Shown one piece after another: positions 1 to 64,000 of a stretch of DNA of 64,000 nucleotides. The notes under the pieces were generated by a model. The model saw nothing but the letters and a program-made list of their open reading frames with translations. It was not told the origin of the DNA and did no database searches. The DNA comes from Actinotignum timonense. Lineage in GTDB: Bacteria; Actinomycetota; Actinomycetes; Actinomycetales; Actinomycetaceae. Position 1 is the first letter of the stretch, and every line of letters starts with the position of its first letter. Where the stretch lies: contig NZ_LT706966.1 in NCBI RefSeq assembly GCF_900155575.1, positions 131,030-195,029 on the forward strand, read 5' to 3'. Position numbers and translations under genes: made by a program.

Positions 1-1
1 G

Positions 2-1369
2 TGGGCACTGGCGGAGATGGTCAGCGCGCATCCCGTTCCCGGCGGGCACGGCACCATCGCAGGGGCTTATCTGGGGAACCTGGGGGCTTTTGTAACGCGC
101 TGGAATCTGGCGGTCACCTACATTGTGGCGGTGGGCGCGGAAGTGACGGCCGGCGCGAAATACCTCCAGCACTGGCTGCCCCAGCTCAATAGCGCGGTGG
201 GAACGGTGGCCTGTTCCCTCTTTATTGTGGGCCTGAATATGGCCACGGTGCGGCTGTACGGCACCGCGGAATACTGGTTCTCCATGATTAAAGTGGCCGC
301 CATTTCAGTTTTTATTCTGCTGGGTCTCATTATTATTTTTGTGGGGCTGCCCGCGAGCGAACCGGTGGGGCTGGTCAATCTCACCGAGCACGGCGGGTTT
401 ATGCCGCTGGGCGCCGGCTCGGTTTTCATTGCCGCATGCATGGCGGTTTTTTCCTTCGGTGGGATTGAAACGGTCTCGGTCACGGCCGCGGAATCGGGGA
501 ATCCCCGTTACGATATTCCGCGCGCCGCGCACACCATGATTTGGCGGCTGCTGCTCTTCTACGTGGGGGCGATTGCGGTGGTGGTGGCGATGCAGCCATG
601 GACGGTCACCGCCGAGCCGCTCCACGATATTTCCCAATCACCTTTCGTGCACGCGCTGGATGCCGCCGCGATTCCCGCCGCCGGGCATATTATGAACGCG
701 GTGCTCCTGGTGGCGGCGCTGAGCGCTGCGAACGGGTGCCTCTACACCTCCTCGCGCATGATTCACGCCCTGGCAACCGACCGCATGGCCCCCGCTTTTG
801 CCGCGCGCACCACCCCGAAGGGCACCCCGCGCGGTGCGGTCACTTTGGCGATGGTGGGAATGGTGGTCGCCTGTATTTTGGCGCTCACCTCCCCGCAGGC
901 CGGCTTCTCGTATTTGTACGGCTGCGCTACGGTCGGGACCCTGCTCACCTGGGCTTTAGTGATGGCCACTCATATTGCTTTTCGACGATGCCGCAAGCAG
1001 CTGGGACTCGAGCTCCCATCGGCTCGCCTCTGGGGCGCCCCGGTGACGAATCTGGCCGTCATGGCCGGCTGCCTGGCTATTTTTGTGGCGCTCTTCTGGC
1101 TCATGCCGGTAGCCTGGTATGCCGGGCTGCCCTATCTGGGTATCCTTCTTCTTATCTATGTTTTTCTGGATCGGGTGCGCGGGCTGCCCGCGCCGCGCGA
1201 TCTAGCCGGTGAGGAAGCTGGGCGAGGTGCTGCGGCCTCGCATGGCGGCGATGCTGCGCGGGGAACCGAGGCCACGCACGGCACCGAAGCTGCGCGCGGT
1301 ACCGAGGCTGCGCGTAATGCCGCGGCCGGGAGCGAAGGAGCTACAACTAATGGAGTCAGCGAAAACTAA
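2..1369 (+). CDS. APC-family amino acid permease, 5' truncated by window edge
   Basis: The reading frame is open from base 2, upstream of the first ATG at 17, and begins in ALAEMVSAHPVPGG, a motif typical of the early helices of APC-superfamily amino acid/polyamine permeases, so the true start lies left of the window. About ten hydrophobic segments follow in the visible 455 residues. The segment FGGIETVSVTAAE matches the conserved TM6 region of this family. The protein should import an amino acid by proton symport; the substrate cannot be read. After the last membrane segment comes a hydrophilic C-terminal tail of about 65 residues made of Ala/Arg/Gly/Thr repeats, which is unusual for the family. 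The 3' end overlaps the next gene by 20 bp. Confidence 0.9.
   Translation, partial: WALAEMVSAHPVPGGHGTIAGAYLGNLGAFVTRWNLAVTYIVAVGAEVTAGAKYLQHWLPQLNSAVGTVACSLFIVGLNMATVRLYGTAEYWFSMIKVAAISVFILLGLIIIFVGLPASEPVGLVNLTEHGGFMPLGAGSVFIAACMAVFSFGGIETVSVTAAESGNPRYDIPRAAHTMIWRLLLFYVGAIAVVVAMQPWTVTAEPLHDISQSPFVHALDAAAIPAAGHIMNAVLLVAALSAANGCLYTSSRMIHALATDRMAPAFAARTTPKGTPRGAVTLAMVGMVVACILALTSPQAGFSYLYGCATVGTLLTWALVMATHIAFRRCRKQLGLELPSARLWGAPVTNLAVMAGCLAIFVALFWLMPVAWYAGLPYLGILLLIYVFLDRVRGLPAPRDLAGEEAGRGAAASHGGDAARGTEATHGTEAARGTEAARNAAAGSEGATTNGVSEN
1250..1321 (+). repeat. Four tandem 18-bp repeats encoding EAARGT-like hexapeptides
   Basis: Units at 1250-1267, 1268-1285, 1286-1303 and 1304-1321 are degenerate copies of GAAGCTGCGCGCGGTACC. 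In the permease frame they encode six-residue repeats close to Glu-Ala-Ala-Arg-Gly-Thr in the cytoplasmic tail. The 18-bp period keeps the frame, so copy number could vary between strains. Confidence 0.75.
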
Positions 1370-1565
1370 ACGTTGGATGTGGGCCGGGGCGAGCTCTATT
1401 GCTGCCGGCCTCCTCCCCCTTCTTCTCACCGTCATTCTCCAGCGCGGCTGGTGGGTGCCGTGGGCGCTGCTGCTGGTGATTGGCGGTGTTGAAATTGCGT
1501 ACGGGTTGCTGGTGGGTAGGCGTGCTGAGATTCGTGGCAACACTGATACCGAAATAAGGATGTAG
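1350..1565 (+). CDS. Small two-helix membrane protein, unknown function
   Basis: This 71-residue protein has two hydrophobic stretches, roughly residues 11-29 and 33-50, and charged ends. An AAGGAG ribosome site at 1334-1339 sits about 10 bases before the ATG at 1350, which decides this start over in-frame starts further upstream that fall inside the permease repeats. It overlaps the permease stop by 20 bp and is followed within 4 bp by the MFS transporter, so it is probably co-transcribed with both. No family is recognised. It could be a small accessory subunit of either transporter. Confidence 0.6.
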   Translation: MESAKTKRWMWAGASSIAAGLLPLLLTVILQRGWWVPWALLLVIGGVEIAYGLLVGRRAEIRGNTDTEIRM

Positions 1566-1568
1566 ATA

Positions 1569-2801
1569 TTGGGTGTTGCGATGAAAGCTACCACGTCACT
1601 CAGATTGGTGTGGCATAACCGTTCGTTAGCGCCCATGGCCCTGGCTATTATTGCTGCCGGCTTGACCTTTTATGTTCCGGTTAGCGTAGTTTTCCTGACT
1701 TCTCGAGGGCAGTCCCTCGAAGATATTTTCATTTTCGAGAGTATTCTCTTAGCGAGCATCCTTGTTGCAGAAGTACCCAGCGGGCTTATATCGGACAGAA
1801 TTGATCGCCGGTGGGTTATCCTTTCCGGTTTCGTATTCAACGGGTGTGCGGAAGTTGTTTTTGCGCTGGGTAACTCGTTCACTGCGTTCACCTTGTCATT
1901 TGTGCTGAGCGGCCTAGGAATTGCGATGCTCACCGGCACGCAGGATGCCTACATCTACGAAGCTCTCGGCGACGATGCAGATCGGGACTCAGTTGCGGTG
2001 TGGGGACACTTCGGCGCCCTTGAGTTAGTGGCCGGGGTCTTTGCTTCGTTCGTGGGTGGAGTGCTCGCAAAGATTGATGTTGCTTTGCCGGCTTGCGCGG
2101 CCGCTATCGCTGCTTGTCTAGCCTCGGTAGCGGTTCTTTTCCTCCCACCACAACCCGCTTCTGCATCTGAAAAAGCCACGGAAGAAACAGCACTTGTTTC
2201 TTTGAAGCAGGGAATTAGCTTGTTGTTCAGCTCCCCGGTACTGCTGTATACCGCTGTCGCTTCGGCAGCGGTCTTCGTGCTCTTCAATTCAGTGTTTACG
2301 CTCAACCAGCCAATTTTTGATCGAGTTGATGTACCGCTTGCCTTCTGGGGTTTCATCGTTGGCGGTGCGCAATTAGCTGCGGCAGTTTACGATCATTTCT
2401 CCGGGGTGATCGTTGAGCGAGTCGGCCGGCGAGTAGGCCTTCTCCTCGCTTTCGGATACGGCGTCATTGGATTTATCTTGATGATGATTCCGCACATCAT
2501 ATGCGTAATCAGTGGTTTCACATTGGTGGTTATCAGCATGTTCGCGCGTGGACCGATCACTCGGGCAGTCGCTAACAAGGAAATTCCGAGCGAGCGCCGT
2601 GCGACAGTTTTAAACGTGGCGAGCACACTGGGAAGTCTCATCGGAATCTTGCTCAACCCGGTCATCGGCTGGGGCGCAGATCAAAGTCCGGTGGTGACGG
2701 TGGGTGGAATCGCCCTTGTTCTTTTCTTCGTCATGCTGACTTGGATTCCAATCGCAAATCGTTACGTTCAGGTCAAGGAAACGAAAGAGGAGCAACGGTG
2801 A
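1569..2801 (+). CDS. MFS transporter
   Basis: A 410-residue protein with about 12 membrane segments. GLISDRIDRR at the TM2-TM3 loop is the MFS motif A, and VERVGRRVG is the matching loop in the second half. It is likely a proton-coupled efflux pump, with unknown substrate. The AAGGA at 1556-1560 is 8 bases from a TTG at 1569 and 20 bases from the ATG at 1581, favouring the TTG start. GC is visibly lower than in the permease upstream, which hints at separate acquisition. Its stop overlaps the next start in GTGA, so the two are translationally coupled. Confidence 0.85.
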   Translation: MGVAMKATTSLRLVWHNRSLAPMALAIIAAGLTFYVPVSVVFLTSRGQSLEDIFIFESILLASILVAEVPSGLISDRIDRRWVILSGFVFNGCAEVVFALGNSFTAFTLSFVLSGLGIAMLTGTQDAYIYEALGDDADRDSVAVWGHFGALELVAGVFASFVGGVLAKIDVALPACAAAIAACLASVAVLFLPPQPASASEKATEETALVSLKQGISLLFSSPVLLYTAVASAAVFVLFNSVFTLNQPIFDRVDVPLAFWGFIVGGAQLAAAVYDHFSGVIVERVGRRVGLLLAFGYGVIGFILMMIPHIICVISGFTLVVISMFARGPITRAVANKEIPSERRATVLNVASTLGSLIGILLNPVIGWGADQSPVVTVGGIALVLFFVMLTWIPIANRYVQVKETKEEQR

Positions 2802-3301
2802 AGAATCTTAGCTGGAAGTCGTACGTATCCGTAGCTCTGCTGATCTTTGTGTGCCATGCCGCGTATCCCATCTTGGACCTCATTCAACCCGATAAGCGCT
2901 ACTACGCCGGGTACCTGGCCTTAGGATCAATACTCGCTTGTAGCCTCCTCGGTTTGATTCTTCCGCTGCGCCTGGTATCCCGAAAATCCTTAGTGTTGTG
3001 CGGGATCAGCATCTTTATCGGATTGGTAGCAGGTCTGGGAATGTGGCCGCTGACGTGGGATAAGGTTCTGGATATGCCGCGCTTTTTCGGTGGTTATTTC
3101 CTTGTGAATTGCGGAGTTTATACCTTTGTCTGCTTACTGGCCTGCCGCTTCCGCAAAGAAAAAATCCGTTATGAAACTTTCCTCCGGCAGCAAGCACAGA
3201 ACCAAGATTTGCGCGCCCATGAGCACGCTCCGGGCACAACCGCGCCGAATGCGCCAACATCCGATGTATCGACACCGGACGAACCAGCCCCTGGCTTATA
3301 G
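2798..3301 (+). CDS. Four-helix membrane protein, unknown function
   Basis: A 167-residue protein with hydrophobic segments around residues 7-23, 39-56, 66-82 and 95-112, then a hydrophilic Ala/Pro/Thr-rich tail of about 55 residues. The GTG start at 2798 overlaps the MFS stop by 4 bp (GTGA) and has an AGAGGAG ribosome site just upstream, so translational coupling is expected. The pairing suggests a partner or regulator of the transporter. No family is recognised. Confidence 0.65.
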   Translation: MKNLSWKSYVSVALLIFVCHAAYPILDLIQPDKRYYAGYLALGSILACSLLGLILPLRLVSRKSLVLCGISIFIGLVAGLGMWPLTWDKVLDMPRFFGGYFLVNCGVYTFVCLLACRFRKEKIRYETFLRQQAQNQDLRAHEHAPGTTAPNAPTSDVSTPDEPAPGL

Positions 3302-3326
3302 CCCGCGCGCCAACTAGATCATCACG

Positions 3327-3821
3327 CTAGGTGATCTTTCCAAGTATATGAAACGCTTCCTCAAAGTAGGATTCGGTGTGCTCGAGGATGATCTTCCCTC
3401 CGGCTTCGATGCGAAAGCGAACCGCCGCAACCTCGAGAGAAGCGGGATCCACTTCTTCGCCGTTGAAACCAAGCCATTGCACGGTGATATCTGAGGGCTC
3501 AATCTGTTCTGCGGTAGGCACACATTCCGTATACGGGATATCAAATACCTTCCCGTACGCGGCGACGCACACATCGCCCTCATCCCGATATACCGTGAAA
3601 ATCTTCTCCCCGGCAGTAGCCTGATTGACAACGATGTGCGCATCCTCGGGAATCGTAGGAGTTCGGTCAATATAGAATCCTGGAACGATATTCCAGTAGA
3701 TCGCGCCTATCGCCCCGAGCCACGCAACGAGCACGGCAAGAACAACCATACAAGCCGTTCGAAAACGCAGGATATTCCTGATCGTTCTAGGACTTAGTAT
3801 CGTCGTTATATCAGTAGCCAT
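3327..3821 (-). CDS. Membrane-anchored protein, unknown function
   Basis: A 164-residue protein with one strong hydrophobic helix at about residues 22-44. It is followed by a roughly 115-residue soluble domain of mixed beta character, probably outside the cell. It is convergent with the membrane gene ending at 3301. No domain is recognised and the two cysteines (in DVCVA and TECVP) have no known pattern. It stands alone between the MFS cluster and the galactoside locus. Confidence 0.6.
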   Translation of the reverse strand: MATDITTILSPRTIRNILRFRTACMVVLAVLVAWLGAIGAIYWNIVPGFYIDRTPTIPEDAHIVVNQATAGEKIFTVYRDEGDVCVAAYGKVFDIPYTECVPTAEQIEPSDITVQWLGFNGEEVDPASLEVAAVRFRIEAGGKIILEHTESYFEEAFHILGKIT

Positions 3822-3882
3822 ATCACCTCCGCTGGGCGCGCGTGCCGCAAGCGCTATCTGCTAACCAACGCCTGCGTCATCC

Positions 3883-5205
3883 TCATTCCCTCGATTCTAT
3901 TCTGATATTACGGAGGTCGGGTGCGGGAGCGTTCGGATTCCCCAGGCGCACGGTATTCCAACCTTGACGTAAGGAGATCGAGGTATTCGCCCAGGAGAAT
4001 GCGCCGCTGAAAGATCCCGTTGAGAGGCCGCCGAGCACATATGCGTCGTCGTTCACATTTACGTGGAGGTCACGCACCTCACCGCTACGGTATTCAATAC
4101 CGAGGCGATACGTGCCAGCTTCCGGTGCATAAACGGAGGTAAGAGTAACGTCATTACCCGCGCCACCTAGCCACCGTGTTGTCCCGCTCGCAACCCGGGT
4201 TTCGCCCCGCATCACGCCATCGGTCGTCGCGAGGGTATAGGGCAGTGAGCTCGGCGCAAATTGGTAAGCGCGGAAATAATCAATCTCGAACGTCTTCGGA
4301 TACGGAATCGCGGGATCGAAGGGGCCGGTCCAAGAATCAGCTTCGCGTTTCTCGTACAGGCCGAGGTAGGTGAGCATCGGATAATTCGGGGATAGCGGGG
4401 TGGAGAATTTCTCAACGCCGTCGATGTACACCTTCATCCCCGAGGGCTTCCATTCAAAGCCGTAGGTGTGGAAACCTTCAGAAAGATCGGTGCCGGTGGA
4501 AATCTTGGTTGTCCAGGGGAAGAGCCGACCCCAATCACCCCAGGGGTGAATCGCGCTTTGCGCCACTGTGGCGTTATTGCGCCCGAGGATCTCAAAAATA
4601 TCAACTTCGCCGTTCTGGCGTGACCATCCGCCCTGCCCTTCGGGCACGTCCTGGTTAGCTCCGGTCATCCACCAGGCGCTGTGCAGGCCTCCCCCGCTCG
4701 CGGCGCGGGCTCGCAACTCGAAATATCCGTATTTCTGGAGATGCCCCCGGAACGGCTGCGTATGCTGCGCGATCCCGGGGTACTTGGTCCACTCGTGCAG
4801 ATAGTCTTTTTGATAGGTCTGCAGCGAGGAAACCCGCGTCGAGCCGTCAAAGTTCGGGTCCCAGGGTTGCTGGTCCGCGGTGATCTTGAGTTTGAGCGTG
4901 CCGCCACTCACTTCGTAGTTCGCTTTGGTGCCGGGCGAGGTTGACCAATGGGGTAGATAGCGGTCCGTGAACAGGGCATCGTTGACGCTTGTGCCGTTGA
5001 ATTCGGAAGATGCGGTCAGCACCATTCCTTCTTTAGCCGGCGTGGATGGGTCAATAATCTGTTCCGGGGCAGCAACGCTACCGCCCAGGTCTTTCGAGGG
5101 AGCCGCGGCACTGGCGCAGGGAAGGAGCGTTGCTGCGCCAACCACAGCGAGGAGCGCAGCACTGCTCACACTTCGCCGTAGAAGCATATTTTTACCGAGT
5201 TTCAT
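3883..5205 (-). CDS. Secreted GH16-family glycoside hydrolase
   Basis: A 440-residue secreted enzyme. Residues 1-34 form a signal peptide (KLGK n-region, Ala/Leu-rich core, cleavage near ASA-AAP). Residues about 62-318 are a GH16 beta-jelly-roll with NGEVDIFEILG, the ExDxxE catalytic signature: E200 nucleophile, D202, E205 acid/base. Residues about 325-440 form a beta-rich C-terminal domain resembling carbohydrate-binding or galactose-binding modules. GH16 enzymes cut beta-glucans or beta-galactans internally. Next to an alpha-galactosidase, a sugar importer and the Leloir genes, a galactose-containing glycan is the likely target. AAAGGA lies upstream of the ATG. It is the last gene of the minus-strand operon. 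Confidence 0.9.
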   Translation of the reverse strand: MKLGKNMLLRRSVSSAALLAVVGAATLLPCASAAAPSKDLGGSVAAPEQIIDPSTPAKEGMVLTASSEFNGTSVNDALFTDRYLPHWSTSPGTKANYEVSGGTLKLKITADQQPWDPNFDGSTRVSSLQTYQKDYLHEWTKYPGIAQHTQPFRGHLQKYGYFELRARAASGGGLHSAWWMTGANQDVPEGQGGWSRQNGEVDIFEILGRNNATVAQSAIHPWGDWGRLFPWTTKISTGTDLSEGFHTYGFEWKPSGMKVYIDGVEKFSTPLSPNYPMLTYLGLYEKREADSWTGPFDPAIPYPKTFEIDYFRAYQFAPSSLPYTLATTDGVMRGETRVASGTTRWLGGAGNDVTLTSVYAPEAGTYRLGIEYRSGEVRDLHVNVNDDAYVLGGLSTGSFSGAFSWANTSISLRQGWNTVRLGNPNAPAPDLRNIRIESRE

Positions 5206-5289
5206 GAGGTGTCCTTTCGGGAACGTGCTTCACCTTCGGAGCGGCATTGCTCCATGCTCCGGCCAGCTGATAGAAGTGGCATCCATGCG

Positions 5290-6816
5290 TTACTTCACCA
5301 AGAGCCGGTCAGAAACACGAGTTGTCGGGTTGAGGTAGGGATCAAAATCGATGATTTCTCCGTTGATCTCAAAGCGATAGCGCCCGAGTTGGCGAACCTC
5401 CGGAGCCCCGCGGAAACGCGTGGTCCAGGCGCGCACCGCCGCTTTTTCTTCGTCACTGAGCCAGGCCGCCGGGCACGAGCATTGCGCGAATTCACACGCA
5501 AGGGCCGCCTCCGCGGTCAAGGCATTAACCTCGGGAGAAAGCAGCGATCCGCGGGTACGGAAGTAGGCAACATCGGGGTCGCAATCAAGGAGCGGCTTGA
5601 GCCAGGTGCGCGAGAGCGAATTCCGCAGCGCATTGACCACCGCCGGCCCGGATGGGTCCCGCACCCGTTCACTATTATCCCAGTAGGGTGCGGTATCCGG
5701 GCCAACCCGGACCCCGTCCAGCACGCCGAGGGACGCGTTTATAACCGCTCCGGAACCGAGCAAATACACCTCGTCACCCAGGGCGGCACGAATTGTTTCC
5801 AGGCCGCTTCGGTAGGCGTCTTCGCGCGGCATACCGCCCGTGCGTTCCCCGGCTACTGCGGCGGCATAGATGAAATCAAGTTTGAACATATCCACACCCC
5901 AGCTCTGGATCGCGGACATAGTGGTCGCCAGCCAGTCGTGCGATTGGGGCTTGGAAAAATCGAGCGCGTAATAGTTTTCTCCCCAATTATTACCGGTCAC
6001 GGTCAGGGAGCCATCCGCGTTGTGGAGGAACAGTTCCGGGTAGGAGGAGACCACCGGAGTATCTGGAAGGGCGATAAAGGGGGCGACCCACAGCCCGGCT
6101 TTCAGGCCCGCATCGTGAATCTTGGCAAACACATCCGGCATGCCCGCGGCGAATTTCGCGTTGGCCCGCCAGTCCCCGACTCGGCGTTCCCAGCCGTCGT
6201 CGATCTGAATGGTGCCGTAGCCCAGCTCCCGTGCGGGCGCTATTTCCGCGGTAATAATCTCCGCGGTTATTTCTTCAAACCAGGAATACCAGGAGGACCA
6301 CACCGGTCCGAGCGTTTCCGCCGCCCGCAGCGGGGTGCGCTCCCCCAAATATTCTTCTTTAAGAACACCCGCGTAGCGGCCAAATGCCTGCGGTTCGGTC
6401 CCTATGCTCACCAGCCACGAAGCTTCCCCGGCTTCCGCGCTGGCTGCTACTTCTTCCGCGGTGATTCTCAAGAGCGGCGAGGAGGCGTGCACGGCTCCGA
6501 TAAGGAGAGTGCGCCCTTCCGGGCCGCTCAAGGCGGTGACCATGGACGAGTGGTGCTCCGTGGGAGTATCCGTTGCGGCGTCGTCGGCCGTGAGCGCGCG
6601 TGCGGGCTTGTCCCAGATTCGCCACGGTTCGCGGCGCAGCGTCCACCACCGGGTGGGGGTCCAGGAATTCCACCCGTGCCGGTAGTATTCGGTGGCGCCC
6701 CACGGGTGGGAAAGTTTCCACGACGTTCCGGTAATGAGGTAGTCGCTTGTATTAAGTGGTACGACGGCGCTGGCCCCGTGGACGGTGAACGTACCTGAGT
6801 CGGTGTGGATGTCCAT
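5290..6816 (-). CDS. GH36-family alpha-galactosidase
   Basis: A 508-residue enzyme without a signal peptide, so cytoplasmic. It contains a GH36 TIM barrel: IQIDDGWE (about 204-210), FKLDFIYAAA with nucleophile D314, and RVGPD with probable acid/base D374. It should remove terminal alpha-galactose from imported oligosaccharides and feed galactose to GalK. It is short compared with large GH36 enzymes (about 700), matching the compact actinobacterial/clostridial subgroup. GGAGA just upstream supports the ATG at 6816 over a GTG at 6873, which lies inside a strong hairpin. It sits between the binding protein and GH16 genes in the operon. Confidence 0.88.
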   Translation of the reverse strand: MDIHTDSGTFTVHGASAVVPLNTSDYLITGTSWKLSHPWGATEYYRHGWNSWTPTRWWTLRREPWRIWDKPARALTADDAATDTPTEHHSSMVTALSGPEGRTLLIGAVHASSPLLRITAEEVAASAEAGEASWLVSIGTEPQAFGRYAGVLKEEYLGERTPLRAAETLGPVWSSWYSWFEEITAEIITAEIAPARELGYGTIQIDDGWERRVGDWRANAKFAAGMPDVFAKIHDAGLKAGLWVAPFIALPDTPVVSSYPELFLHNADGSLTVTGNNWGENYYALDFSKPQSHDWLATTMSAIQSWGVDMFKLDFIYAAAVAGERTGGMPREDAYRSGLETIRAALGDEVYLLGSGAVINASLGVLDGVRVGPDTAPYWDNSERVRDPSGPAVVNALRNSLSRTWLKPLLDCDPDVAYFRTRGSLLSPEVNALTAEAALACEFAQCSCPAAWLSDEEKAAVRAWTTRFRGAPEVRQLGRYRFEINGEIIDFDPYLNPTTRVSDRLLVK

Positions 6817-6837
6817 GTTTTCTCCGCGAAAGATATC

Positions 6838-6880
6838 CGGCGGAGTGCGGTTTGCCCGAGTGCCTAACCGCACCCCGCCG
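6838..6880 (-). terminator. Intercistronic hairpin after the binding-protein gene
   Basis: Arms 6838-6852 and 6866-6880 pair over 15 positions with a single non-Watson-Crick pair, around a 13-base loop. It lies between the binding-protein stop (6895) and the GH36 start (6816). There is no T-run on the minus strand, so it more likely stabilises the upstream mRNA or causes partial termination than stops transcription fully. Confidence 0.7.
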
Positions 6881-6894
6881 TGTAGGTAATGGGG

Positions 6895-8259
6895 TTACTT
6901 GGTGAGGATGGAGTTCACCTTGTCATTGAGCTTGGCCAGTGCCTCGGCCGGCTCAACGGAGAGCTGTTCGATCTCATCGAAGGTGACCTGGCCTTCCGTT
7001 GCGATCTCATTGCCTTTATCGGTGATCGGGTAGTAGGCGAGGTTGGAGGCATCCTTGGTGATTTCGGTGAATGCCGAAACGTCCCGGCCTGCCTTCTCAT
7101 GCGATTGGGCGGCCTTCTCGGAGTATTCGGTCAGCGAGGGGAAGACAACCGCGTCTTCGGCAACAATGGACTGGCACTTATCCGAGGTGAGGAACTTGAC
7201 CCACTGGAACGCAGCTTCGGGATTCTTTGCCTGCTTGGTGATGGAGGGAGCCAGGCCGTTAATGATGGTCTTGCGGCCTTGCGGGCCTTCGGGAAGCGGG
7301 GCGAAACCGAACTTGTTCTTCTCCGAGCTAGACCACATCTTGATACGCCAGGAACCGTCCGGAACCAGCGCGGCCTTGCCCTGTTCCATCATGGGTTCCA
7401 GGCCCAGCGGACCGGCAATTTCCAGCGGGGTAACGTAGCCGGCTTCGATCTGCTTTTGCCACCAGGTCATCGCTTCGGCGAGCTTGGGATCGTTCATCTT
7501 GTACTCGGTGCCGAAGGGATTCTTATCGAGGTACTTGAAACCGTTGGAGAGGGCGAACCACGACCACTGGCCCTGGCCGACGATTCCGCCGCCCTTTTCC
7601 AGGCCCCAGCCGTAAACCTTGACATTGTTCTTATCGAAACCGGGTTCATCGCCGCGCTTGCCGTTATTATCAATGGTCAAATGGGCGATGAGCTTGCCAA
7701 AGGTACCGCCGTCTTGCGGATTCCAGGTCAGCTTCTTGAGCTCATCGGCGGAGACTCCCGCCTCTTCGATGAGTTTGGTGTTGTAGACAAATGCGATGGT
7801 GTCCCAGTCCTGCGGGATGCCGTAGCGCTTACCGTCCTTGACCCACAGGTTGGCGAGTTCACCGGTGTACTTGGAGAAATCGATCTCCCCCTCTTTCATG
7901 TACTGGTTGAGGTCCAGGAGCTGGCCCTTACCCGCGAGCTCGGGATAGTACTGCACGTGGTTGGTAATAACATCCGGCGCTGTGCCAGAAACGAGGTCGG
8001 TGGTCAGATTCTTCCAGTAGTCATCCCAGCCCTGCTGTTCAATCTTGACCTTGATACCGGTTTCCTTTTCAAAAGCAACCGCGCACTTCTGGTAGGTGGC
8101 CTGCTGGCCAGCGTCCCAGAGCCGGTAGGTGACTTCTTTGGAGTTGGACTCTTTGCCAGAGTCACTTTTCCCTTGGGATACGGAGGTGCCGTTGGAGCAC
8201 GCTCCCAATGCGAGGCACATAGTTGCACCTATGGCGACCAGTTGCGATACCTTACGCAT
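6895..8259 (-). CDS. Sugar ABC transporter substrate-binding lipoprotein
   Basis: A 454-residue family 1 extracellular solute-binding protein. The N-terminus has a lipoprotein signal with lipobox LGAC (lipidated C21). The mature part carries the typical alternating alpha/beta fold, with APDVI near the first hinge and a long helical C-terminal lobe. It should bind an oligosaccharide, here probably a galactoside, and deliver it to the two permeases encoded upstream in the same operon. AAAGGA precedes the ATG. No ATPase gene lies in the locus. A strong hairpin follows the stop codon. Confidence 0.9.
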   Translation of the reverse strand: MRKVSQLVAIGATMCLALGACSNGTSVSQGKSDSGKESNSKEVTYRLWDAGQQATYQKCAVAFEKETGIKVKIEQQGWDDYWKNLTTDLVSGTAPDVITNHVQYYPELAGKGQLLDLNQYMKEGEIDFSKYTGELANLWVKDGKRYGIPQDWDTIAFVYNTKLIEEAGVSADELKKLTWNPQDGGTFGKLIAHLTIDNNGKRGDEPGFDKNNVKVYGWGLEKGGGIVGQGQWSWFALSNGFKYLDKNPFGTEYKMNDPKLAEAMTWWQKQIEAGYVTPLEIAGPLGLEPMMEQGKAALVPDGSWRIKMWSSSEKNKFGFAPLPEGPQGRKTIINGLAPSITKQAKNPEAAFQWVKFLTSDKCQSIVAEDAVVFPSLTEYSEKAAQSHEKAGRDVSAFTEITKDASNLAYYPITDKGNEIATEGQVTFDEIEQLSVEPAEALAKLNDKVNSILTK

Positions 8260-8332
8260 CTGAGTTCCTTTCTCGAAGGTGACGTCGTCGTCGTTACTTA
8301 TTTCAATTTTTGGGTACTTGACTTGTGCCCGC

Positions 8333-9244
8333 CTATTTCGCGGCGGTCAAACCAAGAGAGTTAACCAGGCGCTTACCGAAGATAATGAGCAAGATGAACA
8401 TCGGGATGATCTGCAAGGTCGCCGCGGCCATGAGACCGGCCCAATCGGGGCGGGTGGAGGGTGAAGACTGCGCGAAAACGGACAGGGCCACATTGAGGAG
8501 CCGCACGGAGTCACCCTTGGCGATGAGTTGGGGCCACATGTATTCGTTCCATCCGAATACCGCTTGAATAATCGCGAGGGTGGTGATGGGTGCGGCGCAC
8601 ATGGGCACGATCATTTTCCGGAAAACCGTCCACCGGCTCGCGCCGTCGAGCATGGCGGCTTCTTCCACTTCCCGCGGGAGCGACAGCATGAATTGGCGCA
8701 GGAAGAAAATCCCGAAGGGGCAGATGAGCACGTACGGGGCGAGCAAACCCTGGAAGGTGTTGATCCACGCCAATTTGTCCATGAGCACGAAGTTGGGGAG
8801 GGCCACGAAAATCGGGGGAATCATAAGCGCCACCAGCAGCGTGACGAAAAGGGTATCCCGGCCGCGGAAGTGCAGGCGTGAGAGCGCGTAGGCCGCCATG
8901 GTGGAGGTGGTCACCTGAGCGAAAACCAGAATCGCCACGAAGAGCAGCGAATTGCGCATATAGAGCCAGATGTTAATGGTGGCCGCCGTGCCTCCCGCGG
9001 CCACGCTTTCTTCCGGGGTTGTCATGCCCAGCACCCTCCGGAAATTGATGGTGGTGGCGTTCTCGGGGATGAGGGAATAGTTCCCGGAGAAGATTTCCGA
9101 ATTGGGTGTGAGCGCGGTACGCAGCGCCCACAGCAGCGGAAGAACCGTGACAATAATGAGAAGAATAAGCAATCCCCATCCCGCCACTTTTCGGGCCGTC
9201 ACGGGCTGGTGCCGTTTTTTCGTTGTGCGTGCGATCAGCTTCAT
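8333..9244 (-). CDS. Sugar ABC transporter permease, MalG type
   Basis: A 303-residue inner-membrane permease with six hydrophobic segments and the EAA loop EEAAMLDGASRWTVFRKM that docks the ATPase. The position just after the first permease and the MalG-like N-terminus (TVLPLLWALRTAL) assign it as the second CUT1 permease. GGAAG precedes the ATG at 9244. The 73-bp gap to the binding-protein gene holds no clear structure. Confidence 0.9.
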   Translation of the reverse strand: MKLIARTTKKRHQPVTARKVAGWGLLILLIIVTVLPLLWALRTALTPNSEIFSGNYSLIPENATTINFRRVLGMTTPEESVAAGGTAATINIWLYMRNSLLFVAILVFAQVTTSTMAAYALSRLHFRGRDTLFVTLLVALMIPPIFVALPNFVLMDKLAWINTFQGLLAPYVLICPFGIFFLRQFMLSLPREVEEAAMLDGASRWTVFRKMIVPMCAAPITTLAIIQAVFGWNEYMWPQLIAKGDSVRLLNVALSVFAQSSPSTRPDWAGLMAAATLQIIPMFILLIIFGKRLVNSLGLTAAK

Positions 9245-9260
9245 TGTTCTTCCCAGCCCC

Positions 9261-10220
9261 TTAGTTCATATCGGATTCGTTGGAGCGAGCGAGCCGCAGC
9301 TGGATGATCGTAATAACAACCAGAGCCAGCATGAGCACCACTGCCATCGCGGAGGCATAGCCCATATCGAATTGTTCGAAGGCTTTCTCGTAGATATACA
9401 GGTAGATCACTCGGGTGGAGTTGCCCGGCCCGCCCGAGGTGGCAACCGAAACGGTGTCAAAGATCTGGAAGGAACCGATCATGGAGACCACCACAACCAT
9501 GACGAGGATGGGGCGCAGCAGCGGGAGGGTGACGTGGCGGAACGTTTGCCAGGTGGAGGCGCCTTCCGTTTCCGCAGCTTCGTAGATCATGCGGGGAATT
9601 GTTTGCATTCCCGCGAAAAGCAGCAGCCCGGTATAGCCCATATTGCGCCAGGAGTTCACCAGAGCCACGGTGTAGATCGCGATATCCGGGTTGCCGTAGA
9701 AGGAAATGGGACCAACCCCGATAAAACCGATGAGGTGGTTGAGTAGGCCAACCGTGGGATCGAGGATGAACAGCGTAATGGCCGCGATCGTGACATTGGG
9801 AACGAGCCAGGGGAGCAGCAAAACGGAACGCACCAGGGTGGATTGCGAAACCTTTTGCATGAGGAAGGCGATGCCGAGTCCCAGGATGGTCTGGGTAGAG
9901 ATATTCACGAGCACGTAGATGACCGTCACCTTGATGGAGTTCAGGAAGGTGTCGTCCGAAAGGAGCCGCGCGTAGTTATCCCAGCCCACCCATTTCGCAT
10001 CCTCGAGCAGGTTCCAATCGGTGAAGGACATGTGGATGCCGCGCACAATCGGAATGAGGTAGAAGACCACGAATCCGATGACTGCCGGAGCCAGGAAGAG
10101 TACCGCCGCGCGCCCCTCACCCTTGCGGTGGAAGCGGCTCCCGCGCGGAGTTCCTTGCGCGCGTGGTTTCTTTCGTGCGGGTACTACGCCGTTCTCGGCT
10201 GTAGCTGCGGCTGTGTGCAT
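9261..10220 (-). CDS. Sugar ABC transporter permease, MalF type
   Basis: A 319-residue inner-membrane permease with six helices and the EAA loop YEAAETEGASTWQTFRHV. It is the first gene of the minus-strand galactoside operon and pairs with the MalG-type protein 16 bp downstream. Several in-frame starts exist (10259, 10232, 10223, 10220). GGAGG five bases before the ATG at 10220 favours the shortest form, while 10259 has no ribosome site and would place a palindrome inside the coding region. The cytoplasmic N-terminus is basic. Confidence 0.87.
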   Translation of the reverse strand: MHTAAATAENGVVPARKKPRAQGTPRGSRFHRKGEGRAAVLFLAPAVIGFVVFYLIPIVRGIHMSFTDWNLLEDAKWVGWDNYARLLSDDTFLNSIKVTVIYVLVNISTQTILGLGIAFLMQKVSQSTLVRSVLLLPWLVPNVTIAAITLFILDPTVGLLNHLIGFIGVGPISFYGNPDIAIYTVALVNSWRNMGYTGLLLFAGMQTIPRMIYEAAETEGASTWQTFRHVTLPLLRPILVMVVVVSMIGSFQIFDTVSVATSGGPGNSTRVIYLYIYEKAFEQFDMGYASAMAVVLMLALVVITIIQLRLARSNESDMN

Positions 10221-10232
10221 CATCGCCTCCAT

Positions 10233-10290
10233 ACCTGCCGGGGCAGGTTTTCGCTTCATTGCGTATCCAGTATCTGGTCCAGTATCTGGT
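10233..10290. promoter_or_regulatory. Operator-like repeats between the ABC operon and the ROK gene
   Basis: The divergent intergenic region holds a 16-bp perfect palindrome ACCTGCCGGGGCAGGT at 10233-10248. It also holds two head-to-tail copies of CCAGTATCTGGT at 10267-10278 and 10279-10290, each itself an inverted repeat (CCAG-TAT-CTGG). The position between the importer operon and the ROK regulator makes them candidate binding sites for that regulator, controlling both directions. Confidence 0.6.
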
Positions 10291-10332
10291 TACCGGTTGC
10301 CTCGCGAACATTATTACGTTAGTTTCTTTAGT

Positions 10333-11517
10333 ATGTCAAACGTTTCGAAGTTCCCGGCTGCGGTGACCCGCAGGGTGCAGCGCCGCATGAACCTCCTTGC
10401 GGCGTGCCAGTACCTGGTGCGCGAATCGCAGACTATCGCGGAAATTGCGGGGAAAATTGGCGTCACGCGGCCGGCTGCGGAAAGCATCGTGGCCGATCTT
10501 GATGATTTGGGTTGGCTCAAACAGCTGGAGCCCGAAAACACGCTGGGGCGCCCGGCGGTGCGCTGGGTGCTGGACGAGCAGGCCGTTTACGTGCTCGGTT
10601 TAGATATTGGCGCGCACCATTGCACCGCGATGCTCTGCAATGCCCGAGGCGAGGTTCTTGCCGAGCGCACCTGCGAACTTTCCGCAGCTCAGGTGGCTAA
10701 TGAGCGTATTGACGCGGCCGTCGATTTGGGGCGGAGCACCCTCGCGGACGCGAAACTAGACGTGAGAGATATTACACTCTGTTCGGTCGCGTCACCCGGT
10801 GTTATTAACGACGGCGCAGTTGAGTACTTCGGCGGGAGTGGAATGCCTGGGTGGCAGGGCAGCGACATCGCAGCCCAAATCTCCAGCAGGCTGGGCTGCC
10901 ACACGGTGGTGGCCGGCGATTGCGCCCTCGGTGCCCTCGGGGAAGCCTGGCAGGGAGCCGCGGAAGGCCACGACGAAGTGCTGTATATCCTCTCCGGTGA
11001 ACGTACCGGTGCAGCCGCCATCGTGGGCGGGCGTATCCACCGCGGGCTGCGAGGCGGGGCCGGCCTGATCGGCGAACTTGGGGTACTGCGCTGGCGCGAT
11101 ATCGAAGCGGCAACCCACGCCCGGGAGCTGTACCCCGAAGGGGACGTTCCCTCCCGCACCAAGATTTTCGAGAGCGTGGATAGCGATCCGCGCGCCCGCG
11201 ATTTCGTTGATGACTTCGCCGATGCTCTCTCCCTGGGAGCTTCCGCTATGATCCTCGCGCTTGCCCCCTCCCACGTGGTGGTGGGCGGGAAATACTCCGC
11301 CTATGCGGATACGTTCTTGGAGCGATTCATCGAGAACTTACGGAGGATCTGCCCGATTATGCCGGAAGTTTCCGTATCAGCCCTGGGCCCGCGCGCTATT
11401 TGCTTAGGAGCATTGCGGCAAGGACTGGACACCCTCACCGATGACCTCACGCAGATGGCTTCTTCCTCGGAAGTATTCCCATCCGTCCAAGGTTTCCAAG
11501 AAATTTACCGTAGATAA
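10333..11517 (+). CDS. ROK-family transcriptional regulator
   Basis: A 394-residue protein. Residues about 15-75 form a winged helix (QTIAEIAGKIGVTRPAAESIV) and the rest is a ROK sugar-kinase fold starting VLGLDIGAHHCTAMLCN. The usual ROK zinc site CxCGxxGC after the GE-LG segment is absent: here ELGVLRWRDIEAAT follows directly. Kinase activity is therefore unlikely and it should act as a sugar-sensing regulator. The ATG at 10333 is chosen because upstream in-frame codons lie inside the permease gene and operator region. Divergence from the ABC operon and proximity to galT/galE imply control of the galactoside regulon. Confidence 0.85.
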   Translation: MSNVSKFPAAVTRRVQRRMNLLAACQYLVRESQTIAEIAGKIGVTRPAAESIVADLDDLGWLKQLEPENTLGRPAVRWVLDEQAVYVLGLDIGAHHCTAMLCNARGEVLAERTCELSAAQVANERIDAAVDLGRSTLADAKLDVRDITLCSVASPGVINDGAVEYFGGSGMPGWQGSDIAAQISSRLGCHTVVAGDCALGALGEAWQGAAEGHDEVLYILSGERTGAAAIVGGRIHRGLRGGAGLIGELGVLRWRDIEAATHARELYPEGDVPSRTKIFESVDSDPRARDFVDDFADALSLGASAMILALAPSHVVVGGKYSAYADTFLERFIENLRRICPIMPEVSVSALGPRAICLGALRQGLDTLTDDLTQMASSSEVFPSVQGFQEIYRR

Positions 11518-11583
11518 CTAGTTCGATTTTGACGTGGTTGTCCGGGTTGGCTGGGCGGCACGTCCTCAGCGGAAGAAGTGGCC

Positions 11584-13140
11584 ATGACACCTCCCCCACA
11601 CCTCCTCAAGGTGTACCGCAGCATCGATGCTCTGCTCACCTATGCCCAGGAATATCTTGATCTTGATACCCGCGATATCACCCTGACCCGCAATCGCATC
11701 TTTGAGATTTTTTCTCTGAATTCGTACCCCGGAGCGGAAAAAGTTCGGGCTGTGCTCGATAGTGATGAGGGTGCGAAGCCCGCCCCCTCGAGTCCATCGG
11801 GTGCAAATCCCGCGCGCGGTGGCAGGCCCGATAGCGTGCTGAACGAGTTTCTGGACGCATGCGAAAACGCCGCGCTCATTGAGCCGGGTGGCCGAGCAGC
11901 TCTGGCCGATAGGGTCATGGGAATCGTAAGCAGCCCACCCTCCGTTATCCGCACCAAGTTTGCCGCTTTGAGCGCTGCGGCGGGTGGCCGAGCGGCTATG
12001 GAATGGTTCTATAACTACGGCGTGGCAAATGACTACGTGAAGCGCAGCGTGCTTGACCGCAATCCGCGTTTCGAATCTCAAGGCCTGATTATTACCATCA
12101 ATTTGGCCAAGCCCGAGTTCAAAGACCCGCGTACCGCGGCGAGTGGAAATTCCCTTGCGGGCGGCTATCCCAAATGCACGATCTGCCCGGAGAACGAAGG
12201 CTTTGCGGGGCGATCTAAAGCCACTCTCCGCACGGTGCCCCTGCGTTTAGCGGGCCAGGACTGGTTCTGGCAGTTCTCTCCCTACGGATATTTCACGCAG
12301 CACGGGATCGCGGTGAACACTAAGCACATCCCCATGCATATCGACGAAGCCACCTTTGACAGGCTCATGGACTTCGTTGATACCTTCCCCGGGTACTTTA
12401 TTGGGTGCAATGCCACCCTCCCCCGGATCGGGGGCTCCGTGCTCGGGCATGATCACTATCAGGGCGGCCTGGAAACCCTCCCCCTCCACACCACCCCTGC
12501 TCGCCAGAGCTACACCTCGGCAGAAGAGTGCGCCGTCGTACTAGAAAGCGTGGAGTGGCCCGGAAGTGTGCTGCGCGTTGTGGGGCGTGACCGCGCGGCC
12601 GTGCGGCGAGCCAGCTACGGCATCACTCGGGCGTGGAATGCGTACACGAATGAGCGGCTCGGCATTATTTCGCGGGACGCGGAGGGGCAGCATTCCGGGG
12701 TATCGCCCACCTGTGTGCGTACCGAGCGTGGCTACGAAATGAACATCATTTTGCGCTCGAATATCACCAGCGAACGCTATCCGCAGGGAGTTTTCCACGC
12801 GCACCCGGAGTTTTTCCCCGTCAAGCAGGAATCCATTGGTCTGATCGAAGCGCAGGGCTTGTTTATTTTGCCGGCTCGTTTGCAGCGGCAGCTCGCGCTG
12901 CTCGCGCAAGCTTTGGAGGATGGACGGGGCCTGCCCGAAGAGCTTCCGGAATTCGCCATGATTTTCGAAGAGATCCGCCGATTGCTTGGTGAGGCCCGCG
13001 ATAAGGAAAGTGTGGAGGATGCGATCCGGACCGAACTGGGTAGCGTCTGCGTTCGCATTCTCGAAAATACCGCAGTTTTCCCGAGCGAAGCGGATACCGC
13101 GAGCTTCCTGGCTGAATGCGGCTGGTATCCGCAGGCGTGA
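11584..13140 (+). CDS. galT: UDP-glucose--hexose-1-phosphate uridylyltransferase, class II
   Basis: A 518-residue GalT of the long class II type found in Gram-positives. It swaps UMP between UDP-glucose and galactose-1-phosphate, the middle Leloir step. GGSVLGHDHYQGG near the middle is the class II active-site region, and FHAHPEFFPVK near the C-terminus is also characteristic. A Pro/Ala/Gly-rich insert around residues 60-80 looks lineage specific. GGAAG at 11571-11575 is eight bases from the ATG at 11584 and favours it over the GTG at 11578. It lies 66 bp after the ROK gene and 52 bp before galE, so one transcript is likely. Confidence 0.9.
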   Translation: MTPPPHLLKVYRSIDALLTYAQEYLDLDTRDITLTRNRIFEIFSLNSYPGAEKVRAVLDSDEGAKPAPSSPSGANPARGGRPDSVLNEFLDACENAALIEPGGRAALADRVMGIVSSPPSVIRTKFAALSAAAGGRAAMEWFYNYGVANDYVKRSVLDRNPRFESQGLIITINLAKPEFKDPRTAASGNSLAGGYPKCTICPENEGFAGRSKATLRTVPLRLAGQDWFWQFSPYGYFTQHGIAVNTKHIPMHIDEATFDRLMDFVDTFPGYFIGCNATLPRIGGSVLGHDHYQGGLETLPLHTTPARQSYTSAEECAVVLESVEWPGSVLRVVGRDRAAVRRASYGITRAWNAYTNERLGIISRDAEGQHSGVSPTCVRTERGYEMNIILRSNITSERYPQGVFHAHPEFFPVKQESIGLIEAQGLFILPARLQRQLALLAQALEDGRGLPEELPEFAMIFEEIRRLLGEARDKESVEDAIRTELGSVCVRILENTAVFPSEADTASFLAECGWYPQA

Positions 13141-13192
13141 TACCGCACGTCCGCACAGAACTAGACAACAGGTTTGTGAAAAGAGGTTAGTG

Positions 13193-14209
13193 ATGACAAC
13201 TGTTTTAGTAGCCGGAGGTGCTGGCTATATCGGCACCCACACGAGTATTGAACTTCTTGAGCAGGGTTACACCGTGGTGTGCGTGGATAATTACGCGAAT
13301 TCCAGCCCGGAAGCCGTGGAGCGCGTGCGCCGGATTACCGATCATGACCTGCCCGCTTACGATATTGACGTTCGTGATACGCAAGCCCTCGACCGGGTTT
13401 TCAGCCGCCACTCGATTGACTGGGTCATTTATTTCGCCGGGTTCAAAGCGGTGGGTGAATCCGTGGCGCACCCACTCAAGTATTACGAGAATAATATTGG
13501 CGGGGCGCTGGCATTGCTGTCGGTTATGCAAGCCCATTCGGTGAAGAAGATTGTATTTTCTAGTTCGGCCACGGTTTACGGGGATCCGGTGTCTTTGCCG
13601 TTGACGGAGGAGTCTCCGGCGGGGATGGCCACGAATCCGTACGGGCACACCAAAGTGATGACCGAGCAGATTTTGGAGGATATCCAGAAAGCTGACCCGG
13701 AGTGGACGGTGGTGCTGCTGCGGTATTTCAATCCTACTGGCGCCCATCCCAGCGGCTTGATCGGAGAAGACCCCAAGGGAATCCCCGCTAATCTCACCCC
13801 GTATGTGGCGAAAGTTGTGGTCGGCGAGCTGGACCACGTCCAGGTTTTCGGCGATGACTATGACACCCCGGACGGTACCGGTGTGCGCGATTACATCCAC
13901 GTTGTTGATTTAGCACGCGGACACGTTGCTGCGGTTGAGAAGGTCACTGCGCCGGGCGTGTACGTATATAACCTGGGCACCGGCCACGGCTCCTCGGTTT
14001 TGGAGGTTATTCACGCCTATGAAAAGGCCGCCGGGATCAAGATTCCCTACCGGGTGGTTGCCCGGCGCCCCGGCGATATCGCTTCCAGCTATGCCGATGC
14101 CAGTAAAGCCGCGCGTGAATTGGGCTGGCGGGCCACCCATTCCCTTGATGAGATGGCGGCCTCTTCCCTGCACTGGCAGCGAATGAATCCCGCGGGCTTG
14201 CGGGGCTAA
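13193..14209 (+). CDS. galE: UDP-glucose 4-epimerase
   Basis: A 338-residue extended SDR enzyme that interconverts UDP-galactose and UDP-glucose. It shows the NAD-binding VAGGAGYIGTH at the N-terminus, FSSSATVYG with the catalytic Ser, and Y150/K154 in NPYGHTK. The length is standard. AGAGG six bases before the ATG at 13193 decides the start; the reading frame is open far upstream into galT, which is a shadow. It is the last gene of the plus-strand gal cluster and converges with galK seven bases away. Confidence 0.95.
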   Translation: MTTVLVAGGAGYIGTHTSIELLEQGYTVVCVDNYANSSPEAVERVRRITDHDLPAYDIDVRDTQALDRVFSRHSIDWVIYFAGFKAVGESVAHPLKYYENNIGGALALLSVMQAHSVKKIVFSSSATVYGDPVSLPLTEESPAGMATNPYGHTKVMTEQILEDIQKADPEWTVVLLRYFNPTGAHPSGLIGEDPKGIPANLTPYVAKVVVGELDHVQVFGDDYDTPDGTGVRDYIHVVDLARGHVAAVEKVTAPGVYVYNLGTGHGSSVLEVIHAYEKAAGIKIPYRVVARRPGDIASSYADASKAARELGWRATHSLDEMAASSLHWQRMNPAGLRG

Positions 14210-14216
14210 GCAGCGC

Positions 14217-15398
14217 TTAGAGCGCCCCGCTGACCAGGCGGGCCCCACAGCTTGCCTGCGCTAGCAGCAGTTCCGGGGTGGGGAATCCGCGGGCTGCGGC
14301 CGCTTCCATAACACCGGCCGCGAGCGCCTCTACTTTGCCAATCGGAACCAGCGCGATTGCGGAGCCGCCGAATCCGCCGCCGGTCATGCGTGCGCCCAAG
14401 GCGCCGTGCTGGCATGCTGCTTCAACCACGCAATCCAGTTCGGGGCAGGAAACCTCGAAGTCATCGCGTAGCGATGCGTGCGATGCGTTGAACAGCTTGC
14501 CAAGGGTGTGGAAATCACCTGCCCTCAGGGCTTCGATGGCACGGGTCACGCGGGCGTTTTCGGTGATAACGTGCCGCGCACGCCGGGCGTGCACCCCGCT
14601 GAGCTTCGCTTGCGCTCCACTAAGGGTGGCGATGTCCTCCGCGTTTGCTTCACGCAAGGAGCTCAGCCCCAGAACCTTTGCGGCTTCTTCGCATTCCTGG
14701 CGGCGATTTCCGTATTGGCCGTCAGATAGGGAGTGCTTGGCGCGGGTATTGATAACAACGAGTTGCAATCCGGCTGCCGCGAAATCTGCGGGAATAAGGC
14801 TGTGCGTGTGGGAGTGGAAATCTAGCGCAACAGCTGCGCCGTCGTTCCCGAAGACGGATACCGTTTGGTCCATTCCGCCTGTGGGCGCGTGCGCCACTTC
14901 GTTTTCCGCGCGGATGCAGGCAGTGACAACAGCGTTCGGTTCTTCCTGAATGAGGCGCGGGTTGATCGCGCATGCCATGGCGCATTCGAGGGCTGCCGAA
15001 GAGGAAAGCCCTGCTCCCAGCGGAACGCAGGAGACGATGGCCGCGTCGTAGCCGCGCTGCACATCTAATGCCCAGGCGGGTCCGGCAGCATAGGAAATCC
15101 ACGATCCCGGCATAGCGGAATTGATATCTTCAACGTACCCCTCCCACAGTTCACCGTGCTCGGATATCAGCCGAACGCGGTTATCGCTGCGCACGCTCAG
15201 GGCAACGTAGGTGCGGTGCGGTAGCGCGATGGGGAGGCACAGCCCGGCGTTGTAGTCGGTGTGTTCGCCAATAAGATTGACTCGCCCGGGTGCGAAAGCC
15301 ACGCGTTCAGCCGTTTCGCCAAATGTACGGGTGAAAAGCTCCTGAGCCCGCCGAGTTCCTTCGGCAGTATCCCACGCAGCGGTGAAAGCTAATGACAT
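14217..15398 (-). CDS. galK: Galactokinase
   Basis: A 393-residue GHMP kinase that phosphorylates galactose at C1, the first Leloir step. GRVNLIGEHTDYNAG (38-52) is the galactokinase signature, PLGAGLSSSAALE (126-138) is the ATP-binding glycine/serine motif, and MTGGGFGGSAIAL is motif 3. With galT and galE it completes the Leloir pathway within this locus. It is transcribed toward galE from its own promoter in the gap 15399-15612. Confidence 0.95.
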   Translation of the reverse strand: MSLAFTAAWDTAEGTRRAQELFTRTFGETAERVAFAPGRVNLIGEHTDYNAGLCLPIALPHRTYVALSVRSDNRVRLISEHGELWEGYVEDINSAMPGSWISYAAGPAWALDVQRGYDAAIVSCVPLGAGLSSSAALECAMACAINPRLIQEEPNAVVTACIRAENEVAHAPTGGMDQTVSVFGNDGAAVALDFHSHTHSLIPADFAAAGLQLVVINTRAKHSLSDGQYGNRRQECEEAAKVLGLSSLREANAEDIATLSGAQAKLSGVHARRARHVITENARVTRAIEALRAGDFHTLGKLFNASHASLRDDFEVSCPELDCVVEAACQHGALGARMTGGGFGGSAIALVPIGKVEALAAGVMEAAAARGFPTPELLLAQASCGARLVSGAL

Positions 15399-15612
15399 TG
15401 AGTGTCCCTATGCTCGCTCGTCGTTGAGAAACAAGCCAAGTTTACCAGAGCGGAATAAGCGATTTGGCGAGAAGCGATGCAGCGTCACAAGCCCGTTCCT
15501 CCCGCCGCGAAGCTATGCGTTTCATACGTATTTCGCTCGTTTTAACCATATGGGAACACTGGTTTTTAGGTTAGGATTGTAACGAAGTATGTAGAGAAAG
15601 CTAGGAGAGGTC

Positions 15613-16170
15613 GTGAGTACGGATGACGAGCAGACTGAACGCTTTCAAGAGAGGCGTGGCCCGGGGAATCGAAATCTCGACGACCCCGGATCTATCCAAG
15701 AGATTGCGTCAGAATCGCGAAGCAATAAGGAAGCGGAACACGGTCGAACAGGCCTGGATCCTCACCGGGAACTCGCTGCGCCAGGCGATGTCGGATTATC
15801 GCAAAATGAGCTGAAAATTCTCGAATACGCTCAATTTCATGCTGGACCACTTCCACCGGCGCATGAGTTTGCAGCATATGAAAAGGCCCTACCCGGGGCT
15901 GCGCGCACCATCCTGGAAATGGCGCAGGCAAACCAGCAATCAATCATTGAGGACAATCGAAGGTTAACCCAGACCGAAAAATGGTCGTCTATCCTGGTTA
16001 GTGCTTCTTTTGCCTTAGTTCCACTTGCGTGTCTCGGCATTGCTGCGCTTTCTGTCTGGACGGGGAGCGACGCGGGGACCTGGGCTGGTTTTGGCGCTGC
16101 GGCGATAACTTCTGCACCAAAACTTATCGCCGCAATAAAGGGGAAAAACGATGATGAAAGTAGTCATTAG
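15613..16170 (+). CDS. DUF2335 membrane protein
   Basis: A 185-residue protein. The GPLPPAHEFAAYEKALPGAARTI segment, about residues 78-100, followed by a helix and two C-terminal membrane segments (about 128-146 and 153-170), matches the layout of DUF2335 membrane proteins. These are scattered accessory genes of unknown role, often in mobile or defence regions. The first 60 residues are hydrophilic low-complexity sequence. A GGAGAGG site precedes the GTG at 15613. Another open frame (15623-15814) overlaps this N-terminal part. GC is lower than in flanking genes. It is followed 37 bp later by an HTH gene. Confidence 0.7.
   Translation: MSTDDEQTERFQERRGPGNRNLDDPGSIQEIASESRSNKEAEHGRTGLDPHRELAAPGDVGLSQNELKILEYAQFHAGPLPPAHEFAAYEKALPGAARTILEMAQANQQSIIEDNRRLTQTEKWSSILVSASFALVPLACLGIAALSVWTGSDAGTWAGFGAAAITSAPKLIAAIKGKNDDESSH
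15623..15814 (+). CDS. Possible small overlapping ORF upstream of the DUF2335 core
   Basis: A 63-residue frame beginning MTSRLNAFKRGVARGIE and ending RQAMSDYRKMS overlaps the N-terminal region of the DUF2335 gene in another frame. Its composition (basic, helical, balanced hydrophobics, no low complexity) looks more protein-like than the frame it overlaps. Its ATG is 14 bases past the GGAGAGG site, which is too far to be convincing. It may be a real small gene coupled to DUF2335, or chance. Confidence is low. Confidence 0.35.
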   Translation: MTSRLNAFKRGVARGIEISTTPDLSKRLRQNREAIRKRNTVEQAWILTGNSLRQAMSDYRKMS

Positions 16171-16207
16171 CTAAAAGAGCAACTTCCCGCGTAGAGGGGC
16201 AATAACC

Positions 16208-16468
16208 ATGGACCTCCTTCCCGAAGTTACGCAACGCTCATATGAGCAGGCACGCCGAAATCGCCTATTTCTCGAAGCTCTCGGCACCATGCGTGAAAGC
16301 AAGGGCATCTCTCAAGACCTTGTTGCCCAACGCCTCGGCGTAACACCGGAGTGGGTCTCCGAGTTAGAGTCAGGGGTCATCAACCCTACACTGCAACGGC
16401 TGCATTCCTACGCGGTAGATATCGGCGTCGCCATCGAATACAACGTAAGAGACCTCGACGTTGAGTAA
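16208..16468 (+). CDS. Small XRE-family helix-turn-helix protein
   Basis: An 86-residue protein that is almost entirely one Cro/C1-type HTH domain: GISQDLVAQRLGVTPEWVSELESG gives the two recognition helices at about residues 33-56. It lacks any sensor domain. It lies 37 bp after the DUF2335 gene in the same direction, so it probably regulates that two-gene module. GC matches its upstream partner rather than the downstream housekeeping genes. Confidence 0.8.
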   Translation: MDLLPEVTQRSYEQARRNRLFLEALGTMRESKGISQDLVAQRLGVTPEWVSELESGVINPTLQRLHSYAVDIGVAIEYNVRDLDVE

Positions 16469-16562
16469 CCATTCCGCGCGCCACGCCCCCACCTCTCCGG
16501 CTCTGCGCTGAAAAATCCGACCGAGCTTCCCTCGCGCCGCACCCATGCGGGAAAATATAGCC

Positions 16563-17021
16563 ATGCAGTTTTCCCATACCTACGAGATCAGCGCCCCCGC
16601 GAGCGCCGTCGCCACCGTTCTCATGTCCGAAGAACTCGCCAACCGCCGCCTCGCAGCGCTCCATACGCAACCGTCCTCCTTCACGCCCGGCGCCGAGCGC
16701 GCGGTCATGACGGTGCAGGTCAGCACCGACCAGCTTCCCGCGCAGGCCCAGCGTTTCCTTTCTTCCGGTTTAGCGGCCAGTATTGTATTCACCCGCAGTG
16801 GGAACGACGTCGCAGCGCAGTTGGAAGCCAAACTCCCCGTCCACGCCAGCGCTGATTTCCAGGTTTCCGGTTCCGGGCCGGCCACCGTCACGGTCACCGG
16901 TGAGGTGCGGGTCTCCATTCCTTTCGTCGGCAAGAAAATTGAAGAGAAAGTGGCCCAGTACGCCGCGAAAGTGGTGGAGCACGACGCCGCGCTTATCCGC
17001 GAGATCATCGCGCAGGGCTAG
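16563..17021 (+). CDS. DUF2505 family protein
   Basis: A 152-residue protein beginning MQFSHTYEISAPASAV and spanning the whole actinobacterial DUF2505 domain, which resembles the SRPBCC/START helix-grip fold that binds hydrophobic ligands. The sequence VPFVGKKIEEKVA-like region near the end (here IPFVGKKIEEKVAQ) is typical of the family. The function is unknown. The ATG at 16563 is preferred since the domain starts there; an ATG at 16545 is possible. It probably has its own promoter. Confidence 0.8.
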   Translation: MQFSHTYEISAPASAVATVLMSEELANRRLAALHTQPSSFTPGAERAVMTVQVSTDQLPAQAQRFLSSGLAASIVFTRSGNDVAAQLEAKLPVHASADFQVSGSGPATVTVTGEVRVSIPFVGKKIEEKVAQYAAKVVEHDAALIREIIAQG

Positions 17022-17131
17022 GATGCTCGCCCGGCATGCTGCCCTTCTCGGGGAAGGCTTGCCGAAGCGGCCGAGCCAGGTGCTTTTTCGCAGCCAATTT
17101 TTCTGTCGTAGTAGCCACGTAGGATGGGTTC

Positions 17132-17932
17132 ATGATTAATCGCCAATATGAAGATCTGCTTGCCGATATCCTCGCCAATGGGACTCGCAAGGGGGACCGC
17201 ACCGGCACGGGTACCCTCTCTGTCTTCGGGCGCCAGCTGCGCTACCACCTGGCTGATGGTTTCCCGCGTATCACCACCAAGTTCGTGGCCATGAAGCCCA
17301 TTAAAGGGGAACTGCTGTGGTTCTTGCGCGGCTCTACCAATATTGAGTGGTTGCAGCGCAATGGCATCACCATTTGGGATGAATGGGCTGATGAACATGG
17401 TGAGCTCGGCCCGGTCTACGGCTACCAGTGGCGCAGCTGGCCCGCGCCGGATGGCCGGCATATCGATCAGATTTCCCAGCTCCTGGAAACCCTGCGCAGC
17501 AACCCGGATTCGCGGCGCATGATTGTTTCCGCGTGGAATGTGGCGGATCTGGATAAGATGGCGCTCCAGCCCTGCCATGCTTTCTTCCAGTTCTACGTGG
17601 CTGATGGCAAGCTGTCCTGCCAGCTCTACCAGCGCAGTGCGGATATGTTCCTCGGGGTGCCTTTCAATATTGCCTCGTATTCTCTTCTCACCCATATGAT
17701 TGCCCAGCAGGTCGGCCTGGATGTTGGTGATTTCGTGTGGACGGGCGGGGATTGCCATATCTACCTCAACCATCTTGATCAGGTGCGCGAACAGATTTCG
17801 CGTGAGCCCTACCCCTTCCCCACCCTGGAGCTGCGCAAAGCCGATTCCCTCTTCTCCTATGAGATGGATGATATTTCGGCCACCCAGGGCTACCAGCACC
17901 ACCCCAAGCTCACCGGCGCGGTCTCGGTCTAG
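17132..17932 (+). CDS. thyA: Thymidylate synthase
   Basis: A 266-residue folate-dependent thymidylate synthase, close to the 264 residues of the Escherichia coli enzyme. It methylates dUMP to dTMP using methylene-tetrahydrofolate. C148 in [10 protein letters not shown] is the nucleophile; [15 protein letters not shown] is the phosphate/dUMP-binding region and [11 protein letters not shown] is the N-terminal motif. Nine bases separate it from the DHFR gene, which regenerates the folate cofactor, so the two form an operon. Confidence 0.97.
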
Positions 17933-17941
17933 GAGGAAGCC

Positions 17942-18508
17942 ATGCTCATTGCACAAATCTGGGCGGAAGCCCATGACCACGCCCTCGCGAAAGGCTTGCG
18001 GCTGCCCTGGAATGTTCCAGAAGATTCGGCCTTTTTCCGGGCGGCGGTGCGCGAGCGGCCCGTTATTATGGGGCGGAAAACCTGGATTTCAGCGGGGCGG
18101 CGGCCCATGCCACACTCCCCCACCATCGTGGTGAGCACCCAAGAAGATTTTGAGGTTCCCGGTGCCCAGCTGGCCGCGAATCTTGAGGAGGCGTTCACGC
18201 TGGCCCGCGCTACCGGGGCGGATGCCGCCTGGGTATGCGGGGGTGCCGGGGTCTATGCCGAAACCCGGGAATGTTCACAGGTGCTTATCCGCACTGTTAT
18301 TGATGCCGATGTGGATGCTGATATTTTCGCGCCCGCAATCACCCCGGAATGGGAACTGCGGATGTGCTCGCCGGGAGCCGCTCATGAAGGCTGGCATACC
18401 TCGCGTACCGGGCTGCGCTACCGGTACGAAGTCTGGGCTCGCCCCGGTGTTGCTATCCCGGAGGGTCTGCTTCCCGCTACCCCGGATGCGGCCTGGCAGG
18501 TGGCCTAA
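17942..18508 (+). CDS. folA: Dihydrofolate reductase
   Basis: A 188-residue DHFR that reduces the dihydrofolate released by ThyA. LPWNVPEDSAFF (about 22-33) carries the active-site acid region and PVIMGRKTWISAG (about 40-52) is the NADPH-binding motif; VCGGAGVYAE matches the second glycine turn. It is slightly longer than the usual 160 residues because of a C-terminal extension. AGGAGG lies just before the ATG. The SGNH lipoprotein gene starts directly at the next base after the stop. Confidence 0.93.
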   Translation: MLIAQIWAEAHDHALAKGLRLPWNVPEDSAFFRAAVRERPVIMGRKTWISAGRRPMPHSPTIVVSTQEDFEVPGAQLAANLEEAFTLARATGADAAWVCGGAGVYAETRECSQVLIRTVIDADVDADIFAPAITPEWELRMCSPGAAHEGWHTSRTGLRYRYEVWARPGVAIPEGLLPATPDAAWQVA

Positions 18509-19468
18509 ATGCCGCGTGCGGGCGCCGGCCGCGGGCTAGGCAGCGCGCGCACTGTGCGGGTCGCTGCCGCCCTTGCCGCCGTGGCGCTCAGCTGCGCGGC
18601 CTGCACTCCAGCTGGCAACGCGGGCGGGCAGCCCTCCCCCACCCCGCGGCCCATCACCGCCATCGTGCAGCTGGGCGATTCTTTTTCCTCCGGTAACGGG
18701 GCCGGCGCCTACGAAGAAGATACCTGCCGGCGCTCCCCTGATAACTACTCCGCCCCGCTCGCCCGCGAACTCGGCGCCAGCTACACCAACGCCTCGTGCT
18801 CCGGGGCGCGCACATCCGATATAGCCGAACAAGTCAGCGCTGTCACCCCAGCGACCTCGGTCGTGTTCCTCACCGCCGGCGGCAACGATGCCAACTTCTC
18901 CCAGATCGTCAGCTCCTGCTTCGTGCTCCGCGCCCCGAAGAGCTGCGAAGAAGCCATGAACGCAGCCACCGCGGCCCTCCCGGCTATCGAGACCGCCACA
19001 CTGGAGATCCTGCGGTCCATTAATGCCGCCTCCCACGGCCAGGCCACCGCTATCCTGGTGGGCTATCCGCGGCTCTTCGCGGAACACTCCTACCTCATCC
19101 CACCGGTCGTGGAAAGCTATGATGCCGGGGCTGCCCTCGCCCAGCTCCAAGGCGCCGCGGACGCCATGCAAGAACGTGTCACCGCACAGATGCGGAAAGA
19201 AACCGGCTCCGAGCGTTTCCTCTTCGCCTCCACCCAAGCACTATTCGCCGGGCACGAACCGCACGCCCACGCCTTCCGCGACAGTGAGGACAGTGAAGAC
19301 AGTGAAGAAGCCTGGCTCGTCTCCCCCTTCACTTCCACGGATATTCGAGCCTGGATGCATCCCACCGCGCGCGGCTACCGCGAAATACACGCCTACCTGC
19401 GCGAGCTCCTCGCCCAAGCCGGCTTCGCCATCCTCTCAATCCCCGAAAGTGCTCCAGCAACACCGTAG
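18509..19468 (+). CDS. SGNH/GDSL-type hydrolase, exported, likely lipoprotein
   Basis: A 319-residue exported esterase-like protein. A hydrophobic signal region ends in SCAAC; the lipobox has Cys instead of Leu at -3, so lipidation is likely but not certain. Block I is QLGDSFSSG with the catalytic Ser, block III is AGGNDANF, and the catalytic His is in MHPTARGY near the C-terminus. Six cysteines in the mature part could form disulfides. A Ser/Asp/Glu repeat (about residues 257-266, DNA 19279-19308) sits before the last block. It begins immediately after the folA stop. The substrate (lipid or acylated glycan) is unknown. Confidence 0.85.
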   Translation: MPRAGAGRGLGSARTVRVAAALAAVALSCAACTPAGNAGGQPSPTPRPITAIVQLGDSFSSGNGAGAYEEDTCRRSPDNYSAPLARELGASYTNASCSGARTSDIAEQVSAVTPATSVVFLTAGGNDANFSQIVSSCFVLRAPKSCEEAMNAATAALPAIETATLEILRSINAASHGQATAILVGYPRLFAEHSYLIPPVVESYDAGAALAQLQGAADAMQERVTAQMRKETGSERFLFASTQALFAGHEPHAHAFRDSEDSEDSEEAWLVSPFTSTDIRAWMHPTARGYREIHAYLRELLAQAGFAILSIPESAPATP

Positions 19469-19530
19469 CCTCCTGCCCGAGCACTGCTATCCGAGTAGAC
19501 CTGATGTAGCGGCTTCCGGGAGCTGCACAC

Positions 19531-20997
19531 CTAGCTAGCCTCCGGTTCGGTCATTGCCGCCGGATTCACCCACGTGTCAAAATCAGCCGCGCTCACCTGC
19601 CCCGAAGCAAGCGCGACCTCCCGCAGCGACGCCCCGCTGGCCTGAGCGGCGCGGGCCAGCTTGGCTGCGGCGTCGTACCCAATATGAGGAGCGAGTGCGG
19701 TGACCAGCATGAGATTGCGGTCCAGGTGCGCGGAGATGACGTCCTCGCGCGGGGCGATGCCGGCCGCGCAGAAACGTTCGAAGGTGCGCAGGGCGTCGCC
19801 GAGGAGGCGCAGTGCCTCCAGCACCGAAAACACCATGACCGGTTTGTAGACGTTGAGCTGGAAATTGCCCTGCGAGCCGGCGAAAGCAACCGCGGCGTCG
19901 AAACCGAAAATCGCGACGCAGACCTGGGTGAGGGCCTCCGCCTGGGTCGGATTCACCTTGCCCGGCATAATCGAGGAACCCGGCTCGTTATCGGGGATCG
20001 CGATTTCACCGATGCCGGTGCGCGGGCCGGAGGCATACCAGCGAATATCGTTCGCGATCTTCATGGCCGCGGCGGCCAGGGTGCGCAGGCTAGCCGAAAA
20101 AGCCACGAGGTCATCGTGGGCGGCCAGCGCCGCGGGCAGATCATCCGCGGGGCGGAACGGCAAGCCGGTCGCCTCCTCGAGCAGCTCGCAGACCCGCGCC
20201 GCGAAACGCGGATGCGAATTCAGGCCGGTACCCACCGCGGTACCGCCCAGCGCCACCCGGTACAGGCCCCGCACTGCTGCCCGCACCCCCGCGAGCGTGC
20301 CCTCCAGCTGCGCCGCCCAGGAACCCACCACCTGATCCCAGCGGATCGGGGTGGCATCCTGCAGATGGGTGCGCCCCACCATCACCACATCCGGGAACTG
20401 GCTCGCGCGAGCGCGGAACGTGGCCGCCAGGGCCTCCACCGCCGGGATGAGGTGGCGGTGCGCCTGGCGAGCCACCGCCACATACATCGCGGTCGGGAAA
20501 GCATCATTCGAGGACTGGCCCTTATTAACGTGGTCATTGGGGTGCACCGGGCTTTTCCCACCGCGCTGGCCGGTAGCGATCTCATTCGCGCGCGCGGCAA
20601 TCACCTCATTGACGTTCATATTCGTTTGGGTGCCCGAACCGGTCTGGAACACCTTGAGCGGGAATTCCGCGTCGAGCACGCCTTCGGCTACCTCGCTGGC
20701 AGCGGCGGTGATAAGGGTGGCGAGCTGCGGATCAAGTACTCCGAGTTCGGCATTCGCGCGGGCGGAAGCGCCTTTGAGTAGCCCAAAGGCGTGGATGAGG
20801 GGGCCGCCCCAGGTGTAGCGTTCCCCGCCGATGGGGAAATGCTGGAGCGAGCGAGCGGTCTGCGCGCCCCAGTAGTGCGCGGCGGGCACCTCGACCGGGC
20901 CCATCGAATCCGTTTCCGTGCGGGTGAGCTGAGCTGCGGCGGCGGGCTGCGTTGCGGCGGCGGTGCCGGCCGCGCCGGTGAGCTGATCCTTTGTCAT
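19531..20997 (-). CDS. fumC: Fumarate hydratase, class II
   Basis: A 488-residue class II fumarase, converting fumarate and malate in the TCA cycle. [11 protein letters not shown] is the superfamily signature with the catalytic Ser; [11 protein letters not shown] carries the conserved His; [17 protein letters not shown] is the N-terminal active-site segment. The ATG at 20997 (MTKDQLTG) is chosen; an upstream start at 21027 is possible. An Ala/Thr/Gln-rich leader of about 25 residues precedes the core. It converges with the SGNH gene and is divergent from the coiled-coil gene. Confidence 0.95.
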
Positions 20998-21175
20998 GAT
21001 TCCAAGGGTAGCGCCTGCGCTACCCACGCACGCCCTGCGCCGTCTTGCCTACGCCACTGAAGTGGCATCGCTCACGCTCGCGGTATTTGGCCAGGAAAGC
21101 CGGCCGCGGGCGGGCCGCGAAGATCTGCGCGCGCTATGTTTATTAGGTAAAGTCAGGCGCGGACGAAGGAGGGTC

Positions 21176-22006
21176 ATGGCTACGGAGCGACGACGCGGTT
21201 CTCGGGCACTTGATACTCCCGCGCGCGGCAAACGCGCCTCGGCGCCCGCGCCCTCTCCCACCACGGAAAAAGCAGCGCTCCGGGAAGAACGTGACCGGCT
21301 GCGCACCGAGTGCGAAAACCTGCGCGAAAAGTACAACAAGCTGCGCGGTGAGAACGACAAGCTGCGAGGCGAAAGCGCCGCGTTCCACCGCGAAGCAGAG
21401 GCGCTGCGCGCGGAAAATACCCAGCTGAATGCCGAAAATTCCCAGCTGCGCGGCGAGCATGAGGGCGCCCGCGCGGAGGCGGCCACTCTCCAGAGCCGCG
21501 TTGCCGAGCTGGAGGGCCTGGTGGCTGATTTGCGTCGTCGTGAAAAAGAATTGGAGGCGGGCGTGGTCTATGCCTCCGGCGTGGAGCAAAGCGCCGTGAC
21601 CGCGCAGGCCCGCAGCGAGGACGCGATGCGGCGCGCGGCCCGCCTGGTTGCGCGCGTGCGCGGTTTAGAGCAGCAGCTGGAAGAAGAACGACGGCGCTAC
21701 GCGGCCCTCGAAGCGGCGGGGCGGGCTCGGGAAGCGCGCCTGACCGTGGATTCGGCGCGCACGTCGGCCGCGCATGAGGAACGTTATACCAGCCAGATCA
21801 GCACCCTTGAGGTGCAGCTGCGCGAGGCGCGGGCCCAGCTGGCCGCCACCCGCACCCAGCTGGAGACCAGCGAGAATGAGCTGGCCGAGGCGCAGGCGGA
21901 GCTGAGCGAGGCGCAATCCCACGCGCAAACCCAGCGCTACCTGAGCCTCGGAATGGGAGGACTCGCGGCAGCGCTGGGTATTGCTTTGCTCATTGTTCTT
22001 CTCTAA
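21176..22006 (+). CDS. Coiled-coil protein with C-terminal membrane anchor
   Basis: A 276-residue protein. Residues about 35-250 are almost continuous heptad coiled coil (for example ALREERDRLRTECENLREKY), and residues 255-274 are a hydrophobic tail anchor. GAAGGAGGG directly before the ATG at 21176 decides the start. Such proteins often scaffold envelope or division functions, but no family can be named. Tail anchoring would place the coiled coil in the cytoplasm. It ends 35 bp before the convergent nucleoside operon. Confidence 0.75.
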   Translation: MATERRRGSRALDTPARGKRASAPAPSPTTEKAALREERDRLRTECENLREKYNKLRGENDKLRGESAAFHREAEALRAENTQLNAENSQLRGEHEGARAEAATLQSRVAELEGLVADLRRREKELEAGVVYASGVEQSAVTAQARSEDAMRRAARLVARVRGLEQQLEEERRRYAALEAAGRAREARLTVDSARTSAAHEERYTSQISTLEVQLREARAQLAATRTQLETSENELAEAQAELSEAQSHAQTQRYLSLGMGGLAAALGIALLIVLL

Positions 22007-22040
22007 TAAGACGGCACGTTCAGTACATTGACGTATCGCC

Positions 22041-22814
22041 TTATTCCAAGGAGGCCAGCACCTTCAGAGAAGTTTCCAGTGTGGCATCGATAGCTTTCGT
22101 AACAATCTCACGATCAGGTTCGTAGGAAGTCATATCCTCGTCCTCATCCTTGAGGGGATTACCATCGATAGCCAAGATGGCTCCCGATTTAACCCGGTGA
22201 ATTGAAGCCGTAATGAATAGCGCGGCGACCTCCATCTCGACTCCGATGGCCCCGGCATCACGCCATTTTGGTTGGTCATTGCCCAGGATCGGACTCGGGT
22301 AGAAGTTAGCGCTGGTGATAACGACACCCGCATGCGTATTCAAATCGGATTCCTCCGCGGTGCGCACGAGGCTACTCGTGACCTGGAGATCAGGAACCGC
22401 GGGATAATTCATGGGAACGACAAGTTCTGTGTAGCCATCACACCGCACAGCACCGGTAACAACAAGAAGGTCTCCGTCTACCACATCGCGCTGCACTCCA
22501 CCCGCTGTACCAGCGCGGATGATGTATTTCGCGCCGCCTCGGCACAGCTCTTCAAAGCAGCACGCAGCACCAGCTGCACCAACGCCGTGCGAGGCAACCG
22601 TAATGCGTTTTCCTTCGTATTCCCCAACGTAGGAATGATATTCGCGATTCTTCGCGATGGGCTTCGCGTTGGCGAGAAGGCCGGCGGCTTTTGCTGCTCG
22701 ATCTGGGTCACCAACCACCAAAACTCGATCAGCGAGTTCCGCTACCGGGATCTTCGTGAGCGCCAGCGTTTCATCCTGCCCCTGCCGGAGCGGGACGTAT
22801 TCATTCTTAGTCAT
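22041..22814 (-). CDS. Uridine phosphorylase-like nucleoside phosphorylase
   Basis: A 257-residue member of the NP-I nucleoside phosphorylase family, cleaving a nucleoside with phosphate to base plus (deoxy)ribose-1-phosphate. VLVVGDPDRA is the N-terminal phosphate site, IRAGTAGG the central conserved loop, and AIGVEMEVAALF the ribose-binding motif. The length and the PLRQGQDETLALTK start fit uridine phosphorylases. AAAGGAG precedes the ATG. It is the last gene of a minus-strand operon that also encodes a second phosphorylase, a nucleoside importer and sugar-phosphate enzymes. Confidence 0.85.
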   Translation of the reverse strand: MTKNEYVPLRQGQDETLALTKIPVAELADRVLVVGDPDRAAKAAGLLANAKPIAKNREYHSYVGEYEGKRITVASHGVGAAGAACCFEELCRGGAKYIIRAGTAGGVQRDVVDGDLLVVTGAVRCDGYTELVVPMNYPAVPDLQVTSSLVRTAEESDLNTHAGVVITSANFYPSPILGNDQPKWRDAGAIGVEMEVAALFITASIHRVKSGAILAIDGNPLKDEDEDMTSYEPDREIVTKAIDATLETSLKVLASLE

Positions 22815-22833
22815 CTATTTCTCCTTTGAAATC

Positions 22834-23616
22834 CTAAATATCTGATAGTGCATCGTGGCACGGGCAGGAAGGATCCACCTCCAAACGAGCCACCGTTTCA
22901 GCGAGTGCTTTTTTGATTCGGGGCTGGCCATCGGCCACGGTTCGCCACACCAGACCCGCCGTGACCGGAGCGTCCTGGACTCCTTCGACACCGGCGTCGA
23001 GATCCGAAACAAACGAGAGATTACAGACGCACATCCCCAGTTCACGAGCCAAGGTTGTTTCCGGATGCTGCGTCATCGAGATGACGGAAAACCCTAGTTT
23101 TTGGAACACCTGTGACTCTGCACGAGTGGAAAAGCGTGGGCCCTGGATGACTACTGCCGTTCCACCGTCATGGTATTTCTCCTGCAAGCTATCCAGTGCC
23201 GCCACCGCCGCATCGTGCAGGCGGGGACAGTACGGATCCGCTACCGACACATGGACGACCTTCGGGCCTTCGTAAAATGTTTGATCCCGCCCCCAGGTTC
23301 GGTCAAAATACTGGTCAGTAATGACGAAGTCTCCCGGTGCGTAATCAGCACGCAGAGACCCCACGACAGATGAGGTAACCAGCGTCGAAACACCAAGGTT
23401 ATGCAGCGCTTTCAGGTTAGCTCGGTAGTTAATCATGTGGGGCGGAACCCCGTGATCCTTACCGTGCCTTGTCATGAAAGCGACTTCTTTTCCTCCGATT
23501 TCTCCAATCGATACTTCAGATGAAGGCCTTCCATATTCAGTATCGACAACAACATGTTCCGGGTCCTCTAGAAGTTCATAAAGTCCTGACCCGCCAATGA
23601 TTCCCATCTGTGGCAT
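22834..23616 (-). CDS. mtnP: MTAP-type purine nucleoside phosphorylase (MtnP-like)
   Basis: A 260-residue enzyme of the S-methyl-5'-thioadenosine phosphorylase group. MGIIGGSGLY is the N-terminal signature, TRHGKDH the phosphate/ribose contact, IQGPRFSTRAES and SMTQHPETTLARELG the conserved family motifs. The family cleaves 5'-methylthioadenosine, 5'-deoxyadenosine or related purine nucleosides to adenine or hypoxanthine plus the ribose-1-phosphate derivative. With the MtnA-type isomerase and class II aldolase of the same operon it would start a DHAP-shunt-like pathway. Exact specificity for MTA, methylthioinosine or inosine cannot be read. Confidence 0.85.
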   Translation of the reverse strand: MPQMGIIGGSGLYELLEDPEHVVVDTEYGRPSSEVSIGEIGGKEVAFMTRHGKDHGVPPHMINYRANLKALHNLGVSTLVTSSVVGSLRADYAPGDFVITDQYFDRTWGRDQTFYEGPKVVHVSVADPYCPRLHDAAVAALDSLQEKYHDGGTAVVIQGPRFSTRAESQVFQKLGFSVISMTQHPETTLARELGMCVCNLSFVSDLDAGVEGVQDAPVTAGLVWRTVADGQPRIKKALAETVARLEVDPSCPCHDALSDI

Positions 23617-23622
23617 TTCTTA

Positions 23623-24387
23623 TCACCATCCTGCTACTGCGGACATACCACCATCGACAACAAGGTCATGTCCGCTGATGAAACTGGCCGCCTCCGATGC
23701 AAGGAACACGCAAGCACGGCCAATGTCCTGCGTAGTCGCTGTTCTTTGCAGAGGAACACCCGCCATCCAACTTTGATACCCGGCCGGCCAGCTTGTGGCT
23801 AAAGTACCGTCGCTATCGATGAGGCCAGGAGAAACAGAGTTCACTCGAATCCCGTATTTCCCACATTCCAAAGCAAAATTACGAGTTAACATTTTGACGC
23901 CAGCTTTGGAGGCATCGTAATGCGCGTGATTCATTGCCGGAACAGATGCCTCAACCGAGGCTATGTTGATGATGGAGCCAGCTACATTTGCTTGCGCCAT
24001 CTGGGATGCCATCTTTTTCGAGACAATGAACGTCCCGTTGAGATTGACATCAACCACTTGCTTCCACTGCTCAACCGTCATTTCCTCGAGCGAGATTACA
24101 GGTTGAACACCCGCGTTATTGACAAGCACATCGACATTTCCGCATTCTTGCACCGCTGCTTCGATCATTTCATCAACATCGGTTTCGGAACAGATATCTC
24201 CAACCACTTGGAATGCAGAGACGCCCACACCGCGTATTTCGTTTGCAAGTTCATCCGCTCTGGCGCTTTCGCGCAACGAATGCACGATTACCGAAGCCCC
24301 CGCCTGCGCAAAGACTCGGGCAATTCCAGAGCCGAGATTGCCATCGGCTCCCGTAATCAAAACGACTTTATCTTTTAGCTCGTTCAT
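23623..24387 (-). CDS. Short-chain dehydrogenase/reductase
   Basis: A 254-residue classical SDR. TGADGNLGSG is the nucleotide-binding glycine motif, NNAGVQ the structural motif, and YDASK (with an upstream Ser in NIASVEAS) the catalytic site. It overlaps the aldolase stop by 4 bp and is followed by mtnP after 6 bp, so it belongs to the nucleoside pathway. It may reduce or oxidise the aldehyde released by the aldolase, or act on a sugar hydroxyl. The substrate is not determinable from sequence. Confidence 0.88.
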   Translation of the reverse strand: MNELKDKVVLITGADGNLGSGIARVFAQAGASVIVHSLRESARADELANEIRGVGVSAFQVVGDICSETDVDEMIEAAVQECGNVDVLVNNAGVQPVISLEEMTVEQWKQVVDVNLNGTFIVSKKMASQMAQANVAGSIINIASVEASVPAMNHAHYDASKAGVKMLTRNFALECGKYGIRVNSVSPGLIDSDGTLATSWPAGYQSWMAGVPLQRTATTQDIGRACVFLASEAASFISGHDLVVDGGMSAVAGW

Positions 24388-25004
24388 GCGTGAATCAGCT
24401 CCACTCCTTCGGGGAATGCGGTCTCTTTATCACCGAGCAACATCGCTCGGTAAGTGTTCTGAGCGGCCTGTTCTAATAGGGATGCACGCCTGAAAGCCAT
24501 CTCAGGGTCTTCGCCAACCGTGCAGCAACCGTGGTGCGCAAGTATGGCACAATTGTGTTTTTCCATCTGCCGCGCAGCCTCATCGGCGAGTTCGTCCGAC
24601 CCGTTTGGATGATAGGGAACAACACCAACAGACTTCACGTACAAAGCATCATCGAGTGTAAAGAACCGAATCTCGTAACCCAGAGCATTGAGCAGCACTG
24701 CCGTTTGGGGATGCAAATGGAAAATTGAATTCACATCCGAACGGGTTCGATAGATTCTGTCGTGGAGTTTCCACTCACTTGAGGGGCGAGAATCGAAAGG
24801 ACCGGTTTGCCCAATTTTCATTCTCGCGAAAGATGCCGGGGTTAGCTCATCGAGCCAGGTACCCGACTTGGTAATGAAATACTCATCGGAGCCAGGGGTA
24901 CGCACCGAAATATTACCGCCGGAGCCTAGGACCAATCCCGAGGCTACCGCTGTATGTGCGTGCCGAATCAGGCTATCCACCAACTCCTCTGTCGTCTTGT
25001 ACAA
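24384..25004 (-). CDS. Class II aldolase/adducin family sugar-phosphate aldolase
   Basis: A 206-residue zinc aldolase of the fuculose-phosphate aldolase fold. GSGGNISVR is the N-terminal phosphate loop, E77 in SSEWKLH is the probable catalytic acid/base, and zinc ligands H96 and H98 in HLHP plus His in AHHGC complete the site. The family makes DHAP plus an aldehyde from ketose-1-phosphates. Placed with an MtnA-type isomerase and phosphorylases, the likely substrate is ribulose-1-phosphate or its 5-deoxy/5-methylthio form. The start is TTG at 25004, preceded by GGAGG; no in-frame ATG is near. Confidence 0.87.
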   Translation of the reverse strand: MYKTTEELVDSLIRHAHTAVASGLVLGSGGNISVRTPGSDEYFITKSGTWLDELTPASFARMKIGQTGPFDSRPSSEWKLHDRIYRTRSDVNSIFHLHPQTAVLLNALGYEIRFFTLDDALYVKSVGVVPYHPNGSDELADEAARQMEKHNCAILAHHGCCTVGEDPEMAFRRASLLEQAAQNTYRAMLLGDKETAFPEGVELIHA

Positions 25005-25022
25005 TTTTCCTCCATGTATTTG

Positions 25023-25796
25023 TCAACTTCTCACCCGCATCATCGAGAACTGAAAACGTCCCTCGCGGAAATACGTCTTAGCGAACAAAATCGGTAAATG
25101 GTCTCTATCGAAATGCAACTGGTACAGCCCTAAGAAGGACTCATCGCGGGCTTCGTGTTGCATCCCGAAATCACTTCCCACAACCGCGTGTAGATCGGTC
25201 GAGGCGTATTTGATCGAGTGGCCTACAAGATCGCATAGCGCAAAAATCGAGCCGTGTATCGACTGCACATCGAATTCAGGGGGGAAGATTCCGGCGCGAA
25301 TGACTTCGAACGATACAGATACCATCGCTTTATTTGCTTCCACTTCACGACGAGTTTCGATAACTGGTTCGTTATCCTCAAGACGCAGCAACTTTATTTC
25401 TGTTTCTGTTGCCGCACGGAGACGTTTTTCGGTATATCGAATCGTTGGATCCATCCCCGCCGCTGCGATTGTCTGAGTCATCGATGTTAACTCTGAGAGA
25501 TTAGAAGCCATCACCGCCTGTACGTCAGTAACAAATGTTCCCGAGCCTCGGCGACGAATAACCAAACCCTGAGCGGCCAACTCCTGTAATGCTGACCTCA
25601 AGGTATTTCGAGATACCCCAAGTTCCGCCGCAAGCACCGGCTCAGAGTCCAACGCCTCTCCCGGTTCCCACTCACCCGCATGGATTCTCTTCCTTAAAAC
25701 CGATGCCACTTCGGCGGCCGCACCGACATTGGGTGCGCGTGTGACCACTGGAGTTACCGGATTATCAGAATGCGGATACATAGGGCTCAGAGTCAT
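25023..25796 (-). CDS. GntR/HutC-family regulator
   Basis: A 257-residue regulator. Residues about 27-95 form the GntR winged helix (EPVLAAELGVSRNTLRSALQELAAQGLV), and residues about 115-255 form a UTRA ligand-binding domain. It lies inside the nucleoside operon, 18 bp before the aldolase and 1 bp after the cupin gene, and so is likely autoregulatory. The natural ligand may be a sugar phosphate of the pathway. Inverted repeats TTGTA-n8-TACAA upstream of mtnA are plausible operators. Confidence 0.88.
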   Translation of the reverse strand: MTLSPMYPHSDNPVTPVVTRAPNVGAAAEVASVLRKRIHAGEWEPGEALDSEPVLAAELGVSRNTLRSALQELAAQGLVIRRRGSGTFVTDVQAVMASNLSELTSMTQTIAAAGMDPTIRYTEKRLRAATETEIKLLRLEDNEPVIETRREVEANKAMVSVSFEVIRAGIFPPEFDVQSIHGSIFALCDLVGHSIKYASTDLHAVVGSDFGMQHEARDESFLGLYQLHFDRDHLPILFAKTYFREGRFQFSMMRVRS

Positions 25797-25797
25797 A

Positions 25798-26247
25798 TCA
25801 TTTCCCTTCGTCGTGCTGTTGCATTGACTTTATCCCATAGGCATCCTGCATCTCCTTACTTGCTATTTCGAACCCTTCCCAGGAAAAACCTGGGGCCATT
25901 GTTGTGCCCAGAAGAGTCCACTCTCCTAAAGACATCGACCCTTGCCATACACCGGCTTTCACCACGTGCTGAGGCCGCTGCCCCGCTCTCAAATCGTTTC
26001 CGAGTATTGTTTCGCGGCGTTCCCCGCTTTCATCTATCTCGACCAGAAGCAACGGTGCTCCGGCGTACCAGTGGTACACTTCGGGGCCACTCAACCTGTG
26101 GAGTTCGGACCACTGATCTCCACCCACGAGGTAGTAGATTGCGGTGGAATGCTCATCGACATAGGTTTGTCGATGCAGTCCGCCTTCCTGGTCAAGCTCG
26201 GAAAGATCTAGCAGCTGTGCAATTTCCTCACGCGTCAATGGGTTCAC
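25798..26247 (-). CDS. DUF985 cupin protein
   Basis: A 149-residue single cupin. GGLHRQTYVDEHSTAIYYLVGGDQ and EVYHWYAGAPLLLV match DUF985 proteins, a small beta-barrel family of unknown activity that may be a sugar or nucleotide-sugar epimerase or binder. The start is GTG at 26247, with AAGGAGG eight bases upstream, and it overlaps the permease stop by 20 bp. Its place in the nucleoside operon suggests action on the imported sugar or a released aldehyde, but that is only inference. Confidence 0.8.
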   Translation of the reverse strand: MNPLTREEIAQLLDLSELDQEGGLHRQTYVDEHSTAIYYLVGGDQWSELHRLSGPEVYHWYAGAPLLLVEIDESGERRETILGNDLRAGQRPQHVVKAGVWQGSMSLGEWTLLGTTMAPGFSWEGFEIASKEMQDAYGIKSMQQHDEGK

Positions 26248-27148
26248 GTTTCGTCTCCTCCTTCTTTTTCTTGACGAAATTCACGGTCGTCAGCAACAGT
26301 GCGAGCAGAGTAACGACGTAGGGGGCGGCGTCGGTCACTTGGGTTGGAATACCGATTCCCTGCGCTCGGAAGCCGAGAGCTTCGGCCGTACCGAAGAGGG
26401 CCGCGGCTCCAAGAACTCCAATTGGGTGAGAACGTGCGAGCATGACTGCAACAACGGCAATCCATCCGCGCCCGGCGGACATCTCTTCAGAGAATTGCAC
26501 AACGTTCCCCAACGCCAGTTGGGCACCACCTAGGCCGCACAGAAGACCCGAAATAATAACAGCTGCGTACTTGTAGGAAACAGGATTGACACCAAGGGTT
26601 TGTGCCGCGAGAGGCTTCTCTCCAACCCCGCGAAGCCGCAACCCGAGTGGCGTACGGAAGATAACAATCCATGCGACGAAAACAAGTACGAATGCGAGGT
26701 AGCCCAATACCGTTTGGCTGAATAGCGCCTTGCCAATCCACGGAATGTCACTGAGCAAGGGGATCGAGTAGGTTTTCAATCCCACAATCCGCGGATCCAC
26801 GAATGTACCCGACGTATGGAAAAGCCCCACCAAGAGGAAGGAGGTGACACCCGTTGCCAGAATATTCATAGCGACGCCGATAACAATTGGTTCCGCCCCG
26901 CGGTTGACACTTCCATAGGCCAGGATCAATGTAAAGATTCCCGCAGCAAACATGCCTCCCAGCGCACCCAGGAGAGCACTGCCGGTGTAATACGAGGTGG
27001 CCACCGCGAAGAAGCAGCCGATCAGGAGTTGTCCCTCAAGCGCAATATTGAATATGCCTGCTTTATCGCAGATCAAACCCCCAAGCGCAGCAAATAGAAT
27101 TGGGATAAGAGCTCGAACAATAGAGTCGATGAGTGCAGCATCAAACAT
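26228..27148 (-). CDS. Nucleoside ABC transporter permease (second)
   Basis: A 306-residue membrane permease of the branched-chain amino acid/ribose/nucleoside type (BPD_transp_2). NIALEGQLLIG is the characteristic early motif and FRTPLGLRLRGVGEKPLAAQTLGVN the cytoplasmic loop that contacts the ATPase. It pairs with the larger permease upstream; their stop and start share one base (TAATG). BMP-type nucleoside importers use exactly this set of two permeases, a double ATPase and a lipoprotein. Confidence 0.9.
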   Translation of the reverse strand: MFDAALIDSIVRALIPILFAALGGLICDKAGIFNIALEGQLLIGCFFAVATSYYTGSALLGALGGMFAAGIFTLILAYGSVNRGAEPIVIGVAMNILATGVTSFLLVGLFHTSGTFVDPRIVGLKTYSIPLLSDIPWIGKALFSQTVLGYLAFVLVFVAWIVIFRTPLGLRLRGVGEKPLAAQTLGVNPVSYKYAAVIISGLLCGLGGAQLALGNVVQFSEEMSAGRGWIAVVAVMLARSHPIGVLGAAALFGTAEALGFRAQGIGIPTQVTDAAPYVVTLLALLLTTVNFVKKKKEETKREPIDA

Positions 27149-28347
27149 TATTTCTCGCCCCCTTCAGCAAAGGCGTGGTTTTCGGCCTGAGGTTGTGATG
27201 ACGATGCGTTATCTGTCGTTTCGCCACTAGGATCTGCTTTCTGCTTCTTCTTGAAGGACGGAAGTGCAACCCTGAAGACGATCAAAACGATAACGACGCC
27301 CTGAATTACGGCAGCAATCTGGGGAGACATTCCCAAGCCTCGGCTCATTGAACCGGCGCCCGCCATAATGGCTCCGAAGAACAGACCTGCGATGAGAACT
27401 GCATACGGACGGTACAGAGCTAGGAGTGCCACCATCAGCCCGGTCCATGCGTACCCGGAAGATAACAAAGCTCCGTCAATGAGGCGTGTTTCAGGAGCTC
27501 CGATCGTGAGCATCACGCCAACTAGCCCCGCTATTCCACCAGACAGAGCCATGACTTGGAGGCTCAGTTTCCGTTCGCTCCCACCGCCGTAGCGAATGAA
27601 AGTGGGATTCTTCCCGTTGAGCCCGGATTCATATCCAAAGATCGTGTTCCGGTTGACGTAAGCCATTCCGATCACAACGAGCAGAATGATAACGAATGAC
27701 CAGTTCACAGAATTACCTATAGTGGAAATGAAATTACCGCGTCCCAGGCTTTCCGATATTGACTTGCCAAGCCCTGACCTCAAGGGAAGAAGCATGGGGA
27801 TTTGAACGTCAAGAGATATCTGTTCCGAGGCAACCATCTGCGATGACTGGTCTTTCAACGGGTATCGGATCATCCACGATGCAAAGAAACGTGCTGGATA
27901 TGAAAGTAGAAGCGATGTGATGAGAATCGGCACTCCGGGCCAGAACTGGAGAATACCAGAGAGCAACGCCCAGAGCATTCCGCCAATAATTCCACCGACA
28001 ATCGCACATACCATCACGAGTAGGCCAGGACCTGGCATGTACAGTGCCACGATGCCACCCACTAGCCCGCCCATGATCATTTGGCCTTCAGTACCGATAT
28101 TGAGAATTCCAGACCGGAAAGCAACCGCCGTAGCCATTGCCATTCCGATCAGAGGAATCGCTCGCTGTATCGCATTGGTGACGCCGGCAGAGGTAAGGAT
28201 TGAGCCTTCTGCCATTGTTGTGTAGGCATCGGTGGGGGAATATCCCGCAGCAGCGATAAATATCGCGCCAATGATAAACGCGGCAAGGATTGACAGGGGA
28301 ATCGGCCCCGCCAACCAGCGCAAAACAGCGTTCATTTTAGTCTTCAT
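27148..28347 (-). CDS. Nucleoside ABC transporter permease (first)
   Basis: A 399-residue BPD_transp_2 permease with NIGTEGQMIMG as the family motif and around ten helices. The C-terminus beyond residue 365 is a hydrophilic tail. It overlaps the ATPase gene by 11 bp and the second permease by 1 bp, so the three are translated together. It corresponds to the NupP-type subunit of nucleoside importers. Confidence 0.9.
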   Translation of the reverse strand: MKTKMNAVLRWLAGPIPLSILAAFIIGAIFIAAAGYSPTDAYTTMAEGSILTSAGVTNAIQRAIPLIGMAMATAVAFRSGILNIGTEGQMIMGGLVGGIVALYMPGPGLLVMVCAIVGGIIGGMLWALLSGILQFWPGVPILITSLLLSYPARFFASWMIRYPLKDQSSQMVASEQISLDVQIPMLLPLRSGLGKSISESLGRGNFISTIGNSVNWSFVIILLVVIGMAYVNRNTIFGYESGLNGKNPTFIRYGGGSERKLSLQVMALSGGIAGLVGVMLTIGAPETRLIDGALLSSGYAWTGLMVALLALYRPYAVLIAGLFFGAIMAGAGSMSRGLGMSPQIAAVIQGVVIVLIVFRVALPSFKKKQKADPSGETTDNASSSQPQAENHAFAEGGEK

Positions 28348-29857
28348 GGCCTAGTGCACCTCCTGCCATGAGTAGGCCCAGCTTGCTTTCAGTAGCTTCA
28401 CTAACCGGCATCTCGGCTACTATCTCGCCTTCATACATGACGGCAACGCGGGTGGATAGCGAGAGAATCTCGCTCAGTTCCGCGCTAATCAGGAGGATTC
28501 CGCCACCGGCATCACGATAGTGGGTCAGCGTTGAGTGAATGAACTCAATAGCTCCGATATCAACTCCGCGGGTTGGCTGCTCCGCAACTAACAGTGGCGA
28601 GTTGTATTCCAATTCGCGCGCAATGAGTATCTTTTGCAGATTCCCACCAGAGAGGGTGCCAACCGCAATATTCTCATTCGCGATCTTGACAGAGAACTTT
28701 TCGATGAGTCGCCGCGCGAAGGAAGCGCGGGCGGGGCGATCAATGATTCCTTTCCGTTTAGTCAGTTCCTTGCTGCGATGGTGCCCCATTGCCAGATTCT
28801 CTTCCGCGGATGCCTCCGGCGCCGCACCCACACCTTGCCTATCTTCCGGGATATACGAGAGTCCCTTTTCGCGCCGTTTTCGTACGGTTGCGCTGGTGAC
28901 ATCGGATCCCGATATAGATACCGAACCGCTCGTGATCGGAATCAGCCCGGCGATGGCGCTCGCTAATTCGGTTTGTCCATTTCCGGCTACTCCAGCTATC
29001 CCGAGAATTTCTCCCTCGCGGACTTCGAGCGAAAGATTACGAACTTTCGTTTGCTTTTGGGAGTCTTGAACACACAGGTTCTTTACCTCAAGCACCGTAC
29101 GTCCCGGAGCAAGTTGGGAGGGCGCCTGCGTGAGATCCACATCGCGACCCGTCATCGCGTGCGTCACCGATTCCGGAGTAGCTTCGGCCGTATTCATTCG
29201 TGCTACCACTTGCCCGTCGCGCAAAACAGTAACCCGGTCAGAGATCTCCATAACCTCCCGGAGCTTGTGGGTAATAAGAATGATGGTCTGACCCTGCTCC
29301 TTGAGCTGCCGCAAAACATCAAATAACTGGTCTGTTTCTTGCGGAGTCAAGACGGCCGTTGGTTCATCGAGAATCAACACCTTCGCGCCACGATAGAGAA
29401 CCTTGATGATCTCCGCGCGTTGCAGGAGACCTACGGGTGCATCTGCCACGCGCATGCGAGGATCTACATCCAGACCAAAGCGTTGCGCGTAGCTTTCGAC
29501 AATTTCGACAGCCTCAGCCCGGTTAATCAAACCTCCGGTTGTCGGTTCCTTGCGGAATACGACATTCTCAGCAACCGTCATGGACGGGAACATCTGGAAC
29601 TCTTGGAATACCATTCCAATTCCGGCTCTGATAGCGTCCAGCGGGCTTGAGAAGTGAACTTCCGTCCCATCAAGGAAGATCGAACCTTCATCCGGGGTAT
29701 AGAGTCCAGACAGAATGGACATGAGGACTGATTTCCCTGCGCCGTTCTCGCCCATGAGCGCATGAATCTCACCCTTTTTCACCGAAAAAGTGACGTTCTT
29801 ATTTGCCTGGACACCGGGGAAGGATTTTGTGATGCCTCTCATTTCGATATCAAGCAT
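28337..29857 (-). CDS. Nucleoside ABC transporter ATPase, duplicated domain
   Basis: A 506-residue protein made of two fused ABC ATPase domains, as in RbsA/NupO-type proteins. The first half has Walker A GENGAGKS and Walker B VLILDEPTA. The second half has a degenerate Walker A (GVAGNGQTE) but an intact LSGGN signature and VAEQPTRGVD, as usual for this class. GGAGG lies six bases before the ATG at 29857 and abuts the ATG at 29863, so the downstream start is preferred. A strong hairpin lies between it and the upstream lipoprotein gene. Confidence 0.92.
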   Translation of the reverse strand: MLDIEMRGITKSFPGVQANKNVTFSVKKGEIHALMGENGAGKSVLMSILSGLYTPDEGSIFLDGTEVHFSSPLDAIRAGIGMVFQEFQMFPSMTVAENVVFRKEPTTGGLINRAEAVEIVESYAQRFGLDVDPRMRVADAPVGLLQRAEIIKVLYRGAKVLILDEPTAVLTPQETDQLFDVLRQLKEQGQTIILITHKLREVMEISDRVTVLRDGQVVARMNTAEATPESVTHAMTGRDVDLTQAPSQLAPGRTVLEVKNLCVQDSQKQTKVRNLSLEVREGEILGIAGVAGNGQTELASAIAGLIPITSGSVSISGSDVTSATVRKRREKGLSYIPEDRQGVGAAPEASAEENLAMGHHRSKELTKRKGIIDRPARASFARRLIEKFSVKIANENIAVGTLSGGNLQKILIARELEYNSPLLVAEQPTRGVDIGAIEFIHSTLTHYRDAGGGILLISAELSEILSLSTRVAVMYEGEIVAEMPVSEATESKLGLLMAGGALGHED

Positions 29858-29882
29858 TGGCATCCTCCCTTCTTACAAAAGT

Positions 29883-29916
29883 GGAGTGGGGCCGTGTAGG
29901 TTTCCAGCCCCACTCC
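29883..29916 (-). terminator. Intercistronic hairpin after the BMP lipoprotein gene
   Basis: Arms 29883-29892 and 29907-29916 (GGAGTGGGGC and its complement) form a perfect 10-bp stem with a 14-base loop. On the minus strand a short ACTTTTG run follows. It probably attenuates transcription so that the binding lipoprotein is made in excess over the ATPase and permeases. Confidence 0.75.
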
Positions 29917-29923
29917 GTTGGGA

Positions 29924-30991
29924 TTAGTTAAACTTGCCGGTTGCGTCAGGTGGCGTAATTTCGCCGTCGATAATTTTTTGCTTGATTTCCGCAAGCTTCG
30001 CAACCACATCCGGATGATCCATGACCGTGCATTGCGATTCCGCCGCACCCGGAGCGAGCGAAACAAGATCCATGCCGCCTTCTGCCAAACCGAAGGATGA
30101 GAACGATTCAGCTTGTCCAGCATCAATCTTGTCGATGAGTTGCGGAATTAGCGAATCCATGAGTTTCAAAGTGCCGTCACCAACCCCGCCAGGAGTCAGC
30201 GGGCACTGGTTCACATCAACGCCGTACCCGGTTACACCGCCACTTCCAGTCGCCTCAAAAATGCCGCCGTTCGATCCGGAAGCTACAGCGAAGATATGAT
30301 CCACTCCCTGAGCAACTAAGGCAGATGCCTGCTCTTTGGCTCGTGCAGGATCGGAGAAGGGACTATCACCACCAATGAACAGCTGCTGGTCCGATACCGC
30401 CGGATTGGCAGCCTTAGCTCCCGCAGCGTACGCGTCGGTGTACCGGTGAATGAATGGAATATCTACCGCTCCGACCGAGCCAACACGATTGCTCTTTGTG
30501 AGTAATCCAGCTTCATATCCGAGTAGATAGGCAGCTTCGTGTTCGCGGAAGACTGCGCAGTACATATTGGACGGGTAGGGGCCCGCCGGGCAGTCATCAA
30601 TGTGAATGAACTTCTGGTCCGGATAGCGTTCTGCATATTCGAACGCTACGTCCGTATAGGAATACGTGATAGTTACGATGTAGTCAGGGTTTTCGGCAAT
30701 TGCCTGATCCATATTTTGGCGAATCGAGGTTTGATCGCTATTCCCCTCATAAACCTTGGCGGTTCCTCCGTGCTTTTCAGCGGCTTTCTCAACGCCAATC
30801 TTTCCCGATTCCAGGAACTTGTTAACGCCGATGGGGTCATTGGTCAGGTAGATATAAGTAGGGCCATCGGAACCGCCCTTGGCCGTCCCATTGTCCGCGT
30901 TGTCACTTCCACCGCATGCAGTGAGGGAAAGGGACAGAGCCGCGACACCTAAGATAGCCGCAAGCTTTGACTTCGCCTTTGAAGTAGCCAC
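29924..30991 (-). CDS. BMP-family nucleoside-binding lipoprotein
   Basis: A 355-residue PnrA/BMP-type basic membrane lipoprotein. The signal peptide ends with lipobox LTAC. The mature part has the family's two-lobe fold, with GNSDQTSIRQNMDQAI, FREHEAAYLLGYEAGLLTKS and VGAVDIPFIHRYTDAYAAGA as typical segments. PnrA-type proteins bind purine and other nucleosides. The start is GTG at 30991 with AAGGAG upstream. It is the second gene of the operon, 23 bp after the isomerase gene, and feeds the permease/ATPase set that follows. Confidence 0.92.
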   Translation of the reverse strand: MATSKAKSKLAAILGVAALSLSLTACGGSDNADNGTAKGGSDGPTYIYLTNDPIGVNKFLESGKIGVEKAAEKHGGTAKVYEGNSDQTSIRQNMDQAIAENPDYIVTITYSYTDVAFEYAERYPDQKFIHIDDCPAGPYPSNMYCAVFREHEAAYLLGYEAGLLTKSNRVGSVGAVDIPFIHRYTDAYAAGAKAANPAVSDQQLFIGGDSPFSDPARAKEQASALVAQGVDHIFAVASGSNGGIFEATGSGGVTGYGVDVNQCPLTPGGVGDGTLKLMDSLIPQLIDKIDAGQAESFSSFGLAEGGMDLVSLAPGAAESQCTVMDHPDVVAKLAEIKQKIIDGEITPPDATGKFN

Positions 30992-31014
30992 GCTGTTCTC
31001 CTTAGATTATTTCT

Positions 31015-32037
31015 CTATTTTGTGCGAATAGGTCCGAGAGGTACCGTTGCAAGTGTTTCACCACGAGCAATACGAATGACTCGCCGATCCGTGACAATAG
31101 CGGTGATATTCTCGTGCGGTGTCACGTCAAATGCAGGGTTGATAGCCTCGGTTCCTTCAGGAGCCGTCCGAACTCCGTGGAAGTTCGCAACTTCCTCGCT
31201 ACCACGGTCCTCGATCTTGATATCTTCACCCGTCTTCGTCGCCATATCGATGGTCGATTCCGGAGCCACAATAATGACTGGAAGATTCATTGCCTTAGCA
31301 CCAAGCGACAGGGAGTAGGTACCGATTTTATTAGCGGTATCACCGTTAGCCGCGATGCGATCAGCTCCGGCAAAGAAGGCCTGAGCAAAACCGCGACGAA
31401 GCAGGAAAGGCCCGGCGGAATCAACAATGAGCCGGTAGGGTGCACCCATTTGCTGGAGTTCCCAAGCGGTAAGTCGCGATCCCTGCAGTAGGGGACGCGT
31501 TTCAACCGGAAGTGCTTCCTTAAGAGTTCCCCGCTCGAACATGGTCTGGATAACACCGAGTGCGGTTCCCCGCTCCACGCAAGCCAAACCACCGGTGTTG
31601 CAGACAGTCATAACCGAATGCTGCCCTTCACCAAGCAGTTCTTCCATAAGATCCGCACCGTACTGCCCCATGGAATAGCACGAAGCAATATCCTCGTCGC
31701 GAATCTTTAGCGCCTCTTCAAGAATCCGCTCCTTGCCTTCACTCGCGTATTGCATAACGCGTTTAACGCCCCAGGAAAGATTGACAGCAGTCGGACGAGC
31801 ATTCGCGAGACGATGAGCAGCCTCTTCTAGTTCACTTCCGGTCAGTCCCTGCTGGGCAACCAGTGCAACGCCCAGGCCCCCCGAAACTCCCAGAGCGGGT
31901 GCGCCGCGTACTGCCAGTCGCTTGATGTCATCGATAAGTTCGTCAAGATCTGACACTTTTCGCACTACCAGTTCGCCCGGCAGTTTCGTCTGGTCAATGA
32001 GTTCAATATGCCCATCGATCCAATCAATAGTCCTCAT
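31015..32037 (-). CDS. mtnA: MtnA-type (methylthio)ribose-1-phosphate isomerase
   Basis: A 340-residue member of the eIF2B-alpha/MtnA isomerase family, converting an aldose-1-phosphate to ketose-1-phosphate. The family catalytic pair is present: C146 in TVCNTGGLA and D226 in GADRIAANGD. VRGAPALG and ETRPLLQGSRLTAWEL are the conserved motifs. The product would be ribulose-1-phosphate, 5-methylthio- or 5-deoxyribulose-1-phosphate. None of the later aerobic methionine-salvage genes (mtnB, mtnC, mtnD) is in the operon; a class II aldolase is instead. It is the first gene of the operon, with AAGGAGG seven bases before the ATG. Confidence 0.88.
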   Translation of the reverse strand: MRTIDWIDGHIELIDQTKLPGELVVRKVSDLDELIDDIKRLAVRGAPALGVSGGLGVALVAQQGLTGSELEEAAHRLANARPTAVNLSWGVKRVMQYASEGKERILEEALKIRDEDIASCYSMGQYGADLMEELLGEGQHSVMTVCNTGGLACVERGTALGVIQTMFERGTLKEALPVETRPLLQGSRLTAWELQQMGAPYRLIVDSAGPFLLRRGFAQAFFAGADRIAANGDTANKIGTYSLSLGAKAMNLPVIIVAPESTIDMATKTGEDIKIEDRGSEEVANFHGVRTAPEGTEAINPAFDVTPHENITAIVTDRRVIRIARGETLATVPLGPIRTK

Positions 32038-32053
32038 TGACTACCTCCTTCAT

Positions 32054-32114
32054 CTTGTAAGTTGTTCTACAAGCCTGTCACAGCTGTGCCATCTTGTCAA
32101 TAAGTTATTCTACA
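32054..32114. promoter_or_regulatory. Operator-like repeats between mtnA and the divergent genes
   Basis: CTTGTA (32054-32059) and TACAAG (32068-32073) form an inverted repeat with an 8-bp spacer, just upstream of the mtnA ribosome site. The word AAGTTGTTCTACA (32059-32071) recurs with one change at 32102-32114, and ATCTTGT recurs at 32052 and 32091. The spacing and divergent location suggest binding by the operon's GntR regulator. Confidence 0.55.
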
Positions 32115-32159
32115 TCTAAGTCTATTGTTGGACATGTACTCACAAGGAGGTAAGTACAT

Positions 32160-32453
32160 ATGGATCAGAAAACGTTACTTGAGGCTTTTGGGTGGTTAGG
32201 GTCGCTCCTTGTCGTTCTTTCCCTGATCCTGCCTAACCAAAGAAAGTTCCGTTTTTGGAACTTCGTCGGCAGCGGTATCGCCGCTATTTACAACCTCATC
32301 TTGGGCATTTGGCCTATGGTTATCATGAATACGGCAATCGTGATTATTGATCTTTACTGGCTTCAGCGCCTCATACGGAAGGACCGCGATCACCGAAAAG
32401 ATGCGGATTCCAATGCGCAGTCCCAAGCGCCAACGCCCGCTTCCAATACGTAA
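32160..32453 (+). CDS. Small YgjV/CBU_0592-like membrane protein
   Basis: A 97-residue protein with three short hydrophobic segments (about 8-23, 32-47, 51-68) and the pattern GWLGSLLVVLSLILPNQRKFRFWNF typical of small YgjV/CBU_0592-type membrane proteins. The tail is hydrophilic. AAGGAGG lies 8 bases before the ATG. It is divergent from mtnA and is followed 39 bp later by the nucleoside hydrolase, so it may be controlled by the same operator. The function is unknown; a vitamin or nucleobase transport role is only speculation. Confidence 0.7.
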   Translation: MDQKTLLEAFGWLGSLLVVLSLILPNQRKFRFWNFVGSGIAAIYNLILGIWPMVIMNTAIVIIDLYWLQRLIRKDRDHRKDADSNAQSQAPTPASNT

Positions 32454-32492
32454 GAACCTACAAAGAGATATCAACATTCACAGGAGTTTTCC

Positions 32493-33449
32493 ATGAAGAA
32501 GCTGATCCTAGATCTTGATACCGGCATCGATGATTGCCTGGCACTTGCCTATGCTTTGGGTTCCCCGGAGGTAGAAGTCATTGGAGTAACCGGCACGTTC
32601 GGGAATGTCCAGCGGGATACGGGCATCCAGAACAGCCTTAGCCTTCTTGATCTATTCGGCCATCACAACATTCCCGTCTTTGCCGGAGCTTCCCACGCCC
32701 TCCAGCGTTCTACTTTCACTGTCCAAGAAGCATCAGCGCTGATTCATGGACGAAACGGCCTTGGTGACGTACAAATCCCACAATCCAACCGGCAGCCTGA
32801 GCCAGAATCCGCCTGCGACTTCCTGATCGAATCGGCGAAGGAATACGGCGAGAACTTGGTAATCGTGGCGACCGGACCAATGACTAACCTCGCTCAAGCT
32901 TTGGAAAAAGACCCAGGTTTCCACAATCGGTGCCAGATTGTCATCATGGGTGGGGCCCTGACGGTTCCGGGCAATTGCAATCCCGTACAAGAGGCAAATA
33001 TCTCCCAGGATCCCGAAGCCGCTGATGCCCTGTTCCGTTCCGGAGCGAAGGTCACCATGATCGGTTTGGACGTCACACTACAAACGCTCCTCACGTACGA
33101 AGAAACCGCAGCCTGGCGCCGAATTGGAACACCGGCAGGAAACTACGTAGCAGACATAACCGACTCATACATTCGGGCATACGGCACAATCGCTCCTTAT
33201 TTAGGTGGCTGCGGACTTCACGATCCACTCGCGGTAGCTATCGCAATAGATCCGTCACTCGCTTCTTTCTTCGAAACCAACCTGAAAGTCGATGTGGAAG
33301 AACCTTTCCGAGGTAGGACAATCGGAGATGAGCACCGCCTTAACGATCCGAATAAGACCGTCAAGGTGGCACTCGAGGTCAATGCCGAGCTCTTCTTAAA
33401 GGAATTCATGCACCGGATATCAACTCTTCTGCGTAGCTGCGCTATCTAG
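32493..33449 (+). CDS. Inosine/uridine-preferring nucleoside hydrolase
   Basis: A 318-residue nucleoside hydrolase of the IUNH family. LDLDTGIDDCLAL contains the calcium-binding DxDxGxDD motif, MGGALTVPGN is the second conserved loop, and LHDPLAV supplies the C-terminal Asp ligand. It splits ribonucleosides to base and free ribose in the cytoplasm. With the two phosphorylases of the divergent operon, the cell has both hydrolytic and phosphorolytic nucleoside cleavage here. AGGAG precedes the ATG. GC is as low as in the rest of the island. Confidence 0.92.
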   Translation: MKKLILDLDTGIDDCLALAYALGSPEVEVIGVTGTFGNVQRDTGIQNSLSLLDLFGHHNIPVFAGASHALQRSTFTVQEASALIHGRNGLGDVQIPQSNRQPEPESACDFLIESAKEYGENLVIVATGPMTNLAQALEKDPGFHNRCQIVIMGGALTVPGNCNPVQEANISQDPEAADALFRSGAKVTMIGLDVTLQTLLTYEETAAWRRIGTPAGNYVADITDSYIRAYGTIAPYLGGCGLHDPLAVAIAIDPSLASFFETNLKVDVEEPFRGRTIGDEHRLNDPNKTVKVALEVNAELFLKEFMHRISTLLRSCAI

Positions 33450-33451
33450 AA

Positions 33452-34492
33452 ATGGTGCCCGCACTCACCTTCGGCGGCGAATTCATATCCCTTCCGCCCC
33501 GCTCCGCTTCGCGCGCACTCCCGGTTCCGCCCGGCGCGGTGCTGGTGCAATCGGGGCGCCAGGCTCTCGGCCTCATCGCCCAGGCCCTCGCCGCCCGCGG
33601 CATCCGCCGCTTAATCGCGCCCGGATTCCTGTGCGCCACCGCGCTTGAGCCTTTCCAGCTCGAAGGCATCCGGGTCCACTGGGTGCAGGTCGGCCCGGAT
33701 CTCCTGCCCGCCCCGGCCCTCCTCGCCGAACTCCTCACCGAGCCGCGGCGCTGCGCGGTGCTCGTCTCCACCACCTTCGGCGCCCGGCCCACGCCAGAGT
33801 TGCGCACCGTGCTCGAGGGGTGGGAGCGCCGCGGTGGCGTCGTCGTCGCCGATCTCACGCACGCGCCTTTTAGTGCCGCAACCATACACAAGGTTCCGAC
33901 GCGTTATGCCGTGGCATCTTTGCGGAAATGGTTTCCGATTCCCGACGGCGCCTGGGCGCTCGGCGCCGCGCTTCCCGCCGCGGCTGCGGAAAATGCGTTG
34001 GCGCGCGAGGCGACGCGCTGCGGGTTGCTGCAATTGCGCGGGGAGGAGCACGACGGAGCAGCTGAGGCCGCCATTGATGCCGCTCTCAGCCCGAGCCCGA
34101 TGAGCGGGCCGGCCCGGGATATTCTTGACCACCTGGATGTCGGAGCGGCGCTGGAACGGCGGCGGGCCAATGCCCGGGCTTTGCGGGCGGCCTTGGTCAG
34201 CGAGGGCGTGCCAGAGGCTGCGCTCTTCGGCGATGGGGAAGAAAACGGTGCGCCCTACGCCCTCGCCCTGCGTCTAGGCGCACTACCGCCAAGCCGGTCC
34301 GCCGCGCATAACCCACATAACATTGCCGAGCGCCTCGCCGCCCGCGGGGTTTACACCCCTGCTTTTTGGCCGCGGCTCAGCCACAGCGTGGACTGGCCGC
34401 ATATCCTCGCCCTGCCCATCGACCAGCGCTACTGCCCCGGCCAGATGCCCGAGCTCGCTCGGCGGGTGGCGCAGGTGCTGCGGGCAGAATAA
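33452..34492 (+). CDS. DegT/DnrJ-like PLP-dependent enzyme
   Basis: A 346-residue protein resembling fold-type I DegT/DnrJ/EryC1 enzymes. VASLRKWFPIPDGAWAL contains the likely PLP lysine and VVVADLTHAPF the Asp that contacts the pyridine ring. These make aminated sugars or act on other amino donors; the substrate is unknown. It begins 3 bp after the nucleoside hydrolase stop, but it has clearly higher GC, so it marks the end of the low-GC island. No good ribosome site is visible, so translation may be coupled to the upstream gene. Confidence 0.65.
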   Translation: MVPALTFGGEFISLPPRSASRALPVPPGAVLVQSGRQALGLIAQALAARGIRRLIAPGFLCATALEPFQLEGIRVHWVQVGPDLLPAPALLAELLTEPRRCAVLVSTTFGARPTPELRTVLEGWERRGGVVVADLTHAPFSAATIHKVPTRYAVASLRKWFPIPDGAWALGAALPAAAAENALAREATRCGLLQLRGEEHDGAAEAAIDAALSPSPMSGPARDILDHLDVGAALERRRANARALRAALVSEGVPEAALFGDGEENGAPYALALRLGALPPSRSAAHNPHNIAERLAARGVYTPAFWPRLSHSVDWPHILALPIDQRYCPGQMPELARRVAQVLRAE

Positions 34493-34509
34493 GCCCGAGC
34501 CCCGCACCT
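34473..34509. terminator. Hairpin between convergent PLP-enzyme and LacI genes
   Basis: Nested arms AGGTGC (34473-34478) with GCACCT (34504-34509), and CGGGC (34481-34485) with GCCCG (34493-34497), flank the stop codon of the plus-strand gene and reach the stop of the minus-strand gene. It could act as a bidirectional terminator, although no T-run is present. Confidence 0.45.
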
Positions 34510-35524
34510 AGATTCGGCGCACTGATTCGCGCATACGTAGCGGCATATCCACCAGGTGAATATCGCGGTCCCCCGCACCTTCCTCGCCCAGGAGCCGGGT
34601 GGCAGTTTGCCCGATCTCCCAGTAGGGAATTGCGATGGTGGTGAGGGCCGGGTGAACGTAGAGCGCGATTTCATCGTCGTCGAACGAAGCAATCGAGAGA
34701 TCATCGGGCAGGTGCATGCCGCGCCCCAAACACTGCTGAATCGCACCCAAAGAAATACGGTCGTTGAGAGCGAGAATCGCGGTGCACTCCGGGCCGTTAT
34801 CCAGCAGCTCGCCCATCGCCTCGTATCCGAGATCCGGATCCCACAGCGTACCCGGGAAAATCTTCACCGGTCTGAGGCCCGCTTCTTCAAAAGCATCCAG
34901 TATTCCGTCAAAACGATGGCAGATGGTGGCGGAGATGCGTGGCTCGCGCAATTCGTCATCCATGCCGATAATCGCGATGTTGCGATGCCCCGCCTCAATA
35001 AGCACATTAGCCACGCGCCGCCCCGCCTCGTATTCGGCCGGAAGCACCGCCGGGAAACTTCCCTCCCGATCCGGCACCGCATTGCACACCACCACCGGCA
35101 GGCCACGCACAATCTCCGGAACGGTGATCATTTTTGCGCCCATTTCCGCGAAAATAAGGCCATCGACGTTGCGATTGAGCATCTCGCGTACCGAGTTCTC
35201 CGCACGGCTCGCGCTATCCCCCACTTCCGCGAGGAACACGATTTTTTCCGCCTGGTCTGCGGCATCGAGGATACCGCGCAGCATGGCCGAGGCGTAGCGC
35301 GTGACCGTAACATCCCGGCTGATCACCCCGTAAATCCCGGTGGTATTGGTCCGCAAAGAACGCGCGGCCGGGTTGGGGCGGTAATTGAGGGCAGCCGCTG
35401 CCTCAATCACCCGATCCCGTACTTCTTGGGAGAGACGCGCGGGGCGATCATTGAGTACCAAGCTCACCGCGGTGGGTGAAACACCCGCTCGTTGTGCCAC
35501 CTGAGCGATCGTCGCTCGCTTCAT
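34508..35524 (-). CDS. LacI-family transcriptional regulator
   Basis: A 338-residue LacI-type repressor. Residues 4-50 form the HTH with the hinge helix (TIAQVAQRAGVSPTAVSLVLNDR and NYRPNPAARSL), followed by a periplasmic-binding-protein-like sugar sensor. It is divergent from a sugar ABC operon ending in a GH32 enzyme, so it should control sucrose or fructoside use. TAAATGCATTTA at 35662-35673 in the shared intergenic region is a candidate operator. Confidence 0.92.
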   Translation of the reverse strand: MKRATIAQVAQRAGVSPTAVSLVLNDRPARLSQEVRDRVIEAAAALNYRPNPAARSLRTNTTGIYGVISRDVTVTRYASAMLRGILDAADQAEKIVFLAEVGDSASRAENSVREMLNRNVDGLIFAEMGAKMITVPEIVRGLPVVVCNAVPDREGSFPAVLPAEYEAGRRVANVLIEAGHRNIAIIGMDDELREPRISATICHRFDGILDAFEEAGLRPVKIFPGTLWDPDLGYEAMGELLDNGPECTAILALNDRISLGAIQQCLGRGMHLPDDLSIASFDDDEIALYVHPALTTIAIPYWEIGQTATRLLGEEGAGDRDIHLVDMPLRMRESVRRI

Positions 35525-35590
35525 TCAACCTCCTCGCGCCGTTCTTCCCACCCTTGGGCCACAGCCTGAGCTAAGGGTATCCGATCACCA

Positions 35591-35678
35591 AGGTGACCAA
35601 GCTCACCTACGTCCCCACATTGCGCATACTCACCGGCGGTCCTATAGTTTCTGGCAAGTGCTAAATGCATTTATCACG
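35591..35678. promoter_or_regulatory. Operator-like palindromes upstream of the sucrose/fructoside operon
   Basis: A 12-bp perfect palindrome TAAATGCATTTA lies at 35662-35673, in the position expected for LacI-type control of the operon starting at 35757. A second inverted repeat AGGTGA-n6-TCACCT lies at 35591-35608, and ATCACG at 35673-35678 mirrors CGTGAT further downstream. The first is the better operator candidate. Confidence 0.5.
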
Positions 35679-35756
35679 GTGCAAAGGTGCCGCGTGATGG
35701 TTCTTAGCACGTTCCCGCTTCCCGGGCGGGGCGCCAACCAAACCCAAGGAGGGGTG

Positions 35757-37055
35757 ATGAGTAAAAGATTCCGGAAACTCACCGCACTAACATCCGCCGC
35801 TGCACTTGCTTTCACGCTGAGCGCCTGCAGCAAGGGCGGAACCACGTCCCAAGGCAATGTTGCGGACGGGAAACAAGAAGTCACCATGTGGACTCATAAC
35901 GCCGGCAACGAAGAAGAGCTCGCCGCCATCGAGCAGATCGTTGCTGATTACAACGCACAATCCGATAAGTACCAGGTCACCATGCAAGCGTTCCCGCAGG
36001 CTTCCTACAACCAATCCGTGGTGGCGGCCGCTTCTTCCAATAGCCTGCCGTGCATTATGGATATTGACGGCCCCAATGTTCCTAACTGGGCGTGGGCCGG
36101 CTACCTTGCCCCGCTCGAAGGCATGGATGACACCCTCAATAAATTCCTCCCGACCACGGTGGGGCGCTACGAGGACAAGATCTACTCCTACGGTTACTAC
36201 GATGTGGCCCTCTCTATCATTACCCGCAAGTCCATCCTCGACGAATTCGGTATCCGCACCCCCACCGTGGATCAGCCCTGGACGCGTGAGGAGTTCACCG
36301 ACGCGCTCGCCAAGGTGAAGGCTTCCGGGAAGTACGCGGTGCCTTTCGATATCAACACCGCTGACCAGGGCGAATGGTATCCCTACGCTTACTCCCCCTA
36401 CCTGCAAAGCTTCGGCGGGGATCTTATTGACCGCTCGAAGTTTGAAAGCGCGGAAGGCGCCCTCAACGGCCCGGAAGCCTTGGAATGGGCGAAGTGGATG
36501 CGTTCTCTGGTCACTGAGGGATACACGCCGGCCAATGCGGGTTCGGATCCCACCCAGGACTTCATTAACGGAAAATCGGCTTTCTTGTGGATGGGTTCGT
36601 GGGCAGCGCAGCCCACCGAAGAGGCTTTTGGCGACGACGTCGTCTTCCTCCCGCCGCCCGATTTTGGCAAGGGCCCGAAGATTGGCGGCGGCTCCTGGCA
36701 GTGGGGCATGTCGCCGTCGTGCCCAGCCCCCGAGGGAGCGCTGGATTACATGAAGTTCGCCGCTCAGGATAAGTACGTGGCTTCGGTTTCGGTGGCTACC
36801 CGTAATATCCCAGCAACCGATGCTGCCACCGCGGAAGTTCCGGCCTTTGCCGAGGGCGGGAAGTACTCCATCTTCCGGGAATTCTCCAAGAAGTACGCGG
36901 TGCTGCGCCCCGAAACTGCCGGCTATCCCTTCATCGCTACCGAATTCACCAAGGCAACCCAGGACATTCTCAACGGCGGGGATCCCAAGAAGATCCTCGA
37001 CCAAACCGTGGCGAATATTGACGCCAACCAAAAAGCCAACGGCTTCTTCAAGTAA
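35757..37055 (+). CDS. Sugar ABC transporter substrate-binding lipoprotein
   Basis: A 432-residue family 1 solute-binding lipoprotein, with a signal peptide ending in lipobox LSAC. DGPNVPNWAWAGYLAPL and the C-terminal FIATEF region are typical of CUT1 binding proteins. It is likely to capture sucrose or fructo-oligosaccharides, given the GH32 gene three genes downstream. AAGGAGG precedes the ATG at 35757; the frame is open to 35658 but that stretch covers the operator. A perfect 12-bp hairpin follows the gene. Confidence 0.9.
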   Translation: MSKRFRKLTALTSAAALAFTLSACSKGGTTSQGNVADGKQEVTMWTHNAGNEEELAAIEQIVADYNAQSDKYQVTMQAFPQASYNQSVVAAASSNSLPCIMDIDGPNVPNWAWAGYLAPLEGMDDTLNKFLPTTVGRYEDKIYSYGYYDVALSIITRKSILDEFGIRTPTVDQPWTREEFTDALAKVKASGKYAVPFDINTADQGEWYPYAYSPYLQSFGGDLIDRSKFESAEGALNGPEALEWAKWMRSLVTEGYTPANAGSDPTQDFINGKSAFLWMGSWAAQPTEEAFGDDVVFLPPPDFGKGPKIGGGSWQWGMSPSCPAPEGALDYMKFAAQDKYVASVSVATRNIPATDAATAEVPAFAEGGKYSIFREFSKKYAVLRPETAGYPFIATEFTKATQDILNGGDPKKILDQTVANIDANQKANGFFK

Positions 37056-37069
37056 CACCTGATGCGCGA

Positions 37070-37102
37070 GGCGCGTGAGCTACCACCGGCAGCTCACGCG
37101 CC
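37070..37102 (+). terminator. Intercistronic hairpin after the binding-protein gene
   Basis: Arms 37070-37081 (GGCGCGTGAGCT) and 37091-37102 (AGCTCACGCGCC) pair perfectly over 12 bp around a 9-base loop. There is no T-run. It sits between the binding-protein stop and the permease start, and likely stabilises the upstream transcript or attenuates read-through. Confidence 0.75.
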
Positions 37103-37121
37103 CTGCCGAAAGGCCAGTGAT

Positions 37122-38105
37122 ATGACTTCTGCACCCCAGGCCACCGCGGAGAGTAAGCACGCGCTCCGGCCGGCGCCAGCATCTTCTCAGCGTGCTCAGC
37201 CAGCTGCTGCGTCGTCGCGAAAATACCGACGCGAAACTTCCGCGCAAGCACGGGCCGGGTGGGGAATGCTGGCCCCCGCGGGAATCCTCATGCTGCTTTT
37301 CCTTGTGGTTCCCATCGTCCTGACTTTTATCCTTGCGTTTACCGACGCGCGCCTCATCTCCCCGCGCCCGATGCAATTCATCGGCCTGGAGAATTTTGAG
37401 CGGTTGTTTGGAACCGAGGTCTTTTGGGCGTCCCTGCGCAATACCCTCATTTTCGCCCTCGTTATTGTGCCCGGGCAGTCGGGCCTGGCGCTTATTATGG
37501 CGCTGCTCGTAAATAAGAAGTTCCCGGGCTTGAATTTCTTCCGCACCGTTTTCTTCCTGCCCATGGTCACCTCCATGGTGGTGGTATCCATGCTGTGGCT
37601 CTTCATGTACCAACCCGATGGCCTGCTCAACGCGCTGTTGGCCAAAATCGGTATTTCCGGCCCGGATTGGTTGGGTGATCCCAGTTGGGCGCTCTTCGCC
37701 ATTATCGTGATGTCCGCCTGGCAGGCCGCCGGGATGCATATGATTATTTGGCTTTCCGGCCTGCAAACGATCCCGGGTGAACTTTATGAAGCGGCGGCTC
37801 TGGACGGGGCGTCGAGCTGGCAGCAATTCAAACACGTGACCTGGCCGGGTCTGCGCCAAACCCGCACCTTTATTCTCATTACGATCACCATCGCAGCGTT
37901 CTCGCTGTTCACCCAGATCAATATTATGACGAAGGGTGGGCCCCTCGATTCCACCTCAACGGTGGTCTACCAGGCGGTGCGCACCGGATACGACCAGCAG
38001 CAAACCGGCTACGCCGCGGCGATTTCCCTGGTCTTCTTCGTCCTGGTTCTCGCCGTCAATCTGGTGCAACGCTATCTCACTCGCGATAAGGAGGCCCGCG
38101 CATGA
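37122..38105 (+). CDS. Sugar ABC transporter permease, MalF type
   Basis: A 327-residue inner-membrane permease. About 45 basic, Ala/Ser-rich residues precede six helices, and YEAAALDGASSWQQFKHV is the EAA loop. GAAAGG lies eight bases before the ATG at 37122, which is preferred over the in-frame GTG further upstream in the hairpin region. Its stop overlaps the next permease start (ATGA). Confidence 0.9.
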   Translation: MTSAPQATAESKHALRPAPASSQRAQPAAASSRKYRRETSAQARAGWGMLAPAGILMLLFLVVPIVLTFILAFTDARLISPRPMQFIGLENFERLFGTEVFWASLRNTLIFALVIVPGQSGLALIMALLVNKKFPGLNFFRTVFFLPMVTSMVVVSMLWLFMYQPDGLLNALLAKIGISGPDWLGDPSWALFAIIVMSAWQAAGMHMIIWLSGLQTIPGELYEAAALDGASSWQQFKHVTWPGLRQTRTFILITITIAAFSLFTQINIMTKGGPLDSTSTVVYQAVRTGYDQQQTGYAAAISLVFFVLVLAVNLVQRYLTRDKEARA

Positions 38106-38980
38106 GCACCGCGACGTCATCTCGCAGCATCCCCCGCGCTATTGGAATCTGGGCGCTGCGTATTGGGCTGGCCGCCATTTTCGGCCTGCCGCTCCTTTTC
38201 ATGGTGGTCTCCAGTTTCAAACCGGATACCCAGATTTTCGGGGATATGGGCGGCCTGGAGGCTTTCCTCCCGGTGGGCGACCTCAGCTTCGATAATTACT
38301 CCGGAGTATTCAACCGGGTACCTTTCTGGCGTTTCCTCCTCAACTCCGTCATCATCTCGGTGTGCATCGTGGTTTTCGGGCTCATCGTCAATTCCATGGC
38401 GGCCTTCGCGCTCTCCCGCCTGCAATTCCGGGGCCGCAAGATTTCGCTGACGCTGGTGATCGCCACCCTCATTGTTCCCTTTGAAACTCTGGCACTGCCC
38501 CTGCTGTGGTGGGTCAATAAGCTCCCGTGGTTGGATGCGAACGGCTTCTCGCAGAGCTGGCTGGATACCTACCAGGTCCAGATTGTGCCCTTTATTGCCA
38601 ATGCACTCTCGATTTACCTCTTCTACCAGTACTTCGATTCCATTCCGCGCGAGCTGGATGAAGCGGCACGCGTGGACGGGGCAAGCTGGTTCAAGATCTA
38701 CCGTTCTATCGTCATGCCGCTCTCCGGCCCGGCTACCGCAACGGTCGCGATTCTGACTTTCCTACCGGCGTGGAATTCCTACCTGTGGCCACTCATGACG
38801 GTGCGCTCGGAAGAGTTGCGCCCGGCGATGATCGGGATCGACTATTTCCAGCAGCTCAACGTATCCTGGGGCCAGATCATGGCGTTCTCCACGCTGATCA
38901 CCGTTCCTGTCATCATGCTGTTCCTGGCTTTCCAGAAACAATTCGTCAATTCTATTGCCGCTTCCGGTATTAAGGGATAA
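38102..38980 (+). CDS. Sugar ABC transporter permease, MalG type
   Basis: A 292-residue permease with six helices and the EAA loop DEAARVDGASWFKIYRSI. It overlaps the first permease by 4 bp and is followed by the GH32 gene after 2 bp, so the operon is compact. As in the galactoside locus, no ATPase gene is present. Confidence 0.9.
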   Translation: MSTATSSRSIPRAIGIWALRIGLAAIFGLPLLFMVVSSFKPDTQIFGDMGGLEAFLPVGDLSFDNYSGVFNRVPFWRFLLNSVIISVCIVVFGLIVNSMAAFALSRLQFRGRKISLTLVIATLIVPFETLALPLLWWVNKLPWLDANGFSQSWLDTYQVQIVPFIANALSIYLFYQYFDSIPRELDEAARVDGASWFKIYRSIVMPLSGPATATVAILTFLPAWNSYLWPLMTVRSEELRPAMIGIDYFQQLNVSWGQIMAFSTLITVPVIMLFLAFQKQFVNSIAASGIKG

Positions 38981-38982
38981 CC

Positions 38983-40545
38983 ATGTCGCTTTCCTTTGAG
39001 TTCACCGCCGACCACGATGCGGCGCTGGCCCGGGCTCGCGCCGCGAATGCCCAGCTCGCCGCCGCCGTGAACCCGCGCTGGTACCCGCGTTTCCATATCG
39101 CGGCACCCGCCGGTTGGATCAACGACCCGAACGGCCTGGTCCACACCGGCGAGGAACTCCACGTTTTCTTCCAGCACCACCCCTATTCCACCGAGTGGGG
39201 GCCCATGCACTGGGGGCACGTGGTTTCGCGCGACGGCGCCACCTGGGAGCGCCGCCCCCTCGCCCTGGCTCCTTCCCTGGAAGCCGACCGCGACGGCGTC
39301 TTCTCCGGATCAGCCCTCCAGGCCACCTGCGGGCACCTCGAAGTGTTCTACACCGGGAACCGCAATGTGGCGGAGCCGGCTCCAGCCAGCTGCGGGCAGT
39401 CGCAGTGCCGGGCGATCTCACGCGACGGAGTGACTTTTGAGAAGAAGGGCGTCGTCGTACCTACCCCGGAAGGCGTGCGCGATTTCCGCGACCCGAAGGT
39501 CTGGCGCCACGGCGATACCTACCGCATGGTCGTGGGCGTGCAAAGCCGCGACCGCCGCGGCGAAGTGTGGATGTACAGCTCCCCCGACCTGGCCCGTTGG
39601 ACTTTCGACCGCGTCCTCTACCGCCACCCGGACCCGCGGGTTTTCATGCTCGAATGCCCCGATTTCTTCCCGCTCGGCGATACCTGGGTGCTGATTTTTT
39701 CGCCCATGGGCATCCGCCCGGAAGGTTTCGCGCATTGCAACGTCAATAGCGCGGGCTACCTGCTGGGCAGCTGGCGGCCCGGAGGTAGTTTTGAACCCCG
39801 CGCGCCGTACCGCACCCTCAATTGGGGGCACAGTTTTTACGCGCCACAGACCTGCCTCATCAATGGCCAGCGCACCCTTTTCGGCTGGATGGGCAGCTTC
39901 GGGCGCGCCCCGGCCTCCGCGGCCGACGGCTGGTCCGGCCAGCTCACGGTACCGATGAGCGTCCACCTCGAGTCCGGTGAACTGTGCTTACGGCCCGCCC
40001 CTACCCTCACGCGCCTGCACGGCCGCTGTTTATGGAACGACGACGCCGCCCTTTCGGCCAGCGCGCCTACCATCCTCGCCCGCGATGTGACCGCGGCGGA
40101 TATTTCCGTGACTCTGCTTGCGGGTGCATGTGAACGGCTGCGCCTGCGCATTGGTTCGGATACCAGTTCGGTGAGCATTATCGTGGATCGTAATAGCGGC
40201 ACCATCGGGGTGGATCGCGGCGGCGCGGTGGGCAATCTGGGCTACCGGGCTGCGCCCTGGGCTCCGGCCTACCGGCTTTGGGGCGAGCGCGCCGCCGAGA
40301 TTGCGGACTCAGCTCCGCTTGCTGAGCTAAGTTTCCGGGTGCTTGTGGATGCCGGCTCGGTGGAAGTGATAGCCGGGAACGGCGAGCGGGTGCTCTCCTC
40401 GCTGGCCTTTGTGGAGGGCAAACGTGATATCACCCTCCTGGCTGAGGAGGGTGATATCACGGTCGCGGCCTCGGTATGGGAGATGACGGACGCCTTCCCC
40501 CAGGCGGAGCCAGTGCTAGAAATTGACGCCGAAGCGGGAAGCTAA
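38983..40545 (+). CDS. GH32 sucrose/fructan hydrolase
   Basis: A 520-residue intracellular glycosidase of GH32. The five-bladed propeller shows WINDPNG with nucleophile D48, FRDPK with R169-D170-P171, and ECPD with acid/base E224. A C-terminal beta-sandwich of about 170 residues follows. It should hydrolyse beta-fructofuranosyl bonds in sucrose, sucrose-phosphate or short fructans. No signal peptide is present, which fits hydrolysis after ABC import. A perfect 17-bp inverted repeat lies near the 3' end. The stop overlaps the transaldolase gene by 4 bp on the opposite strand. Confidence 0.93.
40423..40461. repeat. Perfect 17-bp inverted repeat inside the GH32 gene
   Basis: Arms 40423-40439 and 40445-40461 are exact reverse complements around a 5-base loop. 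They encode the repeated amino-acid words DITLL and DITVA. The hairpin is about 85 bases before the stop codon and faces the convergent transaldolase gene. Confidence 0.85.
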
Positions 40546-41645
40546 GCGCGAGCAGCCGCGAGCGCGGCGCTAACGGTTTCGCTCAGTTCCTTCCAGGAGA
40601 CGATGAACTTCTCCACGCCTTCACTCTCGAGCTGGGCGGCCACATCGCCCATATCCACGCCCACCGCGGCCAGCTCTTCGAAGACTCGGTGGGCCTGGCC
40701 GTAGTTATCCCGCACGGTATCCCCGGTGATCTCCGCGTGGTCCGCGGTGGCCTCCAGGGTTTTCTCCGGCATGGTATTGACGGTTGCCGGCGCCACCAGT
40801 TCGGTGACGTACAGAGTATCCGGATAATTCGGGTTCTTCACCCCGGTGGAAGCCCATAGCGGGCGCTGGGCATGCGCGTGATCCGCCGCGAGGGTAGCGA
40901 AACGCTCGGAGGCAAATTTCTTCTCGAAGATTTCGTAAACGAGGCGGGCGTTGGCCACCCCGGCCTTGCCGCGCAGCGCCAGGGCTTCCTCGGTGCCGAT
41001 CTTCTCCAGGCGGGCATCAACTTCGGTATCCACGCGGGAAACGAAAAGCGAGGCCACCGAGTGGATATCGCTGAGCGCATGCCCGGAACGCTGAGCCTTT
41101 TCCAGGCCGGCCAGGTAGGCATCCACCACTTCGCCGTAGCGAGCCAGGGAGAAAATCAGGGTGACGTTCACGGAGATTCCGTGCCCGATCACTTCGGTAA
41201 TAGCCGGCAGCCCTTCCTTGGTGGCCGGGATTTTGATCATGGCATTCGGGCGGTCCACCCGGTCCCACAGCTGGCGGGCCTGGGCCACGGTTGCCGAGGT
41301 ATCATGCGCGAGTTCCGGGGAGACCTCGATGGAAACGCGGCCGTCTTCCCCGCCGGATTCTTCAAAAATGGGGCGGAAAATATCGCAGGCGTCCTGGACG
41401 TCCTTAATGATGATGTCGAAGATCGCTTCGTCGCCGTCCTTGCCGGCCGCGGCAGTGGCGGCCACCTGCTCAGTGTAGCTTTCTCCATTGCGCAGGGCCG
41501 CGGCGAAAATCGTGGGATTCGTGGTCACGCCGCGCACAGTATGCGTCTCGATAAGGGAAGCGAGGTTCCCGGAAGCGATACGCTCCCGGGATAGATCGTC
41601 CAGCCAGATACTCACTCCGGCGGCGCTCAGGCTAGCGGTACTCAT
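40542..41645 (-). CDS. tal: Transaldolase
   Basis: A 367-residue transaldolase of the longer actinobacterial type. It moves a dihydroxyacetone unit between sugar phosphates in the pentose phosphate pathway. K138 in [11 protein letters not shown] is the Schiff-base lysine and GVTTNPTIF is the N-terminal signature. AAAGGA precedes the ATG. It converges with and overlaps the GH32 gene by 4 bp. Confidence 0.95.
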
Positions 41646-41762
41646 ATTCGTGTCCTTTCTTGGTGGAGCCCGGTGGCGTTCTCATGATGCCTTCCGGCTT
41701 TCTCACGGGCCGGGCAACGTTCTCACGGTGCCCGGCGGCATCCTGATTGCGCCGTTAGGGGC

Positions 41763-42173
41763 TTAGTTATCCGCGGCGCTGCGGATCTCCAGGTCATGCG
41801 GGGCGGGATGGTCGAGGGTGCGGCCCACCGTGCAGGCCCGCGCGATGGCTCGGTCCACGCGCTGAAGCAAGGCACCGCGCTGTTCTTCAGGCATATCGGC
41901 GAATTCCACCTCCATCGCGGTGTGGAAAGCGGTGTAGCGGTTATTTTCCCGATCCGCATCCGCGCTCACCGTAAAGGTGGCGCTATAGTCCTCCCCGAGG
42001 AGCTGCTCGAAACGGGAATCCGCGCTGAGGGCCTGGCAACCGGCCACCGCCAGCTGCATGAGTTCCCCGGGAGTGAATTGTTCGGGACCTTTCCCGATTT
42101 CCACGCTGGCGCCGCGATCATTAACGGCGGTGAAATGAAGATGCCCGATACGCCGGGCAGAGAGCTGAGCCAT
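41763..42173 (-). CDS. OsmC-family protein
   Basis: A 136-residue OsmC-like protein. The two redox cysteines are in VAGCQALSAD (about residue 46) and RACTVGRTL (about 113), the spacing seen in OsmC/YhfA proteins, which reduce organic hydroperoxides. AAGGAGG lies before the ATG. It follows the MFS gene by 36 bp and could share its transcript. Confidence 0.85.
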   Translation of the reverse strand: MAQLSARRIGHLHFTAVNDRGASVEIGKGPEQFTPGELMQLAVAGCQALSADSRFEQLLGEDYSATFTVSADADRENNRYTAFHTAMEVEFADMPEEQRGALLQRVDRAIARACTVGRTLDHPAPHDLEIRSAADN

Positions 42174-42209
42174 AGCTACCTCCTTGTTTCTTTCACTTTA
42201 CGGGAAAGC

Positions 42210-43499
42210 TCAGCGCTGTGGTGAGCGCGCTTTCCACCAGCGGAAAAGTCCGGCCAAGAAAAGACCGATCGCTGCCAGTACGCAAGCACCCCACAGCGCC
42301 GGGGTGAAGGATCCTCCGTGCGCGCCGGCACTTGCAGCGGCCCAACGCGGGGCGACGACGGCGGCCAGCGAGAAACCGAGGAACATGAGGCCGTAGTTGG
42401 TTCCATTGTGACGCGGCCCGAAGCTGTGCATGGTCAGCGGCGCGAAAAGACTCATGGTGCCCCCGAAGGCCAGGGCTACCAGGATGGCACCGCTGAGGAA
42501 GAGTACCGTTGCCCCGCGCTCGGATAGCGCGAGAAGCGCGAGCCCGCCTGCCGCGCAGCCGAGCACCGCCACCAGGCACAGCGGGATGCCGATACGGTCG
42601 GAAAGCCAGCCCCAGGCCAGCCGCCCGGCCGCGTTCGCGACCGCGAAAAGCGAGACGGTGAGAGCCGCGGCTGCGGCGTCGAACCCAATACTCGTGGCGA
42701 GCGGGGCCATATTGGCATTGACCATGATGCCACCGAAAGCAGCCGTGACGAAAATAGCGAGGATGAGCCAGAAAGTGGGGGTGGCGAGCATCTGGAGCGG
42801 GCTCAGGCTCGCGCGCGGTCCGGCGGCTGCGGCCGTGCCCGCCGGGCGGGGTAGGTAGGCCCCGTATTCTTCGCGGAAGGGACGCACCAGGAAGATGACC
42901 GCGGCGGCGTTAATCACTGTGAAAGCAATGCCGAGAATCACCAGGGAGCTATGCACGCCGTAGCCAGCAATGAGATGCTGGCCGGCCGGAGCGATGATCA
43001 TGGGGCCAATTCCCATCCCTGCGGTGATAAGACCAGCTACCATACCGCGCCGGTCCGGGAAGAAACGCATGGTATTGGTGAGCGCAGCCGAGTAGAAGAG
43101 ACCCTGACCGCCGCCGGTGACCAACCCGTAGCTAAGCACGAACAGCGCGAGGGTGGGGGCTAGGCCGGCCAGGATATGCCCCAGCCCGAAGCAGATACCG
43201 CCCACCGCCATCATCTGGGCCGCGTAACCGCGCCGCAAGAGCGTGCCGGAGGCAATCATAATAAAGGGCACTACCAGGGAGGCGAGCCCGAAGGCCAGCA
43301 TAATATCCGGCGCTGCCCATCCGCGGCTCGCGGCAAGCGGGCGCACAAAAATAGAGAAGGCGGTGAGCGCCCCCGTGGTCATAATGGCAAGAAGTGTTCC
43401 GATAAGAACGCGGCTGCGGCGCGGCATCGTTGCCGGCGGCTGGGCCGCGGGTTCCTGAGCGGCAGGGTGAGTGCTGGTCACGTTAGTCGTAATCTCCAT
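42210..43499 (-). CDS. OFA-type MFS transporter
   Basis: A 429-residue membrane protein with 12 helices. GLVTGGGQGLFYSAALTNTMRFFPDRRGMVAG is a hallmark segment of oxalate/formate antiporter-like MFS proteins, and GWLSDRIG is motif A in the second half. The ATG at 43499 gives overlap with the nrdG stop by 17 bp, so the two are co-translated. Family members exchange small carboxylates; formate would be relevant to the adjacent class III ribonucleotide reductase, but this is inference. Confidence 0.82.
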   Translation of the reverse strand: MEITTNVTSTHPAAQEPAAQPPATMPRRSRVLIGTLLAIMTTGALTAFSIFVRPLAASRGWAAPDIMLAFGLASLVVPFIMIASGTLLRRGYAAQMMAVGGICFGLGHILAGLAPTLALFVLSYGLVTGGGQGLFYSAALTNTMRFFPDRRGMVAGLITAGMGIGPMIIAPAGQHLIAGYGVHSSLVILGIAFTVINAAAVIFLVRPFREEYGAYLPRPAGTAAAAGPRASLSPLQMLATPTFWLILAIFVTAAFGGIMVNANMAPLATSIGFDAAAAALTVSLFAVANAAGRLAWGWLSDRIGIPLCLVAVLGCAAGGLALLALSERGATVLFLSGAILVALAFGGTMSLFAPLTMHSFGPRHNGTNYGLMFLGFSLAAVVAPRWAAASAGAHGGSFTPALWGACVLAAIGLFLAGLFRWWKARSPQR

Positions 43500-44112
43500 T
43501 TTTCCAGAGCCGCACCGGGGCTTCGCACCCGGCTTCCATGGCGGCAAATGTTTCGGGCACGTCGATAATGCGCTGGTTCTTCGAGCCGCGGAACGTGAGG
43601 TCACGAATGAACTGGGATTGGATAAAAGGCCCGTCCACCAGCACGTCCACGTGGGAAAGAAGTTCGCGTTTATCTTCGGTTTCTTCCAGGAGCTGCTCGA
43701 AGGTGTAGCCGCTCCAGCTCCAAATTGTTTTACTATTCCCGAAGCGTTCCCGGAAACGCCGGGCCAGGGGCAGTAGCACCGGGGTATTGAGGAAGGGCTC
43801 GCCGCCCACGAAAGACACCCCGGCCACGTAGCTTTTCGCGCAATCCTCGAGGATGCGTTCTTCTAGTTCCTCTGTGTAGGGGGTGCCGTAGCGGAAACTC
43901 TGGGCCGCCACGTTATAGCAGCCCGGGCATTTGAAGGGGCAGCCGGATACGTAGATCGCGCAGCGCACCCCTTCCCCGTCCACCATAACGAAGGGCTTGT
44001 AATCGGCAACATAGCTGCGCGATAAGCGCCGCCCATCCCAGGCGCCGGGGCGCTTGGGTTGGTGCACCCCCGGAGCTTCCGGAGGTGTGGAGAGCAGGCG
44101 CAATTCTCGCAT
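43483..44112 (-). CDS. nrdG: Anaerobic ribonucleotide reductase activating protein
   Basis: A 209-residue radical SAM activase. SGCPFKCPGCYN holds the CxxxCxxC iron-sulfur site and SFVGGEPF is the SAM-binding GGE motif. It installs the glycyl radical on NrdD under anaerobic conditions. It lies 162 bp after nrdD in the same direction. The N-terminal 35 residues are an extension relative to the short enteric NrdG. Confidence 0.93.
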   Translation of the reverse strand: MRELRLLSTPPEAPGVHQPKRPGAWDGRRLSRSYVADYKPFVMVDGEGVRCAIYVSGCPFKCPGCYNVAAQSFRYGTPYTEELEERILEDCAKSYVAGVSFVGGEPFLNTPVLLPLARRFRERFGNSKTIWSWSGYTFEQLLEETEDKRELLSHVDVLVDGPFIQSQFIRDLTFRGSKNQRIIDVPETFAAMEAGCEAPVRLWKNGDYD

Positions 44113-44148
44113 TCTTCCTTACCTTCTCACGGTCCCTGAGTCACAATA

Positions 44149-44184
44149 CTCCCCGCGCCCGGCACATTCGCCGAGTGCGGGGAG
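44149..44184 (-). terminator. Hairpin between nrdD and nrdG
   Basis: Arms CTCCCCGC (44149-44156) and GCGGGGAG (44177-44184) pair perfectly, with a smaller inner CGGC/GCCG stem. It lies in the 162-bp gap after nrdD. No T-run follows, so partial attenuation or mRNA protection is more likely than full termination. Confidence 0.5.
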
Positions 44185-44274
44185 CCTTGCGAGAGTGTGC
44201 CCGCGACAAGCTAGGCACACCGGGCGCTGGGCGCTAGGGTGCTCAGGCCGCGCGGCACCGAACACCCACCGCGC

Positions 44275-46434
44275 TTAAGCGCAGGGACCGTCCATGTGCT
44301 TGACGCGGGAAATGATTTCCTCATGCCGGCCGTGCACCATGGGGCGCTTGACCGGGTTACCGAGGTACCCGCAGGTGCGCTTGACAACATCGCAACGGTC
44401 GGGATCATCATTGCCGCAATTCGGGCACTTGAAACCTTCCGCCGTGGGATCGAATTCCCCGTTGAAGCCGCACTCGTAGCACTTATCAATAGGAGTATTG
44501 GTGCCCAGGTAGGCCACCTTATCGTAAGCGTAATCCCAGACCGCTTCCAGAGCCGCGGTGTTGTGGGTCAGCTTGGGGTACTCGCAGTAGTGGATGAAAC
44601 CACCCTTGGTGTACTCCGCGTAGGGCGCTTCGAAGTCAATCTTCTCAAAGGGAGTGATCTTCTTGCGCACATCGTAGTGGAAGGAGTTCGTATAGTAATC
44701 CTTCGCGGTGATATCCGGAACCGCACCGAAACGCTCGCGATCCATGGAGCAGAAACGGTTGGTGAGGGATTCGGCCGGGGTGGAGTACACGGAGAACCAG
44801 TAGGGGTACTCCTTCTTCCACTGGTCAGCGTACGCACTCAAGCGGCGCACGATATCCAGGGTGAATTCCTTCGCTTCCGCGTTATGCTCCCAATTCGGGC
44901 CGTAGAACGCGGTAGCCGCTTCGTACAGGCCAATGTAGCCAATGGAAAGCGTGGACCGCTGGTTGTGGAAGAACTTTGTGACGTCCTCATCGCCCTCTTC
45001 CGCGCGGATACCCAGGGCACCGTAGCGGTAGAGGATGGGGGCGTTCTCCGGAGTGGCATCCTCACAGCGCTGCGCCCGGTAGACCAGAGCTTCCTTGACC
45101 ACCTGCATGCGCTCATCGAAGATCTTCCAGAAACGCTGCTTATCCCCGCGCGCCTGCAGCGCGATACGCGGCACGTTGAGGGTGACCACGCCCAGGTTAT
45201 TACGCCCGGCGTTCACGGCCTCACCGGTTTCCGGATCCACCCACTTGGGCAGGAAGGAACGGCAACCCATGGGAGCCTTGTAATCACCTTCCAGCTCGGT
45301 GAGGCGATCATAGGAGAGGACGTCCGGGTACATGCGCTTCGTGGAGCATTCCAGGGCCAGCTGCTTGACGTCGTAATTAGGATCCTCAGGGTTGAGGTTA
45401 ACGCCGCGGCGCAGCCCGAAAACGAGCTTCGGGAAGATCGCGGTGTGGCCATCGGCCCCGATGCCCTTAATGCGAATGGTCAGGATGGCCTTCTGGATTT
45501 CCCGCTCGAAACGGTTGGTGCCCAGGCCGAATCCGAGGGTGACGAAAGGAGTCTGCCCGTTCGAGGAGTAGAGCGTATTGATCTCGTACTCCAGGGACTG
45601 CATGGCATCGTAGATGTCCTTCTTCGTCTTTTCCCAGCAGTACTCATCGCGCTTATCTTCGGCAACCCAACGCTGCGCATCCTTGAGGTGCTTGGCGTAA
45701 TTGAGTTCCGCGTAGGGGGCGAGCACTTCATCGCAGCGATCCACCGAGCAGCCACCGTACTGGCTGGAGGCCACATTCGCGATGATCTGAGCGATCTGCG
45801 CGGTAGCGGTGTTAATGGAGCGCGGGGATTCCACCCGGGCGTTACCAATCTGGAAGCCATCACGCAGCATGCCTTCAATATCGATGAGGCAGCAATTGGT
45901 CATGGGCTGGAAGGGGTTGTAATCCAGATCGTGGAAGTGGATATCGCCCTTAATATGCGCATTGGCCACCGCCGGGGGCAGCAGGTACTTGAGGGCGTAC
46001 GCCTTGGCCACCGCACCCGCGGTTAGATCACGCTGGGTGTTAAAAACAGTGGAGTCCTTATTGGCGTTCTCATTGACCACCGTCTTATCGCGCTGCATGA
46101 GCTTATCCAGGGAGCGCGAAATATCCATGGCCTGTTCGCGCGCCGTATCGCGATCGTGGCGGTACTCGATATAGGCGCGCGCCACCTGCGGGTAGCGGGA
46201 TGCCATGAGCACGTTTTCCACTTCCGTTTGGATGGTGGGAACGTCAAGCTTGGCAGCATCAAGATGATCGATTACCGTGCGGGTGGCTTCCTCAACGAAT
46301 GCGTAATCGTCGATGCCCTGGCTGTTCATTGCCAGCGCGATTGCGCGGTAGATCTTACCGGCGTCAAAGCTAACCGACCGACCGTCACGCTTGGTGACGA
46401 CTACCCCCGTGGTCGTTGAGGTATCAATCAACAT
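44275..46434 (-). CDS. nrdD: Anaerobic (class III) ribonucleoside-triphosphate reductase
   Basis: A 719-residue class III RNR. Residues about 6-95 are an ATP-cone regulatory domain (VVTKRDGRSVSFDAGKIYRA), then the ten-stranded barrel with catalytic cysteines. Zinc cysteines are in CYECGFNG and KCPNCGN, and the glycyl radical is G689 in RTCGYLG. It makes dNTPs without oxygen. GGAGG six bases before the ATG at 46434 decides the start. Frames open upstream to 46551 run through the regulatory region. A NrdR-type box lies upstream. Confidence 0.96.
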   Translation of the reverse strand: MLIDTSTTTGVVVTKRDGRSVSFDAGKIYRAIALAMNSQGIDDYAFVEEATRTVIDHLDAAKLDVPTIQTEVENVLMASRYPQVARAYIEYRHDRDTAREQAMDISRSLDKLMQRDKTVVNENANKDSTVFNTQRDLTAGAVAKAYALKYLLPPAVANAHIKGDIHFHDLDYNPFQPMTNCCLIDIEGMLRDGFQIGNARVESPRSINTATAQIAQIIANVASSQYGGCSVDRCDEVLAPYAELNYAKHLKDAQRWVAEDKRDEYCWEKTKKDIYDAMQSLEYEINTLYSSNGQTPFVTLGFGLGTNRFEREIQKAILTIRIKGIGADGHTAIFPKLVFGLRRGVNLNPEDPNYDVKQLALECSTKRMYPDVLSYDRLTELEGDYKAPMGCRSFLPKWVDPETGEAVNAGRNNLGVVTLNVPRIALQARGDKQRFWKIFDERMQVVKEALVYRAQRCEDATPENAPILYRYGALGIRAEEGDEDVTKFFHNQRSTLSIGYIGLYEAATAFYGPNWEHNAEAKEFTLDIVRRLSAYADQWKKEYPYWFSVYSTPAESLTNRFCSMDRERFGAVPDITAKDYYTNSFHYDVRKKITPFEKIDFEAPYAEYTKGGFIHYCEYPKLTHNTAALEAVWDYAYDKVAYLGTNTPIDKCYECGFNGEFDPTAEGFKCPNCGNDDPDRCDVVKRTCGYLGNPVKRPMVHGRHEEIISRVKHMDGPCA

Positions 46435-46456
46435 CTTGTGCCTCCGTAAAATTCGA

Positions 46457-46473
46457 ACACTACATATAGTAGT
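46457..46473. promoter_or_regulatory. Candidate NrdR box upstream of nrdD
   Basis: ACACTACATATAGTAGT at 46457-46473 has perfect 5-bp arms ACTAC/GTAGT around an AT-rich centre, as in NrdR boxes that repress ribonucleotide reductase genes. It lies 23 bases upstream of the nrdD start, overlapping where the promoter or 5' leader would be. NrdR usually binds paired boxes; the palindrome ACACCGGTGT at 46485-46494 is a weak second candidate at non-standard spacing. Confidence 0.55.
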
Positions 46474-46976
46474 CGGCCAGAATGACACCGGTGTGCTTCG
46501 TGCGCCACACGGGTGCGTTTTTTGAGCCGCGCACGCCGTGCCCGACCCCATAAAGGGCGACGCCGCGCCACTCTTGCCCCGCGCCCGCCGAATTTATGAT
46601 GTGCAACACATTTTTTCGGCACCGCGTTTCGCGCTCACCGGGCGAGCTTACCACTACCTATAGGGGCACCACCCACCCGCCACCCCTACATCTTGCGATA
46701 AGTGCGAAACTGGCTCCAAACCGCCACTTCCACCCCAAGCCAGCCCGCGGCCAGCTGGCGGCGTCGTCGTGCTTCATCACCGCAAGCCACCATTTTAGTG
46801 GTCTAGCCCACAAATAGCGCGCTAACGCGAACGTAAGTTAACCCATTACTGTTGCACGCGTTTATTATCGGATGTGGTGGCGTACGCCACCCGGGTACTC
46901 AACCGAGGATCCGCACAAGATGCCAGCGCTGCCGTCCACGCGGACCGCGCCGGCCCATATAAATGGAGTTTCAGCT
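46474..46976. other. Divergent intergenic region between nrdD and cstA
   Basis: About 500 bp with no credible gene. It includes the 10-bp palindrome at 46485-46494 and an inverted repeat ATGTG-n3-CACAT at 46599-46611. The cstA ribosome site TGGAG (46964-46968) is at the right end. The plus-strand frame running into cstA from 46872 is not supported by a ribosome site. Both flanking genes must have promoters here, but no convincing -35/-10 pair is visible. Confidence 0.5.
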
Positions 46977-49448
46977 ATGAGTGCACCAGCTGACACTGCT
47001 CTTCCGAGCTATAGCGAAGAAGAGGAAAAGTATATTATCCGGAACCGCCACGGTGTTCCGGTCGGAACAAAACCGCATACGAAGTGGACGCTGCCGCGCA
47101 TCGCGGTGTGGGTCCTCGTAACAGCCCTCGGCGTTGCGGGCTGGTACATGCTCGCCTTCTATCGCGGTGAACAAGTCAATACCGCGTGGTTCGTGGTGAC
47201 GTCGGTCTGCACCTACATGATCGCCTACCGCTTCTACGCGCTCTTTATTCAAAAAACCATTATGAAGCCCGACGATTCCAACGCGACGCCGGCCGAACGC
47301 ATCAATAACGGACGCGATTTCGACCCGACAAACCGCGTGGTGCTCTACGGGCATCACTTCGCCGCTATCGCCGGCGCCGGCCCGCTGGTGGGCCCGGTGC
47401 TGGCCGCCCAGATGGGCTACCTGCCCGGCACCCTGTGGATTATCTTCGGGGTGTGCGTGGCCGGTGCCGTCCAGGACATGCTCGTCCTCTTCTTCTCCAT
47501 GCGCCGCGGCGGGCGCAGCCTCGGCCAGATGGCCGTGGATGAAATCGGGAAGATCGGCGGGGCCGTGGCCGCGGTCATGATCCTCGTCATGCTCATGATC
47601 GTGCTGGCCGTGCTCGCCATGATCTGCGTGAACGCGCTGGCCGATTCGCCCTGGGGCGTTTTCGCCGTTGGTATGACCATCCCCATCGCGCTGTGCATGG
47701 GCCTGTGGCTGCGTTTCGTGCAGCCCGGCAATATCACGATGGTGTCCATTGTTGGGTTCATTGCGCTGCTCGGTGCGATTATCGGGGGCCGCTACGTGGC
47801 GGAATCCGATTTCGGCCAGGCGTTCCTGCACCTGTCCCCCACCACCCTCGTGTGGTGCATGATTGTGTACGGTTTCTTCGCGGCCGTGCTGCCGGTCTGG
47901 CTGCTCCTCACCCCGCGTGACTACCTGTCCACCTTCATGAAGGTCGGCACCATCGTGGTGCTGGCGCTGGGCATTCTCATCGTGCGCCCGCTGGTGGAAA
48001 TGCCGGCCGTCACCGAATTCGCTTCGAATACGGACGGCCCGGTATTCGCCGGGGAACTCTTCCCCTTCCTCTTTATTACCATCGCCTGCGGGGCGCTTTC
48101 CGGGATGCACGCAACGGTGTCCTCGGGTACTTCCCCGAAGATGATCCAGAAGGAATCCCAGGTCCGCATGATCGGCTACGGCGGCATGCTCATGGAATCC
48201 TTCGTGGCGATTATGGCGCTGGCCGCGGCCTCCTCCCTCAATATGGGTATCTACTTCGGTATGAATACCTCCGAGCACACCACCGATAAGCTGGCGGGCA
48301 CGGCCATCGTGCAGATGACCGATAACCGCTCCGAGCTTTCGGCGGCCGCGGTGCAAAACCTCGCGGTCACCGATACCCACGGCAATTCGGTGGAAGCCCG
48401 CTGGGAATCCTGGGATGAGAACGGCAATGAGAAGACCTACGTGGGAGCGGAGGCCTTCGATAAGGTCGCCGAGGACGTTGGGGAAACCTCCGTCACCTCG
48501 CGTACCGGTGGTGCGCCCACCCTCGCGGTGGCCATCGCCCATATTCTGCACCAGGTAGGCGGCGGCCAGGCCATGATGGGCTTCTGGTACCACTTCGCGA
48601 TTATGTTCGAGGCGCTGTTCATTCTCTCCGCCGTGGACGCCGTGACCCGCGTGGCCCGCTTCCAGCTGGGCGACGCCCTGGGCAATGTGCTGCCCAAGTT
48701 CAAGGATCCCTCCTGGCGAGTGGGCGCGTGGATTACCACGGCCGTGGTGGTGGCGGCCTGGGGTTCGCTGCTGCTCATGGGCGTGACCGACCCGCGCGGC
48801 GGTATCCAAACGCTCTACCCGCTCTTCGGTGTAGCAAACCAGCTCATCGCCGCTTTGGCCCTGATTTTGTGCACCGTGGTGGTGGTCAATAAGGGCTGGG
48901 CGAAGTGGGCCTGGATCCCGGGCATCGCCGCGACCTTCGACCTTGTAGTCACCTTCGCGGCGTCCTGGCAGAAGATCTTCTCCTCCGACGCCGCCATCGG
49001 GTACTTCACCCAGAACACCAACGCGAAGGCAGCGTTGGCGAAGGCGCAGGCCGCCGGGGATACCGAAGCCATCGGCATCCAGTCCGCGATTGTGCGTAAC
49101 ACCTTCATCCAGGGCTGGCTCTCCGTGATCTTCCTGGCCACGGTGGCCTTCGTGCTGGTGTGCGCAATTATCAAGATCATCCGGGTTATCGCCGCGAAGA
49201 AGTACGTGAACTCCGAGGATCCCTACCAGGAGTCCAACTTCTACGCGCCCACCCAGCTCTTCCCGACCAAGTTGGAGAAGAAGGTGGTGGCGGAATACGC
49301 CGTCGTGGGCGACCCGGCTTTGATTCCCGGTTTCGATCACCGTAAGGGTGCGGGCGCGCACGGTTCCGGTTCCGGTACGACGACGCCGCCAGCTGCCAAG
49401 GCGAGCTCTGCCAGCGACTCGGATTCTTCCGGGTCCGCTCAGAGCTAG
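46977..49448 (+). CDS. cstA: CstA-family carbon starvation protein, pyruvate/peptide transporter
   Basis: An 823-residue membrane protein with about 16-18 helices. NNGRDFDPTNRVVLYGHHFAAIAGAGPLVGPVLAAQ is abbreviated here as GHHFAAIAGAGPLVGP, the hallmark CstA segment. Members import pyruvate or peptides in nutrient shortage. A soluble insert of about 80 residues after FGMNTSEHTTDKLAGT and a Ser/Asp-rich tail are present. TGGAG lies 8 bases before the ATG at 46977. The 65-residue partner gene follows after 12 bp, as in enteric cstA-ybdD and btsT-yjiX. Confidence 0.95.
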   Translation: MSAPADTALPSYSEEEEKYIIRNRHGVPVGTKPHTKWTLPRIAVWVLVTALGVAGWYMLAFYRGEQVNTAWFVVTSVCTYMIAYRFYALFIQKTIMKPDDSNATPAERINNGRDFDPTNRVVLYGHHFAAIAGAGPLVGPVLAAQMGYLPGTLWIIFGVCVAGAVQDMLVLFFSMRRGGRSLGQMAVDEIGKIGGAVAAVMILVMLMIVLAVLAMICVNALADSPWGVFAVGMTIPIALCMGLWLRFVQPGNITMVSIVGFIALLGAIIGGRYVAESDFGQAFLHLSPTTLVWCMIVYGFFAAVLPVWLLLTPRDYLSTFMKVGTIVVLALGILIVRPLVEMPAVTEFASNTDGPVFAGELFPFLFITIACGALSGMHATVSSGTSPKMIQKESQVRMIGYGGMLMESFVAIMALAAASSLNMGIYFGMNTSEHTTDKLAGTAIVQMTDNRSELSAAAVQNLAVTDTHGNSVEARWESWDENGNEKTYVGAEAFDKVAEDVGETSVTSRTGGAPTLAVAIAHILHQVGGGQAMMGFWYHFAIMFEALFILSAVDAVTRVARFQLGDALGNVLPKFKDPSWRVGAWITTAVVVAAWGSLLLMGVTDPRGGIQTLYPLFGVANQLIAALALILCTVVVVNKGWAKWAWIPGIAATFDLVVTFAASWQKIFSSDAAIGYFTQNTNAKAALAKAQAAGDTEAIGIQSAIVRNTFIQGWLSVIFLATVAFVLVCAIIKIIRVIAAKKYVNSEDPYQESNFYAPTQLFPTKLEKKVVAEYAVVGDPALIPGFDHRKGAGAHGSGSGTTTPPAAKASSASDSDSSGSAQS

Positions 49449-49460
49449 GAGATCAGGCCA

Positions 49461-49658
49461 ATGTTCATGACCCAGCTCCGCGCCTTCGCGGCGCACGCTC
49501 GCGGCCTGTGGCGGGATTTCACCGGCGAATCGGCTTACGAGAAATACGTAGCCCGGCACGCCCGTGAACATCCCGATCATCCGCCGCTCGCCAAGCGCGA
49601 GTTCTGGCGCCAGCGCGCAGCCTTCGACGAGGAGAATGTCTCCACCGGCTGCTGCTAA
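49461..49658 (+). CDS. YbdD/YjiX-family small protein
   Basis: A 65-residue protein with GESAYEKYVARH and EFWRQRAAF, the pattern of the YbdD/YjiX (DUF466) family that accompanies CstA-type transporters. It is probably a small cytoplasmic regulator or stabiliser of the transporter. AGGAG follows the cstA stop. It ends with two cysteines, which is uncommon in the family. Confidence 0.9.
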   Translation: MFMTQLRAFAAHARGLWRDFTGESAYEKYVARHAREHPDHPPLAKREFWRQRAAFDEENVSTGCC

Positions 49659-49698
49659 GCGCTGAGCTTGGCCTTAGACGCCGGACTTGGCGCCGGGC

Positions 49699-49748
49699 GC
49701 TGAGCCGGCCGAATGCGCCGGCCGCTGAGCTGGCCGAATGTGCCGGCT
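49699..49748. repeat. Two tandem 25-bp repeats downstream of the YbdD gene
   Basis: Units 49699-49723 and 49724-49748 share GCTGAGCnGGCCGAATGnGC and differ at three positions. Each contains a GGCCGAATG core with flanking GCCGGC, which is partly palindromic. They may be remnants of duplicated termination structures. Confidence 0.75.
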
Positions 49749-49782
49749 AGCGTTCATCGCCGGGCTGGAAACTGGCCATCCG

Positions 49783-49830
49783 CACCGCTCCCCGAACCTC
49801 GGACTTCGGTCCGCCGTTCGGGGGGCGGTG
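49783..49830 (+). terminator. Long hairpin with a UUCG tetraloop
   Basis: Arms 49783-49797 and 49816-49830 pair over 15 positions with one G-U. Inside them CGGAC-TTCG-GTCCG forms a second stem capped by a stable UUCG loop. Pyrimidine-rich sequence and a T-run (ending about 49860) follow some bases later. It most likely terminates the cstA transcript. Confidence 0.7.
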
Positions 49831-50160
49831 CTTTGTCCCCTTCCTTTGTGTCCCCTTTTTGGCCCACCATCAAAGTGCACATCCACGCACCGTTTTCCCC
49901 GATTATCTGTTCCTGACTTACACTTTGCGCCCCTCGAGGTCCAGGATTTGCACTTTGCGGCCACCGCGCCGGCGCACCCGCCCCGAAAACCCTCACCGCG
50001 GGACCTCGGGCCTAGGCGGCGGGCCCACCCGCCCCTGCGCGGCCACAGTGGCGCCCGCGCAGGAGCGGCGTCGTCGTACCTGGTCCCAAGAACTAGCAGC
50101 CTGGCCGGCATAGGATAAAAGAGAGGCAAAGGAGCCTCATCATTTTATGTCGAGGTAATT
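49831..50160 (+). other. Intergenic region upstream of the pyrophosphatase gene
   Basis: There is no credible gene in this 330 bp. CAAAGTGCA (49871-49879) and its complement TGCACTTTG (49949-49957), with a further ACTTTGCG copy near 49922, form a spaced repeat set of unknown role. Near the right end TAGGAT (50111-50116) fits an actinobacterial -10, and GAGGC-n6-GCCTC (50123-50138) would form a small hairpin in the leader. CGAGGT precedes the start codon. Confidence 0.4.
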
Positions 50161-52782
50161 ATGGGACGTTGTTTTTCTGTATCCACACACAAGAACACCT
50201 CGCGTCCACGCCGGCGGCTGGCCCTGCTCGGGGCGCTCGCGCTGGCTCCCGTTGCCCTAGGTTCGTGCGCCGCCTCCGCGAGCGCGCCCGCCGGTGCGGC
50301 AACTGTGCACGGAGGTGAAGCAAATATCGTATTGCCTGATCTGTCGGGCGTGAGCGCGGTGGGCGGGGTATCCGGCCGGTTGCTCCTCCTTATCGGGGTG
50401 GGCGTCTGCGTGCTGGGGCTGTGCTTCGGGCTCATCACGTATATGAATCTGCGTAAGCTTCCGGTGCATCGGGCCATGGTCGAGGTTGCTGACCTCATTT
50501 ACGAAACCTGCAAAGCCTACCTGGTCAAACAGGGGCGGTTCCTGCTGGTGCTCTGGGCTTTTATTACCGCGGTGATCGTGGTCTATTACAAGTTCCTGGT
50601 GGGCTTCACCTGGGGGAAGCTCGCGATTGTGGTGGCGTTCTCGCTGCTGGGTATGGGTGGCTCGTACGCGGTGGCGTGGTTCGGGATTCGGGTGAATACC
50701 CTGGCCAATGCGCGCACGGCTTTCGCTTCGCTGCGCGGGCGGCCCCTCCCGCTGCACCAGGTGCCGCTGCGTTCGGGGATGTCCATCGGGATGGTGCTCA
50801 TTTCCCTGGAATTGCTCATGATGCTGGTCATTTTGCTGTTCCTGCCCGCGGATGTGGCGGGGGCTTGCTTTATTGGCTTCGCGATCGGGGAATCTCTGGG
50901 TGCTTCGGCGCTGCGCATCGCCGGTGGTATTTTCACGAAGATTGCCGATATTGGCTCCGACCTCATGAAGATCGTCTTCAAAATTGATGAGGACGACCCG
51001 CGTAACCCGGGCGTCATCGCCGATTGCGTGGGCGATAATGCCGGGGATTCGGTAGGTCCCTCCGCGGACGGCTTCGAAACCTACGGGGTGACCGGAGTGG
51101 CGCTGGTGACCTTCATCGTGCTGGCCGTGCATGACCCAGCGCTGCAAGCCACCCTGCTGGTGTGGGTCTTCACGGTGCGGGTGGCCATGATTATCGCCTC
51201 GGCGCTGGCCTACGGCCTCAACGCGCGCCTGGCCGCCACCCGCTACGCGAGCGCCACCACCCTCAATTTCGAAAAACCGCTGAGTTCACTCGTGTGGCTC
51301 ACCTCGATTTTCTGCATTGCTTGCGTGTACGGGATCTCCTGGCTCGTTTTGGGTGGGAACGACGGCGCACTGTGGCTCGCGCTCGCCACTATCGTGACCT
51401 GCGGGACTTTGGCGGGGGCGCTTATCCCCGAGCTGGTCAAGGTCTTCACCTCCACCACTTCGCGGCACGTGCGGGAAGTGGTGAAAAGTTCACGCCAGGG
51501 CGGGGCTTCCCTCAATATTCTGTCCGGTGTGGTGGCCGGGAATTTCTCCGCCTTCTGGCTGGGCATCACCATCGTGGGGCTCATGGCCGGGGCTTTCGTG
51601 ATCGCGGATGCCACGCTCGGTGAGTTCATGCTGGCGCCGGCTGTTTTCGCTTTCGGGCTGGTGGCTTTCGGGTTCCTGGGCATGGGGCCGGTGACCATCG
51701 CGGTGGATTCCTACGGCCCGGTCACCGATAACGCCCAGTCGGTCTACGAGCTTTCCCGTATCGAGGCGCTCCCCAATATCGACGCCGATATTCGCTCCAG
51801 TTTTGGTTTCGCCCCGCAATGGGATCGCGCCAAACTCATGCTGGAGGAGAACGACGGCGCCGGCAATACCTTCAAGGCCACCGCCAAGCCGGTGCTCATC
51901 GGCACCGCGGTGGTGGGTGCTACCACGATGATCTTCTCGATTATTATCGGGCTGACCGGTGGGCTGACCAGCGGGATCGAGATGCTGTCCCTCATGCACG
52001 CCCCGTTCCTGCTGGGGATTATCAGCGGGGGCGCGGTGATCTTCTGGTTCTCCGGGGCGTCGATGCAGGCGGTGACCACGGGGGCGTACCGGGCGGTGGA
52101 GTTCATCAAGGAGTCCATCCATCTGGATAAAAATGCGGAGCGGGCTTCCCACGATGACTCGCGGCGCGTCGTCGAAATTTGTACCCAGTACGCCCAGCAG
52201 GGGATGCTCACCATTTTCCTGGCGGTCTTCTTCGCTACTCTTTCCTTCGCGTTTATCGAGCCGTACTTCTTTATCGGCTACCTCATTTCCATCGCTATTT
52301 TCGGCCTCTACCAGGCGATTTACATGGCGAATGCGGGTGGGGCCTGGGATAACGCTAAGAAGATCGTGGAGGTGGATCTGCACGCGAAGGGCACCGCGCT
52401 CCACGATGCCACCATCGTGGGCGATACCGTGGGTGATCCTTTCAAGGACACCTCCTCGGTGGCCCTCAACCCTATTATTAAGTTCACGACTCTCTTCGGC
52501 CTGCTCGCCGTGGAGCTGGCCGTGAGCCTCAACGCCCAGAATCTCACCGCGGTGGTCACCGGCCTGGCGGTGTGCTTCGGGGCCCTCGCGCTCGTCTTTA
52601 TTTACCGCTCGTTCTACAGCATGCGCATCCAGGCATCCACCGAGGATCCGCTGCTGGACGAACCCGAACCTGAATCTTCGCGTGAATCTTCACCTGAATC
52701 TTCGCCCGTATCCGAACCAGCGCTCGAACCGCATTCCCGGTTTGACACCGGATCCGAACCCGAGAAGGGAGTCCTGGCATGA
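50161..52782 (+). CDS. hppA: Membrane-bound proton/sodium-translocating pyrophosphatase
   Basis: An 873-residue membrane pyrophosphatase with about 16 helices. It couples pyrophosphate hydrolysis to ion pumping. EDDPRNPGVIAD and GDNAGDSVGPSADGFETYG (about 277-309) are the substrate-binding motifs and VGDTVGDPFKDTSSVALNP the C-terminal one. At the potassium-dependence site the motif reads GNTFKATAK (K572, A575): lysine there predicts potassium independence, while the following Ala is the dependent form. The N-terminus has a signal-like helix with lipobox-like LGSC. A Ser/Glu/Pro-rich tail of about 45 residues ends the protein. It overlaps the next gene by 4 bp. Confidence 0.92.
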   Translation: MGRCFSVSTHKNTSRPRRRLALLGALALAPVALGSCAASASAPAGAATVHGGEANIVLPDLSGVSAVGGVSGRLLLLIGVGVCVLGLCFGLITYMNLRKLPVHRAMVEVADLIYETCKAYLVKQGRFLLVLWAFITAVIVVYYKFLVGFTWGKLAIVVAFSLLGMGGSYAVAWFGIRVNTLANARTAFASLRGRPLPLHQVPLRSGMSIGMVLISLELLMMLVILLFLPADVAGACFIGFAIGESLGASALRIAGGIFTKIADIGSDLMKIVFKIDEDDPRNPGVIADCVGDNAGDSVGPSADGFETYGVTGVALVTFIVLAVHDPALQATLLVWVFTVRVAMIIASALAYGLNARLAATRYASATTLNFEKPLSSLVWLTSIFCIACVYGISWLVLGGNDGALWLALATIVTCGTLAGALIPELVKVFTSTTSRHVREVVKSSRQGGASLNILSGVVAGNFSAFWLGITIVGLMAGAFVIADATLGEFMLAPAVFAFGLVAFGFLGMGPVTIAVDSYGPVTDNAQSVYELSRIEALPNIDADIRSSFGFAPQWDRAKLMLEENDGAGNTFKATAKPVLIGTAVVGATTMIFSIIIGLTGGLTSGIEMLSLMHAPFLLGIISGGAVIFWFSGASMQAVTTGAYRAVEFIKESIHLDKNAERASHDDSRRVVEICTQYAQQGMLTIFLAVFFATLSFAFIEPYFFIGYLISIAIFGLYQAIYMANAGGAWDNAKKIVEVDLHAKGTALHDATIVGDTVGDPFKDTSSVALNPIIKFTTLFGLLAVELAVSLNAQNLTAVVTGLAVCFGALALVFIYRSFYSMRIQASTEDPLLDEPEPESSRESSPESSPVSEPALEPHSRFDTGSEPEKGVLA

Positions 52783-53822
52783 ATATCGCCGTGCATTGGT
52801 CCGGCGCTCAGATCAGCCCGGAAGGAAAAATAGCCGGCCAGGATGCCGGCGCTACCCTGCTGCGCCGCCTCCTGCGCATTTTCCCGGATGCGGTGGTGCT
52901 TGACCCCAGCGGGGTTTCCGCCGAAGAGCTCGCCCCAGATACGGTGGTCATCACTATGGATGTGCATGATACCCCGGCCCTGTGGGCGCGCCTACGGGCC
53001 GCGGGCCGGGTGGCGGCCGGCCGGCCCGCCCCGCGGCTCATGAATTTTGTGTGGCTGCCGGTTTCCACCCTGGACAGCGCGGAGGAGATCGCCCCGGTGG
53101 CCCTCTCCTGCGCGCTCTTCCCCACCTTCGCCAATTCGGAGCGCACTGCCGGTGAGATCCGCGAGATGGTGAATAAGTGGACGGTGCCCCCGCTGGCCGG
53201 GAGGCTCAAGCTAGGCTGGGTGAATCTCGGTTTCCGCCTCGACCACGTGCAGGAGCGGCGCGAACCGGAGGTCCCGGTGGTGCTCTATCCCGCGATTTAC
53301 CTCTCGGCGCGCAAACGCCCCGATTTCTTCATGGATGTGCTCAGCCGGGTGCGCGAACTCATCCCGCTCACGGTGGAGATGCGTCTGCACGAAGCACACC
53401 TGGTTTCCGAGAAGGCCATGCGGTATTCGCGCCTGCCGTGGATGCACGTGGGGCCGCTGACCGATACCCGCACCTCGTATTACCAGGCCCTCGCCCACAC
53501 CACGGCCTTCCTGGCCACCGCCGCGGAGGAATCCTACGGGCTCTCCTACGTGGAGGCCCTGGGTGCCGGGGCACTCGGGGTGTTCCCGGATGTGCCCTGG
53601 GCCCGCGCGCTACTTCCGGAAAACTATCCCTTCCTCTATCCGGATGGCGATGAGGCGGCCGCGGCGGCCATGCTCACCCGGGTTCTCACCCGCACCGCGC
53701 AATGCCGGGCCGATCTGGATGCGGCCTGCGGCGGGAGTTTCCGCGAGTGGATCGCCGCGCATCACTCCGATGATGCGTTTGACCGCGAGATCGTGGCCGC
53801 GGTGCAGCGCTGGTTCGGGTAG
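52779..53822 (+). CDS. GT-B type glycosyltransferase (GT4-like)
   Basis: A 347-residue protein. The C-terminal half shows EESYGLSYVEALGAGALGVFPD, the EX7E nucleotide-sugar motif of GT4-type glycosyltransferases, in a Rossmann-like domain. The N-terminal half (MNIAVHWSGAQISPEG) is less conserved. The acceptor and donor are unknown; cytoplasmic location is expected. It starts in the ATGA overlap with hppA, so it is translationally coupled to it, though the functional link is unclear. It ends at a strong hairpin before the convergent aldolase gene. Confidence 0.75.
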   Translation: MNIAVHWSGAQISPEGKIAGQDAGATLLRRLLRIFPDAVVLDPSGVSAEELAPDTVVITMDVHDTPALWARLRAAGRVAAGRPAPRLMNFVWLPVSTLDSAEEIAPVALSCALFPTFANSERTAGEIREMVNKWTVPPLAGRLKLGWVNLGFRLDHVQERREPEVPVVLYPAIYLSARKRPDFFMDVLSRVRELIPLTVEMRLHEAHLVSEKAMRYSRLPWMHVGPLTDTRTSYYQALAHTTAFLATAAEESYGLSYVEALGAGALGVFPDVPWARALLPENYPFLYPDGDEAAAAAMLTRVLTRTAQCRADLDAACGGSFREWIAAHHSDDAFDREIVAAVQRWFG

Positions 53823-53922
53823 CGGCCCGCGTACTCTGCGTGACGCACAGTTTGCGTGGCGGCTCGCGCCACTTCCGCCACCAACGACACCGCTTCGCGT
53901 ATCGCCCACGAGCACATATAAC

Positions 53923-53961
53923 GACGGCGCCAGCAGGGCACATCCTTCTGCTGGCGCCGTC
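53923..53961. terminator. Bidirectional hairpin between convergent operons
   Basis: Arms 53923-53936 (GACGGCGCCAGCAG) and 53948-53961 pair perfectly over 14 bp with an 11-base loop. A weaker stem GGGGGCG/CGCCCCC follows at about 53972-54008. Lying between the glycosyltransferase stop and the DeoC stop, it should block read-through in both directions, although T-runs are absent. Confidence 0.7.
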
Positions 53962-54041
53962 ATCACGTTACGGCGGGGGCGGATTCTCGCACGCAGGTAC
54001 GCCCCCACCGGTGCTCGGGCTAGTTGCCCACAACGGTACGG

Positions 54042-54749
54042 CTACTCGCCGAGCACCACCGGCACGGAGCGGTAACCTACCCCGATGCGCTCTACGCCCA
54101 TATCGATGAGATCGAAGTAGTGGGCCTGGTCGCGCACATTGCCGGAGGCCTTGACCTTGGCCCGGCCGTCGGTCACCTCAATGAGATGCGCCATCACATC
54201 GCGCGCCCCGCCAACCGTGGGCCCGCCGGTGTAGAAACCGGTGGAGGTCTTCACGTAGTCACCGCCGGCGGCGATCACCGCTTCCACCCCGCCCTCGATG
54301 GCCTTCTTATCGAGAGCATCGGTTTCGAGGATCACCTTGGTGACCACGCCCGCCTCGCGGCACACCGCGATAGCCGGCTTGATTTCCTCGGCGGCCTGCT
54401 GCCACTTGCCTTCGCGCAGCAGCCCGTAGTTAATGACCAGGTCAAGATCTTGAATATCGCCGCGCGAGACGTACGCACGCGCCAGCATTTCTTTATCGGC
54501 TGCGGTGCCCTGCCCGAAGGGGAAATCGGCGACGACGCAGATTCCCACCCCGGTCCCGGGCAGCAAAGGTGCTACCACATCCAGGGCCCAGGGGTTGGTG
54601 CACAGCGTGGCACATTTGTAATTGATACCGGTATGCGCCAGTTCCACCACTTCCTCGGTGGTGAATTGCGGCTTGAGGATGGAGTAATCGATGTAGGAGG
54701 CGAGTTCGTCGCGCGTCATCTGAGCGGCTTTCTTCTCCGGCTGTGCCAT
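54042..54749 (-). CDS. deoC: DeoC-family deoxyribose-phosphate aldolase-like enzyme
   Basis: A 235-residue class I aldolase. K167 in DYVKTSTGF is the Schiff-base lysine, K200 in VKASGN the second lysine and D102/D103 the conserved acid. DeoC normally cuts 2-deoxyribose-5-phosphate to glyceraldehyde-3-phosphate and acetaldehyde. Here VKASGN replaces the usual VKASGG and the gene travels with a glycyl radical eliminase rather than nucleoside genes, so another deoxy-sugar phosphate is possible. AAAGGA before the ATG at 54749 sets the start. It is the last gene of the glycyl-radical operon. Confidence 0.85.
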   Translation of the reverse strand: MAQPEKKAAQMTRDELASYIDYSILKPQFTTEEVVELAHTGINYKCATLCTNPWALDVVAPLLPGTGVGICVVADFPFGQGTAADKEMLARAYVSRGDIQDLDLVINYGLLREGKWQQAAEEIKPAIAVCREAGVVTKVILETDALDKKAIEGGVEAVIAAGGDYVKTSTGFYTGGPTVGGARDVMAHLIEVTDGRAKVKASGNVRDQAHYFDLIDMGVERIGVGYRSVPVVLGE

Positions 54750-54780
54750 GATTATCCTTTCTTTCTGCCCTCGCGGGCGG

Positions 54781-55809
54781 TTATGCCATGGCCCGGCGGG
54801 CCATGTGGTTGGGGTGTGAAGACTCAGGTTGTACAGAATCAGATTCGGAAGAATCGGGTAGGGCGGATACATCCGCGTGGATCAAGGGAGTTTCGGGGAA
54901 CTCCGTGCTCATTCCGGCCGCGCGAATCCGAGCGCGGTACTCTTCCACCAGTTCATCCGCGGGTGTTTCGGTATGCGCGAAGGGATAGGTGCGGCCCAGC
55001 CCGGTGTACTTTCCGGTGCCGAGGCGGTGGAAAGGAAGCACGTCATAGTGGCGCACTCCCACCGAGCGTAGAAAGGCGATATTGGCGTCGATCTGGGCGC
55101 TGGCCATCGTGACGTCCGGGATAAGCGGGGTGCGCACCATCGTGCTCGCCCCGTGGTGTTCCCCGAGATAGGAAATTGTTTCGAGAATCCTGGCGTTGCC
55201 TCCTCCGGTTGCACGCTGGTGTGCGTCGTCGTCCAGTAATTTGAGATCGCAAATAAAAAGGTCCATATGCGGTTCGACCAGCTGGATGGCGCGCAGCCGC
55301 ACATTCCCGCAGGTCTCCACCGCGGTGGTGATGCCGCGCCGGTGGAGTTCTTCGCAGGCCTGCGCCACGAATTGGGCTTGCAGGAGCGGCTCGCCGCCGG
55401 AGAAAGTCACTCCCCCACCGCTGCGGTCGAAGAAGAGTTTGTCGCGGGCGGCTTCTTCCACCAGATCGTCCACGGTGCGGCGCTGGCCGTATACGCTCAG
55501 CGCCCCGGTAGGGCAGCTTTCGGCCCATTCGAGGTTCGCGGGCTTGATTTTCTCCCGGTGGAGCACCACCGTGCCTTCGGGGCCGCGCGTCACTTCACCG
55601 TTCTCGGCCAGGTCGATGCAGATCCCGCAGTCGATGCATTTATCGGGAGCGAACATGACTTCGCGGAAACCGTTGATCGATTCCGGGTTGGCGCACCACC
55701 CGCAGGCCAGCGAGCAGCCCTTGAGGAAGATGACGGTGCGGATGCCCGGGCCGTCGTGGATCGAATACCGCTGCACGTTGAAAACCGTGGCGAGGCGAAC
55801 GCGGGACAT
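54781..55809 (-). CDS. Glycyl radical enzyme activating enzyme
   Basis: A 342-residue radical SAM activase. KGCSLACGWCANPE carries the CxxxCxxC cluster site. An inserted ferredoxin-like segment (CIDCGICID and SCPTGAL) holds one further four-iron cluster, and TFSGGEPLLQ is the GGE motif. It should generate the glycyl radical on the adjacent eliminase, whose start lies 115 bp upstream. AAAGGAG before the ATG at 55809 fixes the start; the open frame to 56100 is antisense-free but overlaps the GRE gene. The acidic C-terminus is unusual. Confidence 0.9.
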   Translation of the reverse strand: MSRVRLATVFNVQRYSIHDGPGIRTVIFLKGCSLACGWCANPESINGFREVMFAPDKCIDCGICIDLAENGEVTRGPEGTVVLHREKIKPANLEWAESCPTGALSVYGQRRTVDDLVEEAARDKLFFDRSGGGVTFSGGEPLLQAQFVAQACEELHRRGITTAVETCGNVRLRAIQLVEPHMDLFICDLKLLDDDAHQRATGGGNARILETISYLGEHHGASTMVRTPLIPDVTMASAQIDANIAFLRSVGVRHYDVLPFHRLGTGKYTGLGRTYPFAHTETPADELVEEYRARIRAAGMSTEFPETPLIHADVSALPDSSESDSVQPESSHPNHMARRAMA

Positions 55810-55924
55810 CTGCACTCCTTTCTTCCTATCGGGGTCTGCTGAGGGCTGCTGCGCGGGAACTTGCTCGGAGCTTGCGCTGGAACTTGCTCGGGACTCTGCT
55901 CGAGGCTCGTTGCCTCGGCTGGGG

Positions 55925-58336
55925 CTACAACTCTTGAACCGTGCGCGAAATAATTTCGTCCTGGATTTCACGGTCCAGCTCCACGAAGAAGGCCGAATAT
56001 CCGGCCACCCGCACCACCAGCCCGCGGTATTTCTCCGGTTCGCGCTGCGCGGCCCGCAGGGTTTCCCCGGAGAGAATATTGAATTGGATATGCATCCCAC
56101 CCATCACGAAATAGGCGCGGATAAGGTCAATGAGCTTCTGGCGATCCGCCGGCTTCTTGAGCATGGCAGGAACAAATTTCATATTGAGATTCACCCCGTT
56201 GATGGCCGCGGAATGATCCCAGCTCGCCACGGAGGAAACCACCGCCGTGGGCCCATTGGTATCCATCCCGTGCTTGGGGGAAATCCCGCCGTCACCCAGC
56301 GGGGTGCCCGCGGCACGCCCGGAAGGCAAGGCCCCTACCTGCCGGCCCAGCGGGGTATTCGAGGAGAGGGAGAACAGCCCGGGGATGAAATAGCCGCCGT
56401 GCGGGGAGCGGAAGCGGTATACCGAATCGGTGTATTGCGAGGTCACGAATTGGGCCAGGTCATCCACCCGGGTGAGGTCGTTACCGTATTTGGCCACGTT
56501 GAGGCAGCGATGCTGGATCACTTCGTCGGCGAAATCGGAGGCGGTGGCCTCCAGCAGCTGTGCCGCGGTCATCACCTTGCGTTCGAAAACAAGTTCGCGG
56601 ATAACTTCCAGGGAGTCCACCACGTCCGGAAGGCCCACCCCGTTCACCCCGGTGGCGTCATAGACCGCGCCGCCCTCGGTGCAATCGCGCCCGCTTTCCA
56701 GGCAACCATCGAGCACGGTGGAGCAATAAATATGGGGTGTTTCGCGGGCGTGGAGCAGCTCGATGGTATTGAGGGTGGAGACCATCATTTCCACGAAGTA
56801 ATCCACCTGCGCGGCATAGGCACGCTGCACCTGCGCAAAACTCTGCATTTGGGTGAAGTCCCCGGTGTGGGGGCCCAGCTGTTCCCCGCTCATGGGGCAG
56901 CGCCCGTCATGAAGGGCCAGCTCCAGGCATTTCGCCAGGTTGAAGTGGCAAGAATTGGTGCGCCCCATTGTATTCCCCTGCCCGGTGGGTTCCACACAGC
57001 CCACAATCGCCCAATCTCGGGCATCTTTCAGACTCATATGGCGGTGCTCAACAAGGCCGGGAATAATCACGTCGTCGTTGAAGAAAGGATCCTTCCCGCC
57101 TTCGTTTTCCACGAGGATGCGCAGCACCCGGTCGAGGAAAGCGTCGGGAGTTTTATGCGAGACGCGAATGGAAACATTCGGTTCGGAATTGAAGACCGCC
57201 TGTTCGGCATCCAGGCACATATAGGAAAGCTCGTTCACGGCATCTTCCCCATTTTCATCCACGCCGCCCAGGGTGAGGGCCACCGAGGTGGAGAAACCAC
57301 CGTTATTGCGCGCCGAAGAATAGGTGCAGGCCTTGATGATATCGATGTGTTTGACCCACAGCGCATCAAGAATTGTTTGGGCTTCCGCGCGGCTCAGGCG
57401 CCCGGAATCCAGGTCGGCGCGCAGGTAGGGGTAGCAGTACTGGTCAAAACGCCCGGCGGAAATGGCCGAGCCGTTCTGGCTGCAATAGTCAATGAGCATC
57501 ACGAACCAGTAGGCCTGGCAGGCCTCCCAGAACGTGCGCGCGGGGCGGTAGGGTACCTGCCGGCAATTCTCCGCGATGGCTCGCAATTCGGCGGCCCGCC
57601 CGGGATCCACGGAGTCGGCCGCCATGCGCTCGGCCAGCTCCGCGAAACGCTGCTGGAAAATACGCACGGCATCCACCACGATAAGCACCGCTTCGTAAAA
57701 AACGCGCTTATCAGAATAATTCGCGTCCCCGCGGGAAAGCTCCGCCAAGCGCGTGCGCGCCTCGTTTTCCACCGCGATGAAGCCGCCTTCGATAATGCGC
57801 CGCACATTGGGGATATAGTGCCCGTAGCCGGAGCGCGCCCGCGAGCGAGTATCGAAGGGGCGATTATCGGCGGAAAGCACCCGGTTGGTTTCCTCGTCGA
57901 GGAGGTGGCGGGCCAGGTCCTCATTGGAGCGATTCACCCAGTAGGGATAAATCTCGTCCAATAATTCGCGTTTTTGTTCCGGGCTGACCTGGAGGGTATC
58001 GACTTTGCGCACCGGCATAAGGTCGAGTTCCTTTTCGGAAAGCGGCCCGAATTCGGGGAACAGCGGGGCCGAGCGCGGTTTCGAGCCGTGGTTACCCACG
58101 ATGAGTTCTGCGTCGTCGATAAAAATACTCATCTGAGCGAGGGTGTCGCGCAGGGCCTTGGCGCGCCGGATCACGGCCGGTTCGCCTTCGCTCTCGCGGT
58201 AGGACTGCGTGACGATACGGGCGCGTTCCGTGCAGATGGCCGGCACGGCCGCGCGCATGCGTTCGTTGAGGAACGCGGTGCGCTCGGGAGCCAGAAAACT
58301 CAAGGTCGCTTCGCGGGCGGGTACGGTGCTTGTCAT
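55925..58336 (-). CDS. Glycyl radical eliminase/dehydratase of unknown substrate
   Basis: An 803-residue glycyl radical enzyme. C447 and E449 in VGCVEPTG are the thiyl-radical cysteine and general base of the eliminase subgroup (glycerol/propanediol dehydratase, CutC, HypD and relatives), not the Cys-Cys of pyruvate formate-lyase. G779 in VRVAGYSAFF is the radical site. It should remove water or another leaving group next to a hydroxyl carbon. The neighbours (PfkB kinase, DeoC-type aldolase, DeoR regulator) suggest a phosphorylated polyol or anhydro-sugar substrate. It overlaps the YczE-type gene stop by 4 bp. Confidence 0.9.
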   Translation of the reverse strand: MTSTVPAREATLSFLAPERTAFLNERMRAAVPAICTERARIVTQSYRESEGEPAVIRRAKALRDTLAQMSIFIDDAELIVGNHGSKPRSAPLFPEFGPLSEKELDLMPVRKVDTLQVSPEQKRELLDEIYPYWVNRSNEDLARHLLDEETNRVLSADNRPFDTRSRARSGYGHYIPNVRRIIEGGFIAVENEARTRLAELSRGDANYSDKRVFYEAVLIVVDAVRIFQQRFAELAERMAADSVDPGRAAELRAIAENCRQVPYRPARTFWEACQAYWFVMLIDYCSQNGSAISAGRFDQYCYPYLRADLDSGRLSRAEAQTILDALWVKHIDIIKACTYSSARNNGGFSTSVALTLGGVDENGEDAVNELSYMCLDAEQAVFNSEPNVSIRVSHKTPDAFLDRVLRILVENEGGKDPFFNDDVIIPGLVEHRHMSLKDARDWAIVGCVEPTGQGNTMGRTNSCHFNLAKCLELALHDGRCPMSGEQLGPHTGDFTQMQSFAQVQRAYAAQVDYFVEMMVSTLNTIELLHARETPHIYCSTVLDGCLESGRDCTEGGAVYDATGVNGVGLPDVVDSLEVIRELVFERKVMTAAQLLEATASDFADEVIQHRCLNVAKYGNDLTRVDDLAQFVTSQYTDSVYRFRSPHGGYFIPGLFSLSSNTPLGRQVGALPSGRAAGTPLGDGGISPKHGMDTNGPTAVVSSVASWDHSAAINGVNLNMKFVPAMLKKPADRQKLIDLIRAYFVMGGMHIQFNILSGETLRAAQREPEKYRGLVVRVAGYSAFFVELDREIQDEIISRTVQEL

Positions 58337-59097
58337 GATGCGCTCCTTTGATGAAGAACAGCGGATGTGTGTGAAAATTCTGCGGCGGGTTCCGGTTGTG
58401 CTTGTGCGTGCGTGGTGAGGGGCGACGGCGCTCCTACCAGCTTTCCGGCAACCGTGCGGTTGAAGAAATCAACGACGACGCCGATGCCGACCACCATGAC
58501 CACGGTTCCCACCCCGATCACGCCGCCACTCAGATCGAAGCGGAAGAGCAGGAGGGCGATGATGATCACGGTGAAATCCTGGGCGATGCGGAAGAAACGG
58601 TAGGAACGCTGCGGGAAGCGGCGCACCAGTACCGCGGCGATGCCGTCCGCGGCGCCCTGCCCGAGATCCGGGGTGATGTAGAGGGAAAGCCCGAAGGCGA
58701 ACAGCAGCAGGCCTACCGCCAGGTGGATGAGCATTCCGGGTACCGAGTAGGTGAAAACGTAGATGGAATCCAGGACCTTGGTAAATTCGGTGACGAGCAC
58801 CCCGACCAGGGTGAAATTGAGGACGGTACCCAACCCGAAGATTTTACGGTCGAAGGGGATAATGATCGCGAGCAAGGCGATATTGACGAGCGGCACCACC
58901 CAGGAGAAGGACAGCCCGGTCACGTAACTCACGCCCTGGAGCATAGCGGTGAAGGGATCCACGCCGGCGTGGCCTTTGAGGGCCACCGTGATTCCCATTG
59001 AGGTGATGATGACGCCGAGCAGGCAGACCAGGCAGCGGCGCAGCAGGCTACCGGGGCGCAACGTCCATTCGCGGGCGGAGAAGAATGTATCACGCAT
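58333..59097 (-). CDS. YczE/YitT-like membrane protein, copy 1
   Basis: A 254-residue membrane protein with five or six helices and a hydrophilic C-terminus. ALKGHAGVDPFTAMLQGVS and GLSLYITPDLGQGAADGI are conserved motifs of the YczE/YyaS/YitT group. It begins 2 bp after the kinase stop and ends overlapping the GRE start. A close paralogue lies at 61202-61936. These proteins may transport the pathway substrate, as no other transporter is encoded in this cluster. Confidence 0.85.
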   Translation of the reverse strand: MRDTFFSAREWTLRPGSLLRRCLVCLLGVIITSMGITVALKGHAGVDPFTAMLQGVSYVTGLSFSWVVPLVNIALLAIIIPFDRKIFGLGTVLNFTLVGVLVTEFTKVLDSIYVFTYSVPGMLIHLAVGLLLFAFGLSLYITPDLGQGAADGIAAVLVRRFPQRSYRFFRIAQDFTVIIIALLLFRFDLSGGVIGVGTVVMVVGIGVVVDFFNRTVAGKLVGAPSPLTTHAQAQPEPAAEFSHTSAVLHQRSAS

Positions 59098-59099
59098 GC

Positions 59100-60086
59100 T
59101 TAGGCCACCTTCGTTTCTGCGCAGGAGTTGAGCTGATCTAACTCGTCGAGGAGCTCCGCAACGTCGGCCGCGGTGGGCATCGAGGGGATAGCTCCGAGCG
59201 TTTGGGTGGCAATACCGGCGGCTACATTGGCATATTCCACGCTGGCCCGCAGGGCGTCGTCGTTAATCTTTTCGATACCACCGTGGCTATCCAGCTGCGC
59301 GAGGAGGGCGCCCATGAGGGTGTCCCCCGCCCCGGTGGTATCGACCACGGAGCTGTAAACGGCGGGGATTTCCCCGTAGGCGGAGCGGGTAGCGTAGGCC
59401 ACCCCGAGGTGGTCGGCGGTCATGACCACCAGCTTCGGGCCGCGCGCGAGGATATCCGCGGCAACATCCTTGAGATTGTCACTCCCGAAGAGAATGCGGA
59501 AATCTTCGCGGGAGCCCTTGACGATCTGGAATTCCGGGAGCAGTGGCAGCAGCAGGCTCCGGTAGTTTTCTTCCGATCCGTAGAGGGCCAGGCGGTAATT
59601 GAAATCAATGGACATGGGCACGCCCGCGGCCCGCGCGGTATCAATGAGTTTGCGCGAGGTGGCGTTGAGCGGTTCGTGCGCGAAATTTACGCCGGAAATA
59701 TAGAGCATGCGGGTGCGCAGCAGCTGGCGGGCGCATTCATCCGTGATGACGAGCTCCGGGTAAGCGCTGCCCTGGATGGCGAAAGTAAAACTCCGGTCGC
59801 CGTTATCGAGGGAAATAAAATTGTGGGAGGTGCAGGCTCCGTAGCTGGTATTGAGCAGGCTGGTATCCACGCCGCTACCGTCCAGGACTTCCCGGGCGTA
59901 CTGGCCCATGAAGTCATCTCCCAGGCATCCGACCAGCAGGGTATCCAGGCCCAGCCGGGCCGCGGCGACGGCGCAATTCGCGCCGGTACCTCCTACATTT
60001 GCTTCGAAAGCGAATTTCGAGGCTCCGGTTCCGATGATCGGGGAGAAGTCGGTAACAATGTCCCCCACGCATGTCAATCCTCGCAC
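59100..60086 (-). CDS. PfkB-family sugar kinase
   Basis: A 328-residue ribokinase-type kinase. GGTGANCAVAAARLG is the N-terminal PfkB motif and VDTTGAGDTLMGAL the C-terminal one with the catalytic Asp. It should phosphorylate a sugar or polyol, supplying the substrate of the glycyl radical enzyme in the same operon. AAGGAGGAG is four bases before the GTG at 60086 and favours it; an ATG at 60125 is a weaker alternative. It is the first gene of the operon, divergent from the DeoR regulator. Confidence 0.9.
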   Translation of the reverse strand: MRGLTCVGDIVTDFSPIIGTGASKFAFEANVGGTGANCAVAAARLGLDTLLVGCLGDDFMGQYAREVLDGSGVDTSLLNTSYGACTSHNFISLDNGDRSFTFAIQGSAYPELVITDECARQLLRTRMLYISGVNFAHEPLNATSRKLIDTARAAGVPMSIDFNYRLALYGSEENYRSLLLPLLPEFQIVKGSREDFRILFGSDNLKDVAADILARGPKLVVMTADHLGVAYATRSAYGEIPAVYSSVVDTTGAGDTLMGALLAQLDSHGGIEKINDDALRASVEYANVAAGIATQTLGAIPSMPTAADVAELLDELDQLNSCAETKVA

Positions 60087-60401
60087 TGTGCTCCTCCTTG
60101 AGCGTCGCGGCTGTTTCGTGGTCATTGGTATTAACCTACGTTCTCAGGGCGCGAGATTCGACAGTTTTCCGCGGAATTTCAAGGAAAAATCCGCAGGCTT
60201 CGGAGCGAATTTTCGCGGGCGCGGTGGGAATATTTTCAGGTGTTTTCTCACGTGGTTTCTCACGCGGTTTTCTCGGGTGCTACCGGCGCGTTTTCGCACG
60301 GGTGGTGGACGCGTTCCGCACACCTTTCCCGCGCTTTCCCGCGACACGGCGCCGGCGGGCATATCCCCTGAGCTGGCCGAGCGCTTTGGTACTCTCAAAA
60401 T
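60087..60401. promoter_or_regulatory. Divergent control region with tandem TTTTCTCACGYGG repeats
   Basis: This 315-bp gap separates the kinase and the DeoR gene. Units 60242-60254, 60255-60266 and 60267-60279 are near-copies of GTTTTCTCACGTG, and a related ATTTTCAGGTG precedes them. They are placed like DeoR-family operators, which are often tandem direct repeats. Nothing gene-like is visible; the open frames here are composition effects. Confidence 0.5.
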
Positions 60402-61193
60402 ATGGCAACGAAGCAATCCCTGAGCGAAGGCCCCTCGCGCTTGAGTGCGATCCGGGAGATTCTCACCGCAACCGGCCCGATGGCCGTCAAAGAGCTGGCG
60501 CGTCGCCTGGGATATTCCCTCTCCACGATCTATCGGGATGTTGCCGAGCTCCAGGCACACGGGGAAGTGGTGCTGGCCCGCGGGCTGATTGTGCCGCAGC
60601 GTTCGGTGGCTACCGAGATTCCGCCGGAGGTGCGCGCGCATGTCAATTGGGATGCCAAGCAGGCCATGTGCGAAAAGGCCCTCGAGCTTATTAGCCCGGA
60701 TATGACCCTCATTCTGGATGATTCTTCTTCGATTATCCCGCTGCTGGGCATGCTCCACACCCGGGTGCCGCTCACGGTGATCACGAATTCGCATCTGGTG
60801 GCCCAGCACCTGGAGGGCGTGGCCGGCATCCAGATTTATCTGCTGGGCGGGCTGTATTACACCTGGTTATCGTCTTGTCACGGAGCGATGACCGTCACGG
60901 CGCTGCGCCATATCGAAGCGGATATGTGTTTGCTTTCCACCGTGGGGATGACGGCCCGGGGCCTCACGAATCCTTACGAGTACACCGCGCAAACGAAAAT
61001 TGCGATGATGCAGGCGGCGGAAACCTCGGTGGTGCTCATGGATCACAGCAAATTCGGGCGCCGCACCATGTATTCCATTGCCGCGCTTGATGAGATCCCG
61101 ATTCTTATTACGGATATTGCGCCGCCGGGCGAACCGAGCGCTGCGGAGCTTGCGGCCGCCGGGGTGGAGACGATTATTGCCACCGCACCCTGA
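60402..61193 (+). CDS. DeoR-family transcriptional regulator
   Basis: A 263-residue regulator. Residues about 12-65 form the DeoR HTH (MAVKELARRLGYSLSTIYRDVAEL), and the rest is the phosphosugar-sensing DeoRC domain (LILDDSSS, LTVITNSHLVA, STVGMTARGL, LMDHSKFGR). Such regulators sense sugar phosphates of the pathway they control. No ribosome site is visible before the ATG, so a leaderless or weakly translated message is possible. It is divergent from the kinase-GRE operon and convergent with the second YczE-type gene. Confidence 0.9.
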   Translation: MATKQSLSEGPSRLSAIREILTATGPMAVKELARRLGYSLSTIYRDVAELQAHGEVVLARGLIVPQRSVATEIPPEVRAHVNWDAKQAMCEKALELISPDMTLILDDSSSIIPLLGMLHTRVPLTVITNSHLVAQHLEGVAGIQIYLLGGLYYTWLSSCHGAMTVTALRHIEADMCLLSTVGMTARGLTNPYEYTAQTKIAMMQAAETSVVLMDHSKFGRRTMYSIAALDEIPILITDIAPPGEPSAAELAAAGVETIIATAP

Positions 61194-61201
61194 GACCCGC
61201 T

Positions 61202-61936
61202 TTAGGCCTGTGCCTCAGCTTCGATATCGGTGATAGCGGGAGCGGGGCGTGCCGTGTAGGACGCCGTCGTACCAACAAGACGGTACGCGACCGTACGGTT
61301 AAAGAAATCGACGACGACACCAATCCCCAGCGCCATAATCGCGGTGCCAATGCCGATAACGCCGCTGCTCAAATCGAAGCGGAACAGCACGAGGGCGATG
61401 AGGACCACGATGAAATCCTGGGCCACGCGGAAGGTGCGGTAGGAGTGGCTCGGGAAGCGGCGCAGGAGTACGGGGACGATGCAGTCGGCGGCGCCCTGGC
61501 CGATGTCCGGCGTGATATAAAGCGAGAGCCCCAGCGCGAAAATCACCAGGCCGATAGCCAAGTGGGCAAGCATACCCGGGATTGAATAGGTGAAAACGTA
61601 GATGGAGTCGAGGGTGCTGGTGAAGCTGGTGACGAGCACCCCGACCAGGGTGAAATTGAGGACGGTGCCCAGCCCGAGGACTTTGTGGTCGAAGGGGAAG
61701 ATGAGCGCGATGAGGGCGATATTGACCACCGGGACCACCCAGGAGAAAGACAGGCCGGTGATGTGGCTGACGCCCTGGAGTAGGGCGGTGAAGGGGTCCA
61801 CGCCGGCGTGACCTTTGAGGGCCACGGTGATGCCGATCGCAGTGAGGATCACGCCGATGAGGCAGACCAGCGAGCGGCGCAGCAGGCTGCCCGGGCGCAA
61901 GGTCCATTCGCGGGCGCAGCACAGTGACTCAAACAT
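61202..61936 (-). CDS. YczE/YitT-like membrane protein, copy 2
   Basis: A 244-residue paralogue of the protein at 58333-59097. The two share long identical stretches such as CAREWTLRPGSLLRR versus SAREWTLRPGSLLRR, and GLGTVLNFTLVGVLVT. The divergent parts are the termini. It lies across the regulator from copy 1, 9 bp from the convergent DeoR gene. The pair probably arose by duplication within this locus, perhaps giving two transporters. Confidence 0.85.
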   Translation of the reverse strand: MFESLCCAREWTLRPGSLLRRSLVCLIGVILTAIGITVALKGHAGVDPFTALLQGVSHITGLSFSWVVPVVNIALIALIFPFDHKVLGLGTVLNFTLVGVLVTSFTSTLDSIYVFTYSIPGMLAHLAIGLVIFALGLSLYITPDIGQGAADCIVPVLLRRFPSHSYRTFRVAQDFIVVLIALVLFRFDLSSGVIGIGTAIMALGIGVVVDFFNRTVAYRLVGTTASYTARPAPAITDIEAEAQA

Positions 61937-62258
61937 GACGAGCTACCTTCTCAATCTCAGGGAAGCCGCCGTGCCACACCGCGGCATCACCAGCGTAGTG
62001 CATGCGAGCGGGCAATTCCTGGGCCGTGGCGGAGGTCGCTTTACGCCAGTGTACGTGTGCGTCCGGTTCGTTGCTTAGCTGGGTCAGGACCGGGTGGGTA
62101 GCGGGCTGGGCGCGGGCGCGAATTTATCCACAGAATCGCGAAACGTCACCCTTGTCCACAGCGTTGTAATTGGCTCTTTGCTGTGCCTTGGCACCATGCG
62201 AGAATAACGGAGAAGGACGGGTAACCGCCCGGAACTCGCGATTGAAGGAGTGAGACAC
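61937..62258. other. Intergenic region with two DnaA-box-like sites
   Basis: No gene is supported in these 322 bp. TTATCCACA (62124-62132) matches the DnaA-box consensus and TTGTCCACA (62152-62160) is the form common in actinobacteria; both point the same way 28 bp apart. GAAGGAG at 62244-62250 is the ribosome site of the next gene. The boxes may be regulatory; there is no AT-rich unwinding element to suggest an origin. Confidence 0.5.
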
Positions 62259-62489
62259 ATGGATATTTACGGGGACCGGTTGAATATTCCGGAGCTTACG
62301 TTTAACTCGCTTGAAGATGTTCTCAAGCGCAAAGAAGAAATCCTACGTGAGGTCAGAATGACCCGCGAAGAATTCGACTGGCGCGCTGATAACTACCAGC
62401 TCGGACCAAAAGAGTCCGACGCTTATTTCGAGATGATAGGTCTGGATCGCTTTGAGGAGTATTACCGTGGTGAACGCACGTTTGAATGA
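62259..62489 (+). CDS. Small acidic protein, unknown function
   Basis: A 76-residue acidic protein, mostly helical (LEDVLKRKEEILREVRMTREEFDWRAD). GAAGGAG is eight bases before the ATG at 62259, which decides against the GTG at 62250. It overlaps the next gene by about 23 bp. The small size, acidity and coupling to a larger gene resemble an antitoxin or chaperone-like partner, but no family is recognised. Confidence 0.65.
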   Translation: MDIYGDRLNIPELTFNSLEDVLKRKEEILREVRMTREEFDWRADNYQLGPKESDAYFEMIGLDRFEEYYRGERTFE

Positions 62490-62767
62490 GTGCACCGATG
62501 AGTTTGCGGCACATCTACAGCGAATTGGGGAGTTGATTGATCCCAGTTTTTCACTGGTGAAACAAGAAACCGCAAGGGGAGCTTTCCCCTCAAAAAGATT
62601 GTTTGGCGATATTCGCGTTGATCGTTTCCTTTTTGTCCGTTTTGATTACGAGGTTTTCCTTAATTCGAAAACCGGTTTACTCAGCGTCAATGAATCAACA
62701 TTCTCGGTCATCCGAGGAGCAAAAAACAGCGAGCCGCTGGTGCGCTGGGATTATATTCGCTCACCAC

Positions 62768-62824
62768 GTTCGAGTATTCCTTGCGCCCATATCCAGATCC
62801 ATTCCCACCGCGATGAATGGACAC
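62768..62824 (+). repeat. 57-bp direct repeat, left copy
   Basis: Identical over 57 bases to 63383-63439. It begins GTTCGAGTATTCC and ends GATGAATGGACAC. It directly abuts the left inverted end of the inserted element. Confidence 0.9.
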
Positions 62825-63382
62825 CTGAGTCGTGCAACCTTAGTGCCCCAGTTGTCCACGCGCATGGTAAATTCGCACGACTAGCGCAATACGAATTGCG
62901 CGACTCAAACGCCACTGCGTGCCGGGCGTCCGACACCATCGCGCCTCAAAGCACGCCGGCACCGTTGGGGCAGGCGTAAGCAACGGCCGAAAAACAGCAC
63001 CGAGCCGCTGCCACGTGCCACAGCCACGAGGTGGGCAGAGGTGTCAAGTGCGCATTCTGGACCGTGTCGGTGCCATAGTGCGCGTTACAGACACGAAATC
63101 GGGTGCAAACGGTGCTCTCCCGCGCACTTTGTTTGCTGACCCAGTTCGTGCGGGTCCGCACCCGGATCCATTCCAACGCCACGCCACCATTAGTAACTAT
63201 TTTGTCTATCGGTCCCAGGCGTGGCACCCGAGGAGGTGCCCGATTTACGTAGAAAATGCGGCCCGGCCCCGGTCAAGCTAAAACACCGCTACCGATTAGT
63301 GACCCAAAACCACCCACCACAACCCCCTGAACAGGGCAAACGTCGAAGAAAATCCTAAAATCCAAAAAGTTGCACGACTCAG
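62825..63382. mobile_element. 558-bp MITE-like non-coding element
   Basis: The ends CTGAGTCGTGCAAC (62825-62838) and GTTGCACGACTCAG (63369-63382) are perfect 14-bp inverted repeats. GCACGACT-type subterminal motifs recur at 62875-62882 and 62899-62907. No transposase or other credible coding frame is inside; the reading frames present are short and random-looking. It is flanked by 57-bp direct repeats of the interrupted gene. This is the architecture of a non-autonomous transposable element moved by a transposase in trans. Confidence 0.8.
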
Positions 63383-63439
63383 GTTCGAGTATTCCTTGCG
63401 CCCATATCCAGATCCATTCCCACCGCGATGAATGGACAC
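63383..63439 (+). repeat. 57-bp direct repeat, right copy
   Basis: An exact copy of 62768-62824, directly following the right inverted end of the inserted element. It re-supplies the codons for SSIPCAHIQIHSHRDEWT to the second half of the broken gene. Confidence 0.9.
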
Positions 63440-63778
63440 ACGCCCTGGTCCTGAGTGGCACTCATTCCCGCCGCTCGCGCCGGCGCATCAAGAACGAGGC
63501 TCGCACTCCCCACGTTGCTGATATTCATTTCACGGTGGGCCGGCGCTGGTTCCGACCCTGCCTGGAAGAAATCCTCTTCTTCGTCATTGACGAGCTCGGC
63601 GTGGCGTGCACACCACAAGCACGCGAAGCTCTCAACCAAGGCATCGAGGATTGGGAGGATATCCAACTGGAATCCGCGATCCGTAACAAGCCCGCCACCG
63701 CAGTCCGAGTATTCGCAACGCTCGAAAAGTAGCCCATAGGCGGCTTTCGGCCGGTACGCCTGTGTGCCCGGTCGTTAC

Positions 63779-64000
63779 TTACCTGTGCCCGGTCCGTTCC
63801 CGCCGCTGTCGTATTTTTGCGACGACGCCGCACCCTAGCAGCGCGCCGCTTACCACCAGAAGCATCTCTACCGCAGCGCCAGTTTCCGTGAGGAATCCCC
63901 ACCCGGTGCGCTGTGGCTGGTCGGAGGGCTGCGGCTCGGCAGGCGGCGCAGTAGGTTCACTAGGCGTTGGAGGCGTTGGACGCGCGGGCTGAGTGGGCGG
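63779..64000 (-). CDS. Cell-wall-anchored surface protein, C-terminal part only
   Basis: The minus strand is open from base 64000 to a TAA at 63779-63781 and gives the last 73 residues of a protein whose start lies right of the window. A Pro/Thr-rich stalk (PPTQPARPTPPTPSEPTAPP) leads to FLTETGA, an LPxTG-like sorting motif with Thr at position two. Then come a hydrophobic helix (VEMLLVVSGALLGCGVV) and a basic tail (KIRQRRER). This is the standard order for sortase attachment to the peptidoglycan. The extracellular domain is not visible. Confidence 0.75.
   Translation of the reverse strand, partial: PPTQPARPTPPTPSEPTAPPAEPQPSDQPQRTGWGFLTETGAAVEMLLVVSGALLGCGVVAKIRQRRERTGHR

Follow-up and report, generated by a model that had tools for sequence, protein, structure and literature searches.

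Which nucleosides feed an operon that joins a nucleoside-family importer to the enzymes of the DHAP shunt? The question is raised by a minus-strand run of 11 genes (22041–32037) within the 64,000-nucleotide stretch of Actinotignum timonense DNA analyzed here (the window), which encodes a BMP-type ABC importer, MtnA, MtnP, a second phosphorylase, a class II aldolase, an SDR, a Cupin_5 protein, and a GntR regulator. Because the gaps between these genes are only −20 to +60 bp, we regard the run as one operon. A sequence-only reading had recognized the DHAP-shunt gene set, which is here joined to its own nucleoside-family importer, and had proposed that ordinary nucleosides are consumed through ribulose 1-phosphate. 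5′-Deoxynucleosides are waste products of S-adenosylmethionine. Judging from sequence comparisons, the operon probably encodes a phosphorylase-type shunt with its own importer that scavenges 5′-deoxynucleosides, a previously undescribed version of the known DHAP shunt.

Operon layout, neighbors, and distribution

The first operon gene, mtnA (31015–32037, minus strand), encodes a predicted 5-methylthioribose/5-deoxyribose 1-phosphate isomerase. On the same strand follow a BMP/PnrA-type substrate-binding lipoprotein (29924–30991; Pfam Bmp, 120 bits), whose nearest solved relatives belong to the BMP lipoprotein family (BmpA, BmpD, and TmpC/PnrA among them), a double ABC ATPase recognized by profile matches (28337–29863), and two BPD_transp_2 permeases (27148–28347 and 26228–27148). 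With a binding protein, a double ATPase, and two such permeases encoded together, the operon has all the parts of a BMP/PnrA nucleoside ABC importer, which the sequence-only reading had rightly called complete. Its SDR, cupin, and GntR genes were likewise recovered, as an SDR (23623–24387, minus strand), a Cupin_5 (DUF985) protein (25798–26247, minus strand; Pfam, 110 bits), and a GntR/HutC-type (UTRA) regulator (25023–25796, minus strand) with relatives in loci L011, L012, L046, and L047. As that reading also held, mtnBCD is not among the operon genes.

The Cupin_5 protein is a conserved operon member, found in all compared loci with BMP-type importer subunits. Its AF2 model matches 1znp and 1yud, only DUF985 structures head the structure search, and a literature search for DUF985 returned nothing metabolic; if the pathway assignment is true, the operon provides the first metabolic context for this family. 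The Cupin_5–SDR pair also occurs away from mtnA in Streptomyces-like genomes, so the two proteins may serve something broader.

Two features had been overlooked: a 14-bp sequence that occurs twice at the mtnA promoter, and a 97-aa gene. The repeats TGTAGAACAACTTA (32058–32071) and TGTAGAATAACTTA (32101–32114) flank a TTGACA box that resembles a −35 element, upstream of mtnA, and form a candidate operator (32058–32114, minus strand), through which a GntR repressor would probably control the operon. They are exact copies and the sole matches in the 64 kb at up to 2 mismatches (0.12 expected), and in G158 and L011 the matching place upstream of mtnA holds a palindrome or repeats of a similar kind; a sigma-70 scan gave fewer promoter matches than in shuffled sequence. 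The 97-aa gene encodes an Imp-YgjV-like inner-membrane protein (32160–32453, plus strand) divergent from mtnA, as are its homologues in L044 and L005.

Beyond it lies a nucleoside hydrolase gene (IUNH, inosine-uridine-preferring; 32493–33449). The gene is real, but it had been placed in the operon, to which it does not belong because it is on the plus strand and divergent. A relative (66–67% identity, opposite orientation) occupies the same site in the operon-free Actinotignum genomes L059 and L060, and the hydrolase was not found in 15 other loci compared; we therefore reject it as a conserved member and regard it as a neighbor that is probably outside the system. Its GC content is low (0.532, with the relatives at the operon-free site also fairly low at 0.56), so it may have travelled along with the island.

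The operon in this genome is acquired. Its distribution is patchy (three of six Actinotignum genomes), its GC is low, and in another genus it is duplicated beside IS110. Co-occurrence across related genomes separates the operon from its neighbor: MtnA, the importer ATPase and permeases, Cupin_5, and the SDR are kept together in nine further actinobacterial loci (L005, L006–L010, L011, L102, and L104), whereas the hydrolase is not. The BMP binding protein was not detected in L006–L010.

Active sites of the two phosphorylases

MtnP (22834–23616, minus strand) is a predicted MTA/5′-deoxyadenosine phosphorylase of the adenine type. It scored 265–298 bits against MTAP families, slightly under the NCBIfam equivalog cut-offs (265 versus 275 for TIGR01694); its nearest solved relatives are archaeal and human MTAP, and the adenine-binding pair Asp205/Asp207 is kept in an SDLDAG motif. 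The second phosphorylase (22041–22814, minus strand), a PNP_UDP_1 protein, completes the pair that had been noted, but its earlier identification as a uridine phosphorylase is not supported, since it reached only 164 bits against TIGR01718 (cut-off 280) and Plasmodium PNPs are its nearest solved sequences (152 bits, compared with 106 for E. coli uridine phosphorylase). The Gln-x-Arg uracil-recognition motif is absent, with FYPSPILGND at the site where the E. coli enzyme has FYPGQER. In structure comparison, the model of this protein nearly ties between PNP, UP, and MTAP folds (Z 29–31), and the assignment therefore rests on sequence and active-site residues. A search of 395 genomes of the class at E 1e-50 returned the window's own copy only, so this PfPNP-like protein is rare.

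The equivalents of PfPNP Arg45, Tyr47, Met183, and Asp206, whose roles have been described (PMC3885546), are present as R57, Y59, M194, and D217; Met194 and Asp217, the 6-oxopurine Asp, are invariant in six orthologues. In the 5′ site, PfPNP His7/Val66/Val73/Tyr160 correspond to L19/V78/C85/F171, and both Leu19, at the position of the 5′-OH ligand His7, and Phe171 are invariant in all six orthologues. In PfPNP, the His7Phe change has no effect on the Km for methylthioinosine but increases that for inosine about 30-fold (PMC3885546), and changing Tyr160 to Phe lowers the methylthioinosine kcat/Km about 14-fold. The loss of His7 thus favors 5′-alkyl substrates and Phe171 disfavors methylthio ones. 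We count the His7-to-Leu change, together with the Plasmodium enzyme, a known methylthioinosine phosphorylase, as nearest relative, in favor of a 5′-deoxynucleoside pathway, and propose that the protein is a 5′-deoxyinosine/methylthioinosine phosphorylase. Pointing the other way are the Phe at the Tyr160 position, a near-tied DrdA/FucA match of the aldolase, and the lack in Actinotignum of a deaminase of the relatives' type.

That deaminase, an amidohydrolase of the MTA/5′-deoxyadenosine deaminase group, is present in all nine further loci, and MtnP in eight (it is missing from L102). Loci with one phosphorylase and a deaminase (L006–L010 and L104) carry the methylthioinosine-type motif NPAAG, the L006 enzyme having 3ozb as its best solved match; loci with two phosphorylases have an adenine type and a PfPNP-like one. 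The four Amidohydro_1 loci of the Actinotignum genome gave no match to the deaminase queries, and one is NagA-like.

Both phosphorylases look built for 5′-deoxy or 5′-alkyl purine nucleosides, which, with the deaminase of the relatives, speaks against the earlier proposal that MtnA turns ribose 1-phosphate from ordinary nucleosides into ribulose 1-phosphate, to be cut to DHAP and glycolaldehyde while avoiding phosphopentomutase. We consider this use of ordinary nucleosides as carbon unlikely, even though the importer family is known for ordinary purine nucleosides (PMC7093131), the nucleoside hydrolase adjoins the operon, and haloarchaea convert nucleoside ribose to DHAP and glycolaldehyde, albeit via R15P and RuBP (PMC9700705). 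The genome has no TIGR01696 match for DeoB, as had been stated for the locus, but a C. glutamicum control is likewise unmatched, so the missing match argues only weakly for a bypass, and we set it aside as an argument. An intact non-oxidative pentose phosphate branch is reported for A. schaalii (PMC5720513), which gives ordinary ribose a conventional way into metabolism. The aldolase, moreover, scored only 72 bits against the haloarchaeal Ru1P aldolase family NF053831, far below its cut-off of 300. It is equally unlikely that ordinary ribonucleosides are additional or even the main substrates of the operon, in a phosphorolytic route that skips both phosphopentomutase and the pentose phosphate pathway and dispenses with a bisphosphate intermediate.

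Proposed route from phosphorolysis to DHAP

The isomerase, with its Cys/Asp pair, and the zinc class II aldolase had been correctly recognized. MtnA scored 359 bits against TIGR00512 (cut-off 279), its closest solved proteins are MTR-1-P isomerases, and its catalytic Cys146 and Asp226 are invariant across eight aligned sequences. The class II aldolase (24384–25004, minus strand; Pfam Aldolase_II, FucA/DrdA fold) aligns at its zinc ligands and catalytic Glu (Glu77, His96, His98, and His158), and we propose that it acts on 5-deoxyribulose/5-methylthioribulose 1-phosphate. Its best solved match is B. thuringiensis DrdA (6btd, 73 bits), the aldolase of the 5-deoxyribose pathway (PMC6079011), with a FucA barely lower at 70 bits. 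Homologues with 57–59% identity occur in three Streptomyces-like genomes without mtnA nearby; given these and the near tie, orthology does not fix the substrate and was discarded as functional proof. The aldolase is fused to the SDR in seven of the nine further loci, and the two are separate genes in Actinotignum. A separate SDR of the same kind occurs in L011 (56%) and in L012 and L006–L010 (39–42%).

The sequences directly show which genes are present and in what order, their catalytic residues, their conservation, and their mobility; the substrates and reactions of all operon enzymes, the SDR step, and the regulation are inferred. The transporter would bring in 5′-deoxyadenosine, MTA, and their inosine forms; MtnP would act on those with adenine and the Plasmodium-PNP-like enzyme on those with a 6-oxopurine, each yielding the purine base and 5-deoxyribose 1-phosphate (or 5-methylthioribose 1-phosphate) with no ATP spent on a kinase. 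MtnA would convert these to the corresponding ribulose 1-phosphates, which the aldolase would cleave to DHAP and acetaldehyde (or methylthioacetaldehyde). The SDR, recognized by profile matches, is a proposed aldehyde reductase and would probably reduce the aldehyde, re-oxidizing NADH from the passage of DHAP through glycolysis.

Could the operon instead dispose of the cell's own 5′-deoxyadenosine and MTA, with a transporter for ordinary nucleosides positioned there by chance? The DHAP shunt works as detoxification in Bacillus thuringiensis (PMC6079011, as cited in PMC10986504), and radical SAM proteins are present in the genome. They amount to only four matches, however, the operon is patchy among Actinotignum genomes, and the importer genes lie inside it and stay with it across distant lineages. 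A separate MTA/SAH nucleosidase is encoded elsewhere in the genome, where no MtnK was found; waste made by the cell itself can thus leave by another path, and phosphorolysis is the only reaction that can feed the operon. We judge such disposal very unlikely. A variant methionine (sulfur) salvage of imported MTA, proceeding from methylthioacetaldehyde to methionine as in Rhodospirillum/Rhodopseudomonas, appears more improbable still: MtnP and MtnA are methionine-salvage paralogues, but no gene for further methylthioethanol processing was seen in the locus, a deaminase and a 6-oxopurine phosphorylase contribute nothing to sulfur recovery, and E. coli with the shunt recovers no significant sulfur (PMC10986504).

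Relation to known pathways

The best-known Actinotignum species infects the human urinary tract. If the scavenging of 5′-deoxynucleosides is confirmed, the operon would supply a specific candidate importer dedicated to these compounds, which cells excrete as waste and which accumulate in urine, and several actinobacterial lineages would possess the DHAP shunt. Human urine contains MTA, methylthioinosine, 5′-deoxyadenosine, and 5′-deoxyinosine, and E. coli ATCC 25922 grows on 5′-deoxynucleosides through the DHAP shunt (PMC10986504).

The closest likeness is to the MtnP variant of the DHAP shunt, or 5-deoxyribose salvage (Beaudoin 2018, PMC6079011; Huening 2024, PMC10986504), which shares the phosphorylase, MtnA, and class II aldolase, and the lack of mtnBCD in the locus; transporters have been reported as additions to such clusters. 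The Actinotignum operon adds a complete BMP-type importer, the PfPNP-like phosphorylase, the SDR, Cupin_5, and GntR, in a genome without the kinase. Plasmodium PNP and Pseudomonas methylthioinosine phosphorylase are also 6-oxopurine phosphorylases that take 5′-methylthio substrates, and the logic of deaminase plus phosphorylase is shared, but in the Actinotignum enzyme His7 is missing and Phe takes the place of Tyr160, and in Plasmodium the reaction is used to salvage purines rather than to obtain carbon. The haloarchaeal non-carboxylating pentose bisphosphate pathway (PMC9700705) similarly leads from a nucleoside phosphorylase to a ketose 1-phosphate, a class II aldolase, and an aldehyde reductase, yet its R1P kinase, R15P isomerase, and RuBP phosphatase have no counterpart in the operon. 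The mtnK-mtnA-ald2-permease operon of E. coli ATCC 25922, which lies on a genomic island mostly in extraintestinal (urine, blood) isolates and uses external 5′-deoxynucleosides (PMC12632272), has the isomerase, aldolase, and a transporter gene in common with ours; E. coli employs a nucleosidase and kinase with a single putative permease, whereas Actinotignum has predicted phosphorolysis and a binding-protein-dependent ABC importer. If the assignment is right, the two shunts, separately built and acquired by unrelated urinary bacteria for the same chemistry, would amount to a testable niche convergence.

Operon layout and candidate regulatory sites

Eleven genes run along the minus strand from 32037 to 22041, with intergenic gaps of −20 to +60 bp, in the order mtnA, BMP lipoprotein, ABC ATPase, two permeases, Cupin_5, GntR-UTRA regulator, class II aldolase, SDR, mtnP, and a second nucleoside phosphorylase (22041-22814, −). 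In a scan of public genomes, mtnA gave a 98% match to two A. schaalii records. The gene list of the sequence-only reading largely stood; its name for the last gene, uridine phosphorylase, did not, and the nucleoside hydrolase that it placed inside the operon is divergent, on the plus strand. Also divergent from mtnA is the gene for a 97-aa Imp-YgjV-like membrane protein (32160-32453, +), with homologues at the same place in Cellulomonas fimi and in G158, a genome of another genus that carries the operon. A class II fumarase-like gene was seen at window positions 19531-21027 (−), although TCA cycle enzymes are reported to be absent in the genome paper on A. schaalii (PMC5720513).

Two exact copies of TGTAGAAYAACTTA, found nowhere else in the 64 kb (0.12 expected), lie upstream of mtnA and flank a TTGACA box. 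Near-copies are present in G158, and in Arachnia the palindrome GTAGGTTATAGGACAACCTAC is found just upstream of mtnA. These candidate sites would fit repression by the operon's GntR protein.

Predicted specificity of the enzymes

MtnA scored above its family cut-off and has Cys146 and Asp226. For MtnP the nearest solved structures are methylthioadenosine (MTA) phosphorylases (MTAP) of archaea and human, and it keeps the adenine-binding SDLD pair (Asp220/Asp222 in the human enzyme). The second phosphorylase reached 164 bits against the uridine phosphorylase family (cut-off 280). By sequence, its best solved relatives are the PNPs of Plasmodium at 152 bits, compared with 106 bits for E. coli uridine phosphorylase. 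In the alignment, Arg45, Tyr47, Met183, and Asp206 of the Plasmodium enzyme (PfPNP) are kept as R57, Y59, M194, and D217, while the His7 position is occupied by Leu19, as in 6/6 orthologues. His7 contacts the 5′-OH in PfPNP, which uses inosine and methylthioinosine about equally, and with a His7Phe substitution the inosine Km rises from 11 to 353 μM and the methylthioinosine Km stays at about 9 μM (PMC3885546). The second phosphorylase is thus probably a 6-oxopurine phosphorylase leaning to 5′-deoxy or 5′-alkyl substrates. Phe171, at the position of PfPNP Tyr160, counts against a clean methylthioinosine prediction, because Tyr160Phe lowers the kcat/Km of PfPNP for this substrate about 14-fold (PMC3885546). 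Structure comparison of the predicted model (pLDDT 83) did not separate the PNP, UP, and MTAP folds.

The class II aldolase retains Glu77, His96, His98, and His158. Among solved proteins it matches DrdA (6btd), the B. thuringiensis 5-deoxyribulose 1-phosphate aldolase, best, at 73 bits, barely above a FucA at 70 bits; sequence cannot assign substrates to the aldolase or to the binding protein. A class II aldolase 57 to 59% identical to that of the window was also seen in Streptomyces-like genomes (L096, L097), beside a sugar ABC transporter and genes that by eye are sugar-isomerase-like and glycoside-hydrolase-like.

Conservation and site history

Scans covering public genomes plus family and class relatives revealed this gene set at nine further loci: one each in Cellulomonas fimi (L005) and Arachnia (L011), five in Acidimicrobiia-type genomes (L006-L010), and two in members of other families within the class (L102, L104). 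MtnA, the importer ATPase and permeases, Cupin_5, and the SDR are kept in all nine, the SDR of L005 being a weak match only (27%, near the end of the stretch compared). MtnP is present in eight (the exception is L102), and the BMP protein was detected in L005, L011, L102, and L104 and not in L006-L010. L005, L006-L010, L012, L013, and L102 encode a 650-aa aldolase-SDR fusion, which was not found within the stretch examined in L011 and L104; the window's aldolase is a separate protein of 206 aa.

An amidohydrolase occurs in all nine loci and in L012, and the best families for the four proteins scanned include N-ethylammeline chlorohydrolase, 5′-deoxyadenosine deaminase, and MTA/SAH deaminase, none above cut-off. 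Loci with one phosphorylase and the deaminase (L006-L010, L104) have the base motif NPAAG, and the best solved match of the L006 enzyme is 3ozb (MTA phosphorylase in its PDB record), which we take to be the Pseudomonas methylthioinosine phosphorylase. Where there are two phosphorylases (window, L005, L011), MtnP is of the Asp type and the PfPNP-like enzyme is added. From these motifs, the predicted base specificity fits a pathway for MTA, 5′-deoxyadenosine, and their deaminated forms.

Related arrangements were seen elsewhere. In another actinobacterial genome, an ORF that by eye is adenosine-deaminase-like (L103, 9558-10688) adjoins deaminase, Cupin_5, SDR, and ABC genes. A different MtnA cluster (L046 and L047, genomes G125 and G183) has MtnK (over cut-off in L046), a sugar-type ABC importer, GntR, the aldolase-SDR fusion, a Cupin_2 protein, a DeoC/LacD-like aldolase, and a second class II aldolase; it may be a route for 5-deoxypentoses, in which the extra aldolase would have no obvious place. 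Cupin_5-SDR pairs also occur away from mtnA in Streptomyces-like genomes, so the two proteins may have a wider role than the DHAP shunt. In genomes of the Streptomyces-like genus g72, Cupin_5 (DUF985) and an SDR 45 to 49% identical to the window's form a conserved adjacent pair, far from any mtnA (L071-L076, L078, L080, L083, L099, L100).

Homologues of mtnA were found in 10 of 213 family genomes, and the operon in three of six Actinotignum genomes and in G158. Its GC content is 53%, whereas the remainder of the window has 61%, and identity between the window and G158 is 70% for ThyA but 89% for MtnA and 90% for MtnP, which points to mobility of the operon. G158 carries two tandem copies (L043/L044, G158:C1:1732584-1746414), identical over 13.8 kb and offset by 12,461 bp, each beside an IS110-family transposase gene. 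In two Actinotignum genomes that lack the operon, an MFS transporter gene (L059, 9815-11224; L060, 11536-12951) and a nucleoside hydrolase lie at this site, between the same flanking genes. The L059 transporter matches Tet(38)-like families, though not above their cut-offs, and the hydrolases are 66 to 67% identical to that of the window, in the opposite orientation. Because a relative is also present at the operon-free site, the window's nucleoside hydrolase is a neighbour of the operon, one that may or may not have moved with the island.

Proposed pathway and comparison with known systems

In the pathway we propose, import and phosphorolysis are followed by isomerisation, aldol cleavage, and reduction of the aldehyde; a 5′-deoxynucleoside would thereby yield its base and DHAP, and 5′-deoxyadenosine would also give ethanol. 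Phosphorolysis would spare the ATP that a kinase would consume, and aldehyde reduction would offset the NADH that DHAP gives rise to, an arrangement that would suit a fermenter described as lacking a TCA cycle (PMC5720513). The third PNP_UDP_1 protein of the genome is an MTA/SAH nucleosidase (113 bits, cut-off 73.8), so endogenous waste has a separate outlet; a genome search did not find MtnK, which leaves free 5-deoxyribose no kinase route into the shunt. DeoB was not found in the genome, and the C. glutamicum control likewise gave no match. The genome has four radical SAM matches, two of them inside the window (about 43552-43950 and 55102-55734, both −). Micromolar levels of MTA, methylthioinosine, 5′-deoxyadenosine, and 5′-deoxyinosine have been reported in human urine. 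In E. coli, where the DHAP shunt is known mainly from extraintestinal isolates, it allows growth on external 5′-deoxynucleosides (PMC10986504). We infer the habitat of the window organism from A. schaalii.

No published description of this gene set was found in the part of the literature covered. Clusters of phosphorylase, isomerase, and aldolase genes, some of which include sugar transporters, had already been described in bacterial phyla by Beaudoin et al. (PMC6079011), and a putative permease is encoded in the operon of E. coli (PMC12632272). Compared with described DHAP shunts, the complete nucleoside-family ABC importer, the paired base-specific phosphorylases, the conservation of Cupin_5 and the SDR, and the distribution among actinobacteria are new, and judged by its gene content, the operon appears to be a newly described variant form of the DHAP shunt.
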